Shown: one piece after another, positions 1 to 64,000 of the stretch | How the letters are laid out: every line of letters starts with the position of its first letter | How positions within the stretch are numbered: position 1 is the first letter of the stretch | Source of the DNA: Phycisphaerales bacterium Planc_01 | GTDB lineage: Bacteria; Planctomycetota; Phycisphaerae; Sedimentisphaerales; Anaerobacaceae | Assembly (NCBI GenBank): GCA_001603075.1 | Contig: LVBB01000041.1 | Location: forward strand, 62,001-126,000 | Length of the DNA: 64,000 nt | Direction of reading: 5' to 3' | Notes under the pieces: model-generated | The model's input: the letters and a program-made list of their open reading frames with translations, nothing else | What the model was told of the DNA's origin: nothing | Databases searched by the model: none | Made by a program: the position numbers and the translations under genes

Positions 1-220
1 CCTTCGGATACTATCTTAGGGAAGGAAGAAAGCTGATATGTCGCCCCAACCGATGCTTGCACGCCACCCGCATCACCCGCTACCATAGTCATATTGCTCC
101 GTTTCTCCGCCTCGGAGTTCACGTACTCCTCCGGGCCTCGGCATTATGGTTCTATTATAGGGCGACCCTCACCAGAAATACAACAGGAAACACGGGCGAT
201 TGTATGCGTGAAGCGTGATA

Positions 221-289
221 CGTGAAGCGTTGCGGCCGGAGGCCGCGTATCTTGTATCTCGTCGTTCGTATCTCGGCGGACTTGACGCG
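221..289 (+). repeat. 69-bp interspersed repeat, copy A
   Basis: This 69-base unit recurs at 665-733 with 62 of 69 positions identical by eye. It contains the inverted repeat GCGGCC-gga-GGCCGC and then TATCTCG-like words. A diverged copy in the opposite orientation lies near 48235-48300. The two copies here flank the remnant HTH gene as direct repeats. The family is unknown to me. It behaves like a non-coding palindromic intergenic repeat. Confidence 0.8.
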
Positions 290-325
290 GGGTTGATCCC
301 GATGCACGTCGGGACACCGTGCGAA

Positions 326-660
326 TCATGCGGTCTTTCGGTGGCGCTTTCGGGCGGAGCGCTGGGTCTGGGCGCCAGCGGCAAGGACCTCGCGGGCTTC
401 TTCGTACAGGGGGGCCAGGGACTCGGGGACCGAGTCGTGCGTGACGGCCTGGTAGGGTGTGCACTGCACACCATGTTCCACCTCGGAGGGTAATGGTGGG
501 CGGTGCCCACCCTACGGCTCTCGCCGATCTGCCGGAGCGTCATGCCCTGCGATTGCAGGTGCCTGACCAGATCGGCCGATAGATTCGCCTCAACCTGTCT
601 CCTTGGTTCGTCCAACGCATCGCTCCTGAACGGATTCTCACAAGCCCCACGCCGGCCATT
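326..660 (-). pseudogene. Remnant HTH protein gene split by a 64-bp repeat
   Basis: Two reading-frame pieces on the minus strand look like one former gene. The upstream piece (about 660-517) contains ADLVRHLQSQGMTLRQIGES, which resembles a helix-turn-helix. The downstream piece (about 450-326) reads VTHDSVPESLAPLYEEAREV and ends in RKRHRKTA and a stop. Between them lies a 64-bp palindromic repeat (452-515). Its length is not a multiple of three, so it shifts the frame. No convincing start codon remains because the upstream edge runs into repeat copy B. The HTH assignment rests on one motif, and that the two pieces were once one gene is inferred from their order and strand. Confidence 0.45.
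452..515. repeat. 64-bp MITE-like palindromic repeat
   Basis: The ends are inverted, GTAGGGTG at 452-459 and CACCCTAC at 508-515. Next to the left end is a smaller palindrome, GTGTGC-act-GCACAC. A half copy begins at 842 (gtagggtgtgcatcgcacac). It sits inside an HTH-like coding remnant and shifts its frame, so it looks like an inserted non-autonomous element. No transposase is nearby. Confidence 0.65.
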
Positions 661-664
661 CGTG

Positions 665-733
665 CGTGAAGCGTTGCGGCCAGAGGCCGCGTATCTCGCA
701 TCTCGCCATTCGTATCTCGGCCAACTTGACGCG
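665..733 (+). repeat. 69-bp interspersed repeat, copy B
   Basis: Direct-repeat partner of the 221-289 copy, with seven differences in 69 positions by eye. It carries the same palindrome with one change (GCGGCC-aga-GGCCGC). It abuts the 5' side of the HTH remnant and may have replaced its original start. Confidence 0.8.
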
Positions 734-1102
734 CGGGTTAGGAACCAACCTTACGGCGGCTCACGTTCTTGCTCGAAGTGCACGCAGTTCGCACGCCTGC
801 GGGCTTCAGGACCACTCCCATTCTACAGCGGGCAGAGCCTGGTAGGGTGTGCATCGCACACCGCCCCCTTTTTCCGCCTCGGAGTTGACGCACGCCTCCG
901 AGCGTCGGAATCATTCTACGCCGGACAGAATCTCATGAACAGGGAAGACGCGGGCGATTCCACTCGCGGCGGAAGGACTGGTACCGATGGATGTCGGGAT
1001 ACGGCGGTGTCCTCGCCGGGACGGGGTGCGCACCTCGCGGGAGGTATGCCCTTACGGGCACACTACAAACAGCAAGCTCTCCCGGGCACGCTACGAACGG
1101 GC
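734..1102. other. Decayed intergenic DNA with partial repeats
   Basis: I see no credible gene here. The stretch contains the half copy of the MITE-like repeat (842-862). It also has a segment near 875-931 (CGCCTCGGAGTTGACG and onward) that resembles 107-163. Words such as ATTCTACAGCGGGCAGAG and ATTCTACGCCGGACAGAA suggest further degenerate duplication. Confidence 0.5.
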
Positions 1103-2893
1103 TCAGCTTTGGGACTGGTCGAGGATGAGGTTCTTGACCTTCTGGCTGGGCAGGTTCAGGGCGCCGTAGGCGGCGGCCGCGGCGGCCCGCAGATCGGGCT
1201 CGGTCTCATCGGAGCCGGCCAGCTCGTAGATCTGATTGACGGTCGCGTCGGCCAGGAGGCTGCCGTGGAGCTTGGCCGAGTTGGCCAGCGAGGCAAAGGC
1301 CTCGATCCGCACGTCCATCTCGTACTCGTCGCTGAGCGCGGCCTCGGCGATCGCTCGCTGGGCGTCGGGACTGCTCAGGTAGGCCAGCGTCCGGGACGCG
1401 AGGACCTGGAGGTCATGATTCTGGCCCTTGGTCGCAGCGATCAGGGCCGAACGGGCCAGGGACAGGTCGATCACGGGATTGCGGCTGACGCCCACCTTCA
1501 GCAGGGCCTCGACCGCTCGCATCGCGTATTCTTCCGCCAGCTCGGCGGTCCAGGCGCCGGTGACGGCCTGGGGGCTCAGGGCCAGTGCCTCGGCCAGGTT
1601 CTGCACGACCAGGCGGCTCTCGTTGAAGGCCTGTCGCGGTCCGGCGTTGGCGATGGCGATGGCGGCTGTGTACCGCACCGCCCGATCGGAGAAGGACAGG
1701 GCCTGGAGCATAGGCTGGGCCGGGCCGACCGTATAGAGCAGCGAATTCTCGCCGGCGTTCGTCGCCAGGGCCTCGGCGGCACCCAAAGCAACGGCCGCAT
1801 TGCGATCGTTGAGACCGCGAAGCAGGGTCTGCTGGAGATACTCGGGGCCGGCGGTCTTGGCGTAGGTCAGCGCCGAGGCGTGCTGGGGGCCGAAGTACTC
1901 CGGCATCGGCAGGCCCGTCGCCTCGGCCTTGAAGAACGCCGCCAGCCAGAGCCCGATCGAGAGCCCGAACTGCTCATCGGCCTTGAGCGACCATTCGCAG
2001 CAGCGCATCGCCATCAGCTCGTAGAAGTACGCCCGGTCCACCTCTTCGCGGACCAGACGCTCGTCATCGGGGTCCCAGAACCAGATGTTGGCGAACGCCG
2101 GACCCTCCTGCGGGGCCAGCGACTCGTCGTGGTAGTAGTACTTCTCGGCCAACTGGAAGAACATCGCGGCGGCTGGGGCGTTGCTCATCCGCGGATCGAT
2201 CTTCTGGATGCTCTGGGCCGCCAGATTGCGGAGTTCGACCGACGCGTCTCTTTCCACAACATACTTCAGATACGGCAGCGACTGCGGATAGCCGATCTGC
2301 CCCAGCGCCCGGATGACCTCGGCCTTGACCGCGTCGTTGGACATCTGGAGGGCCGCTGTGAGGGGACGGATCGCATTGCGGCCGATCTGAGGAAGCGCTT
2401 CGAGGAGGTTGTCCAGCTCATCGCGCCGGGCCGGGTCGGCGATCGCATCGAGCAGGAACGGGATCGCGTATTCACCCGAGTCCTTCAGACGCCTGATCGC
2501 ATTCATCTTCCCGCGGATCGTCGTGCTCAGCCGGGCGATCTCATCAACGATCACCTGGGGATCGGACCGCAGTTCGAAACGCCCCTGTTCGATTACGCCC
2601 AGAAGCTGCTTGGCCAGCGACGCCAGTTCCGTGTCACGCGACGTATCGACCACGCGCATCGCCAACTCGTACCCTTGCGGATTGGCCTGACTCAATTCGA
2701 GCAGCGTCACGGGGTCGGGATTGCCATCGAGAATGGCCTGCGCGTATCCCTTCGCCAGGTCGAACCGCCCGATCTTCGTGAAATGCAGGTAATCGTTCCA
2801 GTCGTCGGCGAGTGTCCGCTGCTGTGCAAGACTCGGGCCTGCGATCCAGATTCCGATAAGGAAAACCACGGCGACGGTTCGTCCGTTCAACAT
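1103..2893 (-). CDS. Secreted HEAT-repeat protein
   Basis: This 596-residue protein begins with a signal peptide (about residues 1-23, MLNGRTVAVVFLIGIWIAGP, cleaved near SLAQQ). The rest is alpha-helical and rich in HEAT/armadillo-like units. Examples are the stretches around AIRPLTAALQMSNDAVKAEV and RNLAAQSIQKIDPR, and the later AALGAAEALATNAG-type helices. HEAT proteins are usually scaffolds that bind partner proteins, and no catalytic motif is visible. The start is supported by a promoter with TTGACA and TAGAAT spaced by 17 at 3067-3095, leaving a leader of about 165 nt. It is a single gene with no operon partner. Its specific role is unknown. Confidence 0.8.
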   Translation of the reverse strand: MLNGRTVAVVFLIGIWIAGPSLAQQRTLADDWNDYLHFTKIGRFDLAKGYAQAILDGNPDPVTLLELSQANPQGYELAMRVVDTSRDTELASLAKQLLGVIEQGRFELRSDPQVIVDEIARLSTTIRGKMNAIRRLKDSGEYAIPFLLDAIADPARRDELDNLLEALPQIGRNAIRPLTAALQMSNDAVKAEVIRALGQIGYPQSLPYLKYVVERDASVELRNLAAQSIQKIDPRMSNAPAAAMFFQLAEKYYYHDESLAPQEGPAFANIWFWDPDDERLVREEVDRAYFYELMAMRCCEWSLKADEQFGLSIGLWLAAFFKAEATGLPMPEYFGPQHASALTYAKTAGPEYLQQTLLRGLNDRNAAVALGAAEALATNAGENSLLYTVGPAQPMLQALSFSDRAVRYTAAIAIANAGPRQAFNESRLVVQNLAEALALSPQAVTGAWTAELAEEYAMRAVEALLKVGVSRNPVIDLSLARSALIAATKGQNHDLQVLASRTLAYLSSPDAQRAIAEAALSDEYEMDVRIEAFASLANSAKLHGSLLADATVNQIYELAGSDETEPDLRAAAAAAYGALNLPSQKVKNLILDQSQS

Positions 2894-3066
2894 CGAGATG
2901 CCTCCAATACCCCTTGTGCCAAGATATAGGACCTTGCCCGGCTGCGGACAACGGGAAGAAGCGTCAAGCAGACCCTTTCCTGCCGGTCTCCACAGTCGGG
3001 CGGTCCGTCCCTTTCGAAGGCGGTTACAGCCAATAAGCCATTGTTGTATTCGGCCTTAATCATCCG

Positions 3067-3095
3067 ATTCTAAAACGAAATGGCCCTTCTGTCAA
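3067..3095 (-). promoter_or_regulatory. Sigma-70-type promoter for the HEAT-repeat gene
   Basis: On the minus strand there is TTGACA (3095-3090), a 17-nt spacer and TAGAAT (3072-3067). The -35 is perfect and the -10 is near perfect. The expected start of transcription is near 3060. Confidence 0.7.
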
Positions 3096-3477
3096 CAAAA
3101 AACCCCTTCCCCAGCCTCCCCATTTCCATCGCATTGCCACGCCATCGCCTTTTGCGATTTCCTATCCGTCTCAGATTGTGGCCGCCCCAGCGGCCCCAGC
3201 GGGACCCGCTGGAGGCGATACCAAGCCACAGGGCAGCCTCGGTCCGAGAACGAACATCCCGGCGGACAGGCCAAAGCGATGGCGCGGTCGAATCCTCATC
3301 AGCGGCGTCGAGATCGAGCCTCTTTGGCGTCAAGGACGGCACAGCACGGAACCGGGCGCTCGGGCCCGGCGACGCCATCCCGCCCCTTGCGGCATCCGCC
3401 CACGCAGCGGTCCCCACGCGACTACAGCGGCCGAGAAAGGGCAGAGTGGGTAATCTGGGGGATTTTGGAGGTTTTGC

Positions 3478-3507
3478 TTGATGTCCCAATATCGGACGTG
3501 GTATAAA
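3478..3507 (+). promoter_or_regulatory. Candidate sigma-70 promoter for the fasciclin protein gene
   Basis: TTGATG (3478-3483), 18-nt spacer, TATAAA (3502-3507). The gene starts at 3862, so the leader would be about 350 nt. Confidence 0.5.
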
Positions 3508-3861
3508 TGACGGTGATGCTATATGCGGTGGTCCCCTTCTGCGGACCGCCGGACCTGAGAGAGTGCAAGGGTAAGTCAGTGGGTAGAGCGGCGCCAACTC
3601 TTTGGAGGAGCGCGTTTTTTGCGCTCCAAGGCAATCCATTTGGTCCATCCGCTTGGGTTGCGCCGACAGACGAGGAAGGAGGTGATCGGGCGGATTCTGC
3701 TGTCTTCTCTCTGGCGAGACGGGATGATTCTTCGGTTTGTGCACGCGGCAGGGACGCGTCGGGAGGAAAGAAACAGGGGTTCTGAAAACCATTGGGGGGG
3801 AGAGCGTGCGGGCATGTTGTCTCGGCACGATGAAGTTGCGTTTAACTGAAGGAGGACGGTC

Positions 3862-6800
3862 ATGTTCAAGAAGCTTACGTGGTTCACATTCATGATGGTG
3901 GCCCTGAGTATGGGCGCCGGCCTGGTGTATGGGCAATCGGTGAATATCAACTTCCAGCCGGCGGGCAGCGAAGAGCCAAACGACTACCTGCCGGACACCG
4001 GTCTGCTCTTCGGCGACCGCGACAACGGGTTCAGTTACGGCTGGGACCGCAACGTGACAGCCGACGCGCGCGATCGCAACAGCGCCAACTCACTCGATCA
4101 GCGGTATGACACCATCGTGCACTTCTCCAAGCAGGGCGACGCGACCTGGGAGATTGCCCTGGTCGACGGCGAATACGATCTGTTCATCGTCTGTGGAGAT
4201 CCCGGTTATACCGATCAGACCAACACGCTGGACGTGGAGGGCACGATCGTCGTCGATGTCGACGGACAGTCTCCCGGGAACAACTTCGACGAGTTTCGCG
4301 TGACCGTCGATGTGGTCGACGGCCGCCTCACCATCAAGCCGGCCGCCGGCGCCAGCAACGCCAAGATCTGCTTCATCGACATCACATACGTCGGCCCGCC
4401 CAGGCAAGCCACGGCACCGAGCCCGGCCGCCGGCGCCGCCGACCTGCTGCGCAAAAAGGTGGTGCTGGAGTGGACGCCCGGCGCGTATGCCGTGCTGCAC
4501 AACCTCTATCTCGGCACGAGCTTTGACGACGTCGCGGCGGCGGACATCGACGCCAACGACATGCCCGAGTCCGTCGTAGCCGTGACCCTCGATACGCCAC
4601 GTTACGTGCCCGGCCCGCTGGCCTACGGACAGACCTACTACTGGCGCGTCGACGAGATCAGCGACGATCCCAACATCGACACGGCGATGGGCCCGGTCTG
4701 GAGCTTCACCATCCAGCCGTACAGCACGCCGATCGCAAATGTCACGGCGACGGCCTCCAGTTCGCAGAGCAGCGCCTTCGCAGCGGAACGGACCATCGAC
4801 GGGTCCGGGTTGGATGAGAACGACCTGCACTCGGCCAATGGGACCACCATGTGGCTCAGCTCGGGCGCTTCGGGCGAGGTCGTGTATCTCGAATACGCGT
4901 TCGACCAGATCTATCGTCTCGATATGGCCTGGGTCTGGAACTCGAACACGGGCATTGAGGCGTCGTATGGCTACGGCCTCAAGGACGTGACCATCGAGAC
5001 CTCGATGGACGGCGCCACCTGGACCGTCTTCGGCGACGTGGAACTCGCCCAGGCTCCAGGCGCCTACGGCTACGCCCCTGAAACGCTGGACATGGCCGGC
5101 ACAGCCGCCAAGTATGTCCGCCTCATCGCCAACAGCAACTGGGGCGGCGGGCCCCGATACGGCCTGAGCGAAATCCGCTTCTTCGCGGTCCCCGTTCTGG
5201 CGGCAGACCCGCAGCCGGCTTCGGGGGCCGTCGAGGTCCCGGTCGATGCGACCTTGCGTTGGCGCTCGGGATTGGACGTCGTCTCGCACGAGTTGTACCT
5301 CAGCAGCAACAAGGCCGCCGTGGAGAACGGAACGGCCCTCGTCGCCGTGCTCGGCGCCGACACCGAGAGCTTCAACATCGGCTCGCTGGGTCTGAACATC
5401 GGGACGACCTACTACTGGAAGGTCAACGAAGTCAACGATGCGTACGCCCCCAGAGCCCTGCAGGGCGCGGTCTGGAGCTTCCGGACGCAGGAGTACTTCG
5501 TCATCGACAGCTTCGAGAGCTACACCAGCGCCAACCTTGGCAACACCTGGGTTGACGGATGGAAGAAGAGCGCGGGCGTGCTCAACGATTCGACCGGCAA
5601 ACCCGTGCTCGATTCGGAGATCGCCAACAGCGGCAACCAGTCGGCCTTCCTGGCCTATGACAACTCCAAGTCGCCCTATCACGTCGAGATGTGGCGCGCG
5701 ATCTCCGGCCGGACCAACTGGGAGGCCAACGGGGTTCGCAGACTCGTCGTGTTCTACCACGGCGACCCGGGCAACTACCCCGGTGACAAGCTCTACGCCA
5801 CCATCAACGGCAAACGCGTCAATTGCAGCCATGACCTGTCCAAACCGTGGTGGAGGAGCTGGAGCATCGACGTGCACTCGCTCGGCATCAACGCACGGGA
5901 CATCAAGCACATCGCCGTGGGCGTGGGCGACGTTCCCATGCCGACGGGACGCAAGGGCAAGATCTGGATCGACGACATCCGCCTGTATCGGGATGCGCCG
6001 TCCGTGCCGACTCTCGTGGATTCCGCTCTGGCGGTCAACAGCAGCGGCGCGTTCGCCGGTCAGTTCGATACGCTGATCGCCGCGTTGGGCAAGGCCGATC
6101 CGGCCATTCTTGAGGCCCTCTCGAGCGAGGAAGGCTATACCGTCTTCGCGCCGACTGACGATGCGTTTGCCGCGATGGGAATCACCGCCGCCAATGTCGG
6201 GTCCGTGGACGTCGGCGTGTTGAACGAGATCCTGCTGTACCACGTCGCCGCGGGCAAACTGACGGCGGACGATGTCCTTGCGGCCGCCCAGGTCAGCACG
6301 ATCCAGGGCGCGGCCATTCAGCAGGCCAACGGCGTGCTCACCGACGCGGTCGGGCGCCAGGCCGATCTCGTGGCGGTGGACGGTGTGGCGTCGAACGGCG
6401 TGATGCACGTTATCGACGCGATGCTGCTTCCCTTCGAGATTCGCAACATCGTCGAGATGATGGTGGCGGCCAACCGCGAAGGCGATCTGGCCGGACAGCT
6501 CGATGCCCTGATCGGCGTCGTGCAGACCAATCCGGCTCTGCTGGCCCTTCTGACCGGCAGCGACGACTATACGGTCTTCGCTCCGACCAATGCGGCGATC
6601 GAGCTGCTGCGGATGGATGCGGATGAGAACCTGCTGCTGTACCACATCGCCCCCGGCGCACTGCTGGCGGCGGATGTGCTGGCGGCCGAGCAGATCGACA
6701 TGCTCAACGGCGGCACGCTGACGCAGGCCGGCGGCGTGTTGGTCGACGCGGCCGGGCGGCAGGTGATGCTCGTGGCAACCGATGTGATCGCGTCCAACGG

Positions 6801-7398
6801 CGTCATCCACGTCATTGATGCGGTTCTGCTTCCGGTACCGGTGATTGTGAACGCCAGCTTCGAGCTGCCGGGCACAGAGAAGCAGAAGGGCTTCGACGCC
6901 GTGCCCGGCTGGGCCACCGACGCCAATGTCGTCGATTCCGGCGTCGAGACCGGCTGGACGGCAACCGATGGCGAGTGGACCGCCTATCTGATGAGCGGCG
7001 ATCCGTCCATCTGGCAGATGACACCCCTGACCCTCGGCCAGGGCGACCTGTTCACACTGAAGGTCGATGCCCGAATCACCTGGGCGGCCACGACGATGCG
7101 GATGACCCTGTATTACCTTGAGGACGACGTCCGCGTTCCGGCCGCCACGGCCGATGTGGCGTTGACGGGCGATATGCAGGAGTATGCCCTGGAACTGAAC
7201 GCCTACGAGGCCCCGGAGGCCGTGGGTAAGACGATCGGCATCGAGTTCGAGAATGTCAGCGACGGCAGTTCGTGGATCGGCTTGGACAAGGTTCGTCTCG
7301 AAGGCCCCACAGCCGCTCCCGAACCGCAGCCCGAGCCGGAACCCGAGCCCGAGGTCGAGTTGGAGCCGGAACTGGAGGCGGAACTCGAGGAAGTGTAA
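3862..7398 (+). CDS. Large secreted multidomain protein (malectin-like, discoidin, two fasciclin domains)
   Basis: This 1178-residue extracellular protein is probably a carbohydrate-binding or adhesion protein. A signal peptide (1-25) is followed by a malectin/CBM-like domain (about 26-178) and an Fn3-like segment ending in YYWRVDEI (to about 288). Next come a discoidin F5/8C-like domain (290-443), a second Fn3-like unit (445-545, YYWKVNEV) and a beta-sandwich segment (545-711). Two fasciclin domains follow (about 717-856 and 860-990), each with the YTVFAPT and NGV(M/I)HVIDA(M/V)LLP signatures. A C-terminal beta-sandwich region (992-1150) begins VIVNASFELPG. The protein ends in a Pro/Glu tail of PEPEPE type. 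No catalytic domain, sortase motif or PEP-CTERM is visible. The ribosome site GGAGGA lies 8 bases before ATG, and a strong terminator follows. Confidence 0.85.
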   Translation: MFKKLTWFTFMMVALSMGAGLVYGQSVNINFQPAGSEEPNDYLPDTGLLFGDRDNGFSYGWDRNVTADARDRNSANSLDQRYDTIVHFSKQGDATWEIALVDGEYDLFIVCGDPGYTDQTNTLDVEGTIVVDVDGQSPGNNFDEFRVTVDVVDGRLTIKPAAGASNAKICFIDITYVGPPRQATAPSPAAGAADLLRKKVVLEWTPGAYAVLHNLYLGTSFDDVAAADIDANDMPESVVAVTLDTPRYVPGPLAYGQTYYWRVDEISDDPNIDTAMGPVWSFTIQPYSTPIANVTATASSSQSSAFAAERTIDGSGLDENDLHSANGTTMWLSSGASGEVVYLEYAFDQIYRLDMAWVWNSNTGIEASYGYGLKDVTIETSMDGATWTVFGDVELAQAPGAYGYAPETLDMAGTAAKYVRLIANSNWGGGPRYGLSEIRFFAVPVLAADPQPASGAVEVPVDATLRWRSGLDVVSHELYLSSNKAAVENGTALVAVLGADTESFNIGSLGLNIGTTYYWKVNEVNDAYAPRALQGAVWSFRTQEYFVIDSFESYTSANLGNTWVDGWKKSAGVLNDSTGKPVLDSEIANSGNQSAFLAYDNSKSPYHVEMWRAISGRTNWEANGVRRLVVFYHGDPGNYPGDKLYATINGKRVNCSHDLSKPWWRSWSIDVHSLGINARDIKHIAVGVGDVPMPTGRKGKIWIDDIRLYRDAPSVPTLVDSALAVNSSGAFAGQFDTLIAALGKADPAILEALSSEEGYTVFAPTDDAFAAMGITAANVGSVDVGVLNEILLYHVAAGKLTADDVLAAAQVSTIQGAAIQQANGVLTDAVGRQADLVAVDGVASNGVMHVIDAMLLPFEIRNIVEMMVAANREGDLAGQLDALIGVVQTNPALLALLTGSDDYTVFAPTNAAIELLRMDADENLLLYHIAPGALLAADVLAAEQIDMLNGGTLTQAGGVLVDAAGRQVMLVATDVIASNGVIHVIDAVLLPVPVIVNASFELPGTEKQKGFDAVPGWATDANVVDSGVETGWTATDGEWTAYLMSGDPSIWQMTPLTLGQGDLFTLKVDARITWAATTMRMTLYYLEDDVRVPAATADVALTGDMQEYALELNAYEAPEAVGKTIGIEFENVSDGSSWIGLDKVRLEGPTAAPEPQPEPEPEPEVELEPELEAELEEV

Positions 7399-7450
7399 CG
7401 AACAATCGAGACGACCTGCACACGCAGGCCGCACTCGGCATTTTGATCGC

Positions 7451-7485
7451 GGGGTCCGTACCGACACGGTACGGGCCCCGTCTTC
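7451..7485 (+). terminator. Rho-independent terminator of the fasciclin protein gene
   Basis: The stem GGGGtCCGTACC pairs with GGTACGGgCCCC around a short loop. It is followed by a pyrimidine-rich tail (gtcttctatt). Confidence 0.75.
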
Positions 7486-7608
7486 TATTGGCGCAGAGCA
7501 CTATCAGGGGATGAGGCAAAGCCTCAGATAGATTCGGGACCCCCTCCTCTGTCTGCCGCTTGGCTCAGACAGCCCTGCGAATGCCAAGCCCACATCCTGT
7601 GCGCTCGA

Positions 7609-7851
7609 TCAATGCTTGTAGTGCGGGTGCGTTTCCTTTGCCATGCCGTTGCCCATCGCAGCCAGCAGCAGCAACTCGGCCGCGATCAGCAGGTAGACGG
7701 GCCCCAGCAGAAGACTGCACACGATGGCAACCTCCCGCGTGGACCGGTCCCATGAGCCCTTCGCGCAGCACATCGCCGCGCCTTCCGTGCAGAAGTAGCC
7801 CAGCACGGCCGAGAGGACCCACACGAGCACCAACACCAGTACCACAGACAT
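7609..7851 (-). CDS. Small two-helix membrane protein
   Basis: This is an 80-residue protein with two hydrophobic segments: about residues 2-20 (SVVLVLVLVWVLSAVLGYF) and 44-66 (VCSLLLGPVYLLIAAELLLL). A short Cys-containing polar loop (CTEGAAMCCAKGSW) joins them. The tail is polar and His-containing (HPHYKH). A good ribosome site, GGGAGGA, precedes the ATG at the right distance, which supports a real gene despite its size. It stands alone. I do not recognise the family and assign no function. Confidence 0.6.
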   Translation of the reverse strand: MSVVLVLVLVWVLSAVLGYFCTEGAAMCCAKGSWDRSTREVAIVCSLLLGPVYLLIAAELLLLAAMGNGMAKETHPHYKH

Positions 7852-8353
7852 AAGCCTTATCCTCCCAATCCAGAGGACGATGACGGCCTGTTAAGGTGCC
7901 GGATCATGCCAACGCGAAATGCCAAAGATGTCGCAACCGCCTCTATTATACCGCGCCGTATGACAAGAAACCGTCTGTGGACATTTTTTTCAGCAGAAAA
8001 AGAGAAATTTCCGCTCATCCGTCGCGGCAGCGGCCGAACCGGAACGCTTCGACCGCCGGCCGCGTCCGCGCTTTCACCATGACCTGCTCGATTCGAGCCG
8101 CGATCTCCGGGTTCTCGGGCGCAACATTTCGCCGCGCGCCAGGGTCGTCCAGCCCAGCGTCGCCGCCAGTCCCGGTTATCGGAACGCTTCGTTGAATTCG
8201 GCGGAGGCCGTCGTCAAAGGGGCGTCGGACGCAAATTCTTCTCGGACCTGACAGGATCGGCCGCAGCCGCCGCAGAAGAAGAACCGATATCTGCCGTGGC
8301 AGTCGGAGCGCCGCGCGCTTCTCTTGGGGGTAGTAAATGGCAGGGGTTCAGAC
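7852..8353. other. Intergenic region holding the sulfatase remnant
   Basis: About 500 bases separate the small membrane gene from the kinase. The only structure I can support is the minus-strand sulfatase tail at 8015-8152. No clear promoter for the kinase was found. Confidence 0.4.
8015..8152 (-). pseudogene. C-terminal remnant of a sulfatase
   Basis: An open stretch reads LDDPGARRNVAPENPEIAAR, then IEQVMVKARTRPAVEAFRFG and a stop. This resembles the end of arylsulfatases, in which a DPGE-N(V/L)A-x-x-(H/N)PE motif precedes a helix with I-x-x-(I/V)M and a terminal F-x-FGR. I see no formylglycine motif (C/S-x-P-x-R) or metal-site region upstream. The frame closes near the kinase start, so only the tail survives. 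The match is from motif memory, not alignment. Confidence 0.45.
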
Positions 8354-11236
8354 GTGACCGCTCGTTCCAGCAGAATGATCAAGATACTCGTTGTCGAAGA
8401 CGATCCGGTGGATCGACGGATGCTCGAGCGCGCGCTGGCGACGTGCTCTCTCGGCAACATCACAACACAACAGGCCACCTCACTGGGGGAGGCCGTCGCC
8501 CGCCTCGACGAAGACAAACCCGATGTCGTGCTTCTCGATCTGGGCCTGCCGGACAGCAGCGGACTCGATTCCGTTTCCACTCTCGAAACCTGGATCGATG
8601 AAGTCCCGATCATCGTGCTCACCGGACTCGAAGACAGGCAGACGGCCCTCCGAGCGGTGCAGAAGGGGGTCCAGGACTACCTGACCAAGGACTGCATCAC
8701 CGGCGACATCCTGACCCGGGTGATTCGCTATGCCATCGAGCGCAAAGAGCACGAGCGGCGGCTGCGTTCGGTCGAAGACCGCTACCGCATGGTTTTTGAG
8801 AACTCGGCTGTGGCGATCACCGTGGCCGACGAGGCGCTGCGGCTTGTCTCCTGGAATCAGGTGGCCGAAGAGCTTCTCGGCATGAATCGGTCGGACCTGT
8901 TCGGCCGCGAAGTGCGGACTCTGTACCCGCAGGAGGAATGGCAGCGAATCCACGCTCACGACATCCTGCGCAGCGGCGGCCATGCCCATATGGAAACGAC
9001 GATGATCCGCAGGACCGGCGAGATCATCGACGTCGATCTGTCCCTGAGTGTGTTGACCGACGCGCGCGGCAGGATCACGGGCTCAATGGCCGTGGCCAGG
9101 GATATCACGCAGCGCAAGATCACGGAGAGGGCTTTGCGCGAGCGGGAAGAACGGCTGGAGCTGGCGATCTCCGGTGCCGATCTGGCGACGTGGGACTGGA
9201 ACGTCGTCACCGGCCGCATCCGTTTCAACGCTCGATGGGTGGAGATGCTGGGATATGCCGTCGGCGAACTACGTCCGGATATCGGGGTCTGGCAGGACTT
9301 GCTTCATCCCGACGACAAGGCACGGGCGATCGGGGCCTTGAACGCCCATCTGGTGGGTCAGACGTCCTCGTATGACGCCGAGTATCGCCTGCGTCACAAG
9401 TCGGGCCGGTGGGTGTGGGTGCTGGACAAGGGACGCGTGATCGAGCGCAACGAGAACGGCAATCCCACACGGGCGTGTGGCACGCACCTGGACATTACCG
9501 CACGCAAGGAGGCCGAGACACATCTGAAGCAGGCCAAAGAGCGGGCCGAGCAGATGAGCCGCGAACTCATGGAGGCCACGGAGCGGGCCAACGAGATGGC
9601 GAAGCGGGCGGAGGCAGCCAATGCAGCCAAGAGCCGCTTCCTGGCCAATATGACCCACGAGATTCGCACGCCCATGAACGCCATCATCGGTTTCAGCGAC
9701 ATCCTGGCCGAACACGACCTTGGGGCCGAGTTGCAGCAATATGTCGAACTCATTCGCGACAGCGGCCACCATCTTCTCCGCCTGATCGACGATATTCTGG
9801 ATCTGTCCAAGATCGAGGCCGGCCGCATGCAGATCGAGCCGCGCGACTGCCGATTGACGGTGGTGCTGAACTCCATCGAGGCCATGATGCGTCCTCTGGC
9901 CGAAAAGAAGGACCTCCAGTTCGAGGTGATGTGCAGTCCAGACGTGCCCGATCTGGTGCATACGGATTCGGCTCGCCTGCGGCAGTGCCTGGTGAACCTC
10001 GTCGGCAACGCCATCAAGTTCACGGAAACCGGCCACGTTCACGTCCATGTCCTTCTCGACGGGGAGCGGACCGATCCGTGTCTTCGGTTCGACGTCGAGG
10101 ACACGGGGATCGGCATTGCCCCAGACAAACAGGAGATAATCTTCGACGCATTCGAGCAGGCGGACGGAACAACCACGCGCCACTACGGAGGCACGGGGCT
10201 GGGACTGGCGATTACGAGAAAGCTGGTCGAGCTTCTCGGCGGCGCGGTCCATGTGAAGAGCCGCCCCGGACAAGGCTCGGTGTTTTCACTGACCATGCCG
10301 GCCGGCTTCTGCACACTGGACAATCCGCCATCGTCGGTCTCGCTGCCGGTCGAGTCTGCCGTCACGGACGATCTTGTGCGAAACATGCGCTTCTGCGGCC
10401 GCATCCTGGTGGCCGAAGACACACCGACCAATCAGCTCCTGATCCGTCTGATCCTCGAACAACTCGGAGCAGAGGTGACTCTGGCGACGGACGGCGACGA
10501 GGCGGTCGAAGAGGCAACCCGCCACCCGTACGATCTGATCCTCATGGACGTGCAGATGCCCCAAAAGAACGGACACGAGGCCACACGCGAGCTGCGCCGT
10601 CGCGGCTTGACAGTCCCGATCGTCGCCCTGACCGCTCATGCGATGAAGGAGGACCGGCAGGCTTGTCTGGCGGCCGGCTGCGATGGCTATCTCGCCAAGC
10701 CCATCGATCGAGACGAGCTTGTACGCATCCTGGTCCGGCACCTTCCGTCGCAGGAGGAACCGACCCGGCCGGCGATCGGCTCGCGATCGTCATCGTCGGA
10801 GGACCGTGACGTGATGACGTCGAACGAGCCTGTCCCGGAGCCGGTCATCGCGTGGGACCGACTCATCTCGCGGATCGTCGACGAGGATCTCGCCAGGGAA
10901 CTGATGCCCGCCTGCGTCCAGGACAACAGGGCCCGTCTGGAATCCCTGCACGAAGCGGTAGAGGCACGAGATGCCGGCGGCGTGAAATCGTACGCCCACG
11001 CGATCAAGGGATCGGCCGCCAACCTCGGGGCCGAACGGCTCTCGCAAGCCGCCCGCCGGCTCGAACACATGGCGACCGTGCAGGACCTGTCTTGCGCTGA
11101 AGAGTGCCTGGAGCAAATCCAGGAGGAGTTCGCTCGATTTGAGGCGTTCGTCTCACAATCGAATTGGATCGAGCTGGCCAGAACACAGGGCCACACAGAA
11201 CGATCACTACAACCGTCAGATGACACAAACCCATAA
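8354..11236 (+). CDS. Hybrid histidine kinase (REC-PAS-PAS-HisKA-HATPase-REC-HPt)
   Basis: This cytoplasmic phosphorelay kinase has about 960 residues and no membrane segment. In order: a receiver domain (about 8-125, phospho-acceptor Asp62 in LLDLGLP), PAS 1 (139-255), PAS 2 of PAS_3 type (269-385) and a coiled segment. HisKA follows with His435 in MTHEIRTPMN. Next is HATPase_c with NAIKF (N box), DTGIGI (G1) and GTGLGL (G2). A second receiver (Asp732 in LILMDVQMP) and an HPt domain (His882 in HAIKGSAANLG) complete it. The GTG at 8354 has an AGGGG-type ribosome site 7 bases upstream. The ATG at 8375 (MIKILVVEDDP) is the main alternative. A response regulator follows 19 bases downstream. The signal is unknown. 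Confidence 0.88.
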   Translation: MTARSSRMIKILVVEDDPVDRRMLERALATCSLGNITTQQATSLGEAVARLDEDKPDVVLLDLGLPDSSGLDSVSTLETWIDEVPIIVLTGLEDRQTALRAVQKGVQDYLTKDCITGDILTRVIRYAIERKEHERRLRSVEDRYRMVFENSAVAITVADEALRLVSWNQVAEELLGMNRSDLFGREVRTLYPQEEWQRIHAHDILRSGGHAHMETTMIRRTGEIIDVDLSLSVLTDARGRITGSMAVARDITQRKITERALREREERLELAISGADLATWDWNVVTGRIRFNARWVEMLGYAVGELRPDIGVWQDLLHPDDKARAIGALNAHLVGQTSSYDAEYRLRHKSGRWVWVLDKGRVIERNENGNPTRACGTHLDITARKEAETHLKQAKERAEQMSRELMEATERANEMAKRAEAANAAKSRFLANMTHEIRTPMNAIIGFSDILAEHDLGAELQQYVELIRDSGHHLLRLIDDILDLSKIEAGRMQIEPRDCRLTVVLNSIEAMMRPLAEKKDLQFEVMCSPDVPDLVHTDSARLRQCLVNLVGNAIKFTETGHVHVHVLLDGERTDPCLRFDVEDTGIGIAPDKQEIIFDAFEQADGTTTRHYGGTGLGLAITRKLVELLGGAVHVKSRPGQGSVFSLTMPAGFCTLDNPPSSVSLPVESAVTDDLVRNMRFCGRILVAEDTPTNQLLIRLILEQLGAEVTLATDGDEAVEEATRHPYDLILMDVQMPQKNGHEATRELRRRGLTVPIVALTAHAMKEDRQACLAAGCDGYLAKPIDRDELVRILVRHLPSQEEPTRPAIGSRSSSSEDRDVMTSNEPVPEPVIAWDRLISRIVDEDLARELMPACVQDNRARLESLHEAVEARDAGGVKSYAHAIKGSAANLGAERLSQAARRLEHMATVQDLSCAEECLEQIQEEFARFEAFVSQSNWIELARTQGHTERSLQPSDDTNP

Positions 11237-11255
11237 GAGCTTAAGGAGACTCGCC

Positions 11256-11660
11256 GTGAAGTGTCTGATTGTCGAAGATGATTTCATATCCGGAAAGTTG
11301 CTGGAGACCTATCTGTCCGACTGCGCCGACTGCTCCGCCGCCTGCGACGGACCCGAGGCGGTCGAGGCGTTCGTCGATGCGTTGGATTTCGGCCAGCCGT
11401 TCGATCTGATCTGCCTGGATGTCATGATGCCGGGCATGAACGGCCATGAAGTCCTGACCGAGGTTCGCCGGATCGAGTCAGAGCGGGGCATCGGAGGGCT
11501 GGACGGCGTCAAGGTGATCATGACCACCGCCCTGGACGATTCGGGCAACATTATGGGCTCGTTCCGCGAAGGCTGCGAGGCCTACGTCGTCAAACCCGTG
11601 CGCAAAGACAAGCTGCGCACAGAAATGGAAAAGCTCGGTCTGCTGAGCCCAAGCCGTTAG
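11256..11660 (+). CDS. Single-domain response regulator (CheY-like)
   Basis: This is a receiver domain of 134 residues with no output domain. The acidic pocket is in VEDD near the N-terminus, the phospho-acceptor Asp is in LICLDVMMPGMNG, and the Thr (MTTAL) and Lys (VVKPVRKD) switch residues are present. GTG is the start: AAGGAG sits 8 bases upstream and the codon lies just after the kinase stop. An in-frame ATG at 11220 would overlap the kinase and has no ribosome site. The protein probably takes phosphate from, or gives it to, the HPt domain of the upstream kinase. Confidence 0.88.
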   Translation: MKCLIVEDDFISGKLLETYLSDCADCSAACDGPEAVEAFVDALDFGQPFDLICLDVMMPGMNGHEVLTEVRRIESERGIGGLDGVKVIMTTALDDSGNIMGSFREGCEAYVVKPVRKDKLRTEMEKLGLLSPSR

Positions 11661-11790
11661 CGTCGTCCGAGCCCAATCCTCACCGGTTCGCTCGCCCCTG
11701 CGCGATCGGTGCGCACCGTTCTCATCGCCGATGGGCAGGCAGCGAAGCCTCCGCAGGTCCGTCTCGGTATCGGATGCGAATCCTCTGGCG

Positions 11791-11813
11791 GTTTGGGCCC
11801 AAACGCGTATAAT
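11791..11813 (+). promoter_or_regulatory. TATAAT -10 element with a perfect palindrome upstream
   Basis: TATAAT is at 11808-11813, about 45 bases before the start of the TraB-family gene. A perfect 14-nt palindrome, GTTTGGGCCCAAAC, occupies 11791-11804, where the -35/-10 spacer would be. The -35 itself is weak. The palindrome is a plausible operator. Confidence 0.45.
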
Positions 11814-11858
11814 TCCGGGTCGATAAGGCAAGAAACGACCTCAATTCGAAAGCCCAGG

Positions 11859-13037
11859 ATGGAAACAATTGACAATATTGCCCTGCCGCAGCGCGTCGCT
11901 CACGTCAAGGCCGGCGACCGAGACATCTACATCGTCGGCACCGCTCACCTGTCGAAGGACAGCGTGGAGGACGTTCGCACGACGGTCGAACGGGTCAAGC
12001 CCGATGCGATCTGCATCGAGTTGTGCCAGGGACGCTACCAGGCCATGACCCAGGCCGACAACTGGGCCAAGATGGACATCTTCAAGGTCATCCGCCAGAA
12101 GAAGGCCACCTTCCTGCTGGCGCAGTTGATTATGACCAGCTTCTATCGGCGTCTGGGCGAGAAGCTGGGCATTCAGCCGGGAGCCGAGATGCTCAAGGGC
12201 ATCGAGCTGGCCGAAGAGACCGGTGCCCAACTGGTCCTGGCCGACCGCGATATCGAGATCACGCTCAAACGCGTCTGGGGCTATCTGAGCTTCTGGAACA
12301 AGTTCAAGCTCTTTCTCCACATGGCCACAGGCGTTCTCGTGCGCGAGGAGATCGACAGCGACATGATCGAGACCCTCAAGCAGCAGGATCAACTCGAAGC
12401 CGTGATGGCCGAGTTCGCCGCCAAGTACCCCGAGATCAAGCGAAGGCTGATCGACGAGCGGGACACCTACCTGGCCGAGAAGATTCGTACGGCGCCGGGC
12501 AAGATCGTCGTGGCCATCGTCGGGGCCGGCCACCTCCCGGGCATCACGCAGCAGGTCCACGAGCCCCATGCGCTCGATGAGCTGATGGAGTTGCCCGTGA
12601 AATCCATCTGGCCGACGATCATCAAGTGGGGCGTTCCGCTGGCGATCCTGATCCTGATCGCCTACGGGTTCACGAAGGGCGCCGATCACGGGTTCCAGAA
12701 CGTCACCATCTGGTTCCTCGTCAACGGCGTGCTCTCGGCCCTGGGCGCTGCGGCGGCCCTGGCGCATCCGCTGACGGTGCTCTCGGCGTTCCTGGCGGCC
12801 CCGCTGACCAGTCTGAATCCCCTCGTTGCCGCCGGCTGGGTGGCGGGCATTGTACAGGCTCTCATCAAGAGGCCGCGGGTCAGCGACCTGGAAGACCTGC
12901 CCGACGCCATCGGCAGCGTGCGCGGCTTCTGGACCAATCCGGTCACGCGCATCCTGCTGGTCGTGGCGCTGGCCAATCTCGGCAGCATGCTCGGGACGTA
13001 TATCGCCGGCGCCTGGATCGCCGCCCGGTCCGTATAG
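11859..13037 (+). CDS. TraB/PrgY-family membrane protein
   Basis: This 392-residue protein belongs to the TraB (pheromone-shutdown, GumN/TIKI-like) family. The N-terminal domain carries the family motif IVGTAHLSKDSVEDVR followed by DAICIELCQGRY. A second conserved block, VVAIVGAGHLPGI, lies near residue 215. The GxxH and E residues of these blocks are the proposed metal-binding protease-like site of the superfamily. The C-terminal third has about four membrane helices (from GVPLAILILIAYGF to LLVVALANLGSMLGTYIAG). ATG at 11859 was chosen because family similarity begins there and the TATAAT lies just upstream. The stop is 6 bases from that of the convergent gene. Function in bacteria is largely unsettled. 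Confidence 0.85.
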   Translation: METIDNIALPQRVAHVKAGDRDIYIVGTAHLSKDSVEDVRTTVERVKPDAICIELCQGRYQAMTQADNWAKMDIFKVIRQKKATFLLAQLIMTSFYRRLGEKLGIQPGAEMLKGIELAEETGAQLVLADRDIEITLKRVWGYLSFWNKFKLFLHMATGVLVREEIDSDMIETLKQQDQLEAVMAEFAAKYPEIKRRLIDERDTYLAEKIRTAPGKIVVAIVGAGHLPGITQQVHEPHALDELMELPVKSIWPTIIKWGVPLAILILIAYGFTKGADHGFQNVTIWFLVNGVLSALGAAAALAHPLTVLSAFLAAPLTSLNPLVAAGWVAGIVQALIKRPRVSDLEDLPDAIGSVRGFWTNPVTRILLVVALANLGSMLGTYIAGAWIAARSV

Positions 13038-13043
13038 GCCCCT

Positions 13044-14459
13044 CTACGGCTGAACCGCGCGGTCGTAGAACCGTACGTCGTCCACCATTCCCGACCAGAA
13101 CGTTCCGGGGGCAAGCCCCTCGCCGGCTCCCAGGAGAAAGCCCGCATTCGAGGCCCTGAGAGTGCCGAGGTCGCGTGCATCGGCCGCAACCTCCCGGCCG
13201 TCGACGTAGAGATGTCGCCTCAGGCCCGTCCAGACGAGCCGAACCCGATGCCACTGGCCGTCGGTGACGACCTGCTCCGACACCAGCGGGACGGTCATAC
13301 GCCCCCCGTCGGTCAGATGGGTCAGGATCGCGCCGCTCACCGCGTCGGTGGCGATCCACGCCACGCCGGTACCGGAGGCGTCCGCCCGAGAGAGGATCAC
13401 CTGTCCCGGCCGGCCCCCCTTGACCCAGACGAACACGGTAAACGGCCCATCCGCCGGGCGCAGGATCGTTCGCGCGCTGACGTAATCGTCAATCCCATCC
13501 AACTCCAGGGCCCCGCCGATCACGCCGCCATCGGGCCGCCACTGCGGCCCGCCGTGCAGGGTCCCTTCAAAGCGTCCGAGCACATCGGCAGCCAGATCGC
13601 CCGCAGTCTCGTCAAGCAGCCAGTGAGCCACAAGATTAGGATATTTCAGCCAGTACATCCCCACGCCCGCCAGGTCGAGCCAGTCGATCAGGTCGTCCCC
13701 ATCGGGCGCCGGCGCGATATCCAATGATGGCTCCAAGGTCAGCCACTGCTGAGCCAGATGGGCAAAATCCAGCAGGTTCACCACACCGTCATGGTTGAAG
13801 TCGGGCGCTCGCCGGACGCCCATAAGATATGGGACGATGGCCTCGGCCATGAGTCCGGCACCCTCGGCGTTCGGGTGAATCCCGTCGGGGAACAGGCTGC
13901 CGTGGTCTTCCAGGGCTGTGTACAAGTCGATGATGGGCGCGCCTGTCTGAGCTGAAATCTCGTCAATCATCGGCAGGATCTCATCGTGGATCACCTGGGG
14001 CCGGATTGTGAAGTTCACATAGAAGGCAGGCACGGGCTTGCAGATCCACACCACCGGCCCGCTCGGCAGGGCCCGAAACGCCTCGATCATGGCGATGTAG
14101 TCGGAGACGTACTCGTCCGCGTAGGCCCAGTTCTGGGGCTTCGAGTCGTTGGTGCCCAGCTTGATGATGACGATGTCCGGATTGCTGGCCCGCGCACTCT
14201 GGTAGGCGCTCTCGCGGATGTAAGGCTTGTCGCCCTTGCTCAACAGCGTCGCGCCACTGACGCCGAAATTCTCGACCTTCCACGCCGGATCGAACTCTTT
14301 CAGCATCCGCTCCAACTGGGCGGGGTAGCCGTCTCGCAGCCGGTCGGAAATGCCCGAACCGTAGGTGATGCTGTCGCCGACACAGGCGACGAGCCTGGCC
14401 TCGGCCGCACTTGCACAGCAGAACACCATCAGAAGGATGAACAGGGCTTGGCTTTTCAT
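13044..14459 (-). CDS. Secreted SGNH/GDSL hydrolase with dockerin-like segment and LamG domain
   Basis: This is a 471-residue secreted esterase-type protein with a signal peptide (1-21). The SGNH domain spans about 22-205: block I is VGDSITYG with catalytic Ser30, block III is LGTNDS, and block V is DGIHPNAEG with the catalytic Asp and His. A calcium-binding dockerin-like stretch follows (DFNHDGVVNLLDFAHLAQQW, near 220-240). The C-terminal LamG/concanavalin-like domain runs from about 285 to the end (VAHWLLDETAGDLAADVLG, later DDVRFYDRAV). Such proteins usually deacetylate polysaccharides, with LamG for binding. The substrate cannot be told from sequence. Confidence 0.88.
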   Translation of the reverse strand: MKSQALFILLMVFCCASAAEARLVACVGDSITYGSGISDRLRDGYPAQLERMLKEFDPAWKVENFGVSGATLLSKGDKPYIRESAYQSARASNPDIVIIKLGTNDSKPQNWAYADEYVSDYIAMIEAFRALPSGPVVWICKPVPAFYVNFTIRPQVIHDEILPMIDEISAQTGAPIIDLYTALEDHGSLFPDGIHPNAEGAGLMAEAIVPYLMGVRRAPDFNHDGVVNLLDFAHLAQQWLTLEPSLDIAPAPDGDDLIDWLDLAGVGMYWLKYPNLVAHWLLDETAGDLAADVLGRFEGTLHGGPQWRPDGGVIGGALELDGIDDYVSARTILRPADGPFTVFVWVKGGRPGQVILSRADASGTGVAWIATDAVSGAILTHLTDGGRMTVPLVSEQVVTDGQWHRVRLVWTGLRRHLYVDGREVAADARDLGTLRASNAGFLLGAGEGLAPGTFWSGMVDDVRFYDRAVQP

Positions 14460-14575
14460 GACTCCACTCCTGTCAATGCGTGATGTCCGTCGCCGTCAGG
14501 AAAGCTCCATCGGCCGTCCTCCATTCTAACGTGCGCCGGGACCCCCTCAAAGCGGAATCCGATGAGGACGGACGG

Positions 14576-14604
14576 TTGACCGCGCTCGGGTTCGCCGGTA
14601 GGAT
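14576..14604 (+). promoter_or_regulatory. Sigma-70-type promoter for isocitrate dehydrogenase
   Basis: TTGACC (14576-14581), 17-nt spacer, TAGGAT (14599-14604). The predicted start near 14611 leaves a short leader with TAGGAG before the ATG at 14638. Confidence 0.6.
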
Positions 14605-14637
14605 ACCGGTTTTTACGGCCATTAGGAGTGTTTACGC

Positions 14638-15711
14638 ATGACAAATGTGACACTGGTACTCGGGGATGGGATCGGCCCGGAGATCGCCGAGGCGACGCGT
14701 CGATGCATCGACGCCACCGGCGCGAACATCACGTGGGACCTTGCCGAGGCGGGCGTGGACGTCATGGAACGCGAGGGCACCCCCCTGCCCGACGTCACGG
14801 TCAAGTCGATCGCGCACAACGGCATCGCCCTGAAGGCGCCAATCACGACACCGGTCGGCACCGGCTTTCGCAGCATCAACGTGCACCTGCGACAGGCGTT
14901 CGACCTGTACGCCTGCCTGCGGCCGTGCAAGAGCTACGAGGGCGTGCGAAGCCGGTATTCGGACATCGATCTGGTGCTCGTGCGGGAGAACACCGAGGAC
15001 CTCTACGCGGGGATCGAGTTCGAGAAGAGCAAGAACGAGACGCTCGAACTGATCGAGTGGCTCAACAAGCACAGCAAGCGGCAGATCCGCCCGGATTCGG
15101 GCATCAGCATCAAACCGATCTCCGTGGCCGGCACCGATCGCATCGTCCGCTTCGCGTTCGAGTATGCCAGGAAGATGGGCCGCAGGAAGGTCACCAGCGT
15201 CCATAAGGCCAACATCATGAAGTTCTCCGACGGGCTTTGGCTCGATGTGAGCCGCCAGGTCGCCAGGGACTATCCCGACATCGAGTTCGAAGACCGCATC
15301 GTTGACAACATGTGCATGCAGTTGATCCAGAAGCCCGAGCTGTACGACGTGATCGTGCTGCCCAACCTCTACGGCGACATCCTCAGCGACCTTTGCGCCG
15401 GTCTGGTCGGCGGATTGGGCGTGGCGCCCGGCGCCAATATTGGCGCCAAGGCCGCCATCTTTGAGGCCACCCACGGCAGCGCGCCGAAATACAAGGGCCA
15501 GAACAAAGTCAACCCGACGGCCCTGATCCTCAGCGGCGTTTTGATGCTGCGTCATCTCGGCAAGACCGCCGAGGCCGACAAGCTCGAGAAGGCCGTCGCC
15601 GCAGTGATCGCCGAGGGCAAGGACGTCACGTACGACATGAAGCCGAACCGCGACGACCCGACCGCCGTCGGCACCCGTGAGATGGCCGACGCCATCATAG
15701 GAAAAATCTGA
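14638..15711 (+). CDS. Isocitrate dehydrogenase of the isocitrate/isopropylmalate family, NAD-type
   Basis: This 357-residue protein catalyses oxidative decarboxylation of a 2-R-hydroxyacid, most likely isocitrate to 2-oxoglutarate in the TCA cycle. It begins [11 protein letters not shown], the family nucleotide-loop motif. The substrate site has [10 protein letters not shown], the S-x-N form of isocitrate enzymes. [11 protein letters not shown] follows, then Lys in [12 protein letters not shown] and the metal-binding Asp residues in [35 protein letters not shown] closes the cofactor pocket. Length fits the short NAD-dependent form, and NADP cannot be excluded. 3-isopropylmalate dehydrogenase is less likely because of the S-x-N motif and because no leu genes are nearby. 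Confidence 0.88.
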
Positions 15712-15849
15712 AATCCGAAGCACGAAATCTGAAACAAATTCGAAGAACAAAGCTCCAATGACCGAAACGCTGTCGCCGGCCGGTGGGAGCCGTTTCGAAT
15801 TTTGAATTCCGGTCATTCGTGCTTGTTTCGGATTTCGTGCTTCGTGTTT
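15711..15849. repeat. Long imperfect inverted repeat between genes
   Basis: The left arm, 15711-15736 (starting aaatccgaagcacgaaat), and the right arm, 15824-15849 (starting tgtttcggatttcgtgct), are complementary at 23 of 26 positions by eye. An inner pair, AATGACCG and CGGTCATT (near 15757 and 15810), extends the structure. It fills the whole gap between the dehydrogenase and the DJ-1 gene. I recall similar GAAATCCGAAGCACGAAA-type repeats as common in planctomycete intergenic DNA, but I have not checked this. It could act as a terminator or an RNA stability element. Confidence 0.75.
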
Positions 15850-15874
15850 CGAGCTTCAGGTCAGGGAGGTCAGC

Positions 15875-16426
15875 ATGGCCAAGACAGCGCTGGTTCCGAT
15901 CGCCGATGGGACGGAAGAAATTGAGGCCGCCTGCCTCATCGACACGCTGCGGCGCGCGGGCGTCGAGGTCACCGTCGCCTCGGTCGGCGCCCTGCAGGTC
16001 ACGGCCAGCCGGGGTATGAAGATCGTCGCCGACGCTTCGATCGCCGATTGCACCGGCCGGGTGTACGATTGCATCGCCCTGCCCGGCGGGATGCCCGGCG
16101 CCGAGCACCTGCGCGATTCGGCACCGCTGATCGCCATGCTCCGGCAGCAGAAGGACGCCGGCCGGCTCTACGCCGCCATCTGCGCCTCCCCGGCCGTCGT
16201 CCTGCACCATCACGGCCTGCTGGAGGGCGTCAAGGCGACCTGCTATCCGGCGATGCAGAGCCAGTTGCACCCGAGCCAGGTCTCGCACGACCGCGTCGTC
16301 GTCGACGGCCCGTGCGTCACCAGCCAGGGTCCGGCTACCGCCGTCGAATTCGCCCTGAAACTCGTCGAGCTTCTCGTCGACCCCGCCAAGGCCAAAGACG
16401 TCGCCGGCGCCATGCTCGTCATTTAG
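15875..16426 (+). CDS. DJ-1/PfpI family protein
   Basis: This is a 183-residue cytoplasmic protein of the DJ-1/ThiJ/YajL branch. The conserved Glu is in ADGTEEIEA, the nucleophile elbow is AICASPAVV with Cys103, and a following His-rich turn is HHHGLL. The family includes glyoxalase/deglycase-type and stress-protective proteins, so the exact activity is uncertain. GGGAGGT precedes the ATG. A terminator follows, so the gene is probably transcribed alone or with the dehydrogenase gene. Confidence 0.85.
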   Translation: MAKTALVPIADGTEEIEAACLIDTLRRAGVEVTVASVGALQVTASRGMKIVADASIADCTGRVYDCIALPGGMPGAEHLRDSAPLIAMLRQQKDAGRLYAAICASPAVVLHHHGLLEGVKATCYPAMQSQLHPSQVSHDRVVVDGPCVTSQGPATAVEFALKLVELLVDPAKAKDVAGAMLVI

Positions 16427-16471
16427 GCCCCGCAAGACCGCGTTCGGGCCCCCGCCGTCATATCGCGGCGA

Positions 16472-16499
16472 GCGCCGAGATTTCCGGCGCTTTGTTGTT
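16472..16499 (+). terminator. Terminator after the DJ-1 gene
   Basis: GCGCCG (16472-16477) pairs with CGGCGC (16485-16490), followed by TTTGTTGTT. It separates the DJ-1 gene from the riboswitch operon, whose -35 overlaps the T tract. Confidence 0.65.
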
Positions 16500-16526
16500 G
16501 ACGCAAACCGGGACACCTTCTAATCT
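16498..16526 (+). promoter_or_regulatory. Promoter of the riboswitch operon
   Basis: TTGACG (16498-16503), 17-nt spacer, TAATCT (16521-16526). The predicted start near 16533 is just upstream of the first riboswitch helix. Confidence 0.65.
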
Positions 16527-16536
16527 GTGGCCCGTT

Positions 16537-16740
16537 GTTGGTGTGTCCCGAAGGTGGGGACACCGAAAAGAGGGAATCCGGTGCGAATCCGGAACTGTCG
16601 CGCAGCGGTAAATGGGAACGACCGCCATCATCGAGCACTGCCCCAACGGGTGGGAAGCGATGGCTGGTAGGAACGCAGGGGCCGACCCTGACACGCCCAC
16701 AAGTCCGAAGACCTGCCAACGACCCACACGGTCCGTGTGG
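16537..16740 (+). promoter_or_regulatory. Cobalamin riboswitch
   Basis: This is a class-typical B12 aptamer. A closing helix is GTGTCCC-gaaggt-GGGGACAC. The core that follows contains AGAGGGAATCCGGTGCGAAT, then CCGGAACTG, CGCGCAGCGGTAAATGGGAA and later CACTGCCCC with GGGTGGGAAGCGATGGC. It ends with the B12-box-like AAGTCCGAAGACCTGCC (16701-16717). A hairpin, CCACACGG-t-CCGTGTGG (16724-16740), may belong to the expression platform. Genes downstream encode B12-independent enzymes, so bound adenosylcobalamin should turn expression off. A further 220 nt lies between here and the first start codon. Confidence 0.93.
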
Positions 16741-16960
16741 ACAAACGGCGATTTCGCTTTCGCAGGAAAGGCAATTGCTCGTGCGGACGCCGGCAGGCAG
16801 AGTTCCTCGCCTCGGTGCCCGATGGCACGTCTTTGCGCGTCCTCCCCCAGCGAATTGCCGAGCAGTCGGATACCCGGTGCGCGTGCACCCACCGATCCGC
16901 CGTCAACGGTCTTTGGAAGAAGGACGCCGTAAAGCCGTCGTCTCAGCAAGGAGTGCTGTC
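16741..16960 (+). other. Leader between riboswitch and nrdD
   Basis: About 220 bases of transcribed leader with no gene I can support. It must contain the rest of the expression platform. I could not identify a clear terminator or anti-ribosome-site helix by eye. The nrdD ribosome site AAGGAG is at 16948-16953. Confidence 0.5.
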
Positions 16961-19120
16961 ATGTCCCACCTCGTCGAAGCGCACAACACCACGTCGAAAA
17001 CGCTCACCCCCCTGCCGTGCCGGTTTGCCGCCGTCCGCAAACGAGACGGCAGACAGGCCCCGTTCGACGCATCGAAGATCCAGGAGGCCATTCGAAAGGC
17101 GGCAGAGGCGACGGGCGAGTTCGGGCCGGAGACGGCCGGCCAACTGACCGTCCGCGTCCTGAGCCTGGCCCAGATGACCCTGACGACAAGCGAGCCGGGC
17201 GTCGAGCAGTTGCAGGACCTCGTCGAGGACGTCCTGCTCACCAGCCCGTTCAAGAAGACCGCCAAGGCCTATATCCTCTACCGCGACCAGCACGCGCGAA
17301 TCCGCGAACTGGTGCAGAAGGCCGACGTCGACCTGATCGACAACTACCTCAACCAACTGGACTGGCAGGTCCAGGAAAACAGCAACATGGCCTACTCGCT
17401 CCAAGGGCTCAACAACTACATCTCCAGCGAGGTCAGCAAGACCTATTGGCTCAACAAGATCTATCCGCAGAACATCCGCGAGGCGCACGCATCGGGCGAT
17501 TTCCACATGCACGACCTGGGCATGCTCAGCGTCTACTGCGTCGGGTGGGACCTCCACGATCTGCTGCGCTGCGGCTTCCAGGGCGTCGCGGGCAAGACCG
17601 AGAGCAGTCCCGCCCGGCATTTCCGCACCGCCCTCGGGCAGATCGTCAACTTTTTCTATACGCTCCAGGGCGAGGCCGCCGGCGCTCAGGCGTTCTCCAA
17701 TGTGGACACGCTGCTGGCCCCATTCATCCACTATGACGGTCTGGATGAGCGAGAGGTGCGGCAGGCCCTCCAGGAGTTCATCTTCAATGTGAACATCCCC
17801 ACTCGTGTGGGCTTCCAGACACCGTTCACCAATATCACGCTCGATCTGAAACCGCCGACGACGCTGGCCGACCAGCCTGTGGTGATCGGCGGCCGACTGA
17901 TGGACCGCACCTACCGCGAATTCGAGCCCCAGATGCGCATGTTCAACCGGGCCTTTCTCGACGTGATGGCTCAGGGCGACGCCAAGAACCGGGTCTTCAC
18001 GTTCCCGATCTCCACCTATAACATCACCTCCGATTTTGACTGGGACGCGCCGGAGTTGGAGAATCTATGGCAGGTTACAGCCAAATACGGCTTCCCCAAC
18101 TTCGCGAACTTCATCAACAGCGACATGTCGGTGGCCGACGCCCGATCGATGTGTTGCCGCCTGCGTCTGGACCTGCGTCACCTGGAGAAGCGTGGCGGCG
18201 GGCTCTTTGGAGCCAACCCCCTGACCGGCTCGATCGGGGTGGTCACGATCAACATGCCCCGGCTCGGTTACATCAGCGCCGACGAGGGCGAATTCGTCGA
18301 GCGACTCGATCGGCTCATGGACCTGGCCCGCAGCAGCCTGGAGATCAAACGCAAGCTGCTCGAACGGCTCACCGACAGGAACCTCTACCCTTACACGCGG
18401 TTCTATCTCAGGAGCGTCAAGGAACACTATGACCAGTACTGGCACAATCACTTCTCCACAATCGGGCTGGTTGGGATGAATGAGGCCGGCCGGAACCTGT
18501 TGGGAAAGGACATCGGGACCGCCGAGGGCAGGGGCTTTGCCGCCCGAATCCTGGACCACATGCGGGCGTGCCTGCTGGCGTTCCAGGAGGAAACGGGCAA
18601 TCTGTACAACCTCGAAGCCACACCCGCCGAGGGGACCAGCTATCGTCTGGCTCGCCTCGACCGACAGAAGTACCCCGATATCGCCAGCGCCAACACATCG
18701 CCACAGGCCGGCCGGAACGAGCCGTTCTACTCCAACTCGACGCATTTGCCCGTCAACTACACCGACGACATCTGGGAAGTGCTCGAACTCCAGGACGACC
18801 TTCAAGCCAGGTACACCGGGGGCACCGGCCTGCACATCAATCTGGGCGAGGCCGTCGCCGACCCCGGGGCCGTCAAGCAGTTCGTCCGCAAGGTCTGCAC
18901 GAACTACCGGTTGCCCTATTTCACGATCTCCCCGGTGTTCAGCATCTGCACCGAGCACGGCTATTTGCACGGTCGGATTCAACAATGTCCGCACTGTGGC
19001 AGGAACACGGAAGTATATGCCCGCGTGGTCGGCTACCTGCGCCCCGTCGATCAGTGGAACGAGGGCAAACAGGCGGAATTCGAGCAGCGACGCTATTTCC
19101 GGATCAAGGCGACCTCATGA
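16961..19120 (+). CDS. nrdD: Anaerobic (class III) ribonucleoside-triphosphate reductase
   Basis: NrdD reduces ribonucleoside triphosphates to dNTPs without oxygen or B12, using a glycyl radical. The 719-residue protein begins with an ATP-cone (about 20-115, AAVRKRDGRQAPFDASKI) for allosteric control, followed by the barrel. Near the end is the zinc region FSICTEHGYLHG with CPHCG (Cys663, Cys676, Cys679). The radical glycine is Gly691 in ARVVGYLRP, followed by the family's WNEGK. The ATG at 16961 has AAGGAG 7 bases upstream. Longer open frame upstream runs through the riboswitch and is not coding. The stop overlaps nrdG (ATGA). Confidence 0.95.
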   Translation: MSHLVEAHNTTSKTLTPLPCRFAAVRKRDGRQAPFDASKIQEAIRKAAEATGEFGPETAGQLTVRVLSLAQMTLTTSEPGVEQLQDLVEDVLLTSPFKKTAKAYILYRDQHARIRELVQKADVDLIDNYLNQLDWQVQENSNMAYSLQGLNNYISSEVSKTYWLNKIYPQNIREAHASGDFHMHDLGMLSVYCVGWDLHDLLRCGFQGVAGKTESSPARHFRTALGQIVNFFYTLQGEAAGAQAFSNVDTLLAPFIHYDGLDEREVRQALQEFIFNVNIPTRVGFQTPFTNITLDLKPPTTLADQPVVIGGRLMDRTYREFEPQMRMFNRAFLDVMAQGDAKNRVFTFPISTYNITSDFDWDAPELENLWQVTAKYGFPNFANFINSDMSVADARSMCCRLRLDLRHLEKRGGGLFGANPLTGSIGVVTINMPRLGYISADEGEFVERLDRLMDLARSSLEIKRKLLERLTDRNLYPYTRFYLRSVKEHYDQYWHNHFSTIGLVGMNEAGRNLLGKDIGTAEGRGFAARILDHMRACLLAFQEETGNLYNLEATPAEGTSYRLARLDRQKYPDIASANTSPQAGRNEPFYSNSTHLPVNYTDDIWEVLELQDDLQARYTGGTGLHINLGEAVADPGAVKQFVRKVCTNYRLPYFTISPVFSICTEHGYLHGRIQQCPHCGRNTEVYARVVGYLRPVDQWNEGKQAEFEQRRYFRIKATS

Positions 19121-19797
19121 GAATCGGCGGTTTTCAGGCATTGACATTGAGTGACTATCCGGGCCATATGGCGTCGATCGTGTTTACGCAGGGCTGCAAC
19201 TTCCGCTGTCCGTTCTGCCACAACGGATCGCTGCTGACCTGCGACCGCCCGCTCGCCGAGCAGATCGACGAGGGCCGCGTGTTCGATTGCCTGCGGGCCC
19301 GCGCCGCCTTCCTTGACGGCGTGGTCCTCAGCGGCGGCGAGCCGACGATACAAGAGGACCTTATGGCGTTCATCGAACGGGTCAAAACGATGGGACTGAA
19401 GATCAAACTCGATACGAACGGCAGTCGTCCAGAGGTCCTGCGCGACCTGCTGGAGAGTCGACGACTCGACTGCGTGGCGATGGACATCAAGGCCCCGTTC
19501 AGCAAGTACGACCGACTGACCGGCGTCGAGGCGCCCGTCGAGGCCATCCGTGAAAGCATCGCCCTGCTCGTCGAAGGCGAGACGCCGTGCGAGTTCCGCA
19601 CGACGTTCGTTCCCTCGCTGCTGTCGGAAGGTGACATCGACGAGATTCGATCCTACCTGCCGGCCCACACGCGATACACCGTGCAGGCGTTCGTTGCCGA
19701 CAACGCGCTCGACGCATCGCTTCGCTCGGCAGCGGAGCTCCCGCGTGACAAGACAGACGACATCCCTCATCATCTTGACTGGTTTTCAGGAGAGTAG
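19117..19797 (+). CDS. nrdG: Anaerobic ribonucleotide reductase activating protein (radical SAM)
   Basis: NrdG uses a 4Fe-4S cluster and S-adenosylmethionine to place the glycyl radical on NrdD. The protein has 226 residues, the longer form. The CxxxCxxC cluster motif is in TQGCNFRCPFC (Cys27, Cys31, Cys34), and the SAM-binding GGEPT follows near residue 74. The ATG overlaps the nrdD stop, so translation is coupled. Confidence 0.92.
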   Translation: MRIGGFQALTLSDYPGHMASIVFTQGCNFRCPFCHNGSLLTCDRPLAEQIDEGRVFDCLRARAAFLDGVVLSGGEPTIQEDLMAFIERVKTMGLKIKLDTNGSRPEVLRDLLESRRLDCVAMDIKAPFSKYDRLTGVEAPVEAIRESIALLVEGETPCEFRTTFVPSLLSEGDIDEIRSYLPAHTRYTVQAFVADNALDASLRSAAELPRDKTDDIPHHLDWFSGE

Positions 19798-19800
19798 AAC

Positions 19801-22080
19801 ATGGCAATCAGTGCCAGCCTCGGATTTCCCCGCATCGGCGCCCATCGAGAACTGAAGAAAGCCGTGGAGGACTACTGGGCCGGGCGGACCGACCGCCAGG
19901 CCCTTGAAGCGACGGCCAGACGGCTTCGGCTCGACCACTGGCGGCTCCAGAAGGATGCCGGCATCGAGCATATCCCCTCGAACGACTTCTCGCTCTACGA
20001 CCAGGTGCTCGACACGACTTGCATGCTCGGCGCGGTCCCATCGCGATTCGGCTTCGAAGGCCCGCTCGTCGACGTGGACACGTATTTCGCCATGGCCCGA
20101 GGCGCCGAGAAGGCCCACGCGATGGAGATGACCAAGTGGTTCGATACGAACTACCACTACATCGTGCCGGAATTCGAGGCGGGCATGGAATTGCGGCTGG
20201 CGTCCACGAAGATCGTCGATGAGTTCCTCGAAGCCAAAGGCCAGGGCATCCTCACGCGGCCGGTGCTGCTCGGCCCGGTCTCCTATCTGCTCCTGGGCAA
20301 GGCCAAGAGCCCCGACATCGACCCGCTCGATCTGCTCGATCGCGTGCTCTCGGTCTACGTCGAGGTCATCGGCCGGCTCGAATCGGCGGGCGCCGAGTGG
20401 ATTCAGGTCGATGAGCCCGTGCTGGTCCTCGATCTCGATGAGCGAGCCCCCGCCGCGTTCCGGCGTGCCTACGAACGCATCGCCCAGGCAAGGAAATCCC
20501 TGAAGCTGTGCCTGACCACATACTTCGGCCGCCTTGACGGCAACCTCGAATGGGCCATGACGCCGCCCTTCGACGCCATCGGCCTCGACCTGGTTCGGGG
20601 CCCCGACCAACTGGAACGGGCCGTCGCCCTGCTGGGCGAAGGCCGCATGCTGAGCCTGGGCGTCGTCGATGGGCGGAATATCTGGCGGACCGACCTGACC
20701 GGCGCCCTCGATCTGGTCCGGCAGGCGGTTGCGAAGCTCGGACCCGACCGGATCATGGTCGCCCCGTCGTGCTCGCTGCTTCACTGCCCCGTCGATCTGG
20801 CGAACGAACGGGCGCTATCGCCTGAGCTGCGCGAGCGGATGGCCTTCGCCGCCCAGAAACTCGAAGAGATCTGCACACTCACCCGGGGCGTCAACGAAGG
20901 CGCCGGCGCCATCGACGCACAACTGCAGGCCAGTCGCGACATCTTCGCCCGCCGGGATAGCTCCGTCCAGGTCCGCAACCCGGCCGTTCGCAAGCGCCTC
21001 GCCGAGCTTTCGGACGAGATGTTCAAAAGGCACAGCCCCTTCGCCAAGCGCAAACAGACGCAGCAGGTCCGCTTCTGCCTGCCCGCGCTGCCCACAACGA
21101 CGATCGGTTCGTTCCCGCAGACTCGTGAGATCCGCAAGGCGCGGGCCGACTTCAAAGCCGGCGCGCTCGGCGAAGCGGACTACCGACAGGCCATGCAACG
21201 CGAGATCGAAGCGGTGATTCGCTTCCAGGAAGATGTCGGGCTGGACGTTCTGGTCCACGGCGAGCCGGAGCGAAACGACATGGTCGAGTATTTCGGCCAG
21301 TTGCTCGAAGGCGTCGCCTTCACGCAGAACGGCTGGGTGCAGAGCTATGGCTCGCGATGCGTCAAGCCCCCGATCATCTACGGTGACGTCCGCCGGCCCA
21401 GGCCGATGACCGTCGAGTGGAGCACCTACGCCCAGTCGCTGACGGACAAGCCGGTCAAGGGGATGCTGACCGGCCCGATCACCATCCTGCAATGGTCCTT
21501 CGTTCGTGAGGACCAGCCCCGCAAGGACACCGCGTACCAGATCGCCCTGTGCATTCGCGACGAGGTGGCCGACCTGGAGGCGGCTGGCATCGGCATCATC
21601 CAGATCGATGAGCCCGCCATCCGCGAAGGCCTGCCGCTGCGAAAGTCGCTGCGGCCCGAATACCTGCGCTGGGCGGTTGCGGCCTTTCGCCTGGCCACCT
21701 GCGGCGTCGAGGACCGCACCCAGATCCACACGCACATGTGCTACAGCGATTTCAACGAAATCATCGAGGCCATCGCCGGTCTCGACGCCGATGTGATCTC
21801 GATCGAAGCCTCCCGCTCGGACGTCAAGTTGCTCGACGCCTTCGTGGACTACAAATATCCCAACGACATTGGGCCGGGCGTGTATGATATCCACAGCCCG
21901 AGAGTGCCCTCGACCGAAGAGATGGTGGACTTGATCCGGCGGATGGCCCAGACGCTCCGCGTCGGTCAGTTGTGGGTCAACCCCGACTGCGGCCTCAAGA
22001 CGCGGCAGTGGCCCGAGGTCGAGGCGTCTCTGAAGAACATGGTCCTCGCCGCTCGGAAGATGCGAGAGGAATTGGCGTGA
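19801..22080 (+). CDS. metE: Cobalamin-independent methionine synthase
   Basis: MetE transfers a methyl group from 5-methyltetrahydropteroyl-triglutamate to homocysteine. The length, 759 residues, matches the two-barrel enzyme. The N-terminal half starts [20 protein letters not shown]. The C-terminal catalytic half contains [23 protein letters not shown], the zinc ligands His and Cys in HTHMCYSDF, and the last Cys in [10 protein letters not shown]. It starts 3 bases after the nrdG stop, with AGGAG in the nrdG end. Its place under a B12 riboswitch fits its role as the B12-free alternative to MetH. Confidence 0.96.
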
Positions 22081-22111
22081 TCGCCGCAACGATCAGAACA
22101 GGAGCAAACCG

Positions 22112-22678
22112 ATGAGCATACGCCCGGACGTGTGGATCAAGAAGATGGCGATCGAACAGCGGATGATCGAGCCGTTCATCGAGCGGCAGGTGCGCCAGCG
22201 AGACGGCCGTTCCGTCGTTTCTTACGGCCTGTCCTCCTTCGGTTACGACATTCGCGTGTCGCGGCACTTCCGCATCTTCACCAACGTCTATGGATCGGTC
22301 GTCGATCCCAAGGCGTTCGACGCCAGAGGACTGGTCGAAGTCGAAGGCGATGTCTGCCTGATCCCGCCCAACAGCTTCGCGCTGGCCCTGAGCGTCGAGA
22401 CGTTCCGCATCCCCAAGAACGTGCTGACCCTCTGCGTGGGCAAGTCCACCTACGCCCGCTGCGGGATCATCGTCAACGTCACGCCCTTCGAGCCGGGCTG
22501 GGAGGGCCGGGCCGTGCTGGAGATCTCCAACACCACGCCCCTGCCGGCCAAGGTGTACGCCGACGAGGGGCTCGCGCAGGTCCTGTTCTTCGAGTCCGAG
22601 ACGCCCTGTGAGGTCTCCTACGCCGACCGCTGCGGAAAGTACCAGCACCAGGACGATATCGCCCTGCCCCACGTGTAG
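22112..22678 (+). CDS. dcd: dCTP deaminase
   Basis: This 188-residue enzyme of the dUTPase/Dcd trimer family makes dUTP from dCTP. It shows [31 protein letters not shown], the active-site block [11 protein letters not shown], and [14 protein letters not shown] with the catalytic Glu. The C-terminal [13 protein letters not shown] closes over the substrate. A bifunctional deaminase/dUTPase cannot be excluded by eye. It lies 31 bases after metE and probably ends the operon. It links to NrdD, which supplies dCTP. The stop is 12 bases from the convergent GH13 stop. Confidence 0.9.
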
Positions 22679-22690
22679 CGCGACCACCCA

Positions 22691-24469
22691 TCATTGGGAA
22701 AGAAGGACCGCGCTGTACGCCGCCAGGGCGATGGTCCCTGACGCCGGTTGGCCATCATATCCCTGTGGCTCGGCCGTCACGGCCGGGCCGCCCAGGTCGC
22801 CGAATTCCTGATCGTACGCCTTGCTGTCGCTGTTGAACCGGACCGACCAGTGGCCTACAGCAGGCAGACCGATCCGGTAATCGCGCCGCGGCTCGGCAGA
22901 GAAGTTCGCGGCGACCACCACACTGTCGGCCGGCCCGCCCCGGTCCCATCGGTGATAGGCAAGGACCTTCTGCTCCTGATTGACATGGAAGACCTCGGCG
23001 TTCTGCCCGCACAGCCCCCGGGTGTAGCCGCCCCGGTTCAGACGCAGGCCAATCAGGTCCTTGTATAAGCGCAGGATGCCGACGAACCGCTCCTTCTTCG
23101 ACCAATCGATCGGATCGTCGTCGCGAAACCAGTCGTCTTCGAGGAACTCCTGCCCCTGGAAGATCATCGGAATGCCCGGCGCCGTGAACACCAGGGCCGC
23201 GCCTAGCGTCGATCGCTTCTTCGCAATCCACGTTGCGGCGTGGTCAGGCGCCAGCTCTTCCGGAATGCGGGCCTTGCCGTTGGCCACCTCATCATGCGAT
23301 TCGGTGTAGATCACGCGTGCGAATGCATCGTGGCCGACGCGGCGCACGATCGCGTCACGCACCGCGTGGAGATTTCGCGCCGCATCGTCGGCGGCGAGAA
23401 GAGCCTGACGAACCTCGTGCACGAATCGCCCATCCCACTGCGTGTTGAATCCCGCACCGCCGTCCTGGTGGGCCGCGACGAGTGCGGCATCGTCCTGCAT
23501 GTCTTCGGCAATGGTCAGGGCGTCAGGCCGGGCCTTGTGGATCTCCTGATTGATCCACTGCATCAGCGACCAGCCGTCGGGAAGATCGCCCTCCGGACCC
23601 CGGTGGCCGTGCACGTTACGGATATGGCTCGTCGCATCGAAACGCAGACCATCGACGCCATAGTCCCGAATCCACATCAGAGCGTTGTCGCGAAGGTACT
23701 CGCGAACCTCGCCCCGGCCGAAATCCGGGCGCGTATGACCCCAGGGCGTCTGGGCTCGCTCGTCGTTGTAGAAGTAGATGCCGCCTCCGTCGTTTTCACT
23801 CCAGCCGTCGAACTGCCACAGGCAAAGATCGTCGGGACCGAGATGGTTGTAGACCACATCGACGATCACGGCGATCCCCGACTCGTGGGCCCTGGTGACG
23901 AAGTCGCGAAAGGACGCCGGCGTGCCATAGTCGCTCTCGACGGCGAAGATATGCGACGGGTTGTAGCCCCAGGAGTAGCCGCCGGGAAACTCGCTCAGCG
24001 GCATGACCTCGATGGCGTTGACGCCCAACTCCTTCAGGTGGTCCAGGCGCTCCAGAGCGCCCTCCAGGTTGCCCGGACCGGACTGCCCGTGCTTTCCGAA
24101 GGTGCCAATGTGCAGTTCGTAAATCACCATTTCATTCAACGGCGCCGGCGTGAACGGACGGATTCCTCCGACCGCCGCCATGACGATCGCATTGCCGACC
24201 GAACTCGTCACATTGCGCGCGTAGGGATCGATCTTGAGCCTCTCGCCCGCATCCGAAACAATCCGGAAGCGGTACTCATCGCCCACCTTCGCGCCCGCGA
24301 CATCGCCCGACCACCATCCGCCGCGCTGCCTGTTGAGCCGATGGCCGGTCTTGTCCCAATCGTTGAATGTGCCAACGACATACACCTGGCCGGCGTGCGG
24401 GGCCCACACGCCAAACCGCACACCGCCTTCGTAAGCAACGGCGCCTTTCACACGGGTCTTCCGCTCCAT
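22691..24469 (-). CDS. GH13 alpha-glucan enzyme, branching-enzyme or trehalohydrolase type
   Basis: This is a 592-residue protein with an N-terminal CBM48-like beta domain (about 15-95, VRFGVWAPHAGQVYVVGTFN) and a GH13 barrel. The catalytic residues are Asp278 (GLRFDATSHI), Glu322 (TIAEDM) and Asp393 (ESHDEVAN). DVVYNHLGPDDL is the first conserved region. A C-terminal beta domain follows. The layout fits 1,4-alpha-glucan branching enzyme or malto-oligosyltrehalose trehalohydrolase. No TreY/TreS gene is nearby, while a glucan phosphorylase is, so a role in glycogen is more likely. The ATG at 24469 has GGAGGG 11 bases upstream. It follows hemB by 35 bases on the same strand. Confidence 0.82.
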   Translation of the reverse strand: MERKTRVKGAVAYEGGVRFGVWAPHAGQVYVVGTFNDWDKTGHRLNRQRGGWWSGDVAGAKVGDEYRFRIVSDAGERLKIDPYARNVTSSVGNAIVMAAVGGIRPFTPAPLNEMVIYELHIGTFGKHGQSGPGNLEGALERLDHLKELGVNAIEVMPLSEFPGGYSWGYNPSHIFAVESDYGTPASFRDFVTRAHESGIAVIVDVVYNHLGPDDLCLWQFDGWSENDGGGIYFYNDERAQTPWGHTRPDFGRGEVREYLRDNALMWIRDYGVDGLRFDATSHIRNVHGHRGPEGDLPDGWSLMQWINQEIHKARPDALTIAEDMQDDAALVAAHQDGGAGFNTQWDGRFVHEVRQALLAADDAARNLHAVRDAIVRRVGHDAFARVIYTESHDEVANGKARIPEELAPDHAATWIAKKRSTLGAALVFTAPGIPMIFQGQEFLEDDWFRDDDPIDWSKKERFVGILRLYKDLIGLRLNRGGYTRGLCGQNAEVFHVNQEQKVLAYHRWDRGGPADSVVVAANFSAEPRRDYRIGLPAVGHWSVRFNSDSKAYDQEFGDLGGPAVTAEPQGYDGQPASGTIALAAYSAVLLSQ

Positions 24470-24504
24470 GAGTGAATACGCCCTCCAGTGAGAGAGTACG
24501 GGGT

Positions 24505-25503
24505 CTACCTGCGTTTGAGTAACGAGGCGGCGGCCTTGGCGTGGTAGGTGATGACGATGTCGGCGCCGGCGCGTTTGATGCTGGTCAGGACTTCCATCAT
24601 GGCGGCGTCGCGGTCGAGCAGGCCTCGCTCGGCGGCCGCGTGGAGCATCATGTACTCGCCGCTGACGTTGTACGCGGCGACGGGACAGTCGAACTGCTGG
24701 CGGGCGCGGCAGATCACGTCGAGAAAGCTCAACGCCGGCTTGACCATCACCATGTCGGCGCCTTCCTCGATATCGAGGGCGATCTCGCGAACGGCCTCGC
24801 GGGCGTTGGCCGGGTCCATCTGGTAGGTCTTGCGGTCGCCCAGCCCGGCGGAGGCCATTTCGGGCGACGGCGCCGATTCTGCGGCATCGCGGAACGGGCC
24901 GTAAAAGGCGGAGGCAAACTTGGCCGCATACGACAGGATCGCCACGTGGTCGAAGCCGTTCCTCTCCAACACCTGACGGATTGCGCCGATCCGGCCGTCC
25001 ATCATGTCCGACGGCGCCACGACATCGGCGCCCGCCTGGGCATGCGACAGCGCCATCTTCGCCAGCAGCTCGCACGTCGCGTCGTTGTTGAGGCGGTGGT
25101 TCTTAATCACGCCACAGTGGCCTGTAGTCGTGTAGGCACACAGGCACACGTCGGTAATCACGAGCAGATCGGGGACCCTCTTCTTGATCGCCTGAATCGC
25201 CTTCTGGACTGCCCCATTTTCCGACCAGGCCTCCGAGCCCTTCTCGTCCTTCGCTTCCGGCAGGCCAAAGAGCAAAACCGCCGGGATGCCGAGATCGGCG
25301 ACCTCGGCTGCCTCGTCGGCGATGCAATCGGCCGAGAGATGGAAGCAGTCGGCCATCGAAGCAATCGGCTCCTTGACATCGCGCCCCGGACAGGCAAATA
25401 ACGGATAGACCAGATCGTCGACGCGCAACGTCGTCTCGCGCACCATCCGCCGCATCGCGGTGCTGCTGCGAAGCCGCCGCATTCGAGTTTCGGGAAAACC
25501 CAT
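24505..25503 (-). CDS. hemB: Porphobilinogen synthase
   Basis: HemB condenses two 5-aminolevulinates to porphobilinogen. The protein has 332 residues. The zinc site is DVCLCAYTTTGHCG with three cysteines. The Schiff-base lysines are in LSYAAKFAS and MVMVKPALS, and the flanking SGEYMM loop is present. AAGGGG precedes the ATG. It belongs to the hem gene group, after the BNR/LamG gene (72-base gap). Confidence 0.95.
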   Translation of the reverse strand: MGFPETRMRRLRSSTAMRRMVRETTLRVDDLVYPLFACPGRDVKEPIASMADCFHLSADCIADEAAEVADLGIPAVLLFGLPEAKDEKGSEAWSENGAVQKAIQAIKKRVPDLLVITDVCLCAYTTTGHCGVIKNHRLNNDATCELLAKMALSHAQAGADVVAPSDMMDGRIGAIRQVLERNGFDHVAILSYAAKFASAFYGPFRDAAESAPSPEMASAGLGDRKTYQMDPANAREAVREIALDIEEGADMVMVKPALSFLDVICRARQQFDCPVAAYNVSGEYMMLHAAAERGLLDRDAAMMEVLTSIKRAGADIVITYHAKAAASLLKRR

Positions 25504-25575
25504 GTCAACACCCCTTCAAGTTCAAGTCTCCGTTACGCCCGCACATATATCCGCCGACGACCCGCACGTCAAGAT

Positions 25576-27306
25576 TCAGCGACCATCGAGGCCGGCGAGG
25601 TAGTTGCCGACGGCTTCGCTGGTGCGCAGGGATCGATTGTAGATGCGCAGGTGGTGGATGCGGCCGCCGAATCCCGGGACGACCCGAAGCGATCCGCCGA
25701 GGTCGGCCAGACGCAGATCGGCATCGAAGCGACCCCAGCCGAATTGGCGGTCCGAGCCACCATCGCAGAGTCGACCGTCGATGACAAATGTAATGATTCT
25801 CGGGCCGGCGTCGACATTCGCGACGATGTGGTGCAGTTGTCCCACCTTGAGAAGCCCGCCATCGCAACTCCAGCGGCTCTCGATATCGCCGTCGTTCAGG
25901 ATGATCTCGACGGCGCCGCCCGATGCGGTCCGTAAGTACACCCCCTGCCCTTGCTCGTTGCGGCCGTCCAGAATCGTCCGGCCGGGCGTCAGCGACTCGA
26001 ACTCGATCCAGAGATCGATGGCAAGGCCCTCGATGACACGGACCCGCTCGCGGGGCGCGATCGTGCTGTTCTCAAACTGATTCCAGAGCCCTTCGAGCAA
26101 AGTTCGGTCGACTGGGTGAACGCGGGCGATGGTCTTCTGCGTCTCGGTCAGATAGAATTCGCCCTCGTCTTCGATCAGGTCGGGATAGCTCATGCGGACG
26201 CGCGGATCGTCGTCATAGAGCACGATCTCCGGCTGCGACCAGCGAATGACCTTGCCGTCGGTCGCATCGGCCTCGACGCCTCCGCAGAGCCAGGCGGGAT
26301 TGCGGTCGTCGTACGTGCGGCCTCCGTGATTGTGGAACCAGTAGAGGTACTTGCCGTTGGCGCACTTCCATGCGAAGTTGGCGGCACGCGGGTGCTTGAT
26401 GAGCCGGCCGTCGGCATAGCGCATGTACTGCGGCGGGCTCCAGGTGCGTCCACCGTCTCGGCTGTAGGTGCACGCCGGATGGCCGTCGGTCGTGCGGTAG
26501 ACGCAGAAGAACGAGCCGTCGGGCAGGACGCAGAAGTTCTGCTCCTCGGCAATCGGACCGCCGCCGGCCGGCGCGCGCAGGCCGACGTCCCCATCGGGCA
26601 ATGTTCGCCACGTCACACGATTCGGGTCGGCCTCGGTTACAAGATTGTCGCTCGCCAGCAGCACGCCTTCGGTCCGAGCGAGAAAGGCCTGCCCGAACCG
26701 GCCGACCTTGTGCAGCGGAACGTAGGCGACGCCGTCGTGGATGAAGGGCTTGCCGACATTCCAGAAGAACCGCACCGCACCGCCGTACGGGTTCTCGCGG
26801 TCGATCTCGAACTCGCGTACAGGGATGACAAAACGCTGCTGCGACCACGTGCGGCCGTGGTCATCGCTGTACTTGAAGACGTAGTAGCCCAGCGTATCGA
26901 CACGGCTGCACCAGCCGCCCTTGTACGGCGGATCGTCGGCCTTGACGCGACGCAGGTTGTCGGTGTTGTGGTTGTAGAAGGCGAAGATGCGCCCGCTCGG
27001 CGCCTTCAGCAACACCGCGTACGATGATTCCGGTCCATCCGCCGGCTCGACGTCGACCGGCGGCGACCACGTCCGGCCCCGATCCGCACTTCGCAGCGTC
27101 ACAACATGCTGGCCGACGGCGCCTTCGTGGCCCGAGCCGGTCGTGAGAATGCACAGCCACGCGCCATCATCGGTTTGGACAACGTATGGCTGATCGGCAT
27201 AATTCTCCGTCGGGATCTCCCAGCCCGTGCGGATATTTCGCATGTCCTCGGCGGCAATTCTGACCGCCATCAGTGCAACAAGCAGAAGTATGCGCCATCC
27301 TGTCAC
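25576..27306 (-). CDS. Secreted sialidase-like BNR protein with LamG domain
   Basis: This 576-residue protein has a signal peptide (about 1-19). The six-bladed beta-propeller region (about 25-400) carries Asp-box repeats SADRGRTWS, SDDHGRTWS and SRDGGRTWS. A LamG/concanavalin-like domain (about 420-576) ends in GGRIHHLRIYNRSL. Such proteins are exo-glycosidases or sugar-binding propellers. I cannot confirm the sialidase Arg triad or Tyr/Glu pair, so hydrolase activity is uncertain. The start is GTG overlapping the cobA-hemD stop (GTGA), which is odd for an exported glycan protein inside a hem operon. Confidence 0.8.
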   Translation of the reverse strand: MTGWRILLLVALMAVRIAAEDMRNIRTGWEIPTENYADQPYVVQTDDGAWLCILTTGSGHEGAVGQHVVTLRSADRGRTWSPPVDVEPADGPESSYAVLLKAPSGRIFAFYNHNTDNLRRVKADDPPYKGGWCSRVDTLGYYVFKYSDDHGRTWSQQRFVIPVREFEIDRENPYGGAVRFFWNVGKPFIHDGVAYVPLHKVGRFGQAFLARTEGVLLASDNLVTEADPNRVTWRTLPDGDVGLRAPAGGGPIAEEQNFCVLPDGSFFCVYRTTDGHPACTYSRDGGRTWSPPQYMRYADGRLIKHPRAANFAWKCANGKYLYWFHNHGGRTYDDRNPAWLCGGVEADATDGKVIRWSQPEIVLYDDDPRVRMSYPDLIEDEGEFYLTETQKTIARVHPVDRTLLEGLWNQFENSTIAPRERVRVIEGLAIDLWIEFESLTPGRTILDGRNEQGQGVYLRTASGGAVEIILNDGDIESRWSCDGGLLKVGQLHHIVANVDAGPRIITFVIDGRLCDGGSDRQFGWGRFDADLRLADLGGSLRVVPGFGGRIHHLRIYNRSLRTSEAVGNYLAGLDGR

Positions 27307-28838
27307 GAGCCATCGCCCCTTTCGACGGCTTCGATGGCGTCCAGCAGTCCATCGGTGGTGTACTCGGCGGCCGTCAGATCGACGCGCACACCGAGCTTGT
27401 CCAACTGCTCCGAGGTCACCGGGCCGATGGAGGCGACTTTCGCACGGCTCGCGTTGACCGCGTCCGGCGGGATCGCATCGAAGAAGTTCCGCGCCGCCGA
27501 CGGGCTGGCGAACGTCAGCCAGTCGATCTGCCCGCCCTCGATCTGGCGGCGCAGGGCTTCGACATCGCCGGTCTTCGGGACCGCCGTGTACAGCGGAACG
27601 TCCTCCACGGTCGCGCCGCCCTGCCTCAGGACATCCACCAGATCGTCCGTCGCCAGTTCCGAGCGCAGCGACAGCACCTTCTTGCCGTTCAGATTGGCGA
27701 ACGCAACGAGCTGCCGGCCCAGTTCGCGCCCGGTGAACACCGTGGGCACGAAGTCGGCCTTGATCCCGTACTGCGCCAGGGCCGCCGCGGTCTTGACGCC
27801 CAGCGTCGCCAGCCTGTTGGAGGCGAACACCCGTGCATCCTTGCCGAGGGCCGCCATTGCCTCGAAGAAGACCCGGACCCCGTTGGGACTGGTGAAGATC
27901 ACCCAGTCGTAGTCGCTCAGATGCGTCAGGACACGGAGGAACTCGTTGCCGTCCGTGAGCGGCTGGATCGCAATTGTGGAAAAGGCCACGGGATTACCGC
28001 CGCGATCGAGGATCTTCTTCGCGAACTCCGCGTTGCCCGCCGCATCGCGCGTGGCAACGATGGTCCTGCCGAACAGCGGCTGCTTCATGAACCAGTCCAG
28101 CTCGCTGTCGCCCTCGGCGGCGGCGCCGATGATGATCAGGGCGGGCGGCTCGATCTGCTCGGCCCGGCACACTTCGACGATCTCGTTCAGCGGCGCTCGC
28201 ACCACTCGCTGACCTGGCAACGTCGCGTTGGCGACCAGGGCCACCGGCGTCTCGGCCGCCCGACCGCAGGCCATCAGTCGCTCGGCGATCCGCCCCAGCG
28301 CACCGATGCCCATATAGAACACCAGCGTGCCGGGGAACCGGGCGAGCACCTCCCAGTCGATGTTGCTGTCTTCCTTGCCGTCGGCCTCGCGGCCTGTGAT
28401 GAACGCGACCTGCGAGCTGTACCGCCGGTCGGTCAGCATGATCCCGGTGTACTCCGAGGCGGCGATGGCAGCCGTGACGCCGGGCACGATCTCGAAGCCC
28501 ACGCCCACCTCATTCAGCGCGACCACCTCTTCTGTGACGCGTCCGAAGATGCATGGATCGCCGCCCTTGAGCCGCACCACGGTCTTGCCTTCGAGCGCCT
28601 TGGCGACGAGGGTCTGGTTGATCTGCTCCTGCGTAACCGAGCCCGGGCCGATCCGCTTGGGGACGTGGACAATCTCGGCATCGGGTCGGGCCAGTTCCAG
28701 CAATGCGGGATTGGCCAGTTTGTCGCAGAGGATGCAGTCGGCGATGCGGATCAGCTCGGCCCCGCGCAGGGTGATCAGGTCCGCCCGGCCCGGACCGGCG
28801 CCGACCAGGTACACAAAGCCCTTCTCAGGTTGTACCAT
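27303..28838 (-). CDS. cobA-hemD: Uroporphyrinogen-III C-methyltransferase / uroporphyrinogen-III synthase fusion
   Basis: This 511-residue protein has two enzymes. Residues about 8-250 are SUMT (CobA): VYLVGAGPGRADLITLRG, then VVRLKGGDPCIFGR, VPGVTAA and the YMGIG region. SUMT methylates uroporphyrinogen III toward siroheme and B12. Residues about 260-505 are HemD: IVATRDAAGNAEF, VIFTSPNGVRVFF, TFASPSAARNFF, and IGPVTSEQL, which closes hydroxymethylbilane to uroporphyrinogen III. The fusion is known in several phyla. It overlaps the hemC end by 14 bases. Confidence 0.93.
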   Translation of the reverse strand: MVQPEKGFVYLVGAGPGRADLITLRGAELIRIADCILCDKLANPALLELARPDAEIVHVPKRIGPGSVTQEQINQTLVAKALEGKTVVRLKGGDPCIFGRVTEEVVALNEVGVGFEIVPGVTAAIAASEYTGIMLTDRRYSSQVAFITGREADGKEDSNIDWEVLARFPGTLVFYMGIGALGRIAERLMACGRAAETPVALVANATLPGQRVVRAPLNEIVEVCRAEQIEPPALIIIGAAAEGDSELDWFMKQPLFGRTIVATRDAAGNAEFAKKILDRGGNPVAFSTIAIQPLTDGNEFLRVLTHLSDYDWVIFTSPNGVRVFFEAMAALGKDARVFASNRLATLGVKTAAALAQYGIKADFVPTVFTGRELGRQLVAFANLNGKKVLSLRSELATDDLVDVLRQGGATVEDVPLYTAVPKTGDVEALRRQIEGGQIDWLTFASPSAARNFFDAIPPDAVNASRAKVASIGPVTSEQLDKLGVRVDLTAAEYTTDGLLDAIEAVERGDGS

Positions 28839-29778
28839 CGCCCTTGTCCCTGTCCTTTTCCAGTTCGTCGAGGATCTCTTTTCCGCCGGCGTCGAGCAGG
28901 TCGCGCGCCACCTTCTGGCCCAGCTCATGCGGACGCGCCACCGGTCCGGCCATTCGCGACCGCAGCAGGCGGCGGCCGTTTGCATCGGCGATGAACGCCT
29001 CCAGAACCATCTCGTCGCCGGCCACTTCGGCATACGCCCCGACCGGGGCGTGACAGCCGCACTTCATCGCCGTGAGCACCTCGCGTTCGGCGTCGGTCGC
29101 CGCCCGCGCCAGGGGATCGTCCAGCGTTGCGACGATCTCGTTGGTCACCGCGTCATCGCAGCGGGTCTGTACGGCCAGGGCCCCTTGGGCCGGGGCGGGA
29201 AGGAAGCGGTGTGGATCGAAGACAAAGGAGATTTCAGCGGCTAGACCCAGCCGTTCGATGCCGGCACGCGCCAGAACGATCGCGTCCAGGTCCCCGTCGC
29301 GCAGTTTGCCGATGCGGGTCGGGACATTGCCCCGGATGGGGACCAGTTCGAGATCGCCCCGCAGGTGCCGCAGTTGGGCCCCCCGCCGCAGACTCGACGT
29401 GCCCACCCGCGCACCGACGCCAAGAGCATCCAGCGAATCGGCAGGCTCCCGGGCCAGCACGCAGTCTTCAGGATAGCGACGCCGGCAGACGGCCGCGACG
29501 ACCAGAGCCTCGCGCGGGCGCGTCGGCAGATCTTTGAAGCTGTGGACCGCGAAATCCGCTTCGCCCGCCAGCAAGACGTCTTCAAGCCGCGACGTGAAGA
29601 AGCCGGTGTCCTTAAGCTGCCAGAGGATCGTCTGCCGGTCGCGGTCGCCTTCGCTGGTCACCTGGCGGATTCGGACATCGACGTCGGGGTGTCGCTGCCG
29701 GATCGCGGCGATGACGCTCTGCGTCTGGACGACAGCCAGGTCGCCTCGACGCGTCGCAACGGTCAGGACCCGGCTCAT
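28825..29778 (-). CDS. hemC: Hydroxymethylbilane synthase
   Basis: HemC polymerises four porphobilinogens. The protein has 317 residues, starting at VATRRGDLAVVQTQ, with FAVHSFKDLPT, RVGTSSLRRGAQL and LPAPAQGALAVQ. The dipyrromethane cofactor is carried on the Cys of CGCHAPVG. The ATG at 29778 overlaps the hemA stop by 4 bases (ATGA). Confidence 0.95.
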   Translation of the reverse strand: MSRVLTVATRRGDLAVVQTQSVIAAIRQRHPDVDVRIRQVTSEGDRDRQTILWQLKDTGFFTSRLEDVLLAGEADFAVHSFKDLPTRPREALVVAAVCRRRYPEDCVLAREPADSLDALGVGARVGTSSLRRGAQLRHLRGDLELVPIRGNVPTRIGKLRDGDLDAIVLARAGIERLGLAAEISFVFDPHRFLPAPAQGALAVQTRCDDAVTNEIVATLDDPLARAATDAEREVLTAMKCGCHAPVGAYAEVAGDEMVLEAFIADANGRRLLRSRMAGPVARPHELGQKVARDLLDAGGKEILDELEKDRDKGDGTT

Positions 29779-31046
29779 TGGCCGCCCTTGTCTTGTGCGA
29801 GAAACATCCGGTTGATCAGATCGACGGCCTGGAGCTGCTCGACTGTCGGCTCGCCGGCGCCGTCCTTGATAATGCTGATCGGCCCGTGCAGGACCTTCTT
29901 GACCAGCGACTCGGCGAACGCCTGGAGCTTGTCGGCATTGCCGTCGCCGAAATCGCCGGCATAGCGTCGGGCCTCGCTGCGGGCCAGATCGAGTCCGGCC
30001 TGCGTCAGTTTCGCGATCACGGGAACCAGATCGAGCGACTCGTACCACTGCGAGAACACACCGACGAACTCCTCGACGATGGCGCGGGCCTTGGGCACTT
30101 CGCGGCTGCGCTTGTCGCGGTTGGCGTCAATCTGACCGTTGAGGTCGTCAATATTGTAGAGCGTCACGAAGTCGAAGCGTTCCATCGCCGGATCGATGTC
30201 GCGCGGCACCGCGATATCGACGATCAGCAGCGGCTTGGTCCGCCCGGACAAATGCCACGCTGTGTTGTCATACGTCAGGATCGGCTCGGCCGCCGCCGTC
30301 GAGCCGACGATCAGATCGACGTCGCCAAGCTGCTCGCCGATCTCGGCCAGACCGATCGCCTTGGCCGTGCCGAAACGGCGGGCCATCGCCCGCGCCTTCT
30401 CCGCGTCCCGATTGGCAATCACCAGATTGGACAGGCCCGCCTTGATCAGATAGCGGACCACCAGTTCGGCGTTCTCGCCGGCCCCGATCACCAGCGCCCG
30501 GGCGCGGCGCAGATTCACCTTGTCTCGCGCCAGCTCGACGGCCGCCAGACCGATGGAGACGGCCCCGCAGTTGATGTCGGTATGCGTACGAACGGCTTTG
30601 CCGGCGCGAAACGCGTGGTGGAAGAGCCTATGGAAGATCAGCTTGCTCATCCGCGCTTCAAGCGATTCGGTGTAGGCGGCCTTGACCTGGGCCAGGATCT
30701 GGTTCTCGCCGACCATCTGGGAATCCAGTCCGGCGGCGACCTCGAACAGGTGACGGGCCACGTCGATCCCCGTCGTCTGGTGCCCGTGTTCGGCCCAGAC
30801 GCCGGCGGCCCCGGGGCCCTGCGAGGCGAGCAAATCGCCCAAAAGGGCCCGGCAGTCGCAGTCCTTCTTGGCGTAAAGGTAGAATTCCAGCCGGTTACAG
30901 GTCTGGAGGATCACCGCCTCCTGCACAGCGTCGCTGCGGTGCAGGGCCTTGAGCAGCCCCTGCCGCTGCTCGGGCGAAAAGGTGACCTTCTCCCGCAGTT
31001 CCACGGGGCAGTCGTGATACGTCAGATTGTCCAAAACCAGCTTCAT
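29775..31046 (-). CDS. hemA: Glutamyl-tRNA reductase
   Basis: HemA converts Glu-tRNA to glutamate-1-semialdehyde, the first step of the C5 pathway. The 423-residue protein has the catalytic Cys50 in LQTCNRLEFY, the QMVGENQILAQVK block, the NADPH domain motif ALVIGAGENAELVVRYL, and a C-terminal dimerisation helix region. It is the first gene of the tetrapyrrole operon. Confidence 0.95.
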   Translation of the reverse strand: MKLVLDNLTYHDCPVELREKVTFSPEQRQGLLKALHRSDAVQEAVILQTCNRLEFYLYAKKDCDCRALLGDLLASQGPGAAGVWAEHGHQTTGIDVARHLFEVAAGLDSQMVGENQILAQVKAAYTESLEARMSKLIFHRLFHHAFRAGKAVRTHTDINCGAVSIGLAAVELARDKVNLRRARALVIGAGENAELVVRYLIKAGLSNLVIANRDAEKARAMARRFGTAKAIGLAEIGEQLGDVDLIVGSTAAAEPILTYDNTAWHLSGRTKPLLIVDIAVPRDIDPAMERFDFVTLYNIDDLNGQIDANRDKRSREVPKARAIVEEFVGVFSQWYESLDLVPVIAKLTQAGLDLARSEARRYAGDFGDGNADKLQAFAESLVKKVLHGPISIIKDGAGEPTVEQLQAVDLINRMFLAQDKGGQ

Positions 31047-31088
31047 GCGACGGTCGAATCCGGGAAGACAGCCATTACCGAACTATAC

Positions 31089-31117
31089 AGTGTAGCAGCC
31101 CGAGGGTTCTCCATCAA
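31089..31117 (-). promoter_or_regulatory. Promoter of the hem operon
   Basis: On the minus strand: TTGATG (31117-31112), 17-nt spacer, TACACT (31094-31089). A TATAGT just downstream may be an alternative -10. The hemA start is about 35 bases beyond the expected transcription start. Confidence 0.5.
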
Positions 31118-31228
31118 GCGTTCAGCGCCGGGCGGAGCACGCGATCCATCACCAAGAGCCTATTGACAACCCATCACCGATGCGGTAATCATCAGGAAAT
31201 CACCTAACCCTTTTTGGAGGAACGCAAC

Positions 31229-32236
31229 ATGAGACGCGGAACGTTTTCCAAGGCCAGTCTGTGTATGTGCCTGCTGACAGCCACCCTGTTGACGGCGCCT
31301 GCCTGGGCCCAGCCGCCCGGCGGACGCGGGATCTTCGGCGACTGGCAGGTCAAGATCCCCTTCGGCGAGCGGCAGATGGACGTGATCCTGTCGTTTGCCC
31401 CGGCCGGCGAGGGCATCTGGGCCGGACAGTGGATCAGCGCCTGGGGCATGAACGAACTGAAGGACGTGCAATTCGAGGACGGCAAGCTCCGCTTCGTCCA
31501 CGTCGCCCGCTTCGGCGACGACGAGTACACCTCCACCTTCAAGGGCACGATCGAAGAAGACAAGCTCACTGGTGTCCTCTCCGGCGAACAGGGCGACGCG
31601 GATGTCGCGGGCCGGCGCAGCCCCCGCACCAGCCCGGCGGCCGGCCGATGGGAGATGAAGTACACCCTCGGCGACCGGGAGGTGACCAGCGTGCTGGCCG
31701 TCAGGCCCGACGCCGAAGGCCGACTCGGCGCCAAGTGGGAGAGCCAGTGGGGCGAGCATGAGATCACCGACTTTGCCGTCGAGCGTCGCACCATCCGCTT
31801 CCGCCGAAAGAGCAAGATCCAGGACCGCCAGTGGGAATCGACGTTCGAGGGGACCCTGGAGGGTGACGACCTGACCGGCACGATCAAGTCCGAGATGGGC
31901 GACGTCGAGGTTCGGGGCGTCCGGCTGGGCGCTGCGGTGATCGGCACATGGAACCTCGATGTCACCGGCGAATGGGGCACGGTCAAACAGCGGCTGCTCG
32001 TCCATCCCGATATGACCGGCCTGTACGGAACGATCCCCGTCAAGAAGATCGAGCTGAAGGACGGCAAGCTGACGTTCGGTCTGGTCGTGCCGTTCGGCGA
32101 CGACGAGTTCACAATGGACTTCGCCGGCAAGATCGACGACACCAAGCTGACCGGCCAGATGACCACCTCGCGCGGCAGCCAGGAGATCAAGGGTGTCAAG
32201 GTCGTCCGTCGGGGCCGACGGCCGGGCAATATGTAA
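31229..32236 (+). CDS. Secreted protein with three tandem beta-sheet repeats
   Basis: This 335-residue exported protein has a signal peptide (about 1-27, ending TAPAWAQ). Three related units of about 95-105 residues follow. Each has a W-rich start (GDWQVKIPFGER, GRWEMKYTLGDR, GTWNLDVTGEWG), a middle LKDVQFEDGKLRF- or IELKDGKLTF-type strand, and a F(K/E/A)G-x-(I/L)-x-(E/G)D-x-LTG motif (FKGTIEEDKLTG, FEGTLEGDDLTG, FAGKIDDTKLTG). The pattern suggests a lipocalin- or calycin-like beta structure. The function is unknown. TTTGGAGG lies 8 bases before the ATG, and a strong terminator follows. Confidence 0.8.
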   Translation: MRRGTFSKASLCMCLLTATLLTAPAWAQPPGGRGIFGDWQVKIPFGERQMDVILSFAPAGEGIWAGQWISAWGMNELKDVQFEDGKLRFVHVARFGDDEYTSTFKGTIEEDKLTGVLSGEQGDADVAGRRSPRTSPAAGRWEMKYTLGDREVTSVLAVRPDAEGRLGAKWESQWGEHEITDFAVERRTIRFRRKSKIQDRQWESTFEGTLEGDDLTGTIKSEMGDVEVRGVRLGAAVIGTWNLDVTGEWGTVKQRLLVHPDMTGLYGTIPVKKIELKDGKLTFGLVVPFGDDEFTMDFAGKIDDTKLTGQMTTSRGSQEIKGVKVVRRGRRPGNM

Positions 32237-32254
32237 CCGCGATGCGGCATCCAT

Positions 32255-32283
32255 GCCTGCCGGCGCCAGCGCCGGCAGGCTTT
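32255..32283 (+). terminator. Terminator after the three-repeat protein gene
   Basis: GCCTGCCGGCGC (32255-32266) pairs perfectly with GCGCCGGCAGGC (32269-32280), followed by TTTCTCC. Confidence 0.7.
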
Positions 32284-32384
32284 CTCCCGTCGGCCGGCGG
32301 CACTCCGGGCAGTGTCTGTGCGCGGCACCCACATCGTCCGGGCGGGATCTCCGCAGAAATACTGACACCGACAGACAAAACCAC

Positions 32385-32414
32385 TTGGCAGGACCGGACG
32401 CACCGTGCTATAGT
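32385..32414 (+). promoter_or_regulatory. Candidate promoter for the EIIA gene
   Basis: TTGGCA (32385-32390), 18-nt spacer, TATAGT (32409-32414). The coding start is at 32472. Confidence 0.5.
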
Positions 32415-32471
32415 GCGGCACTTGTTGGCCATGACATGTTGCCGAATCTTCCTTCTTTGGTCGCACGAACC

Positions 32472-32930
32472 ATGATTCTGACACAAATACTGCAACCGAA
32501 TTCAGTCAAGGTTCCGCTGAAGGGCACCGACAAGAACGCCGTCATCAGCGAACTGGTGAACCTCCTCGATGAGAACGGGCTGCTCGTGAACAAGAACGTC
32601 GCCATGGAGGCGGTCTTCACCCGGGAGAAAACCCGCAGCACGGGGATCGGGTCGGGGATCGGCATCCCGCACGGCAAGTGCAACGCCGTGAAGGACCTGG
32701 TCATGGCGCTGGGCGTCTCGCGCGAGCCGATCGAGTTTCAGAGCGTCGACGGCAAGCCCGTCTCAATCGTGATCCTGCTGATCAGCCCGCTCGACCAGAC
32801 CGGTCCTCACATCCAGGCCCTGGCCCGGATCAGCCGGCTGATGCTCGATGCCGCGTTCAAGAGCGCGTTGGAACAGGCCCCGTCGGCGGAGGTCGCCTAC
32901 AAGCTGCTCAGCGAACGGGAAAACGAGTAA
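32472..32930 (+). CDS. PTS EIIA domain protein, fructose/nitrogen-regulatory type
   Basis: This 152-residue single-domain EIIA carries the phospho-acceptor His67 in GIGIPHGKC. The N-terminal ILTQILQPNSVKVPLKGTDK and the C-terminal HIQALARISRLM helix match the PtsN/EIIA-Fru fold. No EIIB, EIIC, HPr or enzyme I is in the window, so the role is more likely regulatory than transport. The ATG was chosen because family similarity begins there, although the ribosome site is weak. It converges with the glucan phosphorylase gene. Confidence 0.88.
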   Translation: MILTQILQPNSVKVPLKGTDKNAVISELVNLLDENGLLVNKNVAMEAVFTREKTRSTGIGSGIGIPHGKCNAVKDLVMALGVSREPIEFQSVDGKPVSIVILLISPLDQTGPHIQALARISRLMLDAAFKSALEQAPSAEVAYKLLSERENE

Positions 32931-32985
32931 GATCTCCGAATCGCAAGGCCCAGTCGCACCTTCAAGGTCGGAACTCGTCAATCCC

Positions 32986-35586
32986 TTATCCCTTTTCCCA
33001 CAGGATCAGGCCGAGATCGTAGGGATTGACCTGGTCGGGGTGGTTCGGCAGCACGCGGACGGCCACACCATGCTGGCCGGTCGTCGTACAGGCCATCGAG
33101 CCGGTGAACCAGTGCTCTCCATCGTCTCCGACCCTCTGCTGGTGCCTCATCGGCACGGGCGAGCCCTCCTGAATGTTGCCCCAGGAATCGGTCGGTCCGG
33201 AATACAGCTCGACGCAGACGTCCTCGGGCCGGACATGGCCCAGCTTGACCAGGGCGCGAACGTTCAGTTCCGTGCCGACCTTCAGTTGCGGCTGACGCGG
33301 GTTCAACTGCTCGTCCGACGGGCCGTCGTTGACCTGGACCGTCACGTCCTTGACGGCGAATTGCGGCCAGGCCTCGCGAATCTCTGATTTCCAGCGGCTG
33401 AAGGCCTTGGCCCGCGTCATCGCCTCGGCCGCCAGGTAACGATAGCGCGCCGCCGCCGGGTTGTAGAACCGGCGTACGTACTCGGCCACCATGCGATGTG
33501 TGTTGAAGCGAGGCGCGACCCACTTGATGGTCGCTTTCATCTTCCCGATCCAGGCGCGTGGCAGATCGTCGGCAGTGCGAGTGTAATACAGCGGCACCAC
33601 CTCGTTCTCGAGAATGCTGTAGATCGCCTGGGCCTCGACCATGTCCTGGTAGTCCTGGCTCTGGTAGTCCTGCCCGTCGCCGATGACCCAGCCACCCTCG
33701 GGGATGTAACCCTCGGGCCACCAGCCGTCCAGCGTACTCATGTTCAGCACGCCGTTAACGGCCGCCTTCATCCCGCTGGTGCCGCTGGCCTCCATCGGGC
33801 GACGCGGGTTGTTCAGCCAGACGTCGACGCCGCGGACGAGGAAGCGCGCCACGTCCATGTCGTAATCTTCCAGGAAAACGATGCGGCGGCGTACAGTCTC
33901 CTCCGAAGCGAAATGGATGATGTGGCGAATGATCTCCTTGCCGCCGGTGTCCTTGGGATGGGCCTTGCCGGCGAAAATGAACTGGACCGGACGGTCCGGA
34001 TCGTTCAGCAGTCGGGCCAGACGTTTGGCGTCTTTGAGCAGCAGGTCGCCCCGCTTGTACGAGGCGAAACGCCGGGCGAAGCCGATTGTCAGGACCTTCG
34101 GGTCGAGGACCTCCTCCGCCTGCCGCAACTCACCATGACAGCGCCCGCGACGCTGCATCTGCGCCATCAGACGCTTGCGGGCGAACACGATCAGGCGGTC
34201 CTTGCAGCGCTGGTGCGCGCTCCACAATTCCTCGTCGGGGATCTGATCCGTCTGGTCCCACACCGACTTGTCGAAGACGCTCTCGGACCAGGAGGGGCCC
34301 AGATACCGCTGGTACAGACCGCCGATCTCCTCCGACAGCCACGTCTTGAGGTGGATGCCGTTGGTGATCGAGATGATCGGGACTTCCTTCTCCGGGATTC
34401 CCGGCCACAGCGAGCCCCACACCTCGCGCGAGATCTGCCCGTGCAACTTGCTGACGCCGTTGACGTAGCCGCTCAGCCGGATGGCCAGCACCGGCATCTT
34501 GAACGGTTCGCTCTCGTCGTCCGGCAGCATCCGTCCCAGGGACAGGAACTGCGTGCGGTTGACGCCCAGATGCGGGAAGTAGCTTCCGAAGTATTTGTCC
34601 ATCAATTCCACGCCGAACTCGTCGAGCCCGGCCTTGACCAGCGTGTGGACCGTGAAGACGTTGCCCGAACGCGTCGCCTCCACCGCCTCGTCGAACGTCA
34701 TGTTCTTGGCGTTGCGCAGTTGGCGAATCCGCTCGAGGGCCATGAAAGCGGCGTGTCCCTCGTTCATGTGACAGACCGTCGGCTCGATCCCCATCGCCAG
34801 CAGGGCTTTGAGGCCGCCGATGCCGAGCAGGATCTCCTGTCGGATGCGCAGCTCGCGGTCGCCGCCGTAAAGGTTGCTGGTGATCATGCGGTCGACCGAC
34901 GAGTTGGGGGCGATGTTGCTGTCGAGAAGATACAGCTTGATCCGACCGACGCTGACGCACCAGATCTGCGCCTGGACGCTGCGGCCGGGGTATTCGACGC
35001 TGATCGTCAGGGGCCGGCCGCTCTCCTTGCGGACCAGTTCGATCGGCATGTTGAACGCATCGTTCTCGACGTACGCTTCCTGTTGCCAGCCGTCGATGTT
35101 CAGGTGCTGGCGGAAGTAACCCTTCTGGTACATCAGGCCGACGCCGACCAGCGGGACCCCGAGATCCGAGGCGCTCTTGAGATGGTCGCCGGCCAGAATT
35201 CCCAGCCCGCCGGAGTAGATCGGAAGACATTCGTGCAGGCCGAATTCGGCGCTGAAGTACGCCACGACCGGCTGGGTCGTCTGCGGACAGACCTTGTCAT
35301 ACCACGTCGAGGACGACAGATACGACCGCAAGGCGTCCGCCGCCTGTTTCAGTTCGTTCAGGAAGCTCTCGTTGCGGGCCAGCGCCTGCAAACGCGTCTG
35401 CGAAACGCTGCCCAGCAGCTTCACCGGATTGTGGCCGCACGCCACCCACAGATTCGCATCGATCCGTCGAAACAGCTCGACCACCTGCGGGTTCCAGGCC
35501 CAGAACATGTTTCTCGCGACGTAGTCCAGCTCCTGCAGGGACTGTGGCAACGCTGGCAAAACGGTGAAGTTACGAACGCTCGGCAT
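32986..35586 (-). CDS. glgP: Alpha-glucan phosphorylase
   Basis: This 866-residue enzyme of the short GT35 branch has an N-terminal DUF3417-type helical domain (about 10-110, LDYVARNMFWAWNPQVVELF). It releases glucose-1-phosphate from glycogen or maltodextrin. Conserved blocks are VAYFSAEFGLHECLPIYSGG, CHMNEGHAAF, TNGIHLKTW and FARRFASYKRGDLLL. SGTSGMKAAVNG carries the pyridoxal-phosphate Lys. The C-terminal 170 residues form an extra beta domain, as in this branch. GAGGAG precedes the ATG. It probably works with the GH13 enzyme at 22691-24469. Confidence 0.92.
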   Translation of the reverse strand: MPSVRNFTVLPALPQSLQELDYVARNMFWAWNPQVVELFRRIDANLWVACGHNPVKLLGSVSQTRLQALARNESFLNELKQAADALRSYLSSSTWYDKVCPQTTQPVVAYFSAEFGLHECLPIYSGGLGILAGDHLKSASDLGVPLVGVGLMYQKGYFRQHLNIDGWQQEAYVENDAFNMPIELVRKESGRPLTISVEYPGRSVQAQIWCVSVGRIKLYLLDSNIAPNSSVDRMITSNLYGGDRELRIRQEILLGIGGLKALLAMGIEPTVCHMNEGHAAFMALERIRQLRNAKNMTFDEAVEATRSGNVFTVHTLVKAGLDEFGVELMDKYFGSYFPHLGVNRTQFLSLGRMLPDDESEPFKMPVLAIRLSGYVNGVSKLHGQISREVWGSLWPGIPEKEVPIISITNGIHLKTWLSEEIGGLYQRYLGPSWSESVFDKSVWDQTDQIPDEELWSAHQRCKDRLIVFARKRLMAQMQRRGRCHGELRQAEEVLDPKVLTIGFARRFASYKRGDLLLKDAKRLARLLNDPDRPVQFIFAGKAHPKDTGGKEIIRHIIHFASEETVRRRIVFLEDYDMDVARFLVRGVDVWLNNPRRPMEASGTSGMKAAVNGVLNMSTLDGWWPEGYIPEGGWVIGDGQDYQSQDYQDMVEAQAIYSILENEVVPLYYTRTADDLPRAWIGKMKATIKWVAPRFNTHRMVAEYVRRFYNPAAARYRYLAAEAMTRAKAFSRWKSEIREAWPQFAVKDVTVQVNDGPSDEQLNPRQPQLKVGTELNVRALVKLGHVRPEDVCVELYSGPTDSWGNIQEGSPVPMRHQQRVGDDGEHWFTGSMACTTTGQHGVAVRVLPNHPDQVNPYDLGLILWEKG

Positions 35587-35771
35587 TTCTACTCCTCACT
35601 AAGTCAATTCATCCTGATGCGAAGGCGCCGCACGGGCGAAGCAGGCCGTCACAGTCTCATCGGCAAATCCATCGACCGGCTTAACCGCAAAACCCCCAAG
35701 TCGCTGTAGCCTTTCGGCCCTCGAACGTCCGACAAGCTCGAACGCCCCGCCGCTGATACCCGAACCAATAA

Positions 35772-35799
35772 AAAAAGGCCTGTACAGACAGGCCTTTTT
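35772..35799 (-). terminator. Strong terminator of the small RNA
   Basis: AAAAAGGCCTGT-ctgt-ACAGGCCTTTTTT on the minus strand. The stem is perfect and flanked by A and T tracts, so it could work in both directions. Confidence 0.9.
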
Positions 35800-36003
35800 A
35801 TCTATTGCCAGCTCACCTCCACCTGTGCCGTAAGAATGGCTTTTGAAGAGAACCCATTACTGCAAGGTGGGCAATCGTTGCTCGCGTTCGAACGTCCTAT
35901 CGAGTAGGCATGTCCGACCCGGCGAGACCTGACTTCCCTCAGAACGGGTATCGGTTCTTTCAACAGTACGCATTCTCAACGGGCACTGCAGGGGTCAGCC
36001 CGC
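35772..36003 (-). ncRNA. Structured small RNA, 6S-like candidate
   Basis: A transcript of about 230 nt is predicted from its own promoter to its own terminator, with no open frame of note. It folds into one long rod. Reading 5' to 3', GTGCCCGT pairs with ACGGCAC, AGAATG with CATTCT, and TTGAAAGAACC with GGTTCTCTTCAA. A large central bubble follows, then CTCGC with GCGAG, CGGAC with GTTCG, and the apical CCTA-ctcga-TAGG. A single rod with a central bubble is the hallmark of 6S RNA (ssrS), which binds RNA polymerase. I have not matched conserved 6S sequence blocks, so the name is tentative. That it is a stable RNA gene is better supported. Confidence 0.6.
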
Positions 36004-36009
36004 AATTCT

Positions 36010-36038
36010 CTTATACCAGATGCGGATGCGTTCGTCAA
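36010..36038 (-). promoter_or_regulatory. Promoter of the small RNA
   Basis: On the minus strand: TTGACG (36038-36033), 17-nt spacer, TATAAG (36015-36010). Transcription should begin near 36003, exactly where the rod structure starts. Confidence 0.75.
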
Positions 36039-36294
36039 GGAAATAGCCCTGAATGCCGACGGGCCCCCAGGACGTCCTTGCCCACACACCCACAGTTCTT
36101 ATCGACCGATTCGCCCGCCGAACTGAAGAAAATCCGCGTGCAGAAGAACACGCGGTGCCTCATCGCCGGCCGACGCGCACAGACAGCCGCGCGGCAGGGC
36201 CGGGGCGCAGCAGATTCCGGGACCACAAACGCAAACAGGGGGACACCACAGACGTGAACGGCAAGATCGCGGCGGTCGATGGACGACCGGGGAC

Positions 36295-37026
36295 TTACCA
36301 GCCCTTCTTTGCGAAGAGCACGGGGATGGTCTGAAGGAGGATGTAGAGATTCAGCAGGAAGGAGCGATTCTGAATGTAGATGTAATCGTAGCGGACCTTG
36401 TGGGCCGGCTTGAGATCGTAGAAGCTGCGGACCTGGGCCAGGCCCGTCAGGCCCGGCTTGACGACCAGCCGCACGCCCTGGAGGGCCTTGTGCCGCTGGA
36501 CGAAGAACGGCCGCTCGGGCCGGGGCCCGACCAGACTCATATCGCCGCGAAGGATGTTGTACAGTTGGGGCAGCTCGTCCAGCCGCGTCCGGCGGAGGAT
36601 GCGGCCGACCGACGTGACCCGGCTGTCATCCTTTGAAGCCAGGACCGGTCCGACGTGCTCCTCGGCGTTGTCGACCATCGTGCGGAACTTGTACAGATCG
36701 AACAGACGCCCGGCCTTGCCGACCCGCTGCTGACGGTAGAGAACCGGACCGCGCGAGTTGAGCTTGATCGCCGCCGCCGCGACGACCATAAACGGCAGGG
36801 TAAAAGCCAGGATGAACAGCGAGCCGACGATGTCGAGAAGCCGGATCAGGGCCTCCACCGTCTTCGGCGGCTCGGCAACCGAGAAGGTCGCGGCCCCGAA
36901 ATGCGCCACCGGGTCGTGCAGGCGCACCGCCGCGACGGAGGGGCGAAACCGAACCACATCGGCCTGCGCCGGCCCATATTCGGCCACCGCCCGACCCGCC
37001 TCACCAAGACGCACTCGCTGCTCCAT
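36295..37026 (-). CDS. Undecaprenyl-phosphate sugar phosphotransferase (initiating transferase)
   Basis: This 243-residue protein of the bacterial sugar transferase family transfers a sugar-1-phosphate to the lipid carrier, the first step of the repeat unit. One membrane helix (about 68-90, LDIVGSLFILAFTLPFMVV) is followed by the catalytic domain: NSRGPVLYRQQRVGK, LYKFRTMV, LRRTRLDELPQLYNILRGDM, SLVGPRPERP and KPGLTGLAQV. It is the short form without the extra helices of WbaP/WcaJ. The ATG at 37026 was preferred, and a GTG at 37080 is possible. It is the last gene of the polysaccharide locus. Confidence 0.9.
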   Translation of the reverse strand: MEQRVRLGEAGRAVAEYGPAQADVVRFRPSVAAVRLHDPVAHFGAATFSVAEPPKTVEALIRLLDIVGSLFILAFTLPFMVVAAAAIKLNSRGPVLYRQQRVGKAGRLFDLYKFRTMVDNAEEHVGPVLASKDDSRVTSVGRILRRTRLDELPQLYNILRGDMSLVGPRPERPFFVQRHKALQGVRLVVKPGLTGLAQVRSFYDLKPAHKVRYDYIYIQNRSFLLNLYILLQTIPVLFAKKGW

Positions 37027-37132
37027 TGTACCCCGCTCTGCCTTTACAGAAACCCGGCCGCCGGCGAACCCGCACGGCACACAGATCAGTATGGATTATA
37101 GGGTTTACATCGGCCAGAGCAACCCCGAAGCA

Positions 37133-37921
37133 TTAGCCCAATCGCCCGCCCGAGCCGAGAACCTCCCCCTCCCGAGGCCGCCGGGCCAACTGCCCCAGCC
37201 GGGCCAACGGCCGCCGTACGAACAGCCCCGCCGAAGGCCGCAACCCGTTGGCCGCAAAGGCATGCAGAATCTCCCGATTGCCACGCAGCATGCCCCGGAT
37301 CGTATTGGCCCGCCCGCCGACCCGCATCCGCACCAGCGGCCGCTGGAGATACCCCGTGCGAATCCGGTTCTTCTCCATCAGACGCAGCATCAGCTCGAAA
37401 TCCCCGGCGATCCGGTACTGCGGATCGTAATAGCCGAGCCGCTCGAACAACTCCCTGCGACAGAAAAACGTCGGATGCGGCGGCACCCAACCGACGCGGA
37501 AGGCTCCGGGCAGGTACGGCCCCGCTTTCCAGTAGCGGACCACCTTCTCGCCATCGTCCCGGCGAACGTAGAGCAGATCGCCGTAGACGGCATCCAGCCC
37601 CTGCGATTGGATCGCGTCGGCCACCTCGCAGAGGACCTGGTCGTCGGCGTAGACATCGTCGGCGTTGAGGCACCCGACGATCTCGCCGGTGGCCATCCGC
37701 AGACCCTTGTTCATCGCATCGTAGATGCCCTCATCCGGCTCCGAGATGAACTTCGCAATCTGCCCGTTGTACCCGGCCACGAGTTCCGCCGTCCCATCCG
37801 TCGAGCCCCCATCGACGATCACGTGCTCGGCATCCACACCCGCCTGGCCGAGAACGCTCCGCACCGTATCGCCCAGCGTCTCGACGCTGTTGTAGCAGAC
37901 CGTGACAATCGAGATTCGCAT
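37133..37921 (-). CDS. Family 2 glycosyltransferase
   Basis: This 262-residue GT-A fold protein begins MRISIVTVCYNSVETLGDTV. It has VDGGSTDGT, the metal-binding region CLNADDVYADDQ (a DxD-like DD) and IAGDFELMLRL further on. It resembles WcaE/colanic-type GT2 enzymes that start from an undecaprenyl-linked sugar. Donor and acceptor are unknown. It lies 8 bases after the pyruvyl-transferase-like gene. Confidence 0.88.
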   Translation of the reverse strand: MRISIVTVCYNSVETLGDTVRSVLGQAGVDAEHVIVDGGSTDGTAELVAGYNGQIAKFISEPDEGIYDAMNKGLRMATGEIVGCLNADDVYADDQVLCEVADAIQSQGLDAVYGDLLYVRRDDGEKVVRYWKAGPYLPGAFRVGWVPPHPTFFCRRELFERLGYYDPQYRIAGDFELMLRLMEKNRIRTGYLQRPLVRMRVGGRANTIRGMLRGNREILHAFAANGLRPSAGLFVRRPLARLGQLARRPREGEVLGSGGRLG

Positions 37922-37929
37922 CGGTCCCC

Positions 37930-39033
37930 CTATTCTATCACGGATGAGAGAAACGCGATTTCCTCGTTCCGCATCTGATCGAGTCTTGGCAGATCCAGCG
38001 TGGTTGGCCCCTTGAAGATGTCTGTCGCCCCAACGCGTTCGATAATCCGCGCGCGTGGGCTCTTCGAGAACAGCATCGCCGTACCGCCATACGCCATCGT
38101 CACCACACACGCATGGATGCGGTCGCTCAACGTCATGGCGGCGTTGGCATACAGGGCGAAGTAACCGTACGGGACATCCATCGCGAAGGCGCCGGGTCCG
38201 TAATAGAGTTTGCGATGGCACAGAGGGTTCGTCTGATGATCGGTTCGAAGGAGCAGGTATTGGCCAAGTCGCTCCTGCCTAGCCTTCTTGAGACCCAAGC
38301 CTCCGGCGAGATAGCCATAGTACTTGCCGAGACAATCGCTGAGGAACCGCTTGCCGCCAGGGAACCGGATATCGAGAACGGACGAATCGAACGGGACGCG
38401 GCAGGAATGGTAGCCCGGCCGCCCGGCCGCCATCGCAGAGCCGTTGGGCGAGGCGAGTTCGCAGATCGGCTCCGGTCCCTTGTCGAAGTTGAGCACAATG
38501 AAGGGCGGATAGTCCAGATCGAGCGCCGGATACGCCAGCGGCAGGAAGTAGGCGTTGTCGATCCCGTCGTAGGCGTGCTCGGCGAGGTCTTTGAAGTTCT
38601 CATACGTCGCCGAATCGCGAGAAACGAGCACGTGCGGCCGATACTCCCCAAGGAAGTCCCGACAAAGCGACGTCTCTCGCTCGCTGTAGTCGAACTGGCC
38701 CACACCCAGCAGAACGATGCGCGTGCCCCGCTTCTTGAGCGTCTCGAAGGATCGCCGCCACAGGACTGGGAAGCTATAGGTCAGCAGACTGCCGCTGAGC
38801 ACGAGATACGCTGCGTCAATATGATCGAGCAGATGCGCGCTATGCCTCGGCTCGGTCTTGCGTCCATATCGCCAGTATCCAGCCTGATCCGTCAGCAGGT
38901 GGACCGGCCGGCCCCCCGCCGCCTGTGAGACAATGTAGCGAGCGCCCAACTGAAAGAACGCATTGCCGATATTCGTGGACCAGGTCCCGGCCGTTACGAC
39001 AACCGGACGCATGGCGATTCTCTGGGCCGTCAC
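37930..39033 (-). CDS. Polysaccharide pyruvyl transferase-like protein
   Basis: This 367-residue protein resembles the CsaB/WcaK polysaccharide pyruvyl transferase family, which adds pyruvyl ketals to sugars. It opens VVVTAGTWSTNIGNAFFQLG and ends with the diagnostic block ALYANAAMTLSDRIHACVVT followed by MAYGG. Similarity in the middle is weak, so another GT-B-type role is possible. The start is GTG at 39033. AAGGGAG lies 6 bases upstream and the codon overlaps the preceding stop. Confidence 0.68.
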   Translation of the reverse strand: MTAQRIAMRPVVVTAGTWSTNIGNAFFQLGARYIVSQAAGGRPVHLLTDQAGYWRYGRKTEPRHSAHLLDHIDAAYLVLSGSLLTYSFPVLWRRSFETLKKRGTRIVLLGVGQFDYSERETSLCRDFLGEYRPHVLVSRDSATYENFKDLAEHAYDGIDNAYFLPLAYPALDLDYPPFIVLNFDKGPEPICELASPNGSAMAAGRPGYHSCRVPFDSSVLDIRFPGGKRFLSDCLGKYYGYLAGGLGLKKARQERLGQYLLLRTDHQTNPLCHRKLYYGPGAFAMDVPYGYFALYANAAMTLSDRIHACVVTMAYGGTAMLFSKSPRARIIERVGATDIFKGPTTLDLPRLDQMRNEEIAFLSSVIE

Positions 39034-40208
39034 GCATTCTCCCTTGAATCCGGATCGTGGTTCGCTATGGCTTGCTGCAACTGTTCGATCGTCCGCTGGC
39101 AGCAAAGGTCCCAGGTGAACTTCCCCGCCCGGGCCAGGGCATCGCATCGGATCTCCTCGCGCGGTTCAGCGGGAAGGGCCAGAGCGTCGCGGATGTGTTG
39201 CGCCAGTTGCTCGGCGGCGCCGGCGCGATAGTAGCGGGCCGCCTCGCCAAAGATCTCCGGCATGGGAGGATTGTCCGTCGAGATACACACACAGCCGTGG
39301 GCCATGGCCTCCAGGGCAATATTGGGGCAGGCCTCGACGCGGCTGGTCATCACGAACGCCACGCAGTTGCGATAGCACCACGCCATCTCGCCGCGACTCA
39401 GCACGCCCACAAAACGAATATGCGGCGTCAGGCCCTTACCCTCAACCATGCCAACCAGCTTGCGGTAGTACCGCTTCATCCCCTGCCCGACCTTGCCCGC
39501 AATGACCAGCGGCGGCAGGTCCGAACCAGTGCGCAGATGCCCCCACGCCTCGATCAGGTCCTCCAGGCCGCGATAGGGGTAGATCAGACCGGCCGTGAAG
39601 ACGAAACGGCCTTTCCACTCGCGCGAAACCGCGACCGGCTGCTGCATGTCGCGCTCATCGACTGGATCGATGCCGTGATAAACCACCCCGATCCTGCTCG
39701 GGTCCAGGCCGAGGGCATCGGTGAGATAGTCCCGTACGAACTGAGAGATGGCGATGACACGATCCGAACGGTGTACAGCACTTCGCATCTGCCGCAGACG
39801 GCCCCAGTTCCGAACCCGCTCGACCGGATAGGCTGTGAGGCCAGGTGCCGCCGGCATCATGTTGCGAACCATGCTGACCACGGGAGTGCCATTCCATGCG
39901 AAATGGCGTGTCGTGGGAACAAAAAGAACATCGGGCGAGAACTGCTCCATCGCCTTCCGGGCCTCTGGCCCCACTTCCCGCCCCCTGGCTGCCAGAGTGC
40001 AGCGCAAGGGCACCCACTGAACAGACGGAGAACGCTGTCGCCACTCGTCGATCTCGACGGTCTGCGGCACGCCCACCAAGAGCGCCTCGACCTCTGGATG
40101 GCCCGCCAGCCGAGGCACCAGCCGCGACAGATACGTCCTGTACCCCCCGCTCATCCCCCCCGCCGTAATGTTCATCATGCAAATCCGCACGGAATCACGG
40201 TCTCCCAT
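39030..40208 (-). CDS. Family 4 glycosyltransferase
   Basis: This 392-residue GT-B retaining transferase starts with CMMNITAGGMSGGYRTYLSR. The nucleotide-sugar site contains FVFTAGLIYPYRGLEDLIEA, IRFVGVLSRGEM and FVMTSRVEACPNIALEAMAHG, with the E-x7-E family motif. It acts in assembly of the repeat unit on the cytoplasmic face. Its stop overlaps the next start by 4 bases. Confidence 0.88.
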   Translation of the reverse strand: MGDRDSVRICMMNITAGGMSGGYRTYLSRLVPRLAGHPEVEALLVGVPQTVEIDEWRQRSPSVQWVPLRCTLAARGREVGPEARKAMEQFSPDVLFVPTTRHFAWNGTPVVSMVRNMMPAAPGLTAYPVERVRNWGRLRQMRSAVHRSDRVIAISQFVRDYLTDALGLDPSRIGVVYHGIDPVDERDMQQPVAVSREWKGRFVFTAGLIYPYRGLEDLIEAWGHLRTGSDLPPLVIAGKVGQGMKRYYRKLVGMVEGKGLTPHIRFVGVLSRGEMAWCYRNCVAFVMTSRVEACPNIALEAMAHGCVCISTDNPPMPEIFGEAARYYRAGAAEQLAQHIRDALALPAEPREEIRCDALARAGKFTWDLCCQRTIEQLQQAIANHDPDSRENA

Positions 40209-40217
40209 GAAGCCCGC

Positions 40218-41216
40218 TCATGCATCACGGACGACGAGCCATTCCTGAGCAAGATCGGCAGCCAAGGCCGTTGAGAACCGGCGGCGACGGATGATGCGGG
40301 GAATGTCATCCAATGAGTCGAGAGCGTCCAGCAAACGCCAGGCGGCAAGGATCTTGTTCGTCGTGGAAAGATACTGTTCCTTAAGTCGCTCTCGATCGTG
40401 CCTTCGCCTGAATAGGCCATGCTCCTCAGCCTTAATCCCAAGCCATTCGATGAATCGATTCCACTCCTCGTCGCTCTCGGCAGAAGGGTCGGAAGCGCCC
40501 TGCACTCGCAAGAAATGGCAGGTGCGTGCGGCCAGACCATATAGAGCCTGCATCTTCCCGCTGTCGTCATTGGAGATACCGTCGCTGTGCTTGCGAATCT
40601 TCACGAGCGGTTCCGGCAACGCTGCGATTTCACCGGCCAGGGAGAGGCGAAACCACAAGTCCGCGTCCTGCGACCGCAGGAACCTTAGATTGAATCCTCC
40701 AAGACGCTCGACCGTTGCCTTGTGATACAGGCAGGAGGAGTGCGGGGCGAAGCGCCCGGTTCGCATGATCTGGCGCAGATACTTCTTCGTTCTCGCTGGA
40801 TAGCGATATGTGCGCTGTATCTTGCCGGCACCATTGATCTCAACAAAGCCCGTTCCCAGCAGGACGGTCGAAGGATGAGACGCGACATACGCCACCTGCT
40901 TCGCCAGACGATCCGGCATGGCAATGTCATCGGCATCCTGCCGAGCGATCCACTCACCCCGCGCTATTCGCATGCCCGTGTTGAGGGAATCCGCCAGACC
41001 TGTGTTCTCCTTGTCGACCAGAACAATGCGCTCATCCTTCGCTGCATACTCTTGCGATATCTTCGCCGTATCATCGGTCGAGCCATCATTGACCACGATG
41101 AACTCATAGTCTCGATACGTCTGCGTCAGAACGCTCTCCATCGCTTCACGCAAGTACCGAGAGGCGTTGTAGCACGACATCAACACTGTCACCTTAGGGC
41201 ATTGAGTGTTTGGCAT
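40218..41216 (-). CDS. Family 2 glycosyltransferase
   Basis: This 332-residue GT-A protein begins VTVLMSCYNASRYLREAMES. It has VVNDGSTDDTA, ARGEWIARQDADDIAMPDR (DxD-type metal site) and FLRSQDADLWFRLSL. The C-terminal half is helical. It overlaps the asparagine-synthase-like gene by 28 bases. Confidence 0.9.
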   Translation of the reverse strand: MPNTQCPKVTVLMSCYNASRYLREAMESVLTQTYRDYEFIVVNDGSTDDTAKISQEYAAKDERIVLVDKENTGLADSLNTGMRIARGEWIARQDADDIAMPDRLAKQVAYVASHPSTVLLGTGFVEINGAGKIQRTYRYPARTKKYLRQIMRTGRFAPHSSCLYHKATVERLGGFNLRFLRSQDADLWFRLSLAGEIAALPEPLVKIRKHSDGISNDDSGKMQALYGLAARTCHFLRVQGASDPSAESDEEWNRFIEWLGIKAEEHGLFRRRHDRERLKEQYLSTTNKILAAWRLLDALDSLDDIPRIIRRRRFSTALAADLAQEWLVVRDA

Positions 41217-42868
41217 TCAGATTCCCAACGGCAGGTTCGAAAGTCGCGGTGGTCTTCAAGCAGATTTCGCTTTGTTAGATGGCTCGAGAGGATTCGGAAC
41301 TGTGCCGTGAGTTCATTCCTATTACATGCACTGATCCGGCCCAACGGCATGAGGTCCACACCCGTAAACGAACTCATCTCACATAGCGCCGTCATGAAAT
41401 CCCTTCGCAACACACCGAACAGGACCTGGCGATGACGCTCATAGCTTTTGGGGCAGGGCAGGACAAGGTGACTCTGCGTCGCGACGAATGACGCAAACGA
41501 CGCCACACTGACAATACGGCTCGCAGCAGCCTCGATCCATCCCAGAAGCGCATGTTTGGGATAGATCTGAGACGGGGTCCCGATGTTGAATTGTTCTGGA
41601 AACAGTTCTGTGCATGCCTTGCGGAATAGATACCGTTCTTGCCGGTATCGATATGGCAGTGCATTGAAGAATGCGGCGTATTCTCTTCGAGCGAAAGGGC
41701 GCATGAAGCAACCGAATTCTTCACAGACAGAAAACACATTGGCGATCAACGAGAACTGTCGCTCAACATTGTGCACATATTCATCGAAGTGACATGGCAA
41801 ATTCACGCGACAACACTCCTCCATAATCAAGCGTAGGTCGGCCATGATCTCTTGCCGGTCTGATTCGGGCAGCATCGGCCAGATGAACTTGCGCTGCATA
41901 TGGTCGCGAACGAAATGATCCAATGCTGCATCTTTGGCCATGCCGTATTGCTGCGCTACTGCCCGCTGAGAAGCGCCAGCATACTCTCCACCGAGATAGC
42001 CATGAAGGATCACATCCGCTTCAATTTGGTTCTCCTTGAGACAGGCGTACAGATGGCAATGCCGGTGACTGCTGAGGCCGCCAGTTAGAAGGGTAACCTC
42101 GTTGCCGTAGGTCTTGTAGAATTCATTCCGAAGGGGAAGACTCTCAAGCTCTATTCCAAGAGATTTGGCAACGCGATGGGCGACGAACCTCTCGGTGCTC
42201 TCCACCGGGCCGAACACGGCAGCCCTGAACTCCACCCCATGTTTCTTCAGAAGGCAAGCCAGCAGGCGCGAGTCCAAGCCACCGCTGAGCGGCAGAAACA
42301 TGGACCCCGCATTCTGCAACTCAGTGGTAGGAAGCAGTCCTGTAAGAGTGTCTTTAGCATCCTTCAGAAAACCTCTTTCGTCTCGGTTGTTTCGCCCTGT
42401 GTGAAAGGGAAGGATGAAAGCGTCTTCTATCTGGTGCCGATCAGCCAAAAGGTCAAATCGATACCGCTTGCCCGGCAGCATTTTGCAGATGTTTCTGAAC
42501 AATGTTCGCTCGCGCAGTGGGTGGTCAAGCAGAAGCATCTCAAAGAAGGCGATCCGGTCGAATTCCAGGTCGATGTGTCTCTGATGAAGATGCGAATGGA
42601 GTTCCTTGAGCGAACTGGACAGGAGAATACTCCTTTGACCCAAGTGATAGAACAAGGGATATTCACCAAACCAGGAAGTATGAACCACAACCTCTGCTCG
42701 GGGAGCGTTGGCATAGATTCGTTGCTGATCCGCATGCGCCTCAGATCGGCCGTGGGACAATAGATACTCAGATCCTCGGTAGGGCCTGAGGGTAATACTG
42801 CCGCTGGAGGAAGCAGGTACTTCCACACCATTCAATCGGAGTTGGCCGCCAGAGAAATCAAGCAGCAT
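41189..42868 (-). CDS. Asparagine-synthase-like protein in the polysaccharide locus
   Basis: This 559-residue protein has the two-domain plan of class II asparagine synthetase. The N-terminal Ntn-like domain (about 1-170) lacks the catalytic Cys at position 2, so glutamine hydrolysis is unlikely. The C-terminal synthetase domain has the ATP pyrophosphatase loop LPLSGGLDSRLLACLL. Relatives in O-antigen and lasso-peptide loci activate carboxyl groups. Here it may amidate a uronic acid or add an amino acid. This is inferred from context. It overlaps both neighbours, consistent with an operon gene. Confidence 0.75.
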   Translation of the reverse strand: MLLDFSGGQLRLNGVEVPASSSGSITLRPYRGSEYLLSHGRSEAHADQQRIYANAPRAEVVVHTSWFGEYPLFYHLGQRSILLSSSLKELHSHLHQRHIDLEFDRIAFFEMLLLDHPLRERTLFRNICKMLPGKRYRFDLLADRHQIEDAFILPFHTGRNNRDERGFLKDAKDTLTGLLPTTELQNAGSMFLPLSGGLDSRLLACLLKKHGVEFRAAVFGPVESTERFVAHRVAKSLGIELESLPLRNEFYKTYGNEVTLLTGGLSSHRHCHLYACLKENQIEADVILHGYLGGEYAGASQRAVAQQYGMAKDAALDHFVRDHMQRKFIWPMLPESDRQEIMADLRLIMEECCRVNLPCHFDEYVHNVERQFSLIANVFSVCEEFGCFMRPFARREYAAFFNALPYRYRQERYLFRKACTELFPEQFNIGTPSQIYPKHALLGWIEAAASRIVSVASFASFVATQSHLVLPCPKSYERHRQVLFGVLRRDFMTALCEMSSFTGVDLMPLGRISACNRNELTAQFRILSSHLTKRNLLEDHRDFRTCRWESECQTLNALR

Positions 42869-43781
42869 CGTGGTCCCTTCCTGTCGGCCCGACAGGTATC
42901 TGCATCCAACCTGAAGGAAGCAGGCCCTCGAAACCCCAAGCCGTCATCCCAGTAACCTGCATGACCGGCGCAATGACGGTCTTTTGATCGTATTGGGCCA
43001 GCCATGCCCCCCACCAACTGAAGGTGCTGTTGGCGATGATGAAGTGTCTGCACTGGGTCATCAACCACAGATCGGCGTAGGCATTGTCATCGCCCTTGTT
43101 GTGACTGACGCAGGTAGCCTCGCCTTCGGGAAGATTGAGCGCCCGTATCGCGGCCTCCGGATCGTCGGAAAAAACGAAGAAATGGGGATCATCGAGCCGG
43201 CGCTCGATTTTGTCCACAGCCCGCCGATAGTAATCCAGCGAGGCGTTATGGGTGGTATTCTCGCCACCCGGACGATCGAACCACCGTACGTGGACGGCGA
43301 CCGCGTTGCACTCGCGAATCCGCCGGGCCATATCCAGAGTGAGCCGGTCGGCGGGCGGTACAATCTCCAGGTCCTCCCGAACGGTCGCCTCGACGTCCTT
43401 GAAGTAGCCCTCACTCTGCCAGAGGCCGTCCAGATGGACGGTTCCTCTTACCTTATACGTAAGCAGTCGCTCATCGAAATTGATTCCCTCCTGCTCCACG
43501 TAGCGACGGCAATGGAATGGCCTTCGCTTCGCCAGGCACTTGGCCAGCCCCCGCCGGTACCGCTCGAAGGGCTCCATGCGTTCCCACGCTGTCGCCTTGC
43601 GCGCTGGGATTCGAAAGCGGTCGAGACAATAGCGACGCCGATATCTTCTGTCGCGAATGAAGCCTGTGACATCGTCGATCACCAGCTCGGCATCATTGAC
43701 CAGCGCCAGGCGACGGGCGGCGGCATAGCAGAAAAGCTGATTGCCCAGACCGCCTTTGATACGAACGACCACTGCTTGCAT
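42858..43781 (-). CDS. Family 11 glycosyltransferase (alpha-1,2-fucosyltransferase type)
   Basis: This 307-residue protein has the GT11 signatures: VVRIKGGLGNQLFCYAAARR at the N-terminus, AVAVHVRWFDRPG (the HxRxxD motif I region) and IIANSTFSWWGAWLAQ near the C-terminus. GT11 enzymes transfer fucose, or sometimes galactose, in alpha-1,2 linkage. GDP-fucose synthesis genes (gmd, fcl) are not in the window. Confidence 0.88.
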   Translation of the reverse strand: MQAVVVRIKGGLGNQLFCYAAARRLALVNDAELVIDDVTGFIRDRRYRRRYCLDRFRIPARKATAWERMEPFERYRRGLAKCLAKRRPFHCRRYVEQEGINFDERLLTYKVRGTVHLDGLWQSEGYFKDVEATVREDLEIVPPADRLTLDMARRIRECNAVAVHVRWFDRPGGENTTHNASLDYYRRAVDKIERRLDDPHFFVFSDDPEAAIRALNLPEGEATCVSHNKGDDNAYADLWLMTQCRHFIIANSTFSWWGAWLAQYDQKTVIAPVMQVTGMTAWGFEGLLPSGWMQIPVGPTGRDHDAA

Positions 43782-43799
43782 GAAGAACCGTTCTTGACC

Positions 43800-45272
43800 T
43801 CATAGATTGGCATCGGTCGGACAGCGATTTGGTGGCGCGGATAACATATCGTCCCACGGAAGGCCGGGCATAGGAGCAGAGAGAGCAGTAGAATCGATCA
43901 CATGTATGGCACGGTGAGCCGTCCTTCTAAAGAGCACTTTCAGAAGGAGTACGCAGACTATGAGCTGGATAGACCGAAGTGCTATTCCCGTAAAAGCCAT
44001 CCAGCTTGAGACAAAGAGCATGTACATGATAACCGCAGGATAGAGAAACATCAGTGGACTTCGATTCTGCGAACAGTATCGGTACATGATTCCGAAGAAC
44101 ATGCCAAACACTGGCATGACAAACACAACTCCGCACCAGCCAAAATTCGCAAAAGCTTCTCCTGGAATTGTCACCGCTGCCTGGGTCGAGTGGGACCAGC
44201 CCATGCCGCGTGTGATATCGTCAATACCATACCATTCGGGTTTTGTTGTGTACAAAGAACGAGGGACAGGAAATAGCAGCATGTCTATATATGTCTTACC
44301 CCAGAGGTATCGTACGTGCTCGCCGTAGTTTTTCACAATATAGGAGATACCCCGGAGACCAGAACCTTGGTTGATGACTTTGAGTATATATGATTCACTG
44401 TCTCCTTGGCTTCCCCAGGCTCGGGCTTCGAAGTCTCGACGTATCGCACCGTAAAGGAGGAAAAGTACCATACTCAATACTGCCCATTGCGTGGCCTTGC
44501 GTTTCGCGGCCTTAACACTGACGCCATCCAACATACTGAGTCGCATGAACTCGACAAACGCGAGAGCCAGAATCAGCAATAAGATTGAACCCCGAAAAAA
44601 GGTGGTGCATGCTATTGCTAGCGCAACGAGCGGGAATAACAGGCCCAGAACAAGCGGCCGCTTCAGATAGTGCCTGTAATAAAAGCCCACTAGAACTACC
44701 AGGTTGAAACCTGCTCTGGAAGGAAAACGAGAGAGTATACGAATCCAAAGCGGCTGAACGCTCTCTATCAATTTACCATCCCAGCGATGTTTGATTTTGT
44801 GTGCAAACCAGTCTGCCGCCGAACCATACTCACTTATGGTCGCCCACAGTTCAAGTAACGTCACCCCCAATAGCAGGAATAACAGGACCCAGAAGACTCT
44901 GGATTTCAGAACCCAGCGAGCGCTGTGATCTATCTTTGCTGCGCGCACATTGAGCACACTGAAACTGACTACAAAAAGCAAATAGCCAAGAAGATACACT
45001 CCAAGCCCAGAAACCAAATCTCCGTAGAGAAGTGGCTCAGAGGGACTTCTTGCAGAGCGAATTCCCCAAAGCGCCCACAGCACTGCCGGTATGACGGTAT
45101 CCACAAAAGCCAAGCCGAATAGGAGAACCAATGGGTGAAAACACCAGAAGGGCCCTCTGCTGCAGACGTATATCACCATCGCACACAGCAGTGCACCTTG
45201 AAAAGCGAGAACGAGTAACCAAGCCCAGTGAAACATACAAAGCGATGTGCACAAGAGATACCGATAGATCAT
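43800..45272 (-). CDS. O-antigen polymerase-like membrane protein (Wzy type)
   Basis: This 490-residue integral membrane protein has about ten or more hydrophobic helices, for example HWAWLLVLAFQGALLCAMVI, VFWVLLFLLLGVTLLELWA and WAVLSMVLFLLYGAI. A large polar loop (about 300-380, KVINQGSGLRGISYIVKNYG) lies before the last helices. This fits the oligosaccharide repeat-unit polymerase family, which is low in sequence conservation. Codon and base use are visibly more AT-rich than in neighbours, typical of wzy genes. Its stop lies just before the GT11 start. Confidence 0.8.
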   Translation of the reverse strand: MIYRYLLCTSLCMFHWAWLLVLAFQGALLCAMVIYVCSRGPFWCFHPLVLLFGLAFVDTVIPAVLWALWGIRSARSPSEPLLYGDLVSGLGVYLLGYLLFVVSFSVLNVRAAKIDHSARWVLKSRVFWVLLFLLLGVTLLELWATISEYGSAADWFAHKIKHRWDGKLIESVQPLWIRILSRFPSRAGFNLVVLVGFYYRHYLKRPLVLGLLFPLVALAIACTTFFRGSILLLILALAFVEFMRLSMLDGVSVKAAKRKATQWAVLSMVLFLLYGAIRRDFEARAWGSQGDSESYILKVINQGSGLRGISYIVKNYGEHVRYLWGKTYIDMLLFPVPRSLYTTKPEWYGIDDITRGMGWSHSTQAAVTIPGEAFANFGWCGVVFVMPVFGMFFGIMYRYCSQNRSPLMFLYPAVIMYMLFVSSWMAFTGIALRSIQLIVCVLLLKVLFRRTAHRAIHVIDSTALSAPMPGLPWDDMLSAPPNRCPTDANL

Positions 45273-45967
45273 GATCGGACGGCTACCACGTGGTATCCTA
45301 TCGTAGCCATCTTTTCCAACGTGAGATCATCAAGGGCCTTGGCTACGACAGGCAACAGCAGGCGACAGAAAGGTAGTGTGACGGCCCACAGAAGGAGGAG
45401 CAGTGGCCATCGCCAACCGGTGCGCCACGTACGTCGCGGATCAATCAGGGTGTGGAAGCGCTGGGCCTCCTGTCCGAAGAGACTGAAGAACCCTCGATTG
45501 CGTTCGATACTGACAACCTCGAATCCGGCTTCGGGCAGGAACTTGCGATACCAGTGAGGTGTATATCCACCGTAGAAGTGGAAGGGCTCCTGGTGAAGAA
45601 AGGCCCCGAGCGGCGCCGTCATAATAAGCCGGCCGCCCGGCCTCACGATGCGTGCCATCTCCTGAACCGCCCGGATCGGCTCCGGAACGTGCTCGAGCAC
45701 CTCCGTGCAGAGGATGATATCGAACGAGCCGTCCGGAACGGGAATGGCGGTAATATCTGACTCATAGTCGAGTGCCGTGTAGTATCCAACGGTGCCCGGT
45801 TCCTGGGCGAAATCCTGGGTCTTGTAGTCACAATGCGAGAAAAGATCGCGGTAGCGTCCCTTGCCCGCACCCACATCCAGGACGCTGGCACCGGCGGGCA
45901 CAGCCGCCGCTTGGATCGCCACCCATCGATCGCGCTCGCGCTGATTGAAGCCGACAGAGAAGTCCAT
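45269..45967 (-). CDS. Class I SAM-dependent methyltransferase
   Basis: This 232-residue protein has the SAM-binding motif VLDVGAGKGRYRDLF, then DSTFDI-like motif II (DGSFDIILCTEVLEHVPEPI) and PGGRLIMTAPLG. A C-terminal hydrophobic stretch (WPLLLLLWAVTLPFCRLLLP) suggests membrane association. It may methylate a sugar or the lipid carrier intermediate. ATG at 45967 is chosen because AAGGAGGG lies 8 bases upstream. Confidence 0.85.
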   Translation of the reverse strand: MDFSVGFNQRERDRWVAIQAAAVPAGASVLDVGAGKGRYRDLFSHCDYKTQDFAQEPGTVGYYTALDYESDITAIPVPDGSFDIILCTEVLEHVPEPIRAVQEMARIVRPGGRLIMTAPLGAFLHQEPFHFYGGYTPHWYRKFLPEAGFEVVSIERNRGFFSLFGQEAQRFHTLIDPRRTWRTGWRWPLLLLLWAVTLPFCRLLLPVVAKALDDLTLEKMATIGYHVVAVRS

Positions 45968-45971
45968 CCGG

Positions 45972-46757
45972 TCAACCCTCCTTGCTTGGCCGCTGAAATC
46001 GAAAGAGTCCGCACGCATAGAAGCTCGCGGCAAACTCATCGGGCGGCATCTCTGTCACATAGCGACCGTCATCATGCACCGCCGATAGCTCGATCAGCTT
46101 CAAGTCCCAGAAGTATTCTGCAATGGTCGCAGGTGCGTGCGTGCGATGCGCATTGAAGCAGACGCGCTGGCGACCGATGGGGATGGCGAAATAGAGGCAG
46201 CCGCCCGGTGCCAGGATTCGTTGCAATTCGGCGCAGGCCTGTCGGGTACCGTGGGGATTCAACGGATCGCCGTAACGCCCCAGGCCGATGTGTTCGGCGA
46301 CATGAAGACAGGACAGCGATTCTACCGATTGATCTTCGAATGGAAGGTGCAGAATGTCGCCACTTCGACAGTCCAGTCCTTCGATGCGAACGTCCAAGGG
46401 TCTGTAATCCACAAAGGTGACCGGGACGACCGCACTGAGCAGATTGACAAAGGCGACCTGCGAACCGACATCGACATGGCGGCTCGGCCTCCGTGCGACG
46501 ATACGACGCATTGCCCACCCACTCGACCAGAAATAATGGGCATCGAATGGCGTTCTGGGCGTTCGGTCATGCAGTTGCGGCCAGGAATCGATCAGGTGAA
46601 GAGGTTCGGCCCCTTCCATCCGTCTGTATCTGTGCCAGTCTCTGACGTAGGCCCCCAGATGACAGACCGCGCGGATCGTCCGAAGAGGATCTGCGAACTG
46701 CGTCAGCCATCTATAGCCTGCGCGCAGGACTCGGTTCTTCCTCAGAGCCGCAGTCAC
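45972..46757 (-). CDS. DUF268-type methyltransferase-like protein
   Basis: This 261-residue protein has a SAM-fold core: RHVDVGSQVAFVNLLSAVV, then VDYRPLDVRIEGLDCRSGDI, LSCLHVAEHIGLGRYGDPLN and LAPGGCLYFAIPIGR. The spacing resembles DUF268 proteins found in polysaccharide loci. The start is GTG overlapping the flippase stop (GTGA), so translation is coupled. The target is unknown. Confidence 0.75.
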   Translation of the reverse strand: MTAALRKNRVLRAGYRWLTQFADPLRTIRAVCHLGAYVRDWHRYRRMEGAEPLHLIDSWPQLHDRTPRTPFDAHYFWSSGWAMRRIVARRPSRHVDVGSQVAFVNLLSAVVPVTFVDYRPLDVRIEGLDCRSGDILHLPFEDQSVESLSCLHVAEHIGLGRYGDPLNPHGTRQACAELQRILAPGGCLYFAIPIGRQRVCFNAHRTHAPATIAEYFWDLKLIELSAVHDDGRYVTEMPPDEFAASFYACGLFRFQRPSKEG

Positions 46758-48169
46758 TTGGCCGCCTCCGCCTGCACCTGTCGATGCCGAACCATAGCGA
46801 GAGACTGTATCCAAAGCAGGTAACCCGTCGCAGCAACAACCATCGCCGCCACCACGCCGGGAATGCCGTAAAAGGCCGCTCCAACGACATTGAGCAGTAC
46901 ACCAAGAACTGCCGTGGCCACTTTCGGAAGGATCAGGGCACGGGTCTGCACTCCACTGAGCAGGGACACAACCGCCAGTTGTCCGCCGGCAAACAGGCCG
47001 CCCGCCAACACCATGCCCGGCAGCAGCCACGATATTGTGCGATACTGCGAAGCGACGAGGAATCGCACTACCCACTCGTGCAGAGCATAGGCCGCCAGTG
47101 TGGCGATTCCCGTGAATACCAACGCCGCGATCGTCAGCGTGCGATTGAGGCGGTAGACTCGCTCCAGGCGAGATCGATCCGAGGCGTCGCCGGCGCGTTG
47201 AAAAAACACCGGTGAGACAAGCTGAACCATCAGGTTCGTACAGATAGTGATGGGATAATATCCGAGCTGGTAGAGCACTGCATACCGCCCAACATCGTCA
47301 ATTGAGGCGAAGCCCTGCAATGCCCATCGATCCGAGGCCAGTTGCACCCATGCGGGAAGGCCCCAGACGCCAAAGGGCCACGCGTATGTGAGTATCCCGG
47401 TCCTCCAGCGCCCCTTCTGGGTGTTGCCCTCAAGGCAAGCGGGCCAGCCACAAGAAGGCAACGTTCGACGGAAGAACCAGCCCTGGGACGCAAGGACGAT
47501 GATCATCGCGCCTGCATAACCAAGCATGGCGAACGTACTGCTGGCTCCAACCCACAGGACTAAAGCGGCCGCCAGGAGGAACCGTCCCCAGGTTGCCAAG
47601 CCATGATGCAGAGCGACAATCGCCCGCTGTCGCGCGGCGTTCTGCATGCCGTTGAGGACGGAGTTGTAGCCGGAGAGCAGCGCGAAGAGCATGGCCGCCA
47701 GAGCGAGCCCAATCCACTGGGAGTACCCCGTGGCCACAAGGCCCAGACACAGGACAACAGCGAGCAGGAGAACTCCCCCGGTGGCCTGGACCAGCAGGCC
47801 CTTTACGGCGGCAAGGTAGCTCCACAATGCATCGGCCTCCCGCGCCGGCGCGAAAAATCGTGTAGCAGCATTGCCCAAAGGACCAAGGACCGTTTGTGTA
47901 ACGAGGGTCGCTACGGTCATGCCCAGGGCCAGCCTCCCGTACGCGTCGGGCGGCAGAACCCCCGTAAGGATTCGCACGCCGACAACCGCCCCCACCACGG
48001 TTGCGGTCTGGCCGAGGCCGACCCAGAAGAATTCGCGGCTGAGCCGACGGAACCGCGTGGAGGTCAATCGGCTCACCCGGCCCGCGCGCGGTCTTGCCCC
48101 TGGATTCGATTCGGCGGACTTGACCGTATCGCGATCGACAGGAGCATTGATTGTCACGATGGAAAACAA
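46754..48169 (-). CDS. Polysaccharide flippase (Wzx type), first of two
   Basis: This 471-residue MOP-superfamily transporter has about 12-14 helices, starting after a polar N-terminus at FFWVGLGQTATVVGAVVGVR with the typical ILTGVLPPDAYGRLALGMTV. It flips lipid-linked repeat units to the periplasm. It is one of two flippases in the locus (the other is at 52901-54370), which is unusual for a single polymer. No gene precedes it closely on this strand, so it may begin a separate transcript. Confidence 0.88.
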   Translation of the reverse strand: MFSIVTINAPVDRDTVKSAESNPGARPRAGRVSRLTSTRFRRLSREFFWVGLGQTATVVGAVVGVRILTGVLPPDAYGRLALGMTVATLVTQTVLGPLGNAATRFFAPAREADALWSYLAAVKGLLVQATGGVLLLAVVLCLGLVATGYSQWIGLALAAMLFALLSGYNSVLNGMQNAARQRAIVALHHGLATWGRFLLAAALVLWVGASSTFAMLGYAGAMIIVLASQGWFFRRTLPSCGWPACLEGNTQKGRWRTGILTYAWPFGVWGLPAWVQLASDRWALQGFASIDDVGRYAVLYQLGYYPITICTNLMVQLVSPVFFQRAGDASDRSRLERVYRLNRTLTIAALVFTGIATLAAYALHEWVVRFLVASQYRTISWLLPGMVLAGGLFAGGQLAVVSLLSGVQTRALILPKVATAVLGVLLNVVGAAFYGIPGVVAAMVVAATGYLLWIQSLAMVRHRQVQAEAAK

Positions 48170-48234
48170 GGGGCGCTTTGGGATTGATGATGGATGATTG
48201 TGGGTGTTAAGTCATGACTGCTACAATTCACGAG

Positions 48235-48300
48235 AGACGAGATACGAGCGATGGCCTGAGGCCGAGTTTGAAGTGGGACGCTTCACGCTTCACGAGCGAC
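48235..48300 (-). repeat. Diverged copy of the 69-bp repeat family
   Basis: Read on the minus strand, the segment has CGTGAAGCGTGAAGCGT, then GGCCTCAGGCC and CGTATCTCGTCTCTCGTGAA. These follow the same order as the repeats at 221-289 and 665-733. It lies between the toxin-antitoxin pair and the flippase. Confidence 0.55.
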
Positions 48301-48373
48301 GAACTCAAGCCGGAGGACGCTTTTACCCTTCTACGGGTCCCGAGATACGATCTGCGGCGAGGCGACGGGAAGT

Positions 48374-48772
48374 CTACGACACATTGACCAGAGCGCGAAT
48401 GGTCCCGACAAAGGCCTTCGCTCTTTCGATTCGCCGACCGATATCCGCCGGATCGAACGTCGCGGTCGGAACGTAGTCGCTCTCCTGCCTGTCGTCGAAG
48501 AGCCTCTGATAGAACTTGCTCCAGGCCACGTCCACCTTGCCGGTCTTCACATAGGCCCGGTTGAATTCCGCTATGACGGCAGAATGCCTGGTGAACTGCT
48601 TGCCCGATGTCAGCAGCAACGCGGTGACCGCGTAGAAGCAAGCGTAGTACAATCGGTTCACCGCGAAAGCCAGATGCCCCTCGGCGTGTTCAAGCTTCGC
48701 AGAGGCCAGGGCATCCGAGGCTTTTTCCAGCCAGAGGTCGATGAGGATCTGGTCGGCCTGTTCCTTGTTCAT
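48374..48772 (-). CDS. HEPN-domain toxin-like protein
   Basis: This 132-residue HEPN (PF05168-like) protein has the family helix AVNRLYYACFYAVTALLL and FTRHSAVIAEFNRAYVKTGK, the place of the family's R/T-H motif, followed by DDRQESDYVP. HEPN proteins paired with a MNT nucleotidyltransferase form type VII toxin-antitoxin modules of HepT/MntA type, in which the HEPN partner is a ribonuclease silenced by AMPylation. Its ATG overlaps the MNT stop. Whether the active-site pair is intact is unclear. Confidence 0.83.
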   Translation of the reverse strand: MNKEQADQILIDLWLEKASDALASAKLEHAEGHLAFAVNRLYYACFYAVTALLLTSGKQFTRHSAVIAEFNRAYVKTGKVDVAWSKFYQRLFDDRQESDYVPTATFDPADIGRRIERAKAFVGTIRALVNVS

Positions 48773-49113
48773 ACTTCGCAGCCGTCCCTCCGGACCTCCG
48801 TGTAGATCGGCATATACCGGATCAGGCCGTCCGTCCAGTCCTGCTCCCCAACAACCACGGAACTGAGGACCACGTCATGGTCCAGGTTGACCTGGGCGAG
48901 TCTCTCTGAGACCGCGTCGCGTAAGTGGGCCGTTACCGGACAGGCCAGAACCACCAGGATATCGAGGTCGGAATACGCGTCGCCCTGCCCCCGGGCCTTC
49001 GACCCGAACAGGAATATCTTGGATACAGGCAACTCGTCTCTCAGGGACTGTGCGGCCTGCACCACGGCATCGCGGTCCTTCTGAGCCAACGATATACTGT
49101 CCAATGTCCTCAT
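48769..49113 (-). CDS. MNT-family nucleotidyltransferase (antitoxin-like)
   Basis: This 114-residue minimal nucleotidyltransferase has the GSx10DxD site in FLFGSKARGQGDAYSDLDIL. In MntA/HepT pairs this enzyme adds AMP to the HEPN toxin. It starts at 49113, and a longer open frame upstream lacks support. It overlaps the HEPN gene by 4 bases. The pair interrupts the polysaccharide locus. Confidence 0.83.
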   Translation of the reverse strand: MRTLDSISLAQKDRDAVVQAAQSLRDELPVSKIFLFGSKARGQGDAYSDLDILVVLACPVTAHLRDAVSERLAQVNLDHDVVLSSVVVGEQDWTDGLIRYMPIYTEVRRDGCEV

Positions 49114-49704
49114 ATTGGTGCGTCGTGAGTCACCCTTCTGGTTTCGGGGCATCAATCCCTTTTCGCCCGGCGGCAACAGCGGTTGCGATACGCAAACACA
49201 GCCCCCGATCCCTGCGCCAATCGCATCCTATCTGCTGTGGGACCCGCCGTCAAGCGACATACGACATCGTCCTGAAACCAGGACCACACTCGGCGGTTAT
49301 CGGGTCGGAGGTTGGGTGTGGTTTCCGTGCTCGCCTAGGGTGGGGACTAACTGAGTCCAGATAACGCAAAAACAGTTTCTGCGGCCTGAAAACGCGGTTG
49401 TGGCCAATTCAAACGCGGCATTCGAAGCTTGGTATGCCATATTCGAAGCTTCAAATGCCGTATTCGAAGTTTGATCTGTCGCATTCGAAGCTTCAAACGC
49501 CGCATTCGAAGCTTGATCTGTCGCATTCGAAGCTTCAAACACCGCATTCGAAGCTTGATCTGTCGCATTCGAAGCTTCGAATGGCCCGGATCAAGTCGGG
49601 TTTGCGGCATGCCAAGCGTCGTCTATCGCAGCAGTAGCGGCGAATCGCCTCGGTCGAACCCACGCCGACCTGTCGCGGGCTGTCGCGACGACGGCGGCGG
49701 TCGG
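49114..49704. other. Intergenic region with tandem repeat
   Basis: Apart from the 21-bp tandem array at 49418-49585, I find no gene or clear promoter. The region separates the toxin-antitoxin pair from the GT4 gene and marks the break between the two halves of the polysaccharide locus. Confidence 0.5.
49418..49585. repeat. Tandem array of eight 21-bp units
   Basis: Eight contiguous 21-base units share the core ATTCGAAGCTT. The variable ends alternate between CAAA(C/T)(A/G)CC and GATCTGTC, giving a 42-base higher-order period. The third unit has GTTT in place of GCTT. The last unit contains the perfect 16-nt palindrome ATTCGAAGCTTCGAAT. The period is a multiple of three, so all frames encode seven-residue repeats, but no start, ribosome site or neighbouring domain suggests translation. 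Confidence 0.9.
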
Positions 49705-50823
49705 CTACCCGGCCGCCCGCCACGGTATGTCGCTGAGCACGGCCCGGGCCCTCCTGTCCCAGGTGTGGCGTTCGAGGAAGACCTCGTAGGCCCGGTCGGC
49801 CAGGGCCCGGCGATACGCGGGGGCCTCGCAGCGCCGGATGGCCTCGACCCACCGGTCCGGATCGTCGGGGCAGACCAGCACGGCCGTTCGCTCGTCGAGG
49901 ACCTCCCGCAGCACGGGCAGGTCCGAAGCGATGATGGGCCTTCGCGACGCCATGTATTCGAACAGCTTCAGCGGCGACATGTAGGCGGCGATGTCCGAGC
50001 GGCTGTAGGGGACGATCACGCTGCGCTGGGCCGGCAGCAGCAGGACGTCGAACCGGGCGCGGGCCCGATCGAGCCGGCCGGGCGCAAGAAACCCGTGAAA
50101 CAGGACATTCGACGTCGCCCTGGCCTTCCAGAAGGCGATGTCCGCCTCCGTGCCGCCGACGATGTGAAAGTCGTATTCGCACAGCCGTTCGGCGCAGGCC
50201 AGGACGATCTCGGCGCCCTTGCCCGGATACAGATGGCCCGTGTAGCCGATCTGAAGCGTCCGTCGGCACGGCGGCCAGGGCAACTCGCCGGCGTCGGTCG
50301 GACCGGGCACGGCGGCGGCGTCGTGACAGACGACGGTCTTGTGCGCTACGTTGTATCGGCCGATGTACATGCGTTTGAGGGCTTCGGAGATCACCACCAG
50401 CCGCAGCAGACGGGGGCTCTTCAGCACGGTCGTTTCAAGATGACGGATCAAGACATTGTACGGTGCGGCGTGCGCTTCGTAGACCGCCCGAAAGCCCATC
50501 CGAACGGCCAGCCACAGGCCGTAGATGTCCCTGGCGTAGATCAGGACCTCCTGTGGATCGTATCGCCCAAGCCGGGCGCCAAGAGCGGGCAGCCCGAAGA
50601 GGCTCTGGCCTCTGATCCTCCGACAGCCGACCAGGTCCAGCTCGAAGTTGCTCCGGACACCATAGAATTCGTACGGGTCGTCCTGGCGGCCGCCCTTGAG
50701 CCGGCGGCCGATCAGGGTCGTCTCGTGGCCGGCCCCGGCGAACGCCTCGCACATCCGCATGACCTGGATGCTGTTGGCGCTGCGGGAAGGAATGTCGGAG
50801 CCGGACAGATAGACGATCCTCAA
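49705..50823 (-). CDS. Family 4 glycosyltransferase
   Basis: This 372-residue GT-B protein begins VYLSGSDIPSRSANSIQVMR, a common GT4 opening. It continues with AHAAPYNVLIRHLE, TLQIGYTGHLYPGKGAEIVL and the sugar-nucleotide site DIAAYMSPLKLFEYMASRRP. The start appears to be TTG at 50823 with AAGGAC upstream, which is rare but matches the family start. It is the last gene of the upstream half of the locus. Confidence 0.87.
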   Translation of the reverse strand: MRIVYLSGSDIPSRSANSIQVMRMCEAFAGAGHETTLIGRRLKGGRQDDPYEFYGVRSNFELDLVGCRRIRGQSLFGLPALGARLGRYDPQEVLIYARDIYGLWLAVRMGFRAVYEAHAAPYNVLIRHLETTVLKSPRLLRLVVISEALKRMYIGRYNVAHKTVVCHDAAAVPGPTDAGELPWPPCRRTLQIGYTGHLYPGKGAEIVLACAERLCEYDFHIVGGTEADIAFWKARATSNVLFHGFLAPGRLDRARARFDVLLLPAQRSVIVPYSRSDIAAYMSPLKLFEYMASRRPIIASDLPVLREVLDERTAVLVCPDDPDRWVEAIRRCEAPAYRRALADRAYEVFLERHTWDRRARAVLSDIPWRAAG

Positions 50824-50899
50824 TTCAGGCGGTCCTTCTGTCTTGGGCGGCGGATGATCGGCGCGGCATCGATCGATCCGGTGTATGGCGCAGCGCCGG

Positions 50900-51580
50900 T
50901 CATTTCACTGCCGCCGCCGAACGGAGTCGCCGCTGAAGGCCGTCGTAAATCCTCGATGACCATCGAAATCCGATCCACGCCCCACACTTGTGCAGGGGCC
51001 GCCAGGCGGGCAGGCGGGCCGCCCATCGGTCCGGAGACCTGGAACCGATCGACAGCAGGTATACCGCCGCATGCTTGTGCGGGCTTTGGGCTTCATAGAC
51101 AACCGTCAGGCCGTTCTCCTGGTACAGCTTCCGCAGACACGTCGGCGTGAATCGCCAGTAGTCTTTCCAGTCGTCGGATTCATGCTGGACCTGTGCGAAA
51201 GGAACGACGACGATGACGATGTCCCGGGACAGTTCGCAGAGATTGGCAAAGGCCTTGCGCACATCGAAGATGTGTTCGAGCGTCGTGTGATTGAAGGCCA
51301 CGTCGAACCGGCGTTTCAGGTTCTGCGACACCTCGCCCGTCAGATCGAGTGCGTATTCGTTCGGACGGCCCTGAAAGCCGCGATAACCGCCGTAGTTCGT
51401 GTACGAGTAACCGGCGGCGTTGCTGAAGTAGTCCCTATAGCAGCCGCCTTCCTTGTCGCGATCATCCCAAGCCGAGACGTTGACGATGTCACCATCAAAG
51501 AGCGATGCCACGGTCCGCAACTGCTCGTTCGACCACAGTCGCGCCAGCCGGTGCTCTCGATTCGTCAACCATGAGGTCAT
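50900..51580 (-). CDS. Methyltransferase-like protein
   Basis: This protein of about 226 residues has a partial SAM-fold pattern: GDIVNVSAWDDRDKEGG near the N-terminus, then RRFDVAFNHTTLEHIFDVRK and DIVIVVVPFAQVQHESDDWK. The DYWRFTPTCLRKLYQENGL block is typical of methyltransferases in polysaccharide loci. The canonical glycine-rich loop is poor, so activity is uncertain. ATG at 51580 was chosen. A TTG at 51601 overlapping the previous stop is possible. Confidence 0.7.
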   Translation of the reverse strand: MTSWLTNREHRLARLWSNEQLRTVASLFDGDIVNVSAWDDRDKEGGCYRDYFSNAAGYSYTNYGGYRGFQGRPNEYALDLTGEVSQNLKRRFDVAFNHTTLEHIFDVRKAFANLCELSRDIVIVVVPFAQVQHESDDWKDYWRFTPTCLRKLYQENGLTVVYEAQSPHKHAAVYLLSIGSRSPDRWAARLPAWRPLHKCGAWIGFRWSSRIYDGLQRRLRSAAAVK

Positions 51581-51597
51581 CCATTCACCGCCCGGGC

Positions 51598-52920
51598 TCA
51601 ATTCGCCTGACAGGGCAGCACGCAGATCATTCGTTTGTTCTCGTGCGCCGAATCGAAACAGATCCGCGTCCCTGTCCGGTCCCAGCGGGGGTGGAGGTCA
51701 CATCGCTGCGGGCCGCGATAACGGAAGGGGCTGTAGAAACACCCGGCCTCGCGAAGGGTTCCTTCGCGCATCGAATAGACCAGCAGCATCTGCTCGCCCG
51801 CCCGGTCAGGGTAGGTGTCGCTGACCAGCAGATCGCCCGAGGGGCTCAGCGAGGGATGGCCGTCTCTTGCCGGCAGTCCGGCCGGCATCGGGGCACAGTC
51901 GAACGTGCGGTCGGGGCCGAAGGTGTATTCATAGTAGCCCGGCGTCCCTTCGTACGGATAGCGAAAGCAGATCAGACGATCGTCGGCCAGCCAGTTGAGG
52001 TGCGAGGCCGTCGCGGCATCATCCACAACGTGCAGCGAGCCGGCGTCGAAATCGTAGAACATCAGGCGGTTCATCCGGCGACCCTGCGGCAGCCACAGGT
52101 GCAGGAAGACCAGACCCCTTCCATCGGGGGTAAAGAGCAGATGGTTCATGTAGTGCGGGCCATTGGCCATGGACGGCAGCGGGGCGAGCTCGGCGATCTG
52201 CCGAAGGCTCAGGAGCATCTCGGTCTCGCCGGTCGCAAGGTCGATCCGCCACAGGCCGTCGTCGGCCCCGCAGGCCTCGGAGGCGGTCTCGTCGGGGAAG
52301 TTGCCGTAGCCGTAGCCCGGCCGCAGGCGCTCCAGACGCGAGAAGTTCAGGCCGACGCCCCACCGCCCCGCCGGATCGACGGCGTAGATGGGCATGGTGT
52401 ACGAGGCCTCGACGTTGCCGGTCAAGACGTCCTGGACCACGCAGCCGTAGCGGCCGTCGACGAGCCGGTTGTACAGGACCAGCCGATCCGCGTCGGCGGC
52501 AAACCACTGGAGCATGCAGCCCTGCTGCCAGCACCAGGTTTCCGTCCGGCCGAACGGGTGGAAGGTCGGTCGGCCATCGGCCACCTGCGACCATTCGAAA
52601 TAGCCCAGCCGCAGCGGCCTGCGCAGGGCGGCGTCGGTCCAGTCCCGCACGCAGGTCATGGCCATGGCGAGGATCTTGCTGTCGTCACCGCTGAACGGCG
52701 TCTTGTCATAGTATCCGAACCAAGTCGGCAGGCCGTCGGCGCTGATCGAGTACAGGCCAGAAGAGACCGCCGGCTCCGATTGCCCGCGCGCATTGCTCAA
52801 CCGACGGCGACACTGCCGCGTCAGCCGAAGGCTGCGGCCGCGCAAGGCCCGCAGATGGCCCAGCACGCCCGTCTTGCGTACGATCGGACGCAACGGTTCC
52901 TTAAGATCGCTCAGCCGCAT
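51598..52920 (-). CDS. Beta-propeller protein of the polysaccharide locus
   Basis: This 440-residue protein has repeating strands typical of a WD40/TolB-like or oligogalacturonate-lyase-like propeller: GYYDKTPFSGDDSKILAMAM, WQQGCMLQWFAADADRLVLY, HLLFTPDGRGLVFLHLWLPQ, LSPSGDLLVSDTYPDR and LHPRWDRTGTRICFDS. No signal peptide is evident. Similar proteins sit in capsule and exopolysaccharide clusters. The role is unknown. It might be a polysaccharide-binding or lyase-like factor. It overlaps the flippase end by 20 bases. Confidence 0.7.
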   Translation of the reverse strand: MRLSDLKEPLRPIVRKTGVLGHLRALRGRSLRLTRQCRRRLSNARGQSEPAVSSGLYSISADGLPTWFGYYDKTPFSGDDSKILAMAMTCVRDWTDAALRRPLRLGYFEWSQVADGRPTFHPFGRTETWCWQQGCMLQWFAADADRLVLYNRLVDGRYGCVVQDVLTGNVEASYTMPIYAVDPAGRWGVGLNFSRLERLRPGYGYGNFPDETASEACGADDGLWRIDLATGETEMLLSLRQIAELAPLPSMANGPHYMNHLLFTPDGRGLVFLHLWLPQGRRMNRLMFYDFDAGSLHVVDDAATASHLNWLADDRLICFRYPYEGTPGYYEYTFGPDRTFDCAPMPAGLPARDGHPSLSPSGDLLVSDTYPDRAGEQMLLVYSMREGTLREAGCFYSPFRYRGPQRCDLHPRWDRTGTRICFDSAHENKRMICVLPCQAN

Positions 52921-54370
52921 CGGATGCCGCCCTTTGCTTGTCCAGGTGGGTTCTCAAAAAGAAGATCATGATGCCCGACCACACAGCGAAGAAGCCTACA
53001 TAGGCCAGTGAGGCCCCGACGATCCCGAAGTGCCGAACAGCGGGAAACAGCAGGCCGAAATAGACCACTGTCGCCGCCACGTTGGACACCAGCGACCTGC
53101 GGGCCAAGCCCATCGCCAGCAGCGAAGGCGTCAGCGTGAAGCTGCACAGAAAGATGACCAGGGCCAGCAGATAGAACACCGTCACCCAGTAGGCGTCTTC
53201 GAACGCCGGGCCCACGGTCCAACGAATGATCCACCGCCCCGCCAGCAGAAAGACGAACCAGCCGCCGAAGGCGGCCGCCGCCGTGAACAGCGTGGTTCTC
53301 TTGACCAGCGAGACGAAGCGTCGGCCGTCTCGCCCGGCCCACGCACGGGCCAGTTCCGGATAGATCGACTGCGACAACGGATCGGAGAATCTTGGCAGCA
53401 CGCCGGCGAACTGCTTGGCGACCTTGAACAGACCCAGCGCCGCCGGGGTGGTCAGGGCGGCGATGAACAGGCCGTCGGCCTCGCGCGAGAGCATGCGCAC
53501 GGTCATCGTCAGGTTCGTCGTCCAGACGTAATCGGCAATTCCCGGGAACCGGCGGCGAATGCCACGCAGGGGCTGAGCGGTAATGCCGGTGACATTCTGC
53601 TTGCGGAGCACCCACAGCGAGGCGAAGACCTGATACAACTGACCGATGATCCCGGTAACCAGATAGACGAGAACAAACCCAAACAGCCTCTGATTCGTTA
53701 AGAGACACCAAGCCACCCCCGCCAGCCGGACCACGCCGCTGAGGATCGCCGTATAGCCGAGCAGATCGAACCGGTCGAACAGCCGCAGGACGCCGATGGG
53801 TGTGCCGCTGAGGCCGAACAGGATCAGCACGCTGTAGAGAACCAGCAGCGGGCGGACCGAGGCGTCCCAGCCCAACAGGCCGATCACCGGACCGGCAAGA
53901 GTCATCGCAAGGGCTGTCCCGACGACGGCGCTGGCGATATCGAGGGCGAAGCCGAACTTGACGAGCTGCCGAAGGCCCGCGCCATCGTCGTCGTGCAAAG
54001 CCTCACTGCCGAACTTGATGATCGCCTGCCAGGCATCGAACGTCACCAGCTTGCCGATGGTCAGTTCATAAGCCAGAACCAAGGCGAGGATGCCATAGTT
54101 CTCTGGCCCCAAGGCCCGGGCCGTCAGCACGGCGGCGACCAAACCCAGGACAGCCCCGACCACATTGGCCGAAAGCAGCTTGCCCGCGTTAACAAACAGA
54201 CGGCGAAAGACGTCGTCCTGAAACCAGCCCAGTACCCGGCGGCGGTCGTCGGTCAGCCGGTCGGCGAGGACCGTCATTGGTGCATCGTTGCCATCCAACA
54301 TCCGATGCGATGAGGGCGCCAAGCGCGTCATCGCATCGCCCGAACGCCAAAGCCCCTTGTCTACTGCCAC
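52901..54370 (-). CDS. Polysaccharide flippase (Wzx type), second of two
   Basis: This 489-residue membrane protein of the MOP/PST family begins, after a polar leader, with LLSANVVGAVLGLVAAVLTA then RALGPENYGILALVLAYEL. About 12-14 helices follow. The start is uncertain: GTG at 54370 overlaps the upstream remnant, while ATG at 54331 and ATG at 54301 are in frame, and none has a good ribosome site. It exports the lipid-linked unit, like the flippase at 46754-48169. Confidence 0.87.
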   Translation of the reverse strand: MAVDKGLWRSGDAMTRLAPSSHRMLDGNDAPMTVLADRLTDDRRRVLGWFQDDVFRRLFVNAGKLLSANVVGAVLGLVAAVLTARALGPENYGILALVLAYELTIGKLVTFDAWQAIIKFGSEALHDDDGAGLRQLVKFGFALDIASAVVGTALAMTLAGPVIGLLGWDASVRPLLVLYSVLILFGLSGTPIGVLRLFDRFDLLGYTAILSGVVRLAGVAWCLLTNQRLFGFVLVYLVTGIIGQLYQVFASLWVLRKQNVTGITAQPLRGIRRRFPGIADYVWTTNLTMTVRMLSREADGLFIAALTTPAALGLFKVAKQFAGVLPRFSDPLSQSIYPELARAWAGRDGRRFVSLVKRTTLFTAAAAFGGWFVFLLAGRWIIRWTVGPAFEDAYWVTVFYLLALVIFLCSFTLTPSLLAMGLARRSLVSNVAATVVYFGLLFPAVRHFGIVGASLAYVGFFAVWSGIMIFFLRTHLDKQRAASDAAERS

Positions 54371-54690
54371 CTGTGAAACTCGGCCTTCAAGGCGCCGAGC
54401 AGGTCACCGAACGCCGGCAAGTATCGGCGCAGCGAATCATAGACCTTCAGCGCCTCTGCCGCGCTATACGTATGCGCCATTCGATTTCTGTCGGCCAGGA
54501 TCTCCAGCCACAGGACTTCATCGTCCAGCCACCGCGGCGCAAATGCCTGGCGAAAACACGCCTTAGGCGAATTGCACTCAGACAGGCCAACATCCCGTGC
54601 CAGGGCCTGCACGCTCTTCCATGCCAACTCGAAGCAGAACTCGAAGTACTGAATGCAGCCCGCCTTCTCCAGATCGGTCCCGGCGTCCGC
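54361..54690 (-). pseudogene. Truncated HI0074-family nucleotidyltransferase-binding protein
   Basis: The open stretch reads LEKAGCIQYFEFCFELAWKS, later FAPRWLDDEVLWLEILADRN and RMAHTYSAAEALKVYDSLR. This matches the HI0074 substrate-binding partner of minimal nucleotidyltransferases (HEPN-like four-helix fold). An in-frame TAA at 54691-54693 precedes it and the usual 25-35 N-terminal residues are absent, so it is a 5'-truncated remnant. A TTG at 54627 could still start a short product. No partner nucleotidyltransferase is beside it. Confidence 0.65.
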
Positions 54691-54801
54691 TTACGGGCGG
54701 ACTCCGTCCCCGTCGGCTGCGCCGAGGCGTTCGGCGCGGTGGCGTTCCATCGATCCGGGCCACCGCACAACTGTCGTCCGCCGTATCCTGCCGGCATTCC
54801 G

Positions 54802-55821
54802 TCAGGCGTTCGACCCGACCTCGGCGACCGGCCTTCGCCCTTTCGAATGAGCGCGGTTCGGCGCACTCTCGCCTTGCGGCGCAACGCGATGGACGTTCGT
54901 CTCGGGCTGCGTCACGTGTGTCGTTGCAGCACTGCGGCCTTTGACGGCCGCGACGTATTCACGCAGGAAGGCCAGGAAGATACCGAAGACGAACGCGACG
55001 GTGCCGGCCAGCACGCCCTTGGTGACGGTGCCGCGAGCGACCGGCAGTTCGGGCACGACGGCCTCGTCGAGCACCTGGAGGGTGGGCATGCTCTTGGCCT
55101 CTTCGATCTTGGCCAGCTCCGTTTCGCGGACGAGCAGCTCGTAGAGCATCTCCTGGATCTGGGCCTCGTGGGCGGGGGTGCTGTCGATCCGGCTGAGCCG
55201 GGTCTCGACCTCCTTGAGCCGGCCTTCGAGAAAGATGCGTTTGCTCGTCGCCTCGCCGGTCGAGATTCTCTTGTTCTGGCGGTCGAGCTCGGCGATATAG
55301 GCGTTGGCCATCGCGGCGGCCCGATTGGGATCGCGGTCGGTGACAGCGACCTTCACCACCCCCTCGTTGGTGGTCTTGATGCTGGTATTGCCCGCCAGCC
55401 GGCGGCGGGCCTTGGTCCGGTTCTCCACATTCTCGTAGGCATTCATCAAGTCGAACTGGTCGACGATGGTGTCGTAGACCTCGCGGCTCGTGAGGATCTC
55501 GACGTAGATGCTCGCGATACTGCCGCTGTCCAGGATGTTGCGGAACATCGAGCTGCCCAGTCCACCGAGAGCGCCGGCCATCGTCGACTGCTTCTGCAGC
55601 ATCTGCATCGGCGGGACGATCGTGGCGTTGGCCTGATAACGACGCGGCTGCAACAGCATGACACCTACCGTTGCCCCCATCGCCACGAAGGACAGCAGCA
55701 CGATCATCCAACGATGCCGCCAGACCACAAGCAGATAGTCGAACAGGTCGATCTCTTCGACGCCGACCTGTCCGGGTCCCTGCGGGGGCAAGCCACTCTG
55801 GTTTTCGTGCTGTGGAGCCAA
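54802..55821 (-). CDS. Chain-length determinant protein (Wzz type)
   Basis: This 339-residue polysaccharide co-polymerase has an N-terminal helix (about 36-58, WMIVLLSFVAMGATVGVMLL), a periplasmic domain with a coiled coil (GRLKEVETRLSRIDSTPAHE) and a C-terminal helix (near 285-305, GVLAGTVAFVFGIFLAFL). The Pro-rich LDEAVVPELPVARGT motif lies before the second helix. The cytoplasmic tail is short and lacks the Walker motifs of a Wzc kinase. It controls polymer length with Wzy and lies 25 bases after the export gene. Confidence 0.9.
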   Translation of the reverse strand: MAPQHENQSGLPPQGPGQVGVEEIDLFDYLLVVWRHRWMIVLLSFVAMGATVGVMLLQPRRYQANATIVPPMQMLQKQSTMAGALGGLGSSMFRNILDSGSIASIYVEILTSREVYDTIVDQFDLMNAYENVENRTKARRRLAGNTSIKTTNEGVVKVAVTDRDPNRAAAMANAYIAELDRQNKRISTGEATSKRIFLEGRLKEVETRLSRIDSTPAHEAQIQEMLYELLVRETELAKIEEAKSMPTLQVLDEAVVPELPVARGTVTKGVLAGTVAFVFGIFLAFLREYVAAVKGRSAATTHVTQPETNVHRVAPQGESAPNRAHSKGRRPVAEVGSNA

Positions 55822-55846
55822 TGTCGGCGTCCTTTCCTCAATCGGC

Positions 55847-58444
55847 TCAGATCGCGAACACTACGCCGGCGGCGACGGCGATCTGGAAGACGATCTGGGT
55901 GATATCCTTGGTGGTCTTGAGCCAGAAGTAACGGTCGAGTTTTCTGGGCACGACGATCGTGTCGCCGGGATCCAGCTCGACGTCCATGAAGCTGCCGAAC
56001 GACCACTGGTTGAACTCGTTGTCCCAGGAGACGAGCTTGCCGCGATTCTGCTGCCTGCTGATGACCGAGCCGTCGGCCTTGATGACGCTCACCTGCTTGG
56101 TGTCGGCGTCCCTGGTCATCCCGCCGACCCGGCGGAGATAGTAGTTGACCGTACCTTCGGCTTCATACAGCAGCGAGGTCTCGTTGAACACCTCGCCAAC
56201 GACGTGTACGACCCCGGGCGTTCGGGGAACGACCAGTTCGTCGCCATCCTCCATCTCGATGTCGTACCGTGTTCCGCGGAACTGCTCCAATGCGGCCAGT
56301 TTCACGACGACGCGTCCGGTGATCTCGCTCGCCCGAAGTCTGGCGAGCAGTTCCTTCTTGGCAGCGAGCGCCGCCTGCTGGCCTCTGATCGTCTCGGCAT
56401 CGAGGGCCGAGCCCATGGCCTGCTCGGCGCCGCCGAGCATGGACTCTTCCAGTTGACGAATCATCTGCTCCAGCCGTCGACGCTGGGTTTCTCTGGCGCT
56501 TTCACGGGTGAAGACGGCGCCCCTGAGATATGCCTGCTCCGTATAACCGCCGGCCCGCTCGATGAGCGAACTGAGGCTCTCGCCCCTCCGGATCGGGTAG
56601 CGGCCGGGGAAACGCACCTCCCCCAGGATCGCCACCGTTCGATCGAAGTCGAGTTCGGGAACGGGCCGCACGACCAGCGTGTCACGATCGGACAACAGGA
56701 TATTGTGCTCAGGGTCGCCCGCCAGGGCCCGGTTCAGATCGACGTCGATCTTCTCCGTGCTGACGCCGTCCTGGCTGATGTGTCGGCGCGTGACTTCGGC
56801 CGAGCGATGATACGCATCCTTCTTCAGCCCCCCCGCCGCGTCGATGAGGTCGCTGACGCGCATGTTGGGCACCAGCCGGTATTGGTTCGGGTCGAACACC
56901 ATGCCGGAGATCGTGGCAGTCCGGTAGTTCCTCTCGTCCCAACGGAAGATGCGAATCGTATCGTACTCGGCCAGCTCGATATTCTCTGCCGGCTCACCCG
57001 CCAGCAGTCTGCCAAGGTGAAACGGCAGGAAGGTCGGATGCAGGTCCGGGGGAACGAGACGCTCGATCTGACCGTGCTCGACGTTGGGCTGCGGCTGAAG
57101 AACGTCGTACGACGTCAGGACGTCAGCGAGGCACATGCCGGGCTTCCATTCATACTTGCCCTGCCGCTCGACGTGTCCTTCGAGATAGACCACGTCCCGC
57201 TCGCGGGCGGCCACGGAGAAGACCTTGACGACATCGCCGTCACGGACCGCGGTGTTCAGAGCCCGCTGCCGGTCCTCGTCGCCGGACGCATCGGCGAGAT
57301 TGAAATCCACCACAATCCTCTTGCGATGGTTCTCGATTCGTTCCACCTGCACGCGCTGAAGCCAACCGGCGAAGGTCACTCCTCCGGCCAGGTCAAGGGC
57401 CTGGCCCAGCGTCGTAGGACCGGCCATCTCGTAGATCGCCGGACGCTTGACGTTGCCGGCTATACCCGCCACAGGGCCGATCAACGGAATGAAGATCGTA
57501 TCCCCGTCCTGAAGCCGCACGTCTGTGCTGCGGTCTCCGCCCTGAAGGAAGTCGTACAGATCGATCTTGATCGGCTCGCTTCCACTGCGACGCAACTGGA
57601 TTGTCCTGAGGCTGCCGTTCCTGGACGGCCCCCCGGCGGCGACAAGGGCGTGGATCACAGTGGACAACGAACTGACCGTATAGCTGCCCGGCGTAGCCGC
57701 CTCGCCCACGACGAAGACGCGAATCACCCGGAGGCGATCCATCGCGATCGACATGCGGAAGTCGGTGTACTTGCGGGCCAGTTCATGTTGGAGGTAGCTT
57801 TCAAGTTCGCCGAACCTCATCCCCCAGACACGCAGCGCCCCGACCTGCGGCACGACGATCTGGCCGTCGCGATCGACCTGAAGGACGAACTGCGCGTCGA
57901 CCCGGCCCCAGAGTGTCACGCTGAAGCTGTCGCCGGGGCCGATCACGTAGTCCGGCCCGACCGGCACGTTGGAGACCGGGGCAAACGTGGAGACCGGTCG
58001 CTCGAAGACGTCGTATCCGAACTGCTGCAGTTGCGTGGACACCTCGGCGTCGATCTCACCGGCGATCAATCGCTCCATGGCCGACGGCTTTCGCTCAATG
58101 GCCTGACCGGTCGGCTGGGGCAACTCCAGATCGTTGGGCTCCGATTCCGGCGGAGTCGCCAACGGCTTGATCAGATCGGAAGCCCGCCACGCGTCGATTC
58201 TGCTCACGTCGGGCAGCGTCCGCTCGGCAGCCGGGCTCGGCGCGGCCGGACGAGGGACCTGCTGCGCCACGGCAGCTCCACCGGCCAGAAGGCACCATCC
58301 CAGCGCCGTCAGCGCCAAGCCCCGCAGCCGCCCCCTGGCGAACGACCGGATCGGCGTCTTGTTCGGCGCTCGACACGGGACGGCGACGCCGGCGCCCCTT
58401 CGATCCGTCAATCCACTCCGGGACAAGGACTCACCGGATTCCAT
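55847..58444 (-). CDS. Polysaccharide export protein with several SLBB domains (Wza-like)
   Basis: This 865-residue protein has an export signal inside an extended N-terminus (hydrophobic LRGLALTALGWCLLAGGAAV near 41-60). A Poly_export domain (PF02563-like, VGPDYVIGPGDSFSVTLWGR and following) is next, then about five SLBB-type units, recognised by RP(A/G)-Y and L-x-A-L-x-L-AGG patterns (VFVVGEAATPGSYTV, IAGNVKRPAIYEM, EVRFPGRYPIRRGESL, VHVVGEVFNETSLL). A coiled-coil segment lies near 700-745. It is twice the length of E. coli Wza because of the extra SLBB units. AGGAG is 6 bases before the ATG. The first gene of the locus. Confidence 0.9.
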   Translation of the reverse strand: MESGESLSRSGLTDRRGAGVAVPCRAPNKTPIRSFARGRLRGLALTALGWCLLAGGAAVAQQVPRPAAPSPAAERTLPDVSRIDAWRASDLIKPLATPPESEPNDLELPQPTGQAIERKPSAMERLIAGEIDAEVSTQLQQFGYDVFERPVSTFAPVSNVPVGPDYVIGPGDSFSVTLWGRVDAQFVLQVDRDGQIVVPQVGALRVWGMRFGELESYLQHELARKYTDFRMSIAMDRLRVIRVFVVGEAATPGSYTVSSLSTVIHALVAAGGPSRNGSLRTIQLRRSGSEPIKIDLYDFLQGGDRSTDVRLQDGDTIFIPLIGPVAGIAGNVKRPAIYEMAGPTTLGQALDLAGGVTFAGWLQRVQVERIENHRKRIVVDFNLADASGDEDRQRALNTAVRDGDVVKVFSVAARERDVVYLEGHVERQGKYEWKPGMCLADVLTSYDVLQPQPNVEHGQIERLVPPDLHPTFLPFHLGRLLAGEPAENIELAEYDTIRIFRWDERNYRTATISGMVFDPNQYRLVPNMRVSDLIDAAGGLKKDAYHRSAEVTRRHISQDGVSTEKIDVDLNRALAGDPEHNILLSDRDTLVVRPVPELDFDRTVAILGEVRFPGRYPIRRGESLSSLIERAGGYTEQAYLRGAVFTRESARETQRRRLEQMIRQLEESMLGGAEQAMGSALDAETIRGQQAALAAKKELLARLRASEITGRVVVKLAALEQFRGTRYDIEMEDGDELVVPRTPGVVHVVGEVFNETSLLYEAEGTVNYYLRRVGGMTRDADTKQVSVIKADGSVISRQQNRGKLVSWDNEFNQWSFGSFMDVELDPGDTIVVPRKLDRYFWLKTTKDITQIVFQIAVAAGVVFAI

Positions 58445-58838
58445 TCCAGACTCCTCATGCATCGTAACCGCACGATCCCCATATCGCGGTCCGCCAGCCC
58501 CGGTTTCTGGGGGACCGACCGTTGCGAAAAGCATTCGTGGACATATTCTGCCGGGCTCGCCCATCCGCCGCCGCGTTGACGGACCACCGATGGTGCGGGG
58601 CGAGTCCCCATTGTCAAGATCGTTTCCACAATAGCCGGCGCCGTCGCGGCGCGCATCGCAACCGAGACAACACTGGCTCCATGGCATTTATCGGACAACG
58701 ACCACGCAAATCTTCACTTGTTTGAGAGAATTGTGGGTTGCCCCACGCAAACATTCATCTTGACCGTTCCTCCAGGATGCCCTATGTTTGCGTCCGCTGT
58801 GGAAAGGACTCGCTCGAAGAACAGTATTGACTGAGGCC
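58445..58838. other. Divergent promoter region between wza-like and wzi-like genes
   Basis: About 390 bases hold the plus-strand promoter at 58760-58788. On the minus strand there is a sequence TCCGATAA (58695-58688) like a sigma-28 -10, but its -35 is poor. No gene is supported. Confidence 0.45.
58760..58788 (+). promoter_or_regulatory. Sigma-70-type promoter for the Wzi-like gene
   Basis: TTGACC (58760-58765), 17-nt spacer, TATGTT (58783-58788). The coding start is at 58839. Confidence 0.55.
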
Positions 58839-60338
58839 ATGCGAAGGATTGCGGCGTCTCTCATCTTGATCGCTCTGTCGGCACCGCCGTGTTCGGCGCT
58901 GGTATCGACCAATGTCCCTCTCGATCACTGGAGCTATGCGGCTGTGGACAAACTGGCCGGCTACGGCCTGATCGACAGCGCCATGCTCACCGTCAAACCC
59001 ATCTCGCGCGTCGAGATGGCCCGGCACATCGCGCAGGCCACACGGAAACTCCAACGCATGACCGATGCCCCGGAGGTGCTTTCCAGCATCCTCGACCGCC
59101 TCACGGATGAATTCAAAGGGGACCTGGTCCTGATCGGCGTCCTCGACGGCGCACACAGCGAGGCCTTCGTCAAGCCCGTGGAGGATCCCTATGTTCGGTT
59201 TCTCCACGCCGACCGCAGACCCGACATGGAGAACGTCCGGGGCGATACGTTCGAATCGGGCTCCAACTATCGGGCCGGTTTCGCCTCGCGCATCAGGCTC
59301 TGGGAACGCGCCGCATTCTATCTGCACCCGGAATTCGGCATCGCCTCGGCCGATTCCGATGCCGACATCCGGCTGATCGAGGGATACGGCAAGGTGCAGG
59401 GCGGACCGTTCGAGGTGCAGGTTGGAAAGGATTCTCTCTGGTGGGGTCCGGGATATCGCGGCTCGATCCTCATGAGCAACAACGCCCAACCGCTGACCAT
59501 GGTCAAGGTGACCAACCCACAGCCCATGCAGTTGCCGTGGGTCCTGCGTCACCTGGGACTCTTCCGGGCCCAGTGGTTTCTGGGCGAACTGGAGGAGGAC
59601 CGATTCATCCCCAATGCGCGCCTGTCGGGCGTCCGTCTGAATTTCAAACCCCTTCCCGTCTGGGAGGTGGGTTTCTCCCGCGTGTTCATGTTCGGCGGAC
59701 GGGGGATGTCGAGTGTGGGCCTGTTCGACTACGGCAAGCTGCTGCTGGCCGTGAGCAATCAGGAGAAGGACAACCAGATCGCCGGGTTCGACACAGCCGT
59801 CCTGCTGCCTCTGGCCGATCTCCCCTACTGTGGCGGCCTTCCACTGCGCTCCGTCAAGCTCTATGTGGACGCCGCGGGAGAGGACGAGGCCGGCGGCATG
59901 CCCAGCAACTGGGGCGCCCTCGGTGGGATCCAGCTAAACGACCTCTTCAAGACCGGGCGGACCGACCTCCGCATCGAATACGCCGACAATCATGTCTCCG
60001 GCAAACCCAACGTCTTCTACGGACACAGCATCTACCGGTCGGGATACACCTACAAGGGGCGGGTGATGGGCCACTTCATGGGGACGGACTCGAGAAGCGT
60101 CTTCGTGCAACTGTCGCACTATCTGACGAACGACATCGTCATCGGTCTGTCGTACGACCGCCTGACACACAATCTGTCAAACAGCGATCACCCGGGCGTA
60201 GACATCGTTCAATGCGATCTGACCACATTCGCCTGGCCAAACTGGCAGATCGCGGCAGGTTATCGATATGAGGATGGCAAGGGCTTGGGCTACACCGACA
60301 ACCACATCGTCCAGGTCCAGTTGATCCACGACTTCTGA
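58839..60338 (+). CDS. Wzi-like outer-membrane capsule assembly protein with SLH-like N-terminus
   Basis: This 499-residue protein has a signal peptide (1-20). An N-terminal segment (about 28-70, DHWSYAAVDKLAGYGLIDSA with ISRVEMARHI) resembles one S-layer homology unit. The rest is rich in amphipathic strands and fits the Wzi/CAP-assembly beta-barrel family, with VQVGKDSLWWGPGYRGSILM as the conserved block and a terminal Phe typical of outer-membrane barrels (VQLIHDF). Wzi anchors or organises capsule at the cell surface. It is divergent from the export gene. The ATG at 58839 starts the signal peptide. Confidence 0.85.
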   Translation: MRRIAASLILIALSAPPCSALVSTNVPLDHWSYAAVDKLAGYGLIDSAMLTVKPISRVEMARHIAQATRKLQRMTDAPEVLSSILDRLTDEFKGDLVLIGVLDGAHSEAFVKPVEDPYVRFLHADRRPDMENVRGDTFESGSNYRAGFASRIRLWERAAFYLHPEFGIASADSDADIRLIEGYGKVQGGPFEVQVGKDSLWWGPGYRGSILMSNNAQPLTMVKVTNPQPMQLPWVLRHLGLFRAQWFLGELEEDRFIPNARLSGVRLNFKPLPVWEVGFSRVFMFGGRGMSSVGLFDYGKLLLAVSNQEKDNQIAGFDTAVLLPLADLPYCGGLPLRSVKLYVDAAGEDEAGGMPSNWGALGGIQLNDLFKTGRTDLRIEYADNHVSGKPNVFYGHSIYRSGYTYKGRVMGHFMGTDSRSVFVQLSHYLTNDIVIGLSYDRLTHNLSNSDHPGVDIVQCDLTTFAWPNWQIAAGYRYEDGKGLGYTDNHIVQVQLIHDF

Positions 60339-60402
60339 TGCCGTCTGTCGCCTGCAGGGGCGACGCGGGGATCCGGCGGAATGACGTCGGAAGACGCTGA
60401 GT

Positions 60403-60762
60403 CTATCCCGTGATGGTCTTCCAACTGAGGTTCAACTCTTCGAGCAACGCGATGACTTCCTGGATCATCTGGGGATCGCGCTGGGTGTTCGCCTGCCCCA
60501 GACGCCGTCCCATGAATACGTAGAGCTTACGCAGGTTCTCGGCGATCTCGCCTCCGGCCTCCATATCCAGTACCGCGTTGAGTTCGTTGATGATGTCCTG
60601 AGCGCGGTTGATGTACTGCCCCTTGGCCGCGTAGTTCTGCGCCTCCAGTTCCCGGATAGCCAGCTTGAGGAACTTGATCGCCCCGTCATACAGCATGACG
60701 ATCAAGCGACCCTTGCTCTGCGTGCCGACGGCAGCTTCCTTGTATGCGGCGATTCCGTTCAT
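60403..60762 (-). CDS. fliS: Flagellar export chaperone FliS
   Basis: This 119-residue helical protein binds the flagellin C-terminus and prevents early polymerisation. It begins MNGIAAYKEAAVGTQSKGRL and continues with LIVMLYDGAIKFLKLAIREL, the diagnostic FliS block, then LNAVLDMEAGGEIAENL. GAGGG lies 8 bases before the ATG. It follows the flagellin gene on the same strand. Confidence 0.93.
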   Translation of the reverse strand: MNGIAAYKEAAVGTQSKGRLIVMLYDGAIKFLKLAIRELEAQNYAAKGQYINRAQDIINELNAVLDMEAGGEIAENLRKLYVFMGRRLGQANTQRDPQMIQEVIALLEELNLSWKTITG

Positions 60763-60868
60763 GGTAATGCCCTCGTCAAAGACATCGGCCTCCGGGTCCC
60801 TGGAGACAGCGGTTCACTGCCTGATAAGGCCCCAAGGCAGACGGGCCCGACAGAGATTCTCATGGATA

Positions 60869-60902
60869 GGGAGATGGCTGACATCCTCATCAGCCATCTC
60901 CC
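60869..60902 (-). terminator. Hairpin after flagellin
   Basis: A 13-bp perfect stem, GGGAGATGGCTGA with TCAGCCATCTCCC, around an 8-nt loop lies just after the flagellin stop. There is no T tract, so it may stabilise the flagellin mRNA or attenuate read-through into fliS. Confidence 0.6.
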
Positions 60903-60935
60903 TCTATGTGCGATGTGATGCGACTGCCGAGAGAA

Positions 60936-61745
60936 TTACCTCAGCAGCGTCAGGGCCATCTGCGGGATCGAGTTGGCCTGCGCCAGCATCGAGGCACCGG
61001 CCTGCGACAGCACCTGGTTCCGGGTCAACGTCGCCATTTCCGTGGCCACGTCGACGTCCGAAATGCGCGACTCGGCGGTCATCAGGTTCTCGGCCTGAAT
61101 CCCGAGCACCTCGCCGGTGGATTCCAGACGGTTGATCATGTAACCGAACTTGGCCCGCGCGGTGTCCTTGGCGTTGATCGCGCTGTCGAGCGCGGTCAAA
61201 GCGGATCGCGCGCTGCCGGCCGTGGTGATCGACAGAGCCGTCAGGCCTAGGGACGAGGCATCCAGCTTGTCGCCCGTGATGTCGATCTTGTCGGTCTCAT
61301 TGCCGAAGTGGATCGATACGGTCGCCGAGTTGTTGAGCATCTTGATGCCGTTGAAATCGGTCGCCCCGGCGATACGGGTGATTTCGTCGGCCATCTCGGA
61401 GAACTCATTGTCCATGATGACCCGCTGGGCCGACGAGTACGAGCCCGTGGCGGCCTGCTCGGCAAGCTGCTGCATACGGACCATCAGGTTATCGATGGTC
61501 TGCAAGGCACCTTCCATGGTTTGCAGCAGGCTCACGCCGTCCTGGGCGTTCCGCGAACCCTGCTGCAGGACCGCGATGTTGGCCCGCATCAACTCGCGGA
61601 CGGCCATACCGGCCGCGTCATCGCTGGCGCTGTTGATGCGCAGACCGGACGACAGCCTCTCCACCGATGTGGCCAGGTTGTCGTAGCTCATCCCCAGATA
61701 CCGGGCGGCGTTCGCGGCCATAAGGTTGTTCTTGATTGCTAACAT
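60936..61745 (-). CDS. fliC: Flagellin
   Basis: This 269-residue short flagellin has N-terminal D0/D1 (LAIKNNLMAANAARYLGMSY, then LSSGLRINSASDDAAGMAVR), a reduced central region (about 140-185) and C-terminal D1/D0 (ARAKFGYMINRLESTGEVLG ... MALTLLR). AAGGAG precedes the ATG and a sigma-28 promoter lies upstream. Ser/Thr residues in the central part could be glycosylated by the neighbouring glycosyltransferase. Confidence 0.96.
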   Translation of the reverse strand: MLAIKNNLMAANAARYLGMSYDNLATSVERLSSGLRINSASDDAAGMAVRELMRANIAVLQQGSRNAQDGVSLLQTMEGALQTIDNLMVRMQQLAEQAATGSYSSAQRVIMDNEFSEMADEITRIAGATDFNGIKMLNNSATVSIHFGNETDKIDITGDKLDASSLGLTALSITTAGSARSALTALDSAINAKDTARAKFGYMINRLESTGEVLGIQAENLMTAESRISDVDVATEMATLTRNQVLSQAGASMLAQANSIPQMALTLLR

Positions 61746-62259
61746 GTTTCCATCTCCTTTTTGACAAAGACCCCAATTTGGCCCCTATTCGTTTGCTCGC
61801 TTGTCAACACATCCACTCACAGTCTTTCCGACATTCACAGGTCATTATCGTCCAAAGCCACCGGGACTTAAGGCAGCGAAGGCTCCGGAAGTGGCACAAA
61901 AGCGCCCAGACCCCTAAAACCCCGGCTGGCGGCACTGATATCGCCGGACCGGCCGGCCGGCCCAGGCACAATTCTTCACGAAAAAGTTCAGGAATCCTCT
62001 TCCGGACGGGAGCGAATCCTCGGATCGCGCCGTTTGCCTGCGATCCTCCTGGCCCTCGGCGGATTCCCAATCGATCGACGGTCGCATCAGACGGGTTTTT
62101 TCATGCAAATCCTCGCTGATGCCGATAATGTCTGAGTTGGCATCGCACGGGGGGCATCCGCCTGACCAGGGCCTGGACGCCCGACTGTCATCGGCGCCCG
62201 ACGCGACAACGAGCCTCGCCCAGAAACCCCTGGGGGAGAATCACAGGAATGTGGATGGC
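61746..62259. other. Divergent region between flagellin and glycosyltransferase genes
   Basis: It holds the flagellin leader and sigma-28 promoter. No gene is supported. The glycosyltransferase open frame extends upstream to 62119, so its start could lie in this region. Confidence 0.45.
61845..61871 (-). promoter_or_regulatory. Sigma-28 (FliA) promoter of flagellin
   Basis: On the minus strand: TTAAGTCC (61871-61864), 11-nt spacer, GACGATAA (61852-61845). The -10 matches 7 of 8 positions of GCCGATAA, the spacer is exact, and the -35 matches 5 of 8. The leader is about 90 nt. Confidence 0.8.
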
Positions 62260-63315
62260 ATGACAGACAACACGACACCGGCACAAGCCAAGACCCTGCT
62301 GGTCTTTAATTGCCACGAACCGTGGGTCCACCAACTCGGAGTACTGGGCTATCGGCTGGACATCATTGTCGGTCTGAAAGGCAAGTACAATCGGGGTTGG
62401 GACGAACGCATGCGTCCGTTGCCGGCCAATGCGCGTCTGCTCACTCTGCCCGAAGCGCTCCAGTCGCCGACACATTACTATTGCATCGTCACGCATAACG
62501 TGGCCGATCTCCTGGACGCGCGTGTGCGTCCTGAGCCCAGGGTCCTCGTGCTGCACCATACCCTGGAAGGGCGTATCCGGGAGGAAGGCGCCACTTGCGA
62601 CCCGCACCAATTGAAGGACATGCTCCACAAGTATGTCGAACTGGTGGGGGCCCACGTCGTCGCCACCTCGATGTTCAAGGGCGAGTCCTGGGGCTTTTTC
62701 GACGACATCGTCCACTTTGGTATCGATGTCAACGCCTACCTGCCCTACTCCGGAGAGAAGGCTCGCGGCCTGCGCATCTGCAACTTCATCAGTTCGCGCC
62801 AACAGATTCTGCGATGGGACTTTCACGAAAGGGCCTTTGAGGGGATTCCCGTAACGCTGGTGGGGCACAACCCGGACCTGCCGGGCGTTCGGGCCGCCCG
62901 GGACTGGGACGATCTGAAGAAGACGCTCCAGTCGCACCGCTTCTATATCCACACGGCCGATCCGCTCCTCGAAGCAGGTCACAATATGGCCAGCGCCGAG
63001 GCCATGGCCGCCGGATTGCCCGTGCTTGGAAATCGACATCCCACCTCACCCATCCGGCACGGCATCAGCGGGTTTCTGAGCGACAACGCCAGGGAATTGC
63101 AGCACTACGCAAGAATCCTCCTGGACGACCGGGACCTTGCAGCCCTGATGGGCCAGCAGGCACGAAAGACCGTGGTGGAAAGGTTCTCCCTGACGCGATT
63201 CAAGCATGCGTTCACACGATCCATCGAGATCGCTCGACGCAAGTGGTACACCCGGAAGGTCGATCCGGCCGCAATCTCCGGCTCCTCCCGGCCTCCCGTC
63301 ACAATCGGTCGCTGA
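62260..63315 (+). CDS. Glycosyltransferase beside flagellin
   Basis: This 351-residue GT-B-like glycosyltransferase has an N-terminal half beginning TLLVFNCHEPWVHQLGVLGY. The C-terminal half has FYIHTADPLLEAGHNMASAE and AMAAGLPVLG, in the style of the GT4/GT1 E-x-x-x-x-A-x-G donor site. Its position, divergent from flagellin and next to fliS/fliK, suggests flagellin glycosylation, but this is inference. The ATG at 62260 was chosen where similarity begins. The frame is open to 62119. Confidence 0.75.
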   Translation: MTDNTTPAQAKTLLVFNCHEPWVHQLGVLGYRLDIIVGLKGKYNRGWDERMRPLPANARLLTLPEALQSPTHYYCIVTHNVADLLDARVRPEPRVLVLHHTLEGRIREEGATCDPHQLKDMLHKYVELVGAHVVATSMFKGESWGFFDDIVHFGIDVNAYLPYSGEKARGLRICNFISSRQQILRWDFHERAFEGIPVTLVGHNPDLPGVRAARDWDDLKKTLQSHRFYIHTADPLLEAGHNMASAEAMAAGLPVLGNRHPTSPIRHGISGFLSDNARELQHYARILLDDRDLAALMGQQARKTVVERFSLTRFKHAFTRSIEIARRKWYTRKVDPAAISGSSRPPVTIGR

Positions 63316-63334
63316 GACCTCGTGTCCCGCCCGA

Positions 63335-64000
63335 TTACATCAGCATGTTGATCCCTCCGTAGGTGCCATCGCCGATGCCGGACGGCACATCGCGAACGGC
63401 CGATGACCCTCGCTGCAACGATCCGAGGTCCACCGCCGCCGATCGAAAACTGCCCGCTGGATATTGAGGACGGTATCCCTGCCGGGCCGACTCCTGCTGC
63501 TGTTGCGTCCAGGCGTCCTGCTGAAACTGCTCCCGTCCCAATCCCCTGTCAGGCTGATCGGAGACGACGACCTCCAGCCGCCGCACCTGAACGCCGGCCT
63601 CCTGCAGACCCCTCATGACCTGAGGCAGCGCCTGCTCGATCTCCCGCCGCGTCTCGTCTCGGGCCACCTCGATCATCCCACGGATCTGATCGCCTGTTTC
63701 CTGCACCCGCACCAGGACACTGCCGAGTTCCGGGGGGTCGAGCCGAATCTGTACCTGTTTGTCGGACCGAGCGATCGAGGCATGGATGGAACTGAGAATC
63801 TGGTCGCCGATGTCCTGAACCGCGCTGCGTACCGATGGTGTCTCGGCTCCAGCCGAGCCCGAGACCTGGGCTGCCATACGCCCAACGGCATCCGTAAGAC
63901 CATACTGCGAAGAACCGGTCAGTTCAGCGGATGGCGATGGAGACTCCTTGGCATTCAGGGACGTCTCCTCCTTGGTTCCCGTCGCGGCTGTGGTTACGGC
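63335..64000 (-). CDS. fliK: Flagellar hook-length control protein FliK, C-terminal part
   Basis: The frame is open to the window edge, so the N-terminus is missing. The visible 221 residues end with the FliK C-terminal domain. SDKQVQIRLDPPELGSVLVR is the family hallmark (L-x-P-x-x-LG-x-(V/L)-x-(V/I)), followed by IEVARDETRREIEQALPQVM and VRRLEVVVSDQ. A low-complexity Ala/Ser/Thr stretch precedes it, as usual for FliK. The domain signals the switch in export specificity through FlhB. Confidence 0.85.
   Translation of the reverse strand, partial: AVTTAATGTKEETSLNAKESPSPSAELTGSSQYGLTDAVGRMAAQVSGSAGAETPSVRSAVQDIGDQILSSIHASIARSDKQVQIRLDPPELGSVLVRVQETGDQIRGMIEVARDETRREIEQALPQVMRGLQEAGVQVRRLEVVVSDQPDRGLGREQFQQDAWTQQQQESARQGYRPQYPAGSFRSAAVDLGSLQRGSSAVRDVPSGIGDGTYGGINMLM

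Follow-up and report, generated by a model that had tools for sequence, protein, structure and literature searches.

The stretch of DNA analysed here (64 kb from the planctomycete Planc_01, called the window at its full length) almost certainly carries a 6S RNA gene of the ssrS type on its minus strand, at positions 35812-35997. In a scan of the whole 64-kb window against 4227 Rfam families, the 6S/SsrS family RF00013 matched the segment 35997-35812 of the minus strand with 58.3 bits against a gathering score of 46.4 and over the full model (positions 1-187), a result that supports the 6S RNA which an earlier sequence-only reading had proposed from the plan of the locus, with no decisive sequence block; the new abundant structured RNA which that reading had held in reserve is not needed. 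A local Rfam scan around the gene gave the same result for RF00013, and the family has a single match in the entire Planc_01 genome. The 6S-Flavo family (RF01685), which also represents a 6S-type RNA and had been named beside RF00013 for the family check, has no row in the whole-window scan, nor around the gene at E-values of up to 10, and in this the window gene differs from 6S-Flavo. Among the 14 control genomes used for the RF00013 searches, those of Escherichia coli, Bacillus subtilis, Caulobacter and Synechococcus were positive in both searches, and that of Lactococcus in one. Only one other Rfam family exceeds its gathering score in the window, the cobalamin riboswitch (RF00174; 16522-16734, plus strand, 101.6 bits). 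Rfam rows for Thr_leader, STnc and similar families near the terminator (E-values up to 10) lie far under gathering, are based on the terminator hairpin, and were dismissed as chance matches.

The gene, its control signals and its downstream neighbour are arranged as follows; R1 denotes a family 6S model built from the alignment of 65 relatives.

36033..36038, minus strand: -35 hexamer TTGACG; the best site starts with TTGA in 61 of 65 loci, the window included
36010..36015, minus strand: -10 hexamer TATAAG with a 17-nt spacer to the TTGACG; the spacer is 17 in 59 of 65 loci
35812..35997, minus strand: 6S RNA core, RF00013 positions 1-187 (58.3 bits, gathering 46.4); 190.7 bits with R1, a score to be read with the window's own sequence being among those used to build R1
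35950..35967, minus strand: probable pRNA template, with CCGAT in 64 of 65 loci and a start placed by analogy with E. coli 6S RNA
35772..35799, minus strand: intrinsic terminator AAAAAGGCCTG...CAGGCCTTTTT, with 12 pairs, a loop of 4 and a T-run
35657..35684, minus strand: FliA/WhiG-type promoter-like motif TTAAG-15-GCCGATGA, outside the 6S gene and ahead of the one for the phosphorylase
32986..35586, minus strand: alpha-glucan (glycogen) phosphorylase, 866 aa, PF00343 and PF11897, a recurrent neighbour of 6S

In its length, its rod with a central bubble, its own promoter-like site and terminator, and its single genomic match, the gene resembles the members of RF00013. It differs from them in its host, a Sedimentisphaerales-type planctomycete, in the gene order pheT-6S-glucan phosphorylase found in many of its relatives, and in a terminator stem that is here nearly fixed in sequence. 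The novelty is restricted to the host: the window provides a 6S example from a little-studied planctomycete group and is otherwise an ordinary 6S gene.

Within the family, 66 of 89 genomes contain an RF00013 match at E<=1 and 56 of the 89 one above the cut-off, and R1 detects 6S in 73 of the 89 genomes, including 29 of the 32 best assemblies. Thirteen of the 16 genomes without an R1 match are less than 90% complete, and three belong to the 32 best assemblies. In one genome (G031), a full copy is accompanied by a second, partial R1 match (C1:2718427-2718517, minus strand; positions 54-143, 87.3 bits) that represents either a fragment of 6S or a truncated relative. Under strict filters, RF00013 matches at E<=0.01 in 180 of 391 genomes of the phylum, 94 of the 391 having a match above the cut-off, show that 6S RNA is widespread in this phylum; 211 of the 391 genomes have no match under the same filters. 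Another genome (G397) has two RF00013 matches below the cut-off (C1:274203-274382 and C12:1007728-1007907; 39.6 and 38.5 bits for the pair), which point either to a pair of 6S genes or to a mixture of two strains in the assembly.

6S RNA seems to be hardly discussed for planctomycetes, and we found no joint treatment of 6S RNA and Planctomycetota in the searched literature from 2018 on. PMC5673643 reports no 6S RNA for Thermogutta terrifontis and relates that a survey by Wehner et al. (2014) had found it absent in two Pirellula-type species. The available part of PMC8567305 mentions 6S solely as an RNA targeted by the RNase Rbn, and that of PMC2864571 describes a pipeline that added 6S representatives and names no hosts for them. 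The present matches do not contradict the reported absences, because the phylum genomes are not assignable to those genera and 211 of the 391 are without a match. The 6S assignment settles the identity of a non-coding gene in a group with apparently little discussion of 6S RNA.

The rod and its central bubble, read earlier from the sequence, are indeed present. Over 36003-35770, the minimum free energy is -94.1 kcal/mol (z = -4.21), a value reached by none of 200 shuffled sequences. When the terminator is left out (36003-35808), the fold has -72.7 kcal/mol and is modestly unusual (z = -1.98, with 5 of 200 shuffles as low); therefore, folding energy by itself is no proof. The rod goes beyond chance because of the full-length covariance-model match and the covariation found among relatives. 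For the latter, 65 loci were oriented and aligned without reference to structure, one contig-end locus of the 66 being omitted, and the RNAalifold consensus is a 44-pair rod, in which 25 pairs show one double change or more. In these data 95.9% of the cells are paired, and both-side changes occur in 25 pairs and 171 cells, a cell count that is inflated by kinship among the sequences. Shuffled alignments yielded means of 14.6 pairs and 37.4 cells with both-side changes, and none of 500 reached the observed values, while slid-structure controls yielded 9-12 such pairs and only 40-47% paired cells. The 65 sequences were picked through their RF00013 matches, which biases the set toward 6S-like folds. 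The sequence-only reading had named lack of covariation among relatives as grounds for giving up the 6S assignment; with 25 of 44 pairs covarying, the assignment stands.

Both flanking signals that the earlier reading had placed on the minus strand were recovered: the promoter TTGACG-17-TATAAG at 36038-36033 and 36015-36010, and the terminator at 35799-35772 with 12 pairs and a T-run. A strict promoter scan omits TTGACG-17-TATAAG because its rule requires T at position 6 of the -10 hexamer. Promoter-like sites were judged by the best score (maximum 12) within 55 bases upstream at the 65 loci with enough upstream sequence. A score of at least 8 is reached by all 65 loci and by 485 of 1300 shuffled upstream regions and is thus a weak criterion alone; scores of at least 9 are found in 59 loci against 101 of 1300 shuffles, and scores of at least 10 in 38 loci against 11 of 1300. 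Six of the 65 loci score no higher than 8, and the site of one locus (L138) is unconvincing. A terminator follows 6S in 64 of the 65 loci with enough downstream sequence. Judged by sequence, with a promoter-like site (at least 9/12 in 59 of 65 loci) and a terminator (64 of 65), the gene may be an independent small transcription unit.

The terminator stem core, GGCCTG with CAGGCCTTT (GGCCTG/CAGGCC), is exact in 51 of the 65 loci, while the loop varies. The core pattern AAAGGCCTG-N2-10-CAGGCCTTT has a sole site in the 5.65-Mb assembly, the 6S terminator, and is palindromic, so that it occurs once per strand. All 44 strict A-tract/T-tract hairpins in the window and in the loci of 34 relatives, both strands being counted, contain this core; the window contributes two, both from the 6S terminator, and of the 42 in the relatives' loci, 40 lie directly after a 6S match and two are one hairpin in the locus L096. 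At this locus, the 3' half of 6S is readable beside a run of 100 N, and Rfam lists no 6S; it had been a candidate for a phosphorylase locus without 6S, was dropped on account of the visible 3' half, and is not counted as unlinked. The near-invariance of the stem exceeds the needs of a terminator.

The 5' side of the bubble contains the sequence (G/A)UUUGAAAGAACCGAU, exact or slightly changed among the loci, and the probable template end CCGAU is conserved in 64 of 65 loci. In E. coli 6S RNA, pRNA synthesis begins at the U of CCGAU, and the window gene shares this pentamer at the end of its probable template. By analogy, the pRNA would probably start opposite U 35950 and begin with AUCGGUUCUUUCAA. 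In an in-silico fold of a single sequence with this template masked, run without a control, ACCCGUUCUG pairs anew with the opposite strand of the bubble, in agreement with the rearrangement and release of 6S RNA by pRNA synthesis that PMC11077062 describes.

Taken together, the RNA is most likely, as we infer, a mimic of an open promoter that binds the housekeeping polymerase and is released by pRNA synthesis. The predicted transcript would start at about 36004, end at the terminator near 35770, and comprise approximately 190-235 nt. Its rod with the central bubble would imitate an open promoter, and it would bind the RNA polymerase holoenzyme containing the housekeeping sigma factor and make it less active, most likely in phases of slowing growth. 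During outgrowth, the polymerase would copy the 6S RNA from U 35950 into a short pRNA beginning with AUCGGUUCUUUCAA; this synthesis would free the partner strand, which could then re-pair across the bubble, and the complex would dissociate.

In 50 of 66 family loci, the window included, a homologue of the phosphorylase starts downstream of 6S in the same orientation, and the distance from the 6S core to this gene is 209-274 bp in 43 of the 50. For two of the 16 loci without a downstream phosphorylase, the sequence beyond 6S is shorter than 300 bp; 6S is also retained at loci where no adjoining phosphorylase was found. Seen from the other side, 77 phosphorylase loci were searched, 34 of them at 61-92% identity, and an R1 match lies upstream of the gene in 27 of the 77, all within the 34 at 61% identity or more. 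Four of these 27 matches (L044, L048, L055, L107) are located far upstream, 1.6-2.9 kb from the phosphorylase. Weak minus-strand R1 matches (16.8-30.1 bits) over 12 rods were discarded as mirror images. None of the 30 loci retained after the phylum search shows a phosphorylase match within the up to 1.5 kb available on each side. At one locus of another family of the phylum (L151, 1501-1750), an open reading frame that is rarA/mgsA-like by eye nearly abuts the 3' side of 6S.

Among the 61 loci with both flanks, homologues are shared by 636 of 1830 pairs upstream and by 1086 of 1830 downstream. The largest cluster of upstream genes comprises 37 of the 61 loci and appears to be pheT, judged by eye for six members and by Pfam for two, the upstream fragments from L007 and L029, which match PF03147 and PF17759. 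In the window, the gene upstream of 6S encodes a sugar transferase (PF02397), and the PF00343 of the downstream gene is the carbohydrate phosphorylase family. The placement of 6S at the end of a polysaccharide locus thus holds for the window and does not hold generally, since the largest group of relatives apparently has pheT at this position. With a sugar transferase upstream instead of pheT, the adjacency of 6S and phosphorylase seems to outlast change on the other side. Among the literature matches listed, none treats 6S RNA jointly with pheT, and for 6S and glycogen phosphorylase the searched literature, as far as its accessible text goes, offers only work on cyanobacterial biopolymers.

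Between the terminator and the phosphorylase lies a family motif, TTAAG-15-G(C/T)CGATTA, which resembles the FliA/sigma-D promoter, whose consensus is TAAA-N15-GCCGATAA. At spacer 15 the motif scores at least 11/13 in 48 of 50 gaps and in 2 of 1000 shuffled gaps; other spacers from 11 to 19 give 0-7 of 50 gaps. Scores of at least 11/13 occur at 31 of 33 scanned phosphorylase loci with at least 61% identity and at 1 of 42 more distant ones, the scan leaving out L039 and L086 of the 77. At five loci (L042, L043, L046, L052, L097), the 2.6-3 kb upstream of the phosphorylase yielded no match to 6S, the 700 bases upstream contain no N run, and the motif score is 13 throughout; the motif therefore tracks the phosphorylase and not 6S. 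A FliA/WhiG-type sigma factor (TIGR02479) is encoded at E<=1e-40 in 88 of the 89 family genomes, in 86 of them above the cut-off, and we put forward the hypothesis that it transcribes the phosphorylase. The motif pattern has 5 matches throughout Planc_01 against 2 for a reversed control, and no regulon was discerned from them. FliA-driven glycogen phosphorylase is found in none of the literature matches listed, which does not show its absence.

The recurrent position ahead of the phosphorylase bears on the question of whether the rod and its terminator are a free small RNA at all. They might instead form a 5' leader or attenuator that governs read-through into the phosphorylase, as could be argued from 50 of 66 loci having both genes on one strand at a similar distance, from the unusually conserved sequence of the terminator stem, and from possible pairing between the 6S loop strand UCAGGYCUU and the terminator's 5' arm, which averages -11.2 kcal/mol where shuffled 6S segments give -6.9. 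Re-pairing between genomes, however, gives a mean of -11.0 kcal/mol, also far below the shuffled segments, and 11 of 200 such re-pairings are as stable as the true pairs; without clear covariation, antitermination through this contact was rejected. Moreover, a conserved promoter-like motif of the phosphorylase itself lies 3' of the terminator and is kept at the five loci without a 6S match in 2.6-3 kb upstream, and 6S persists where no adjoining phosphorylase was found, so that we regard a leader as very improbable. The interval from 6S to the start of the phosphorylase gene was also examined for leader RNAs of known families, a candidate that was rejected because, apart from rows overlapping the terminator, Rfam has none there at E-values of up to 10.

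Equally slim are the prospects of an RNA like Ms1 of actinobacteria, scoring as 6S by accident. According to PMC9130861 and PMC11077062, Ms1 is a structured RNA that is related to 6S in structure and bound by RNA polymerase, yet it binds the core enzyme and not the sigma holoenzyme. The full-length RF00013 match above gathering and the conserved CCGAU template end argue against such a rod, as does the actinobacterial origin of Ms1 as described in PMC11077062; the Rfam scan up to E 10 has no Ms1 row, although Rfam may hold no Ms1 family. The reading as a 6S RNA gene is therefore retained.

The neighbourhood is the only mildly surprising part of this locus, and it offers a testable link between 6S RNA, alternative sigma factors and the use of storage sugar. 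It suggests that 6S, the alternative-sigma-type motif and the glucan phosphorylase may form one unit. That this unit has been selected, with 6S, read from a sigma70-type promoter, damping the housekeeping polymerase in starvation and the phosphorylase being expressed through an unblocked FliA/WhiG-type sigma factor, is a speculative proposal that we consider rather unlikely; if true, stored glucan would be mobilised precisely at the time at which general transcription is reduced. Two points speak against this proposal: the adjacency could be mere inherited gene order, and the promoter motif persists where 6S and phosphorylase are separated. About 40 nt upstream of the FliA/WhiG-type motif, at about 35727-35735 on the minus strand, lies a second conserved block, approximately aTATcGGAC (TTGTCGGAC in the window), which is a possible regulator site.
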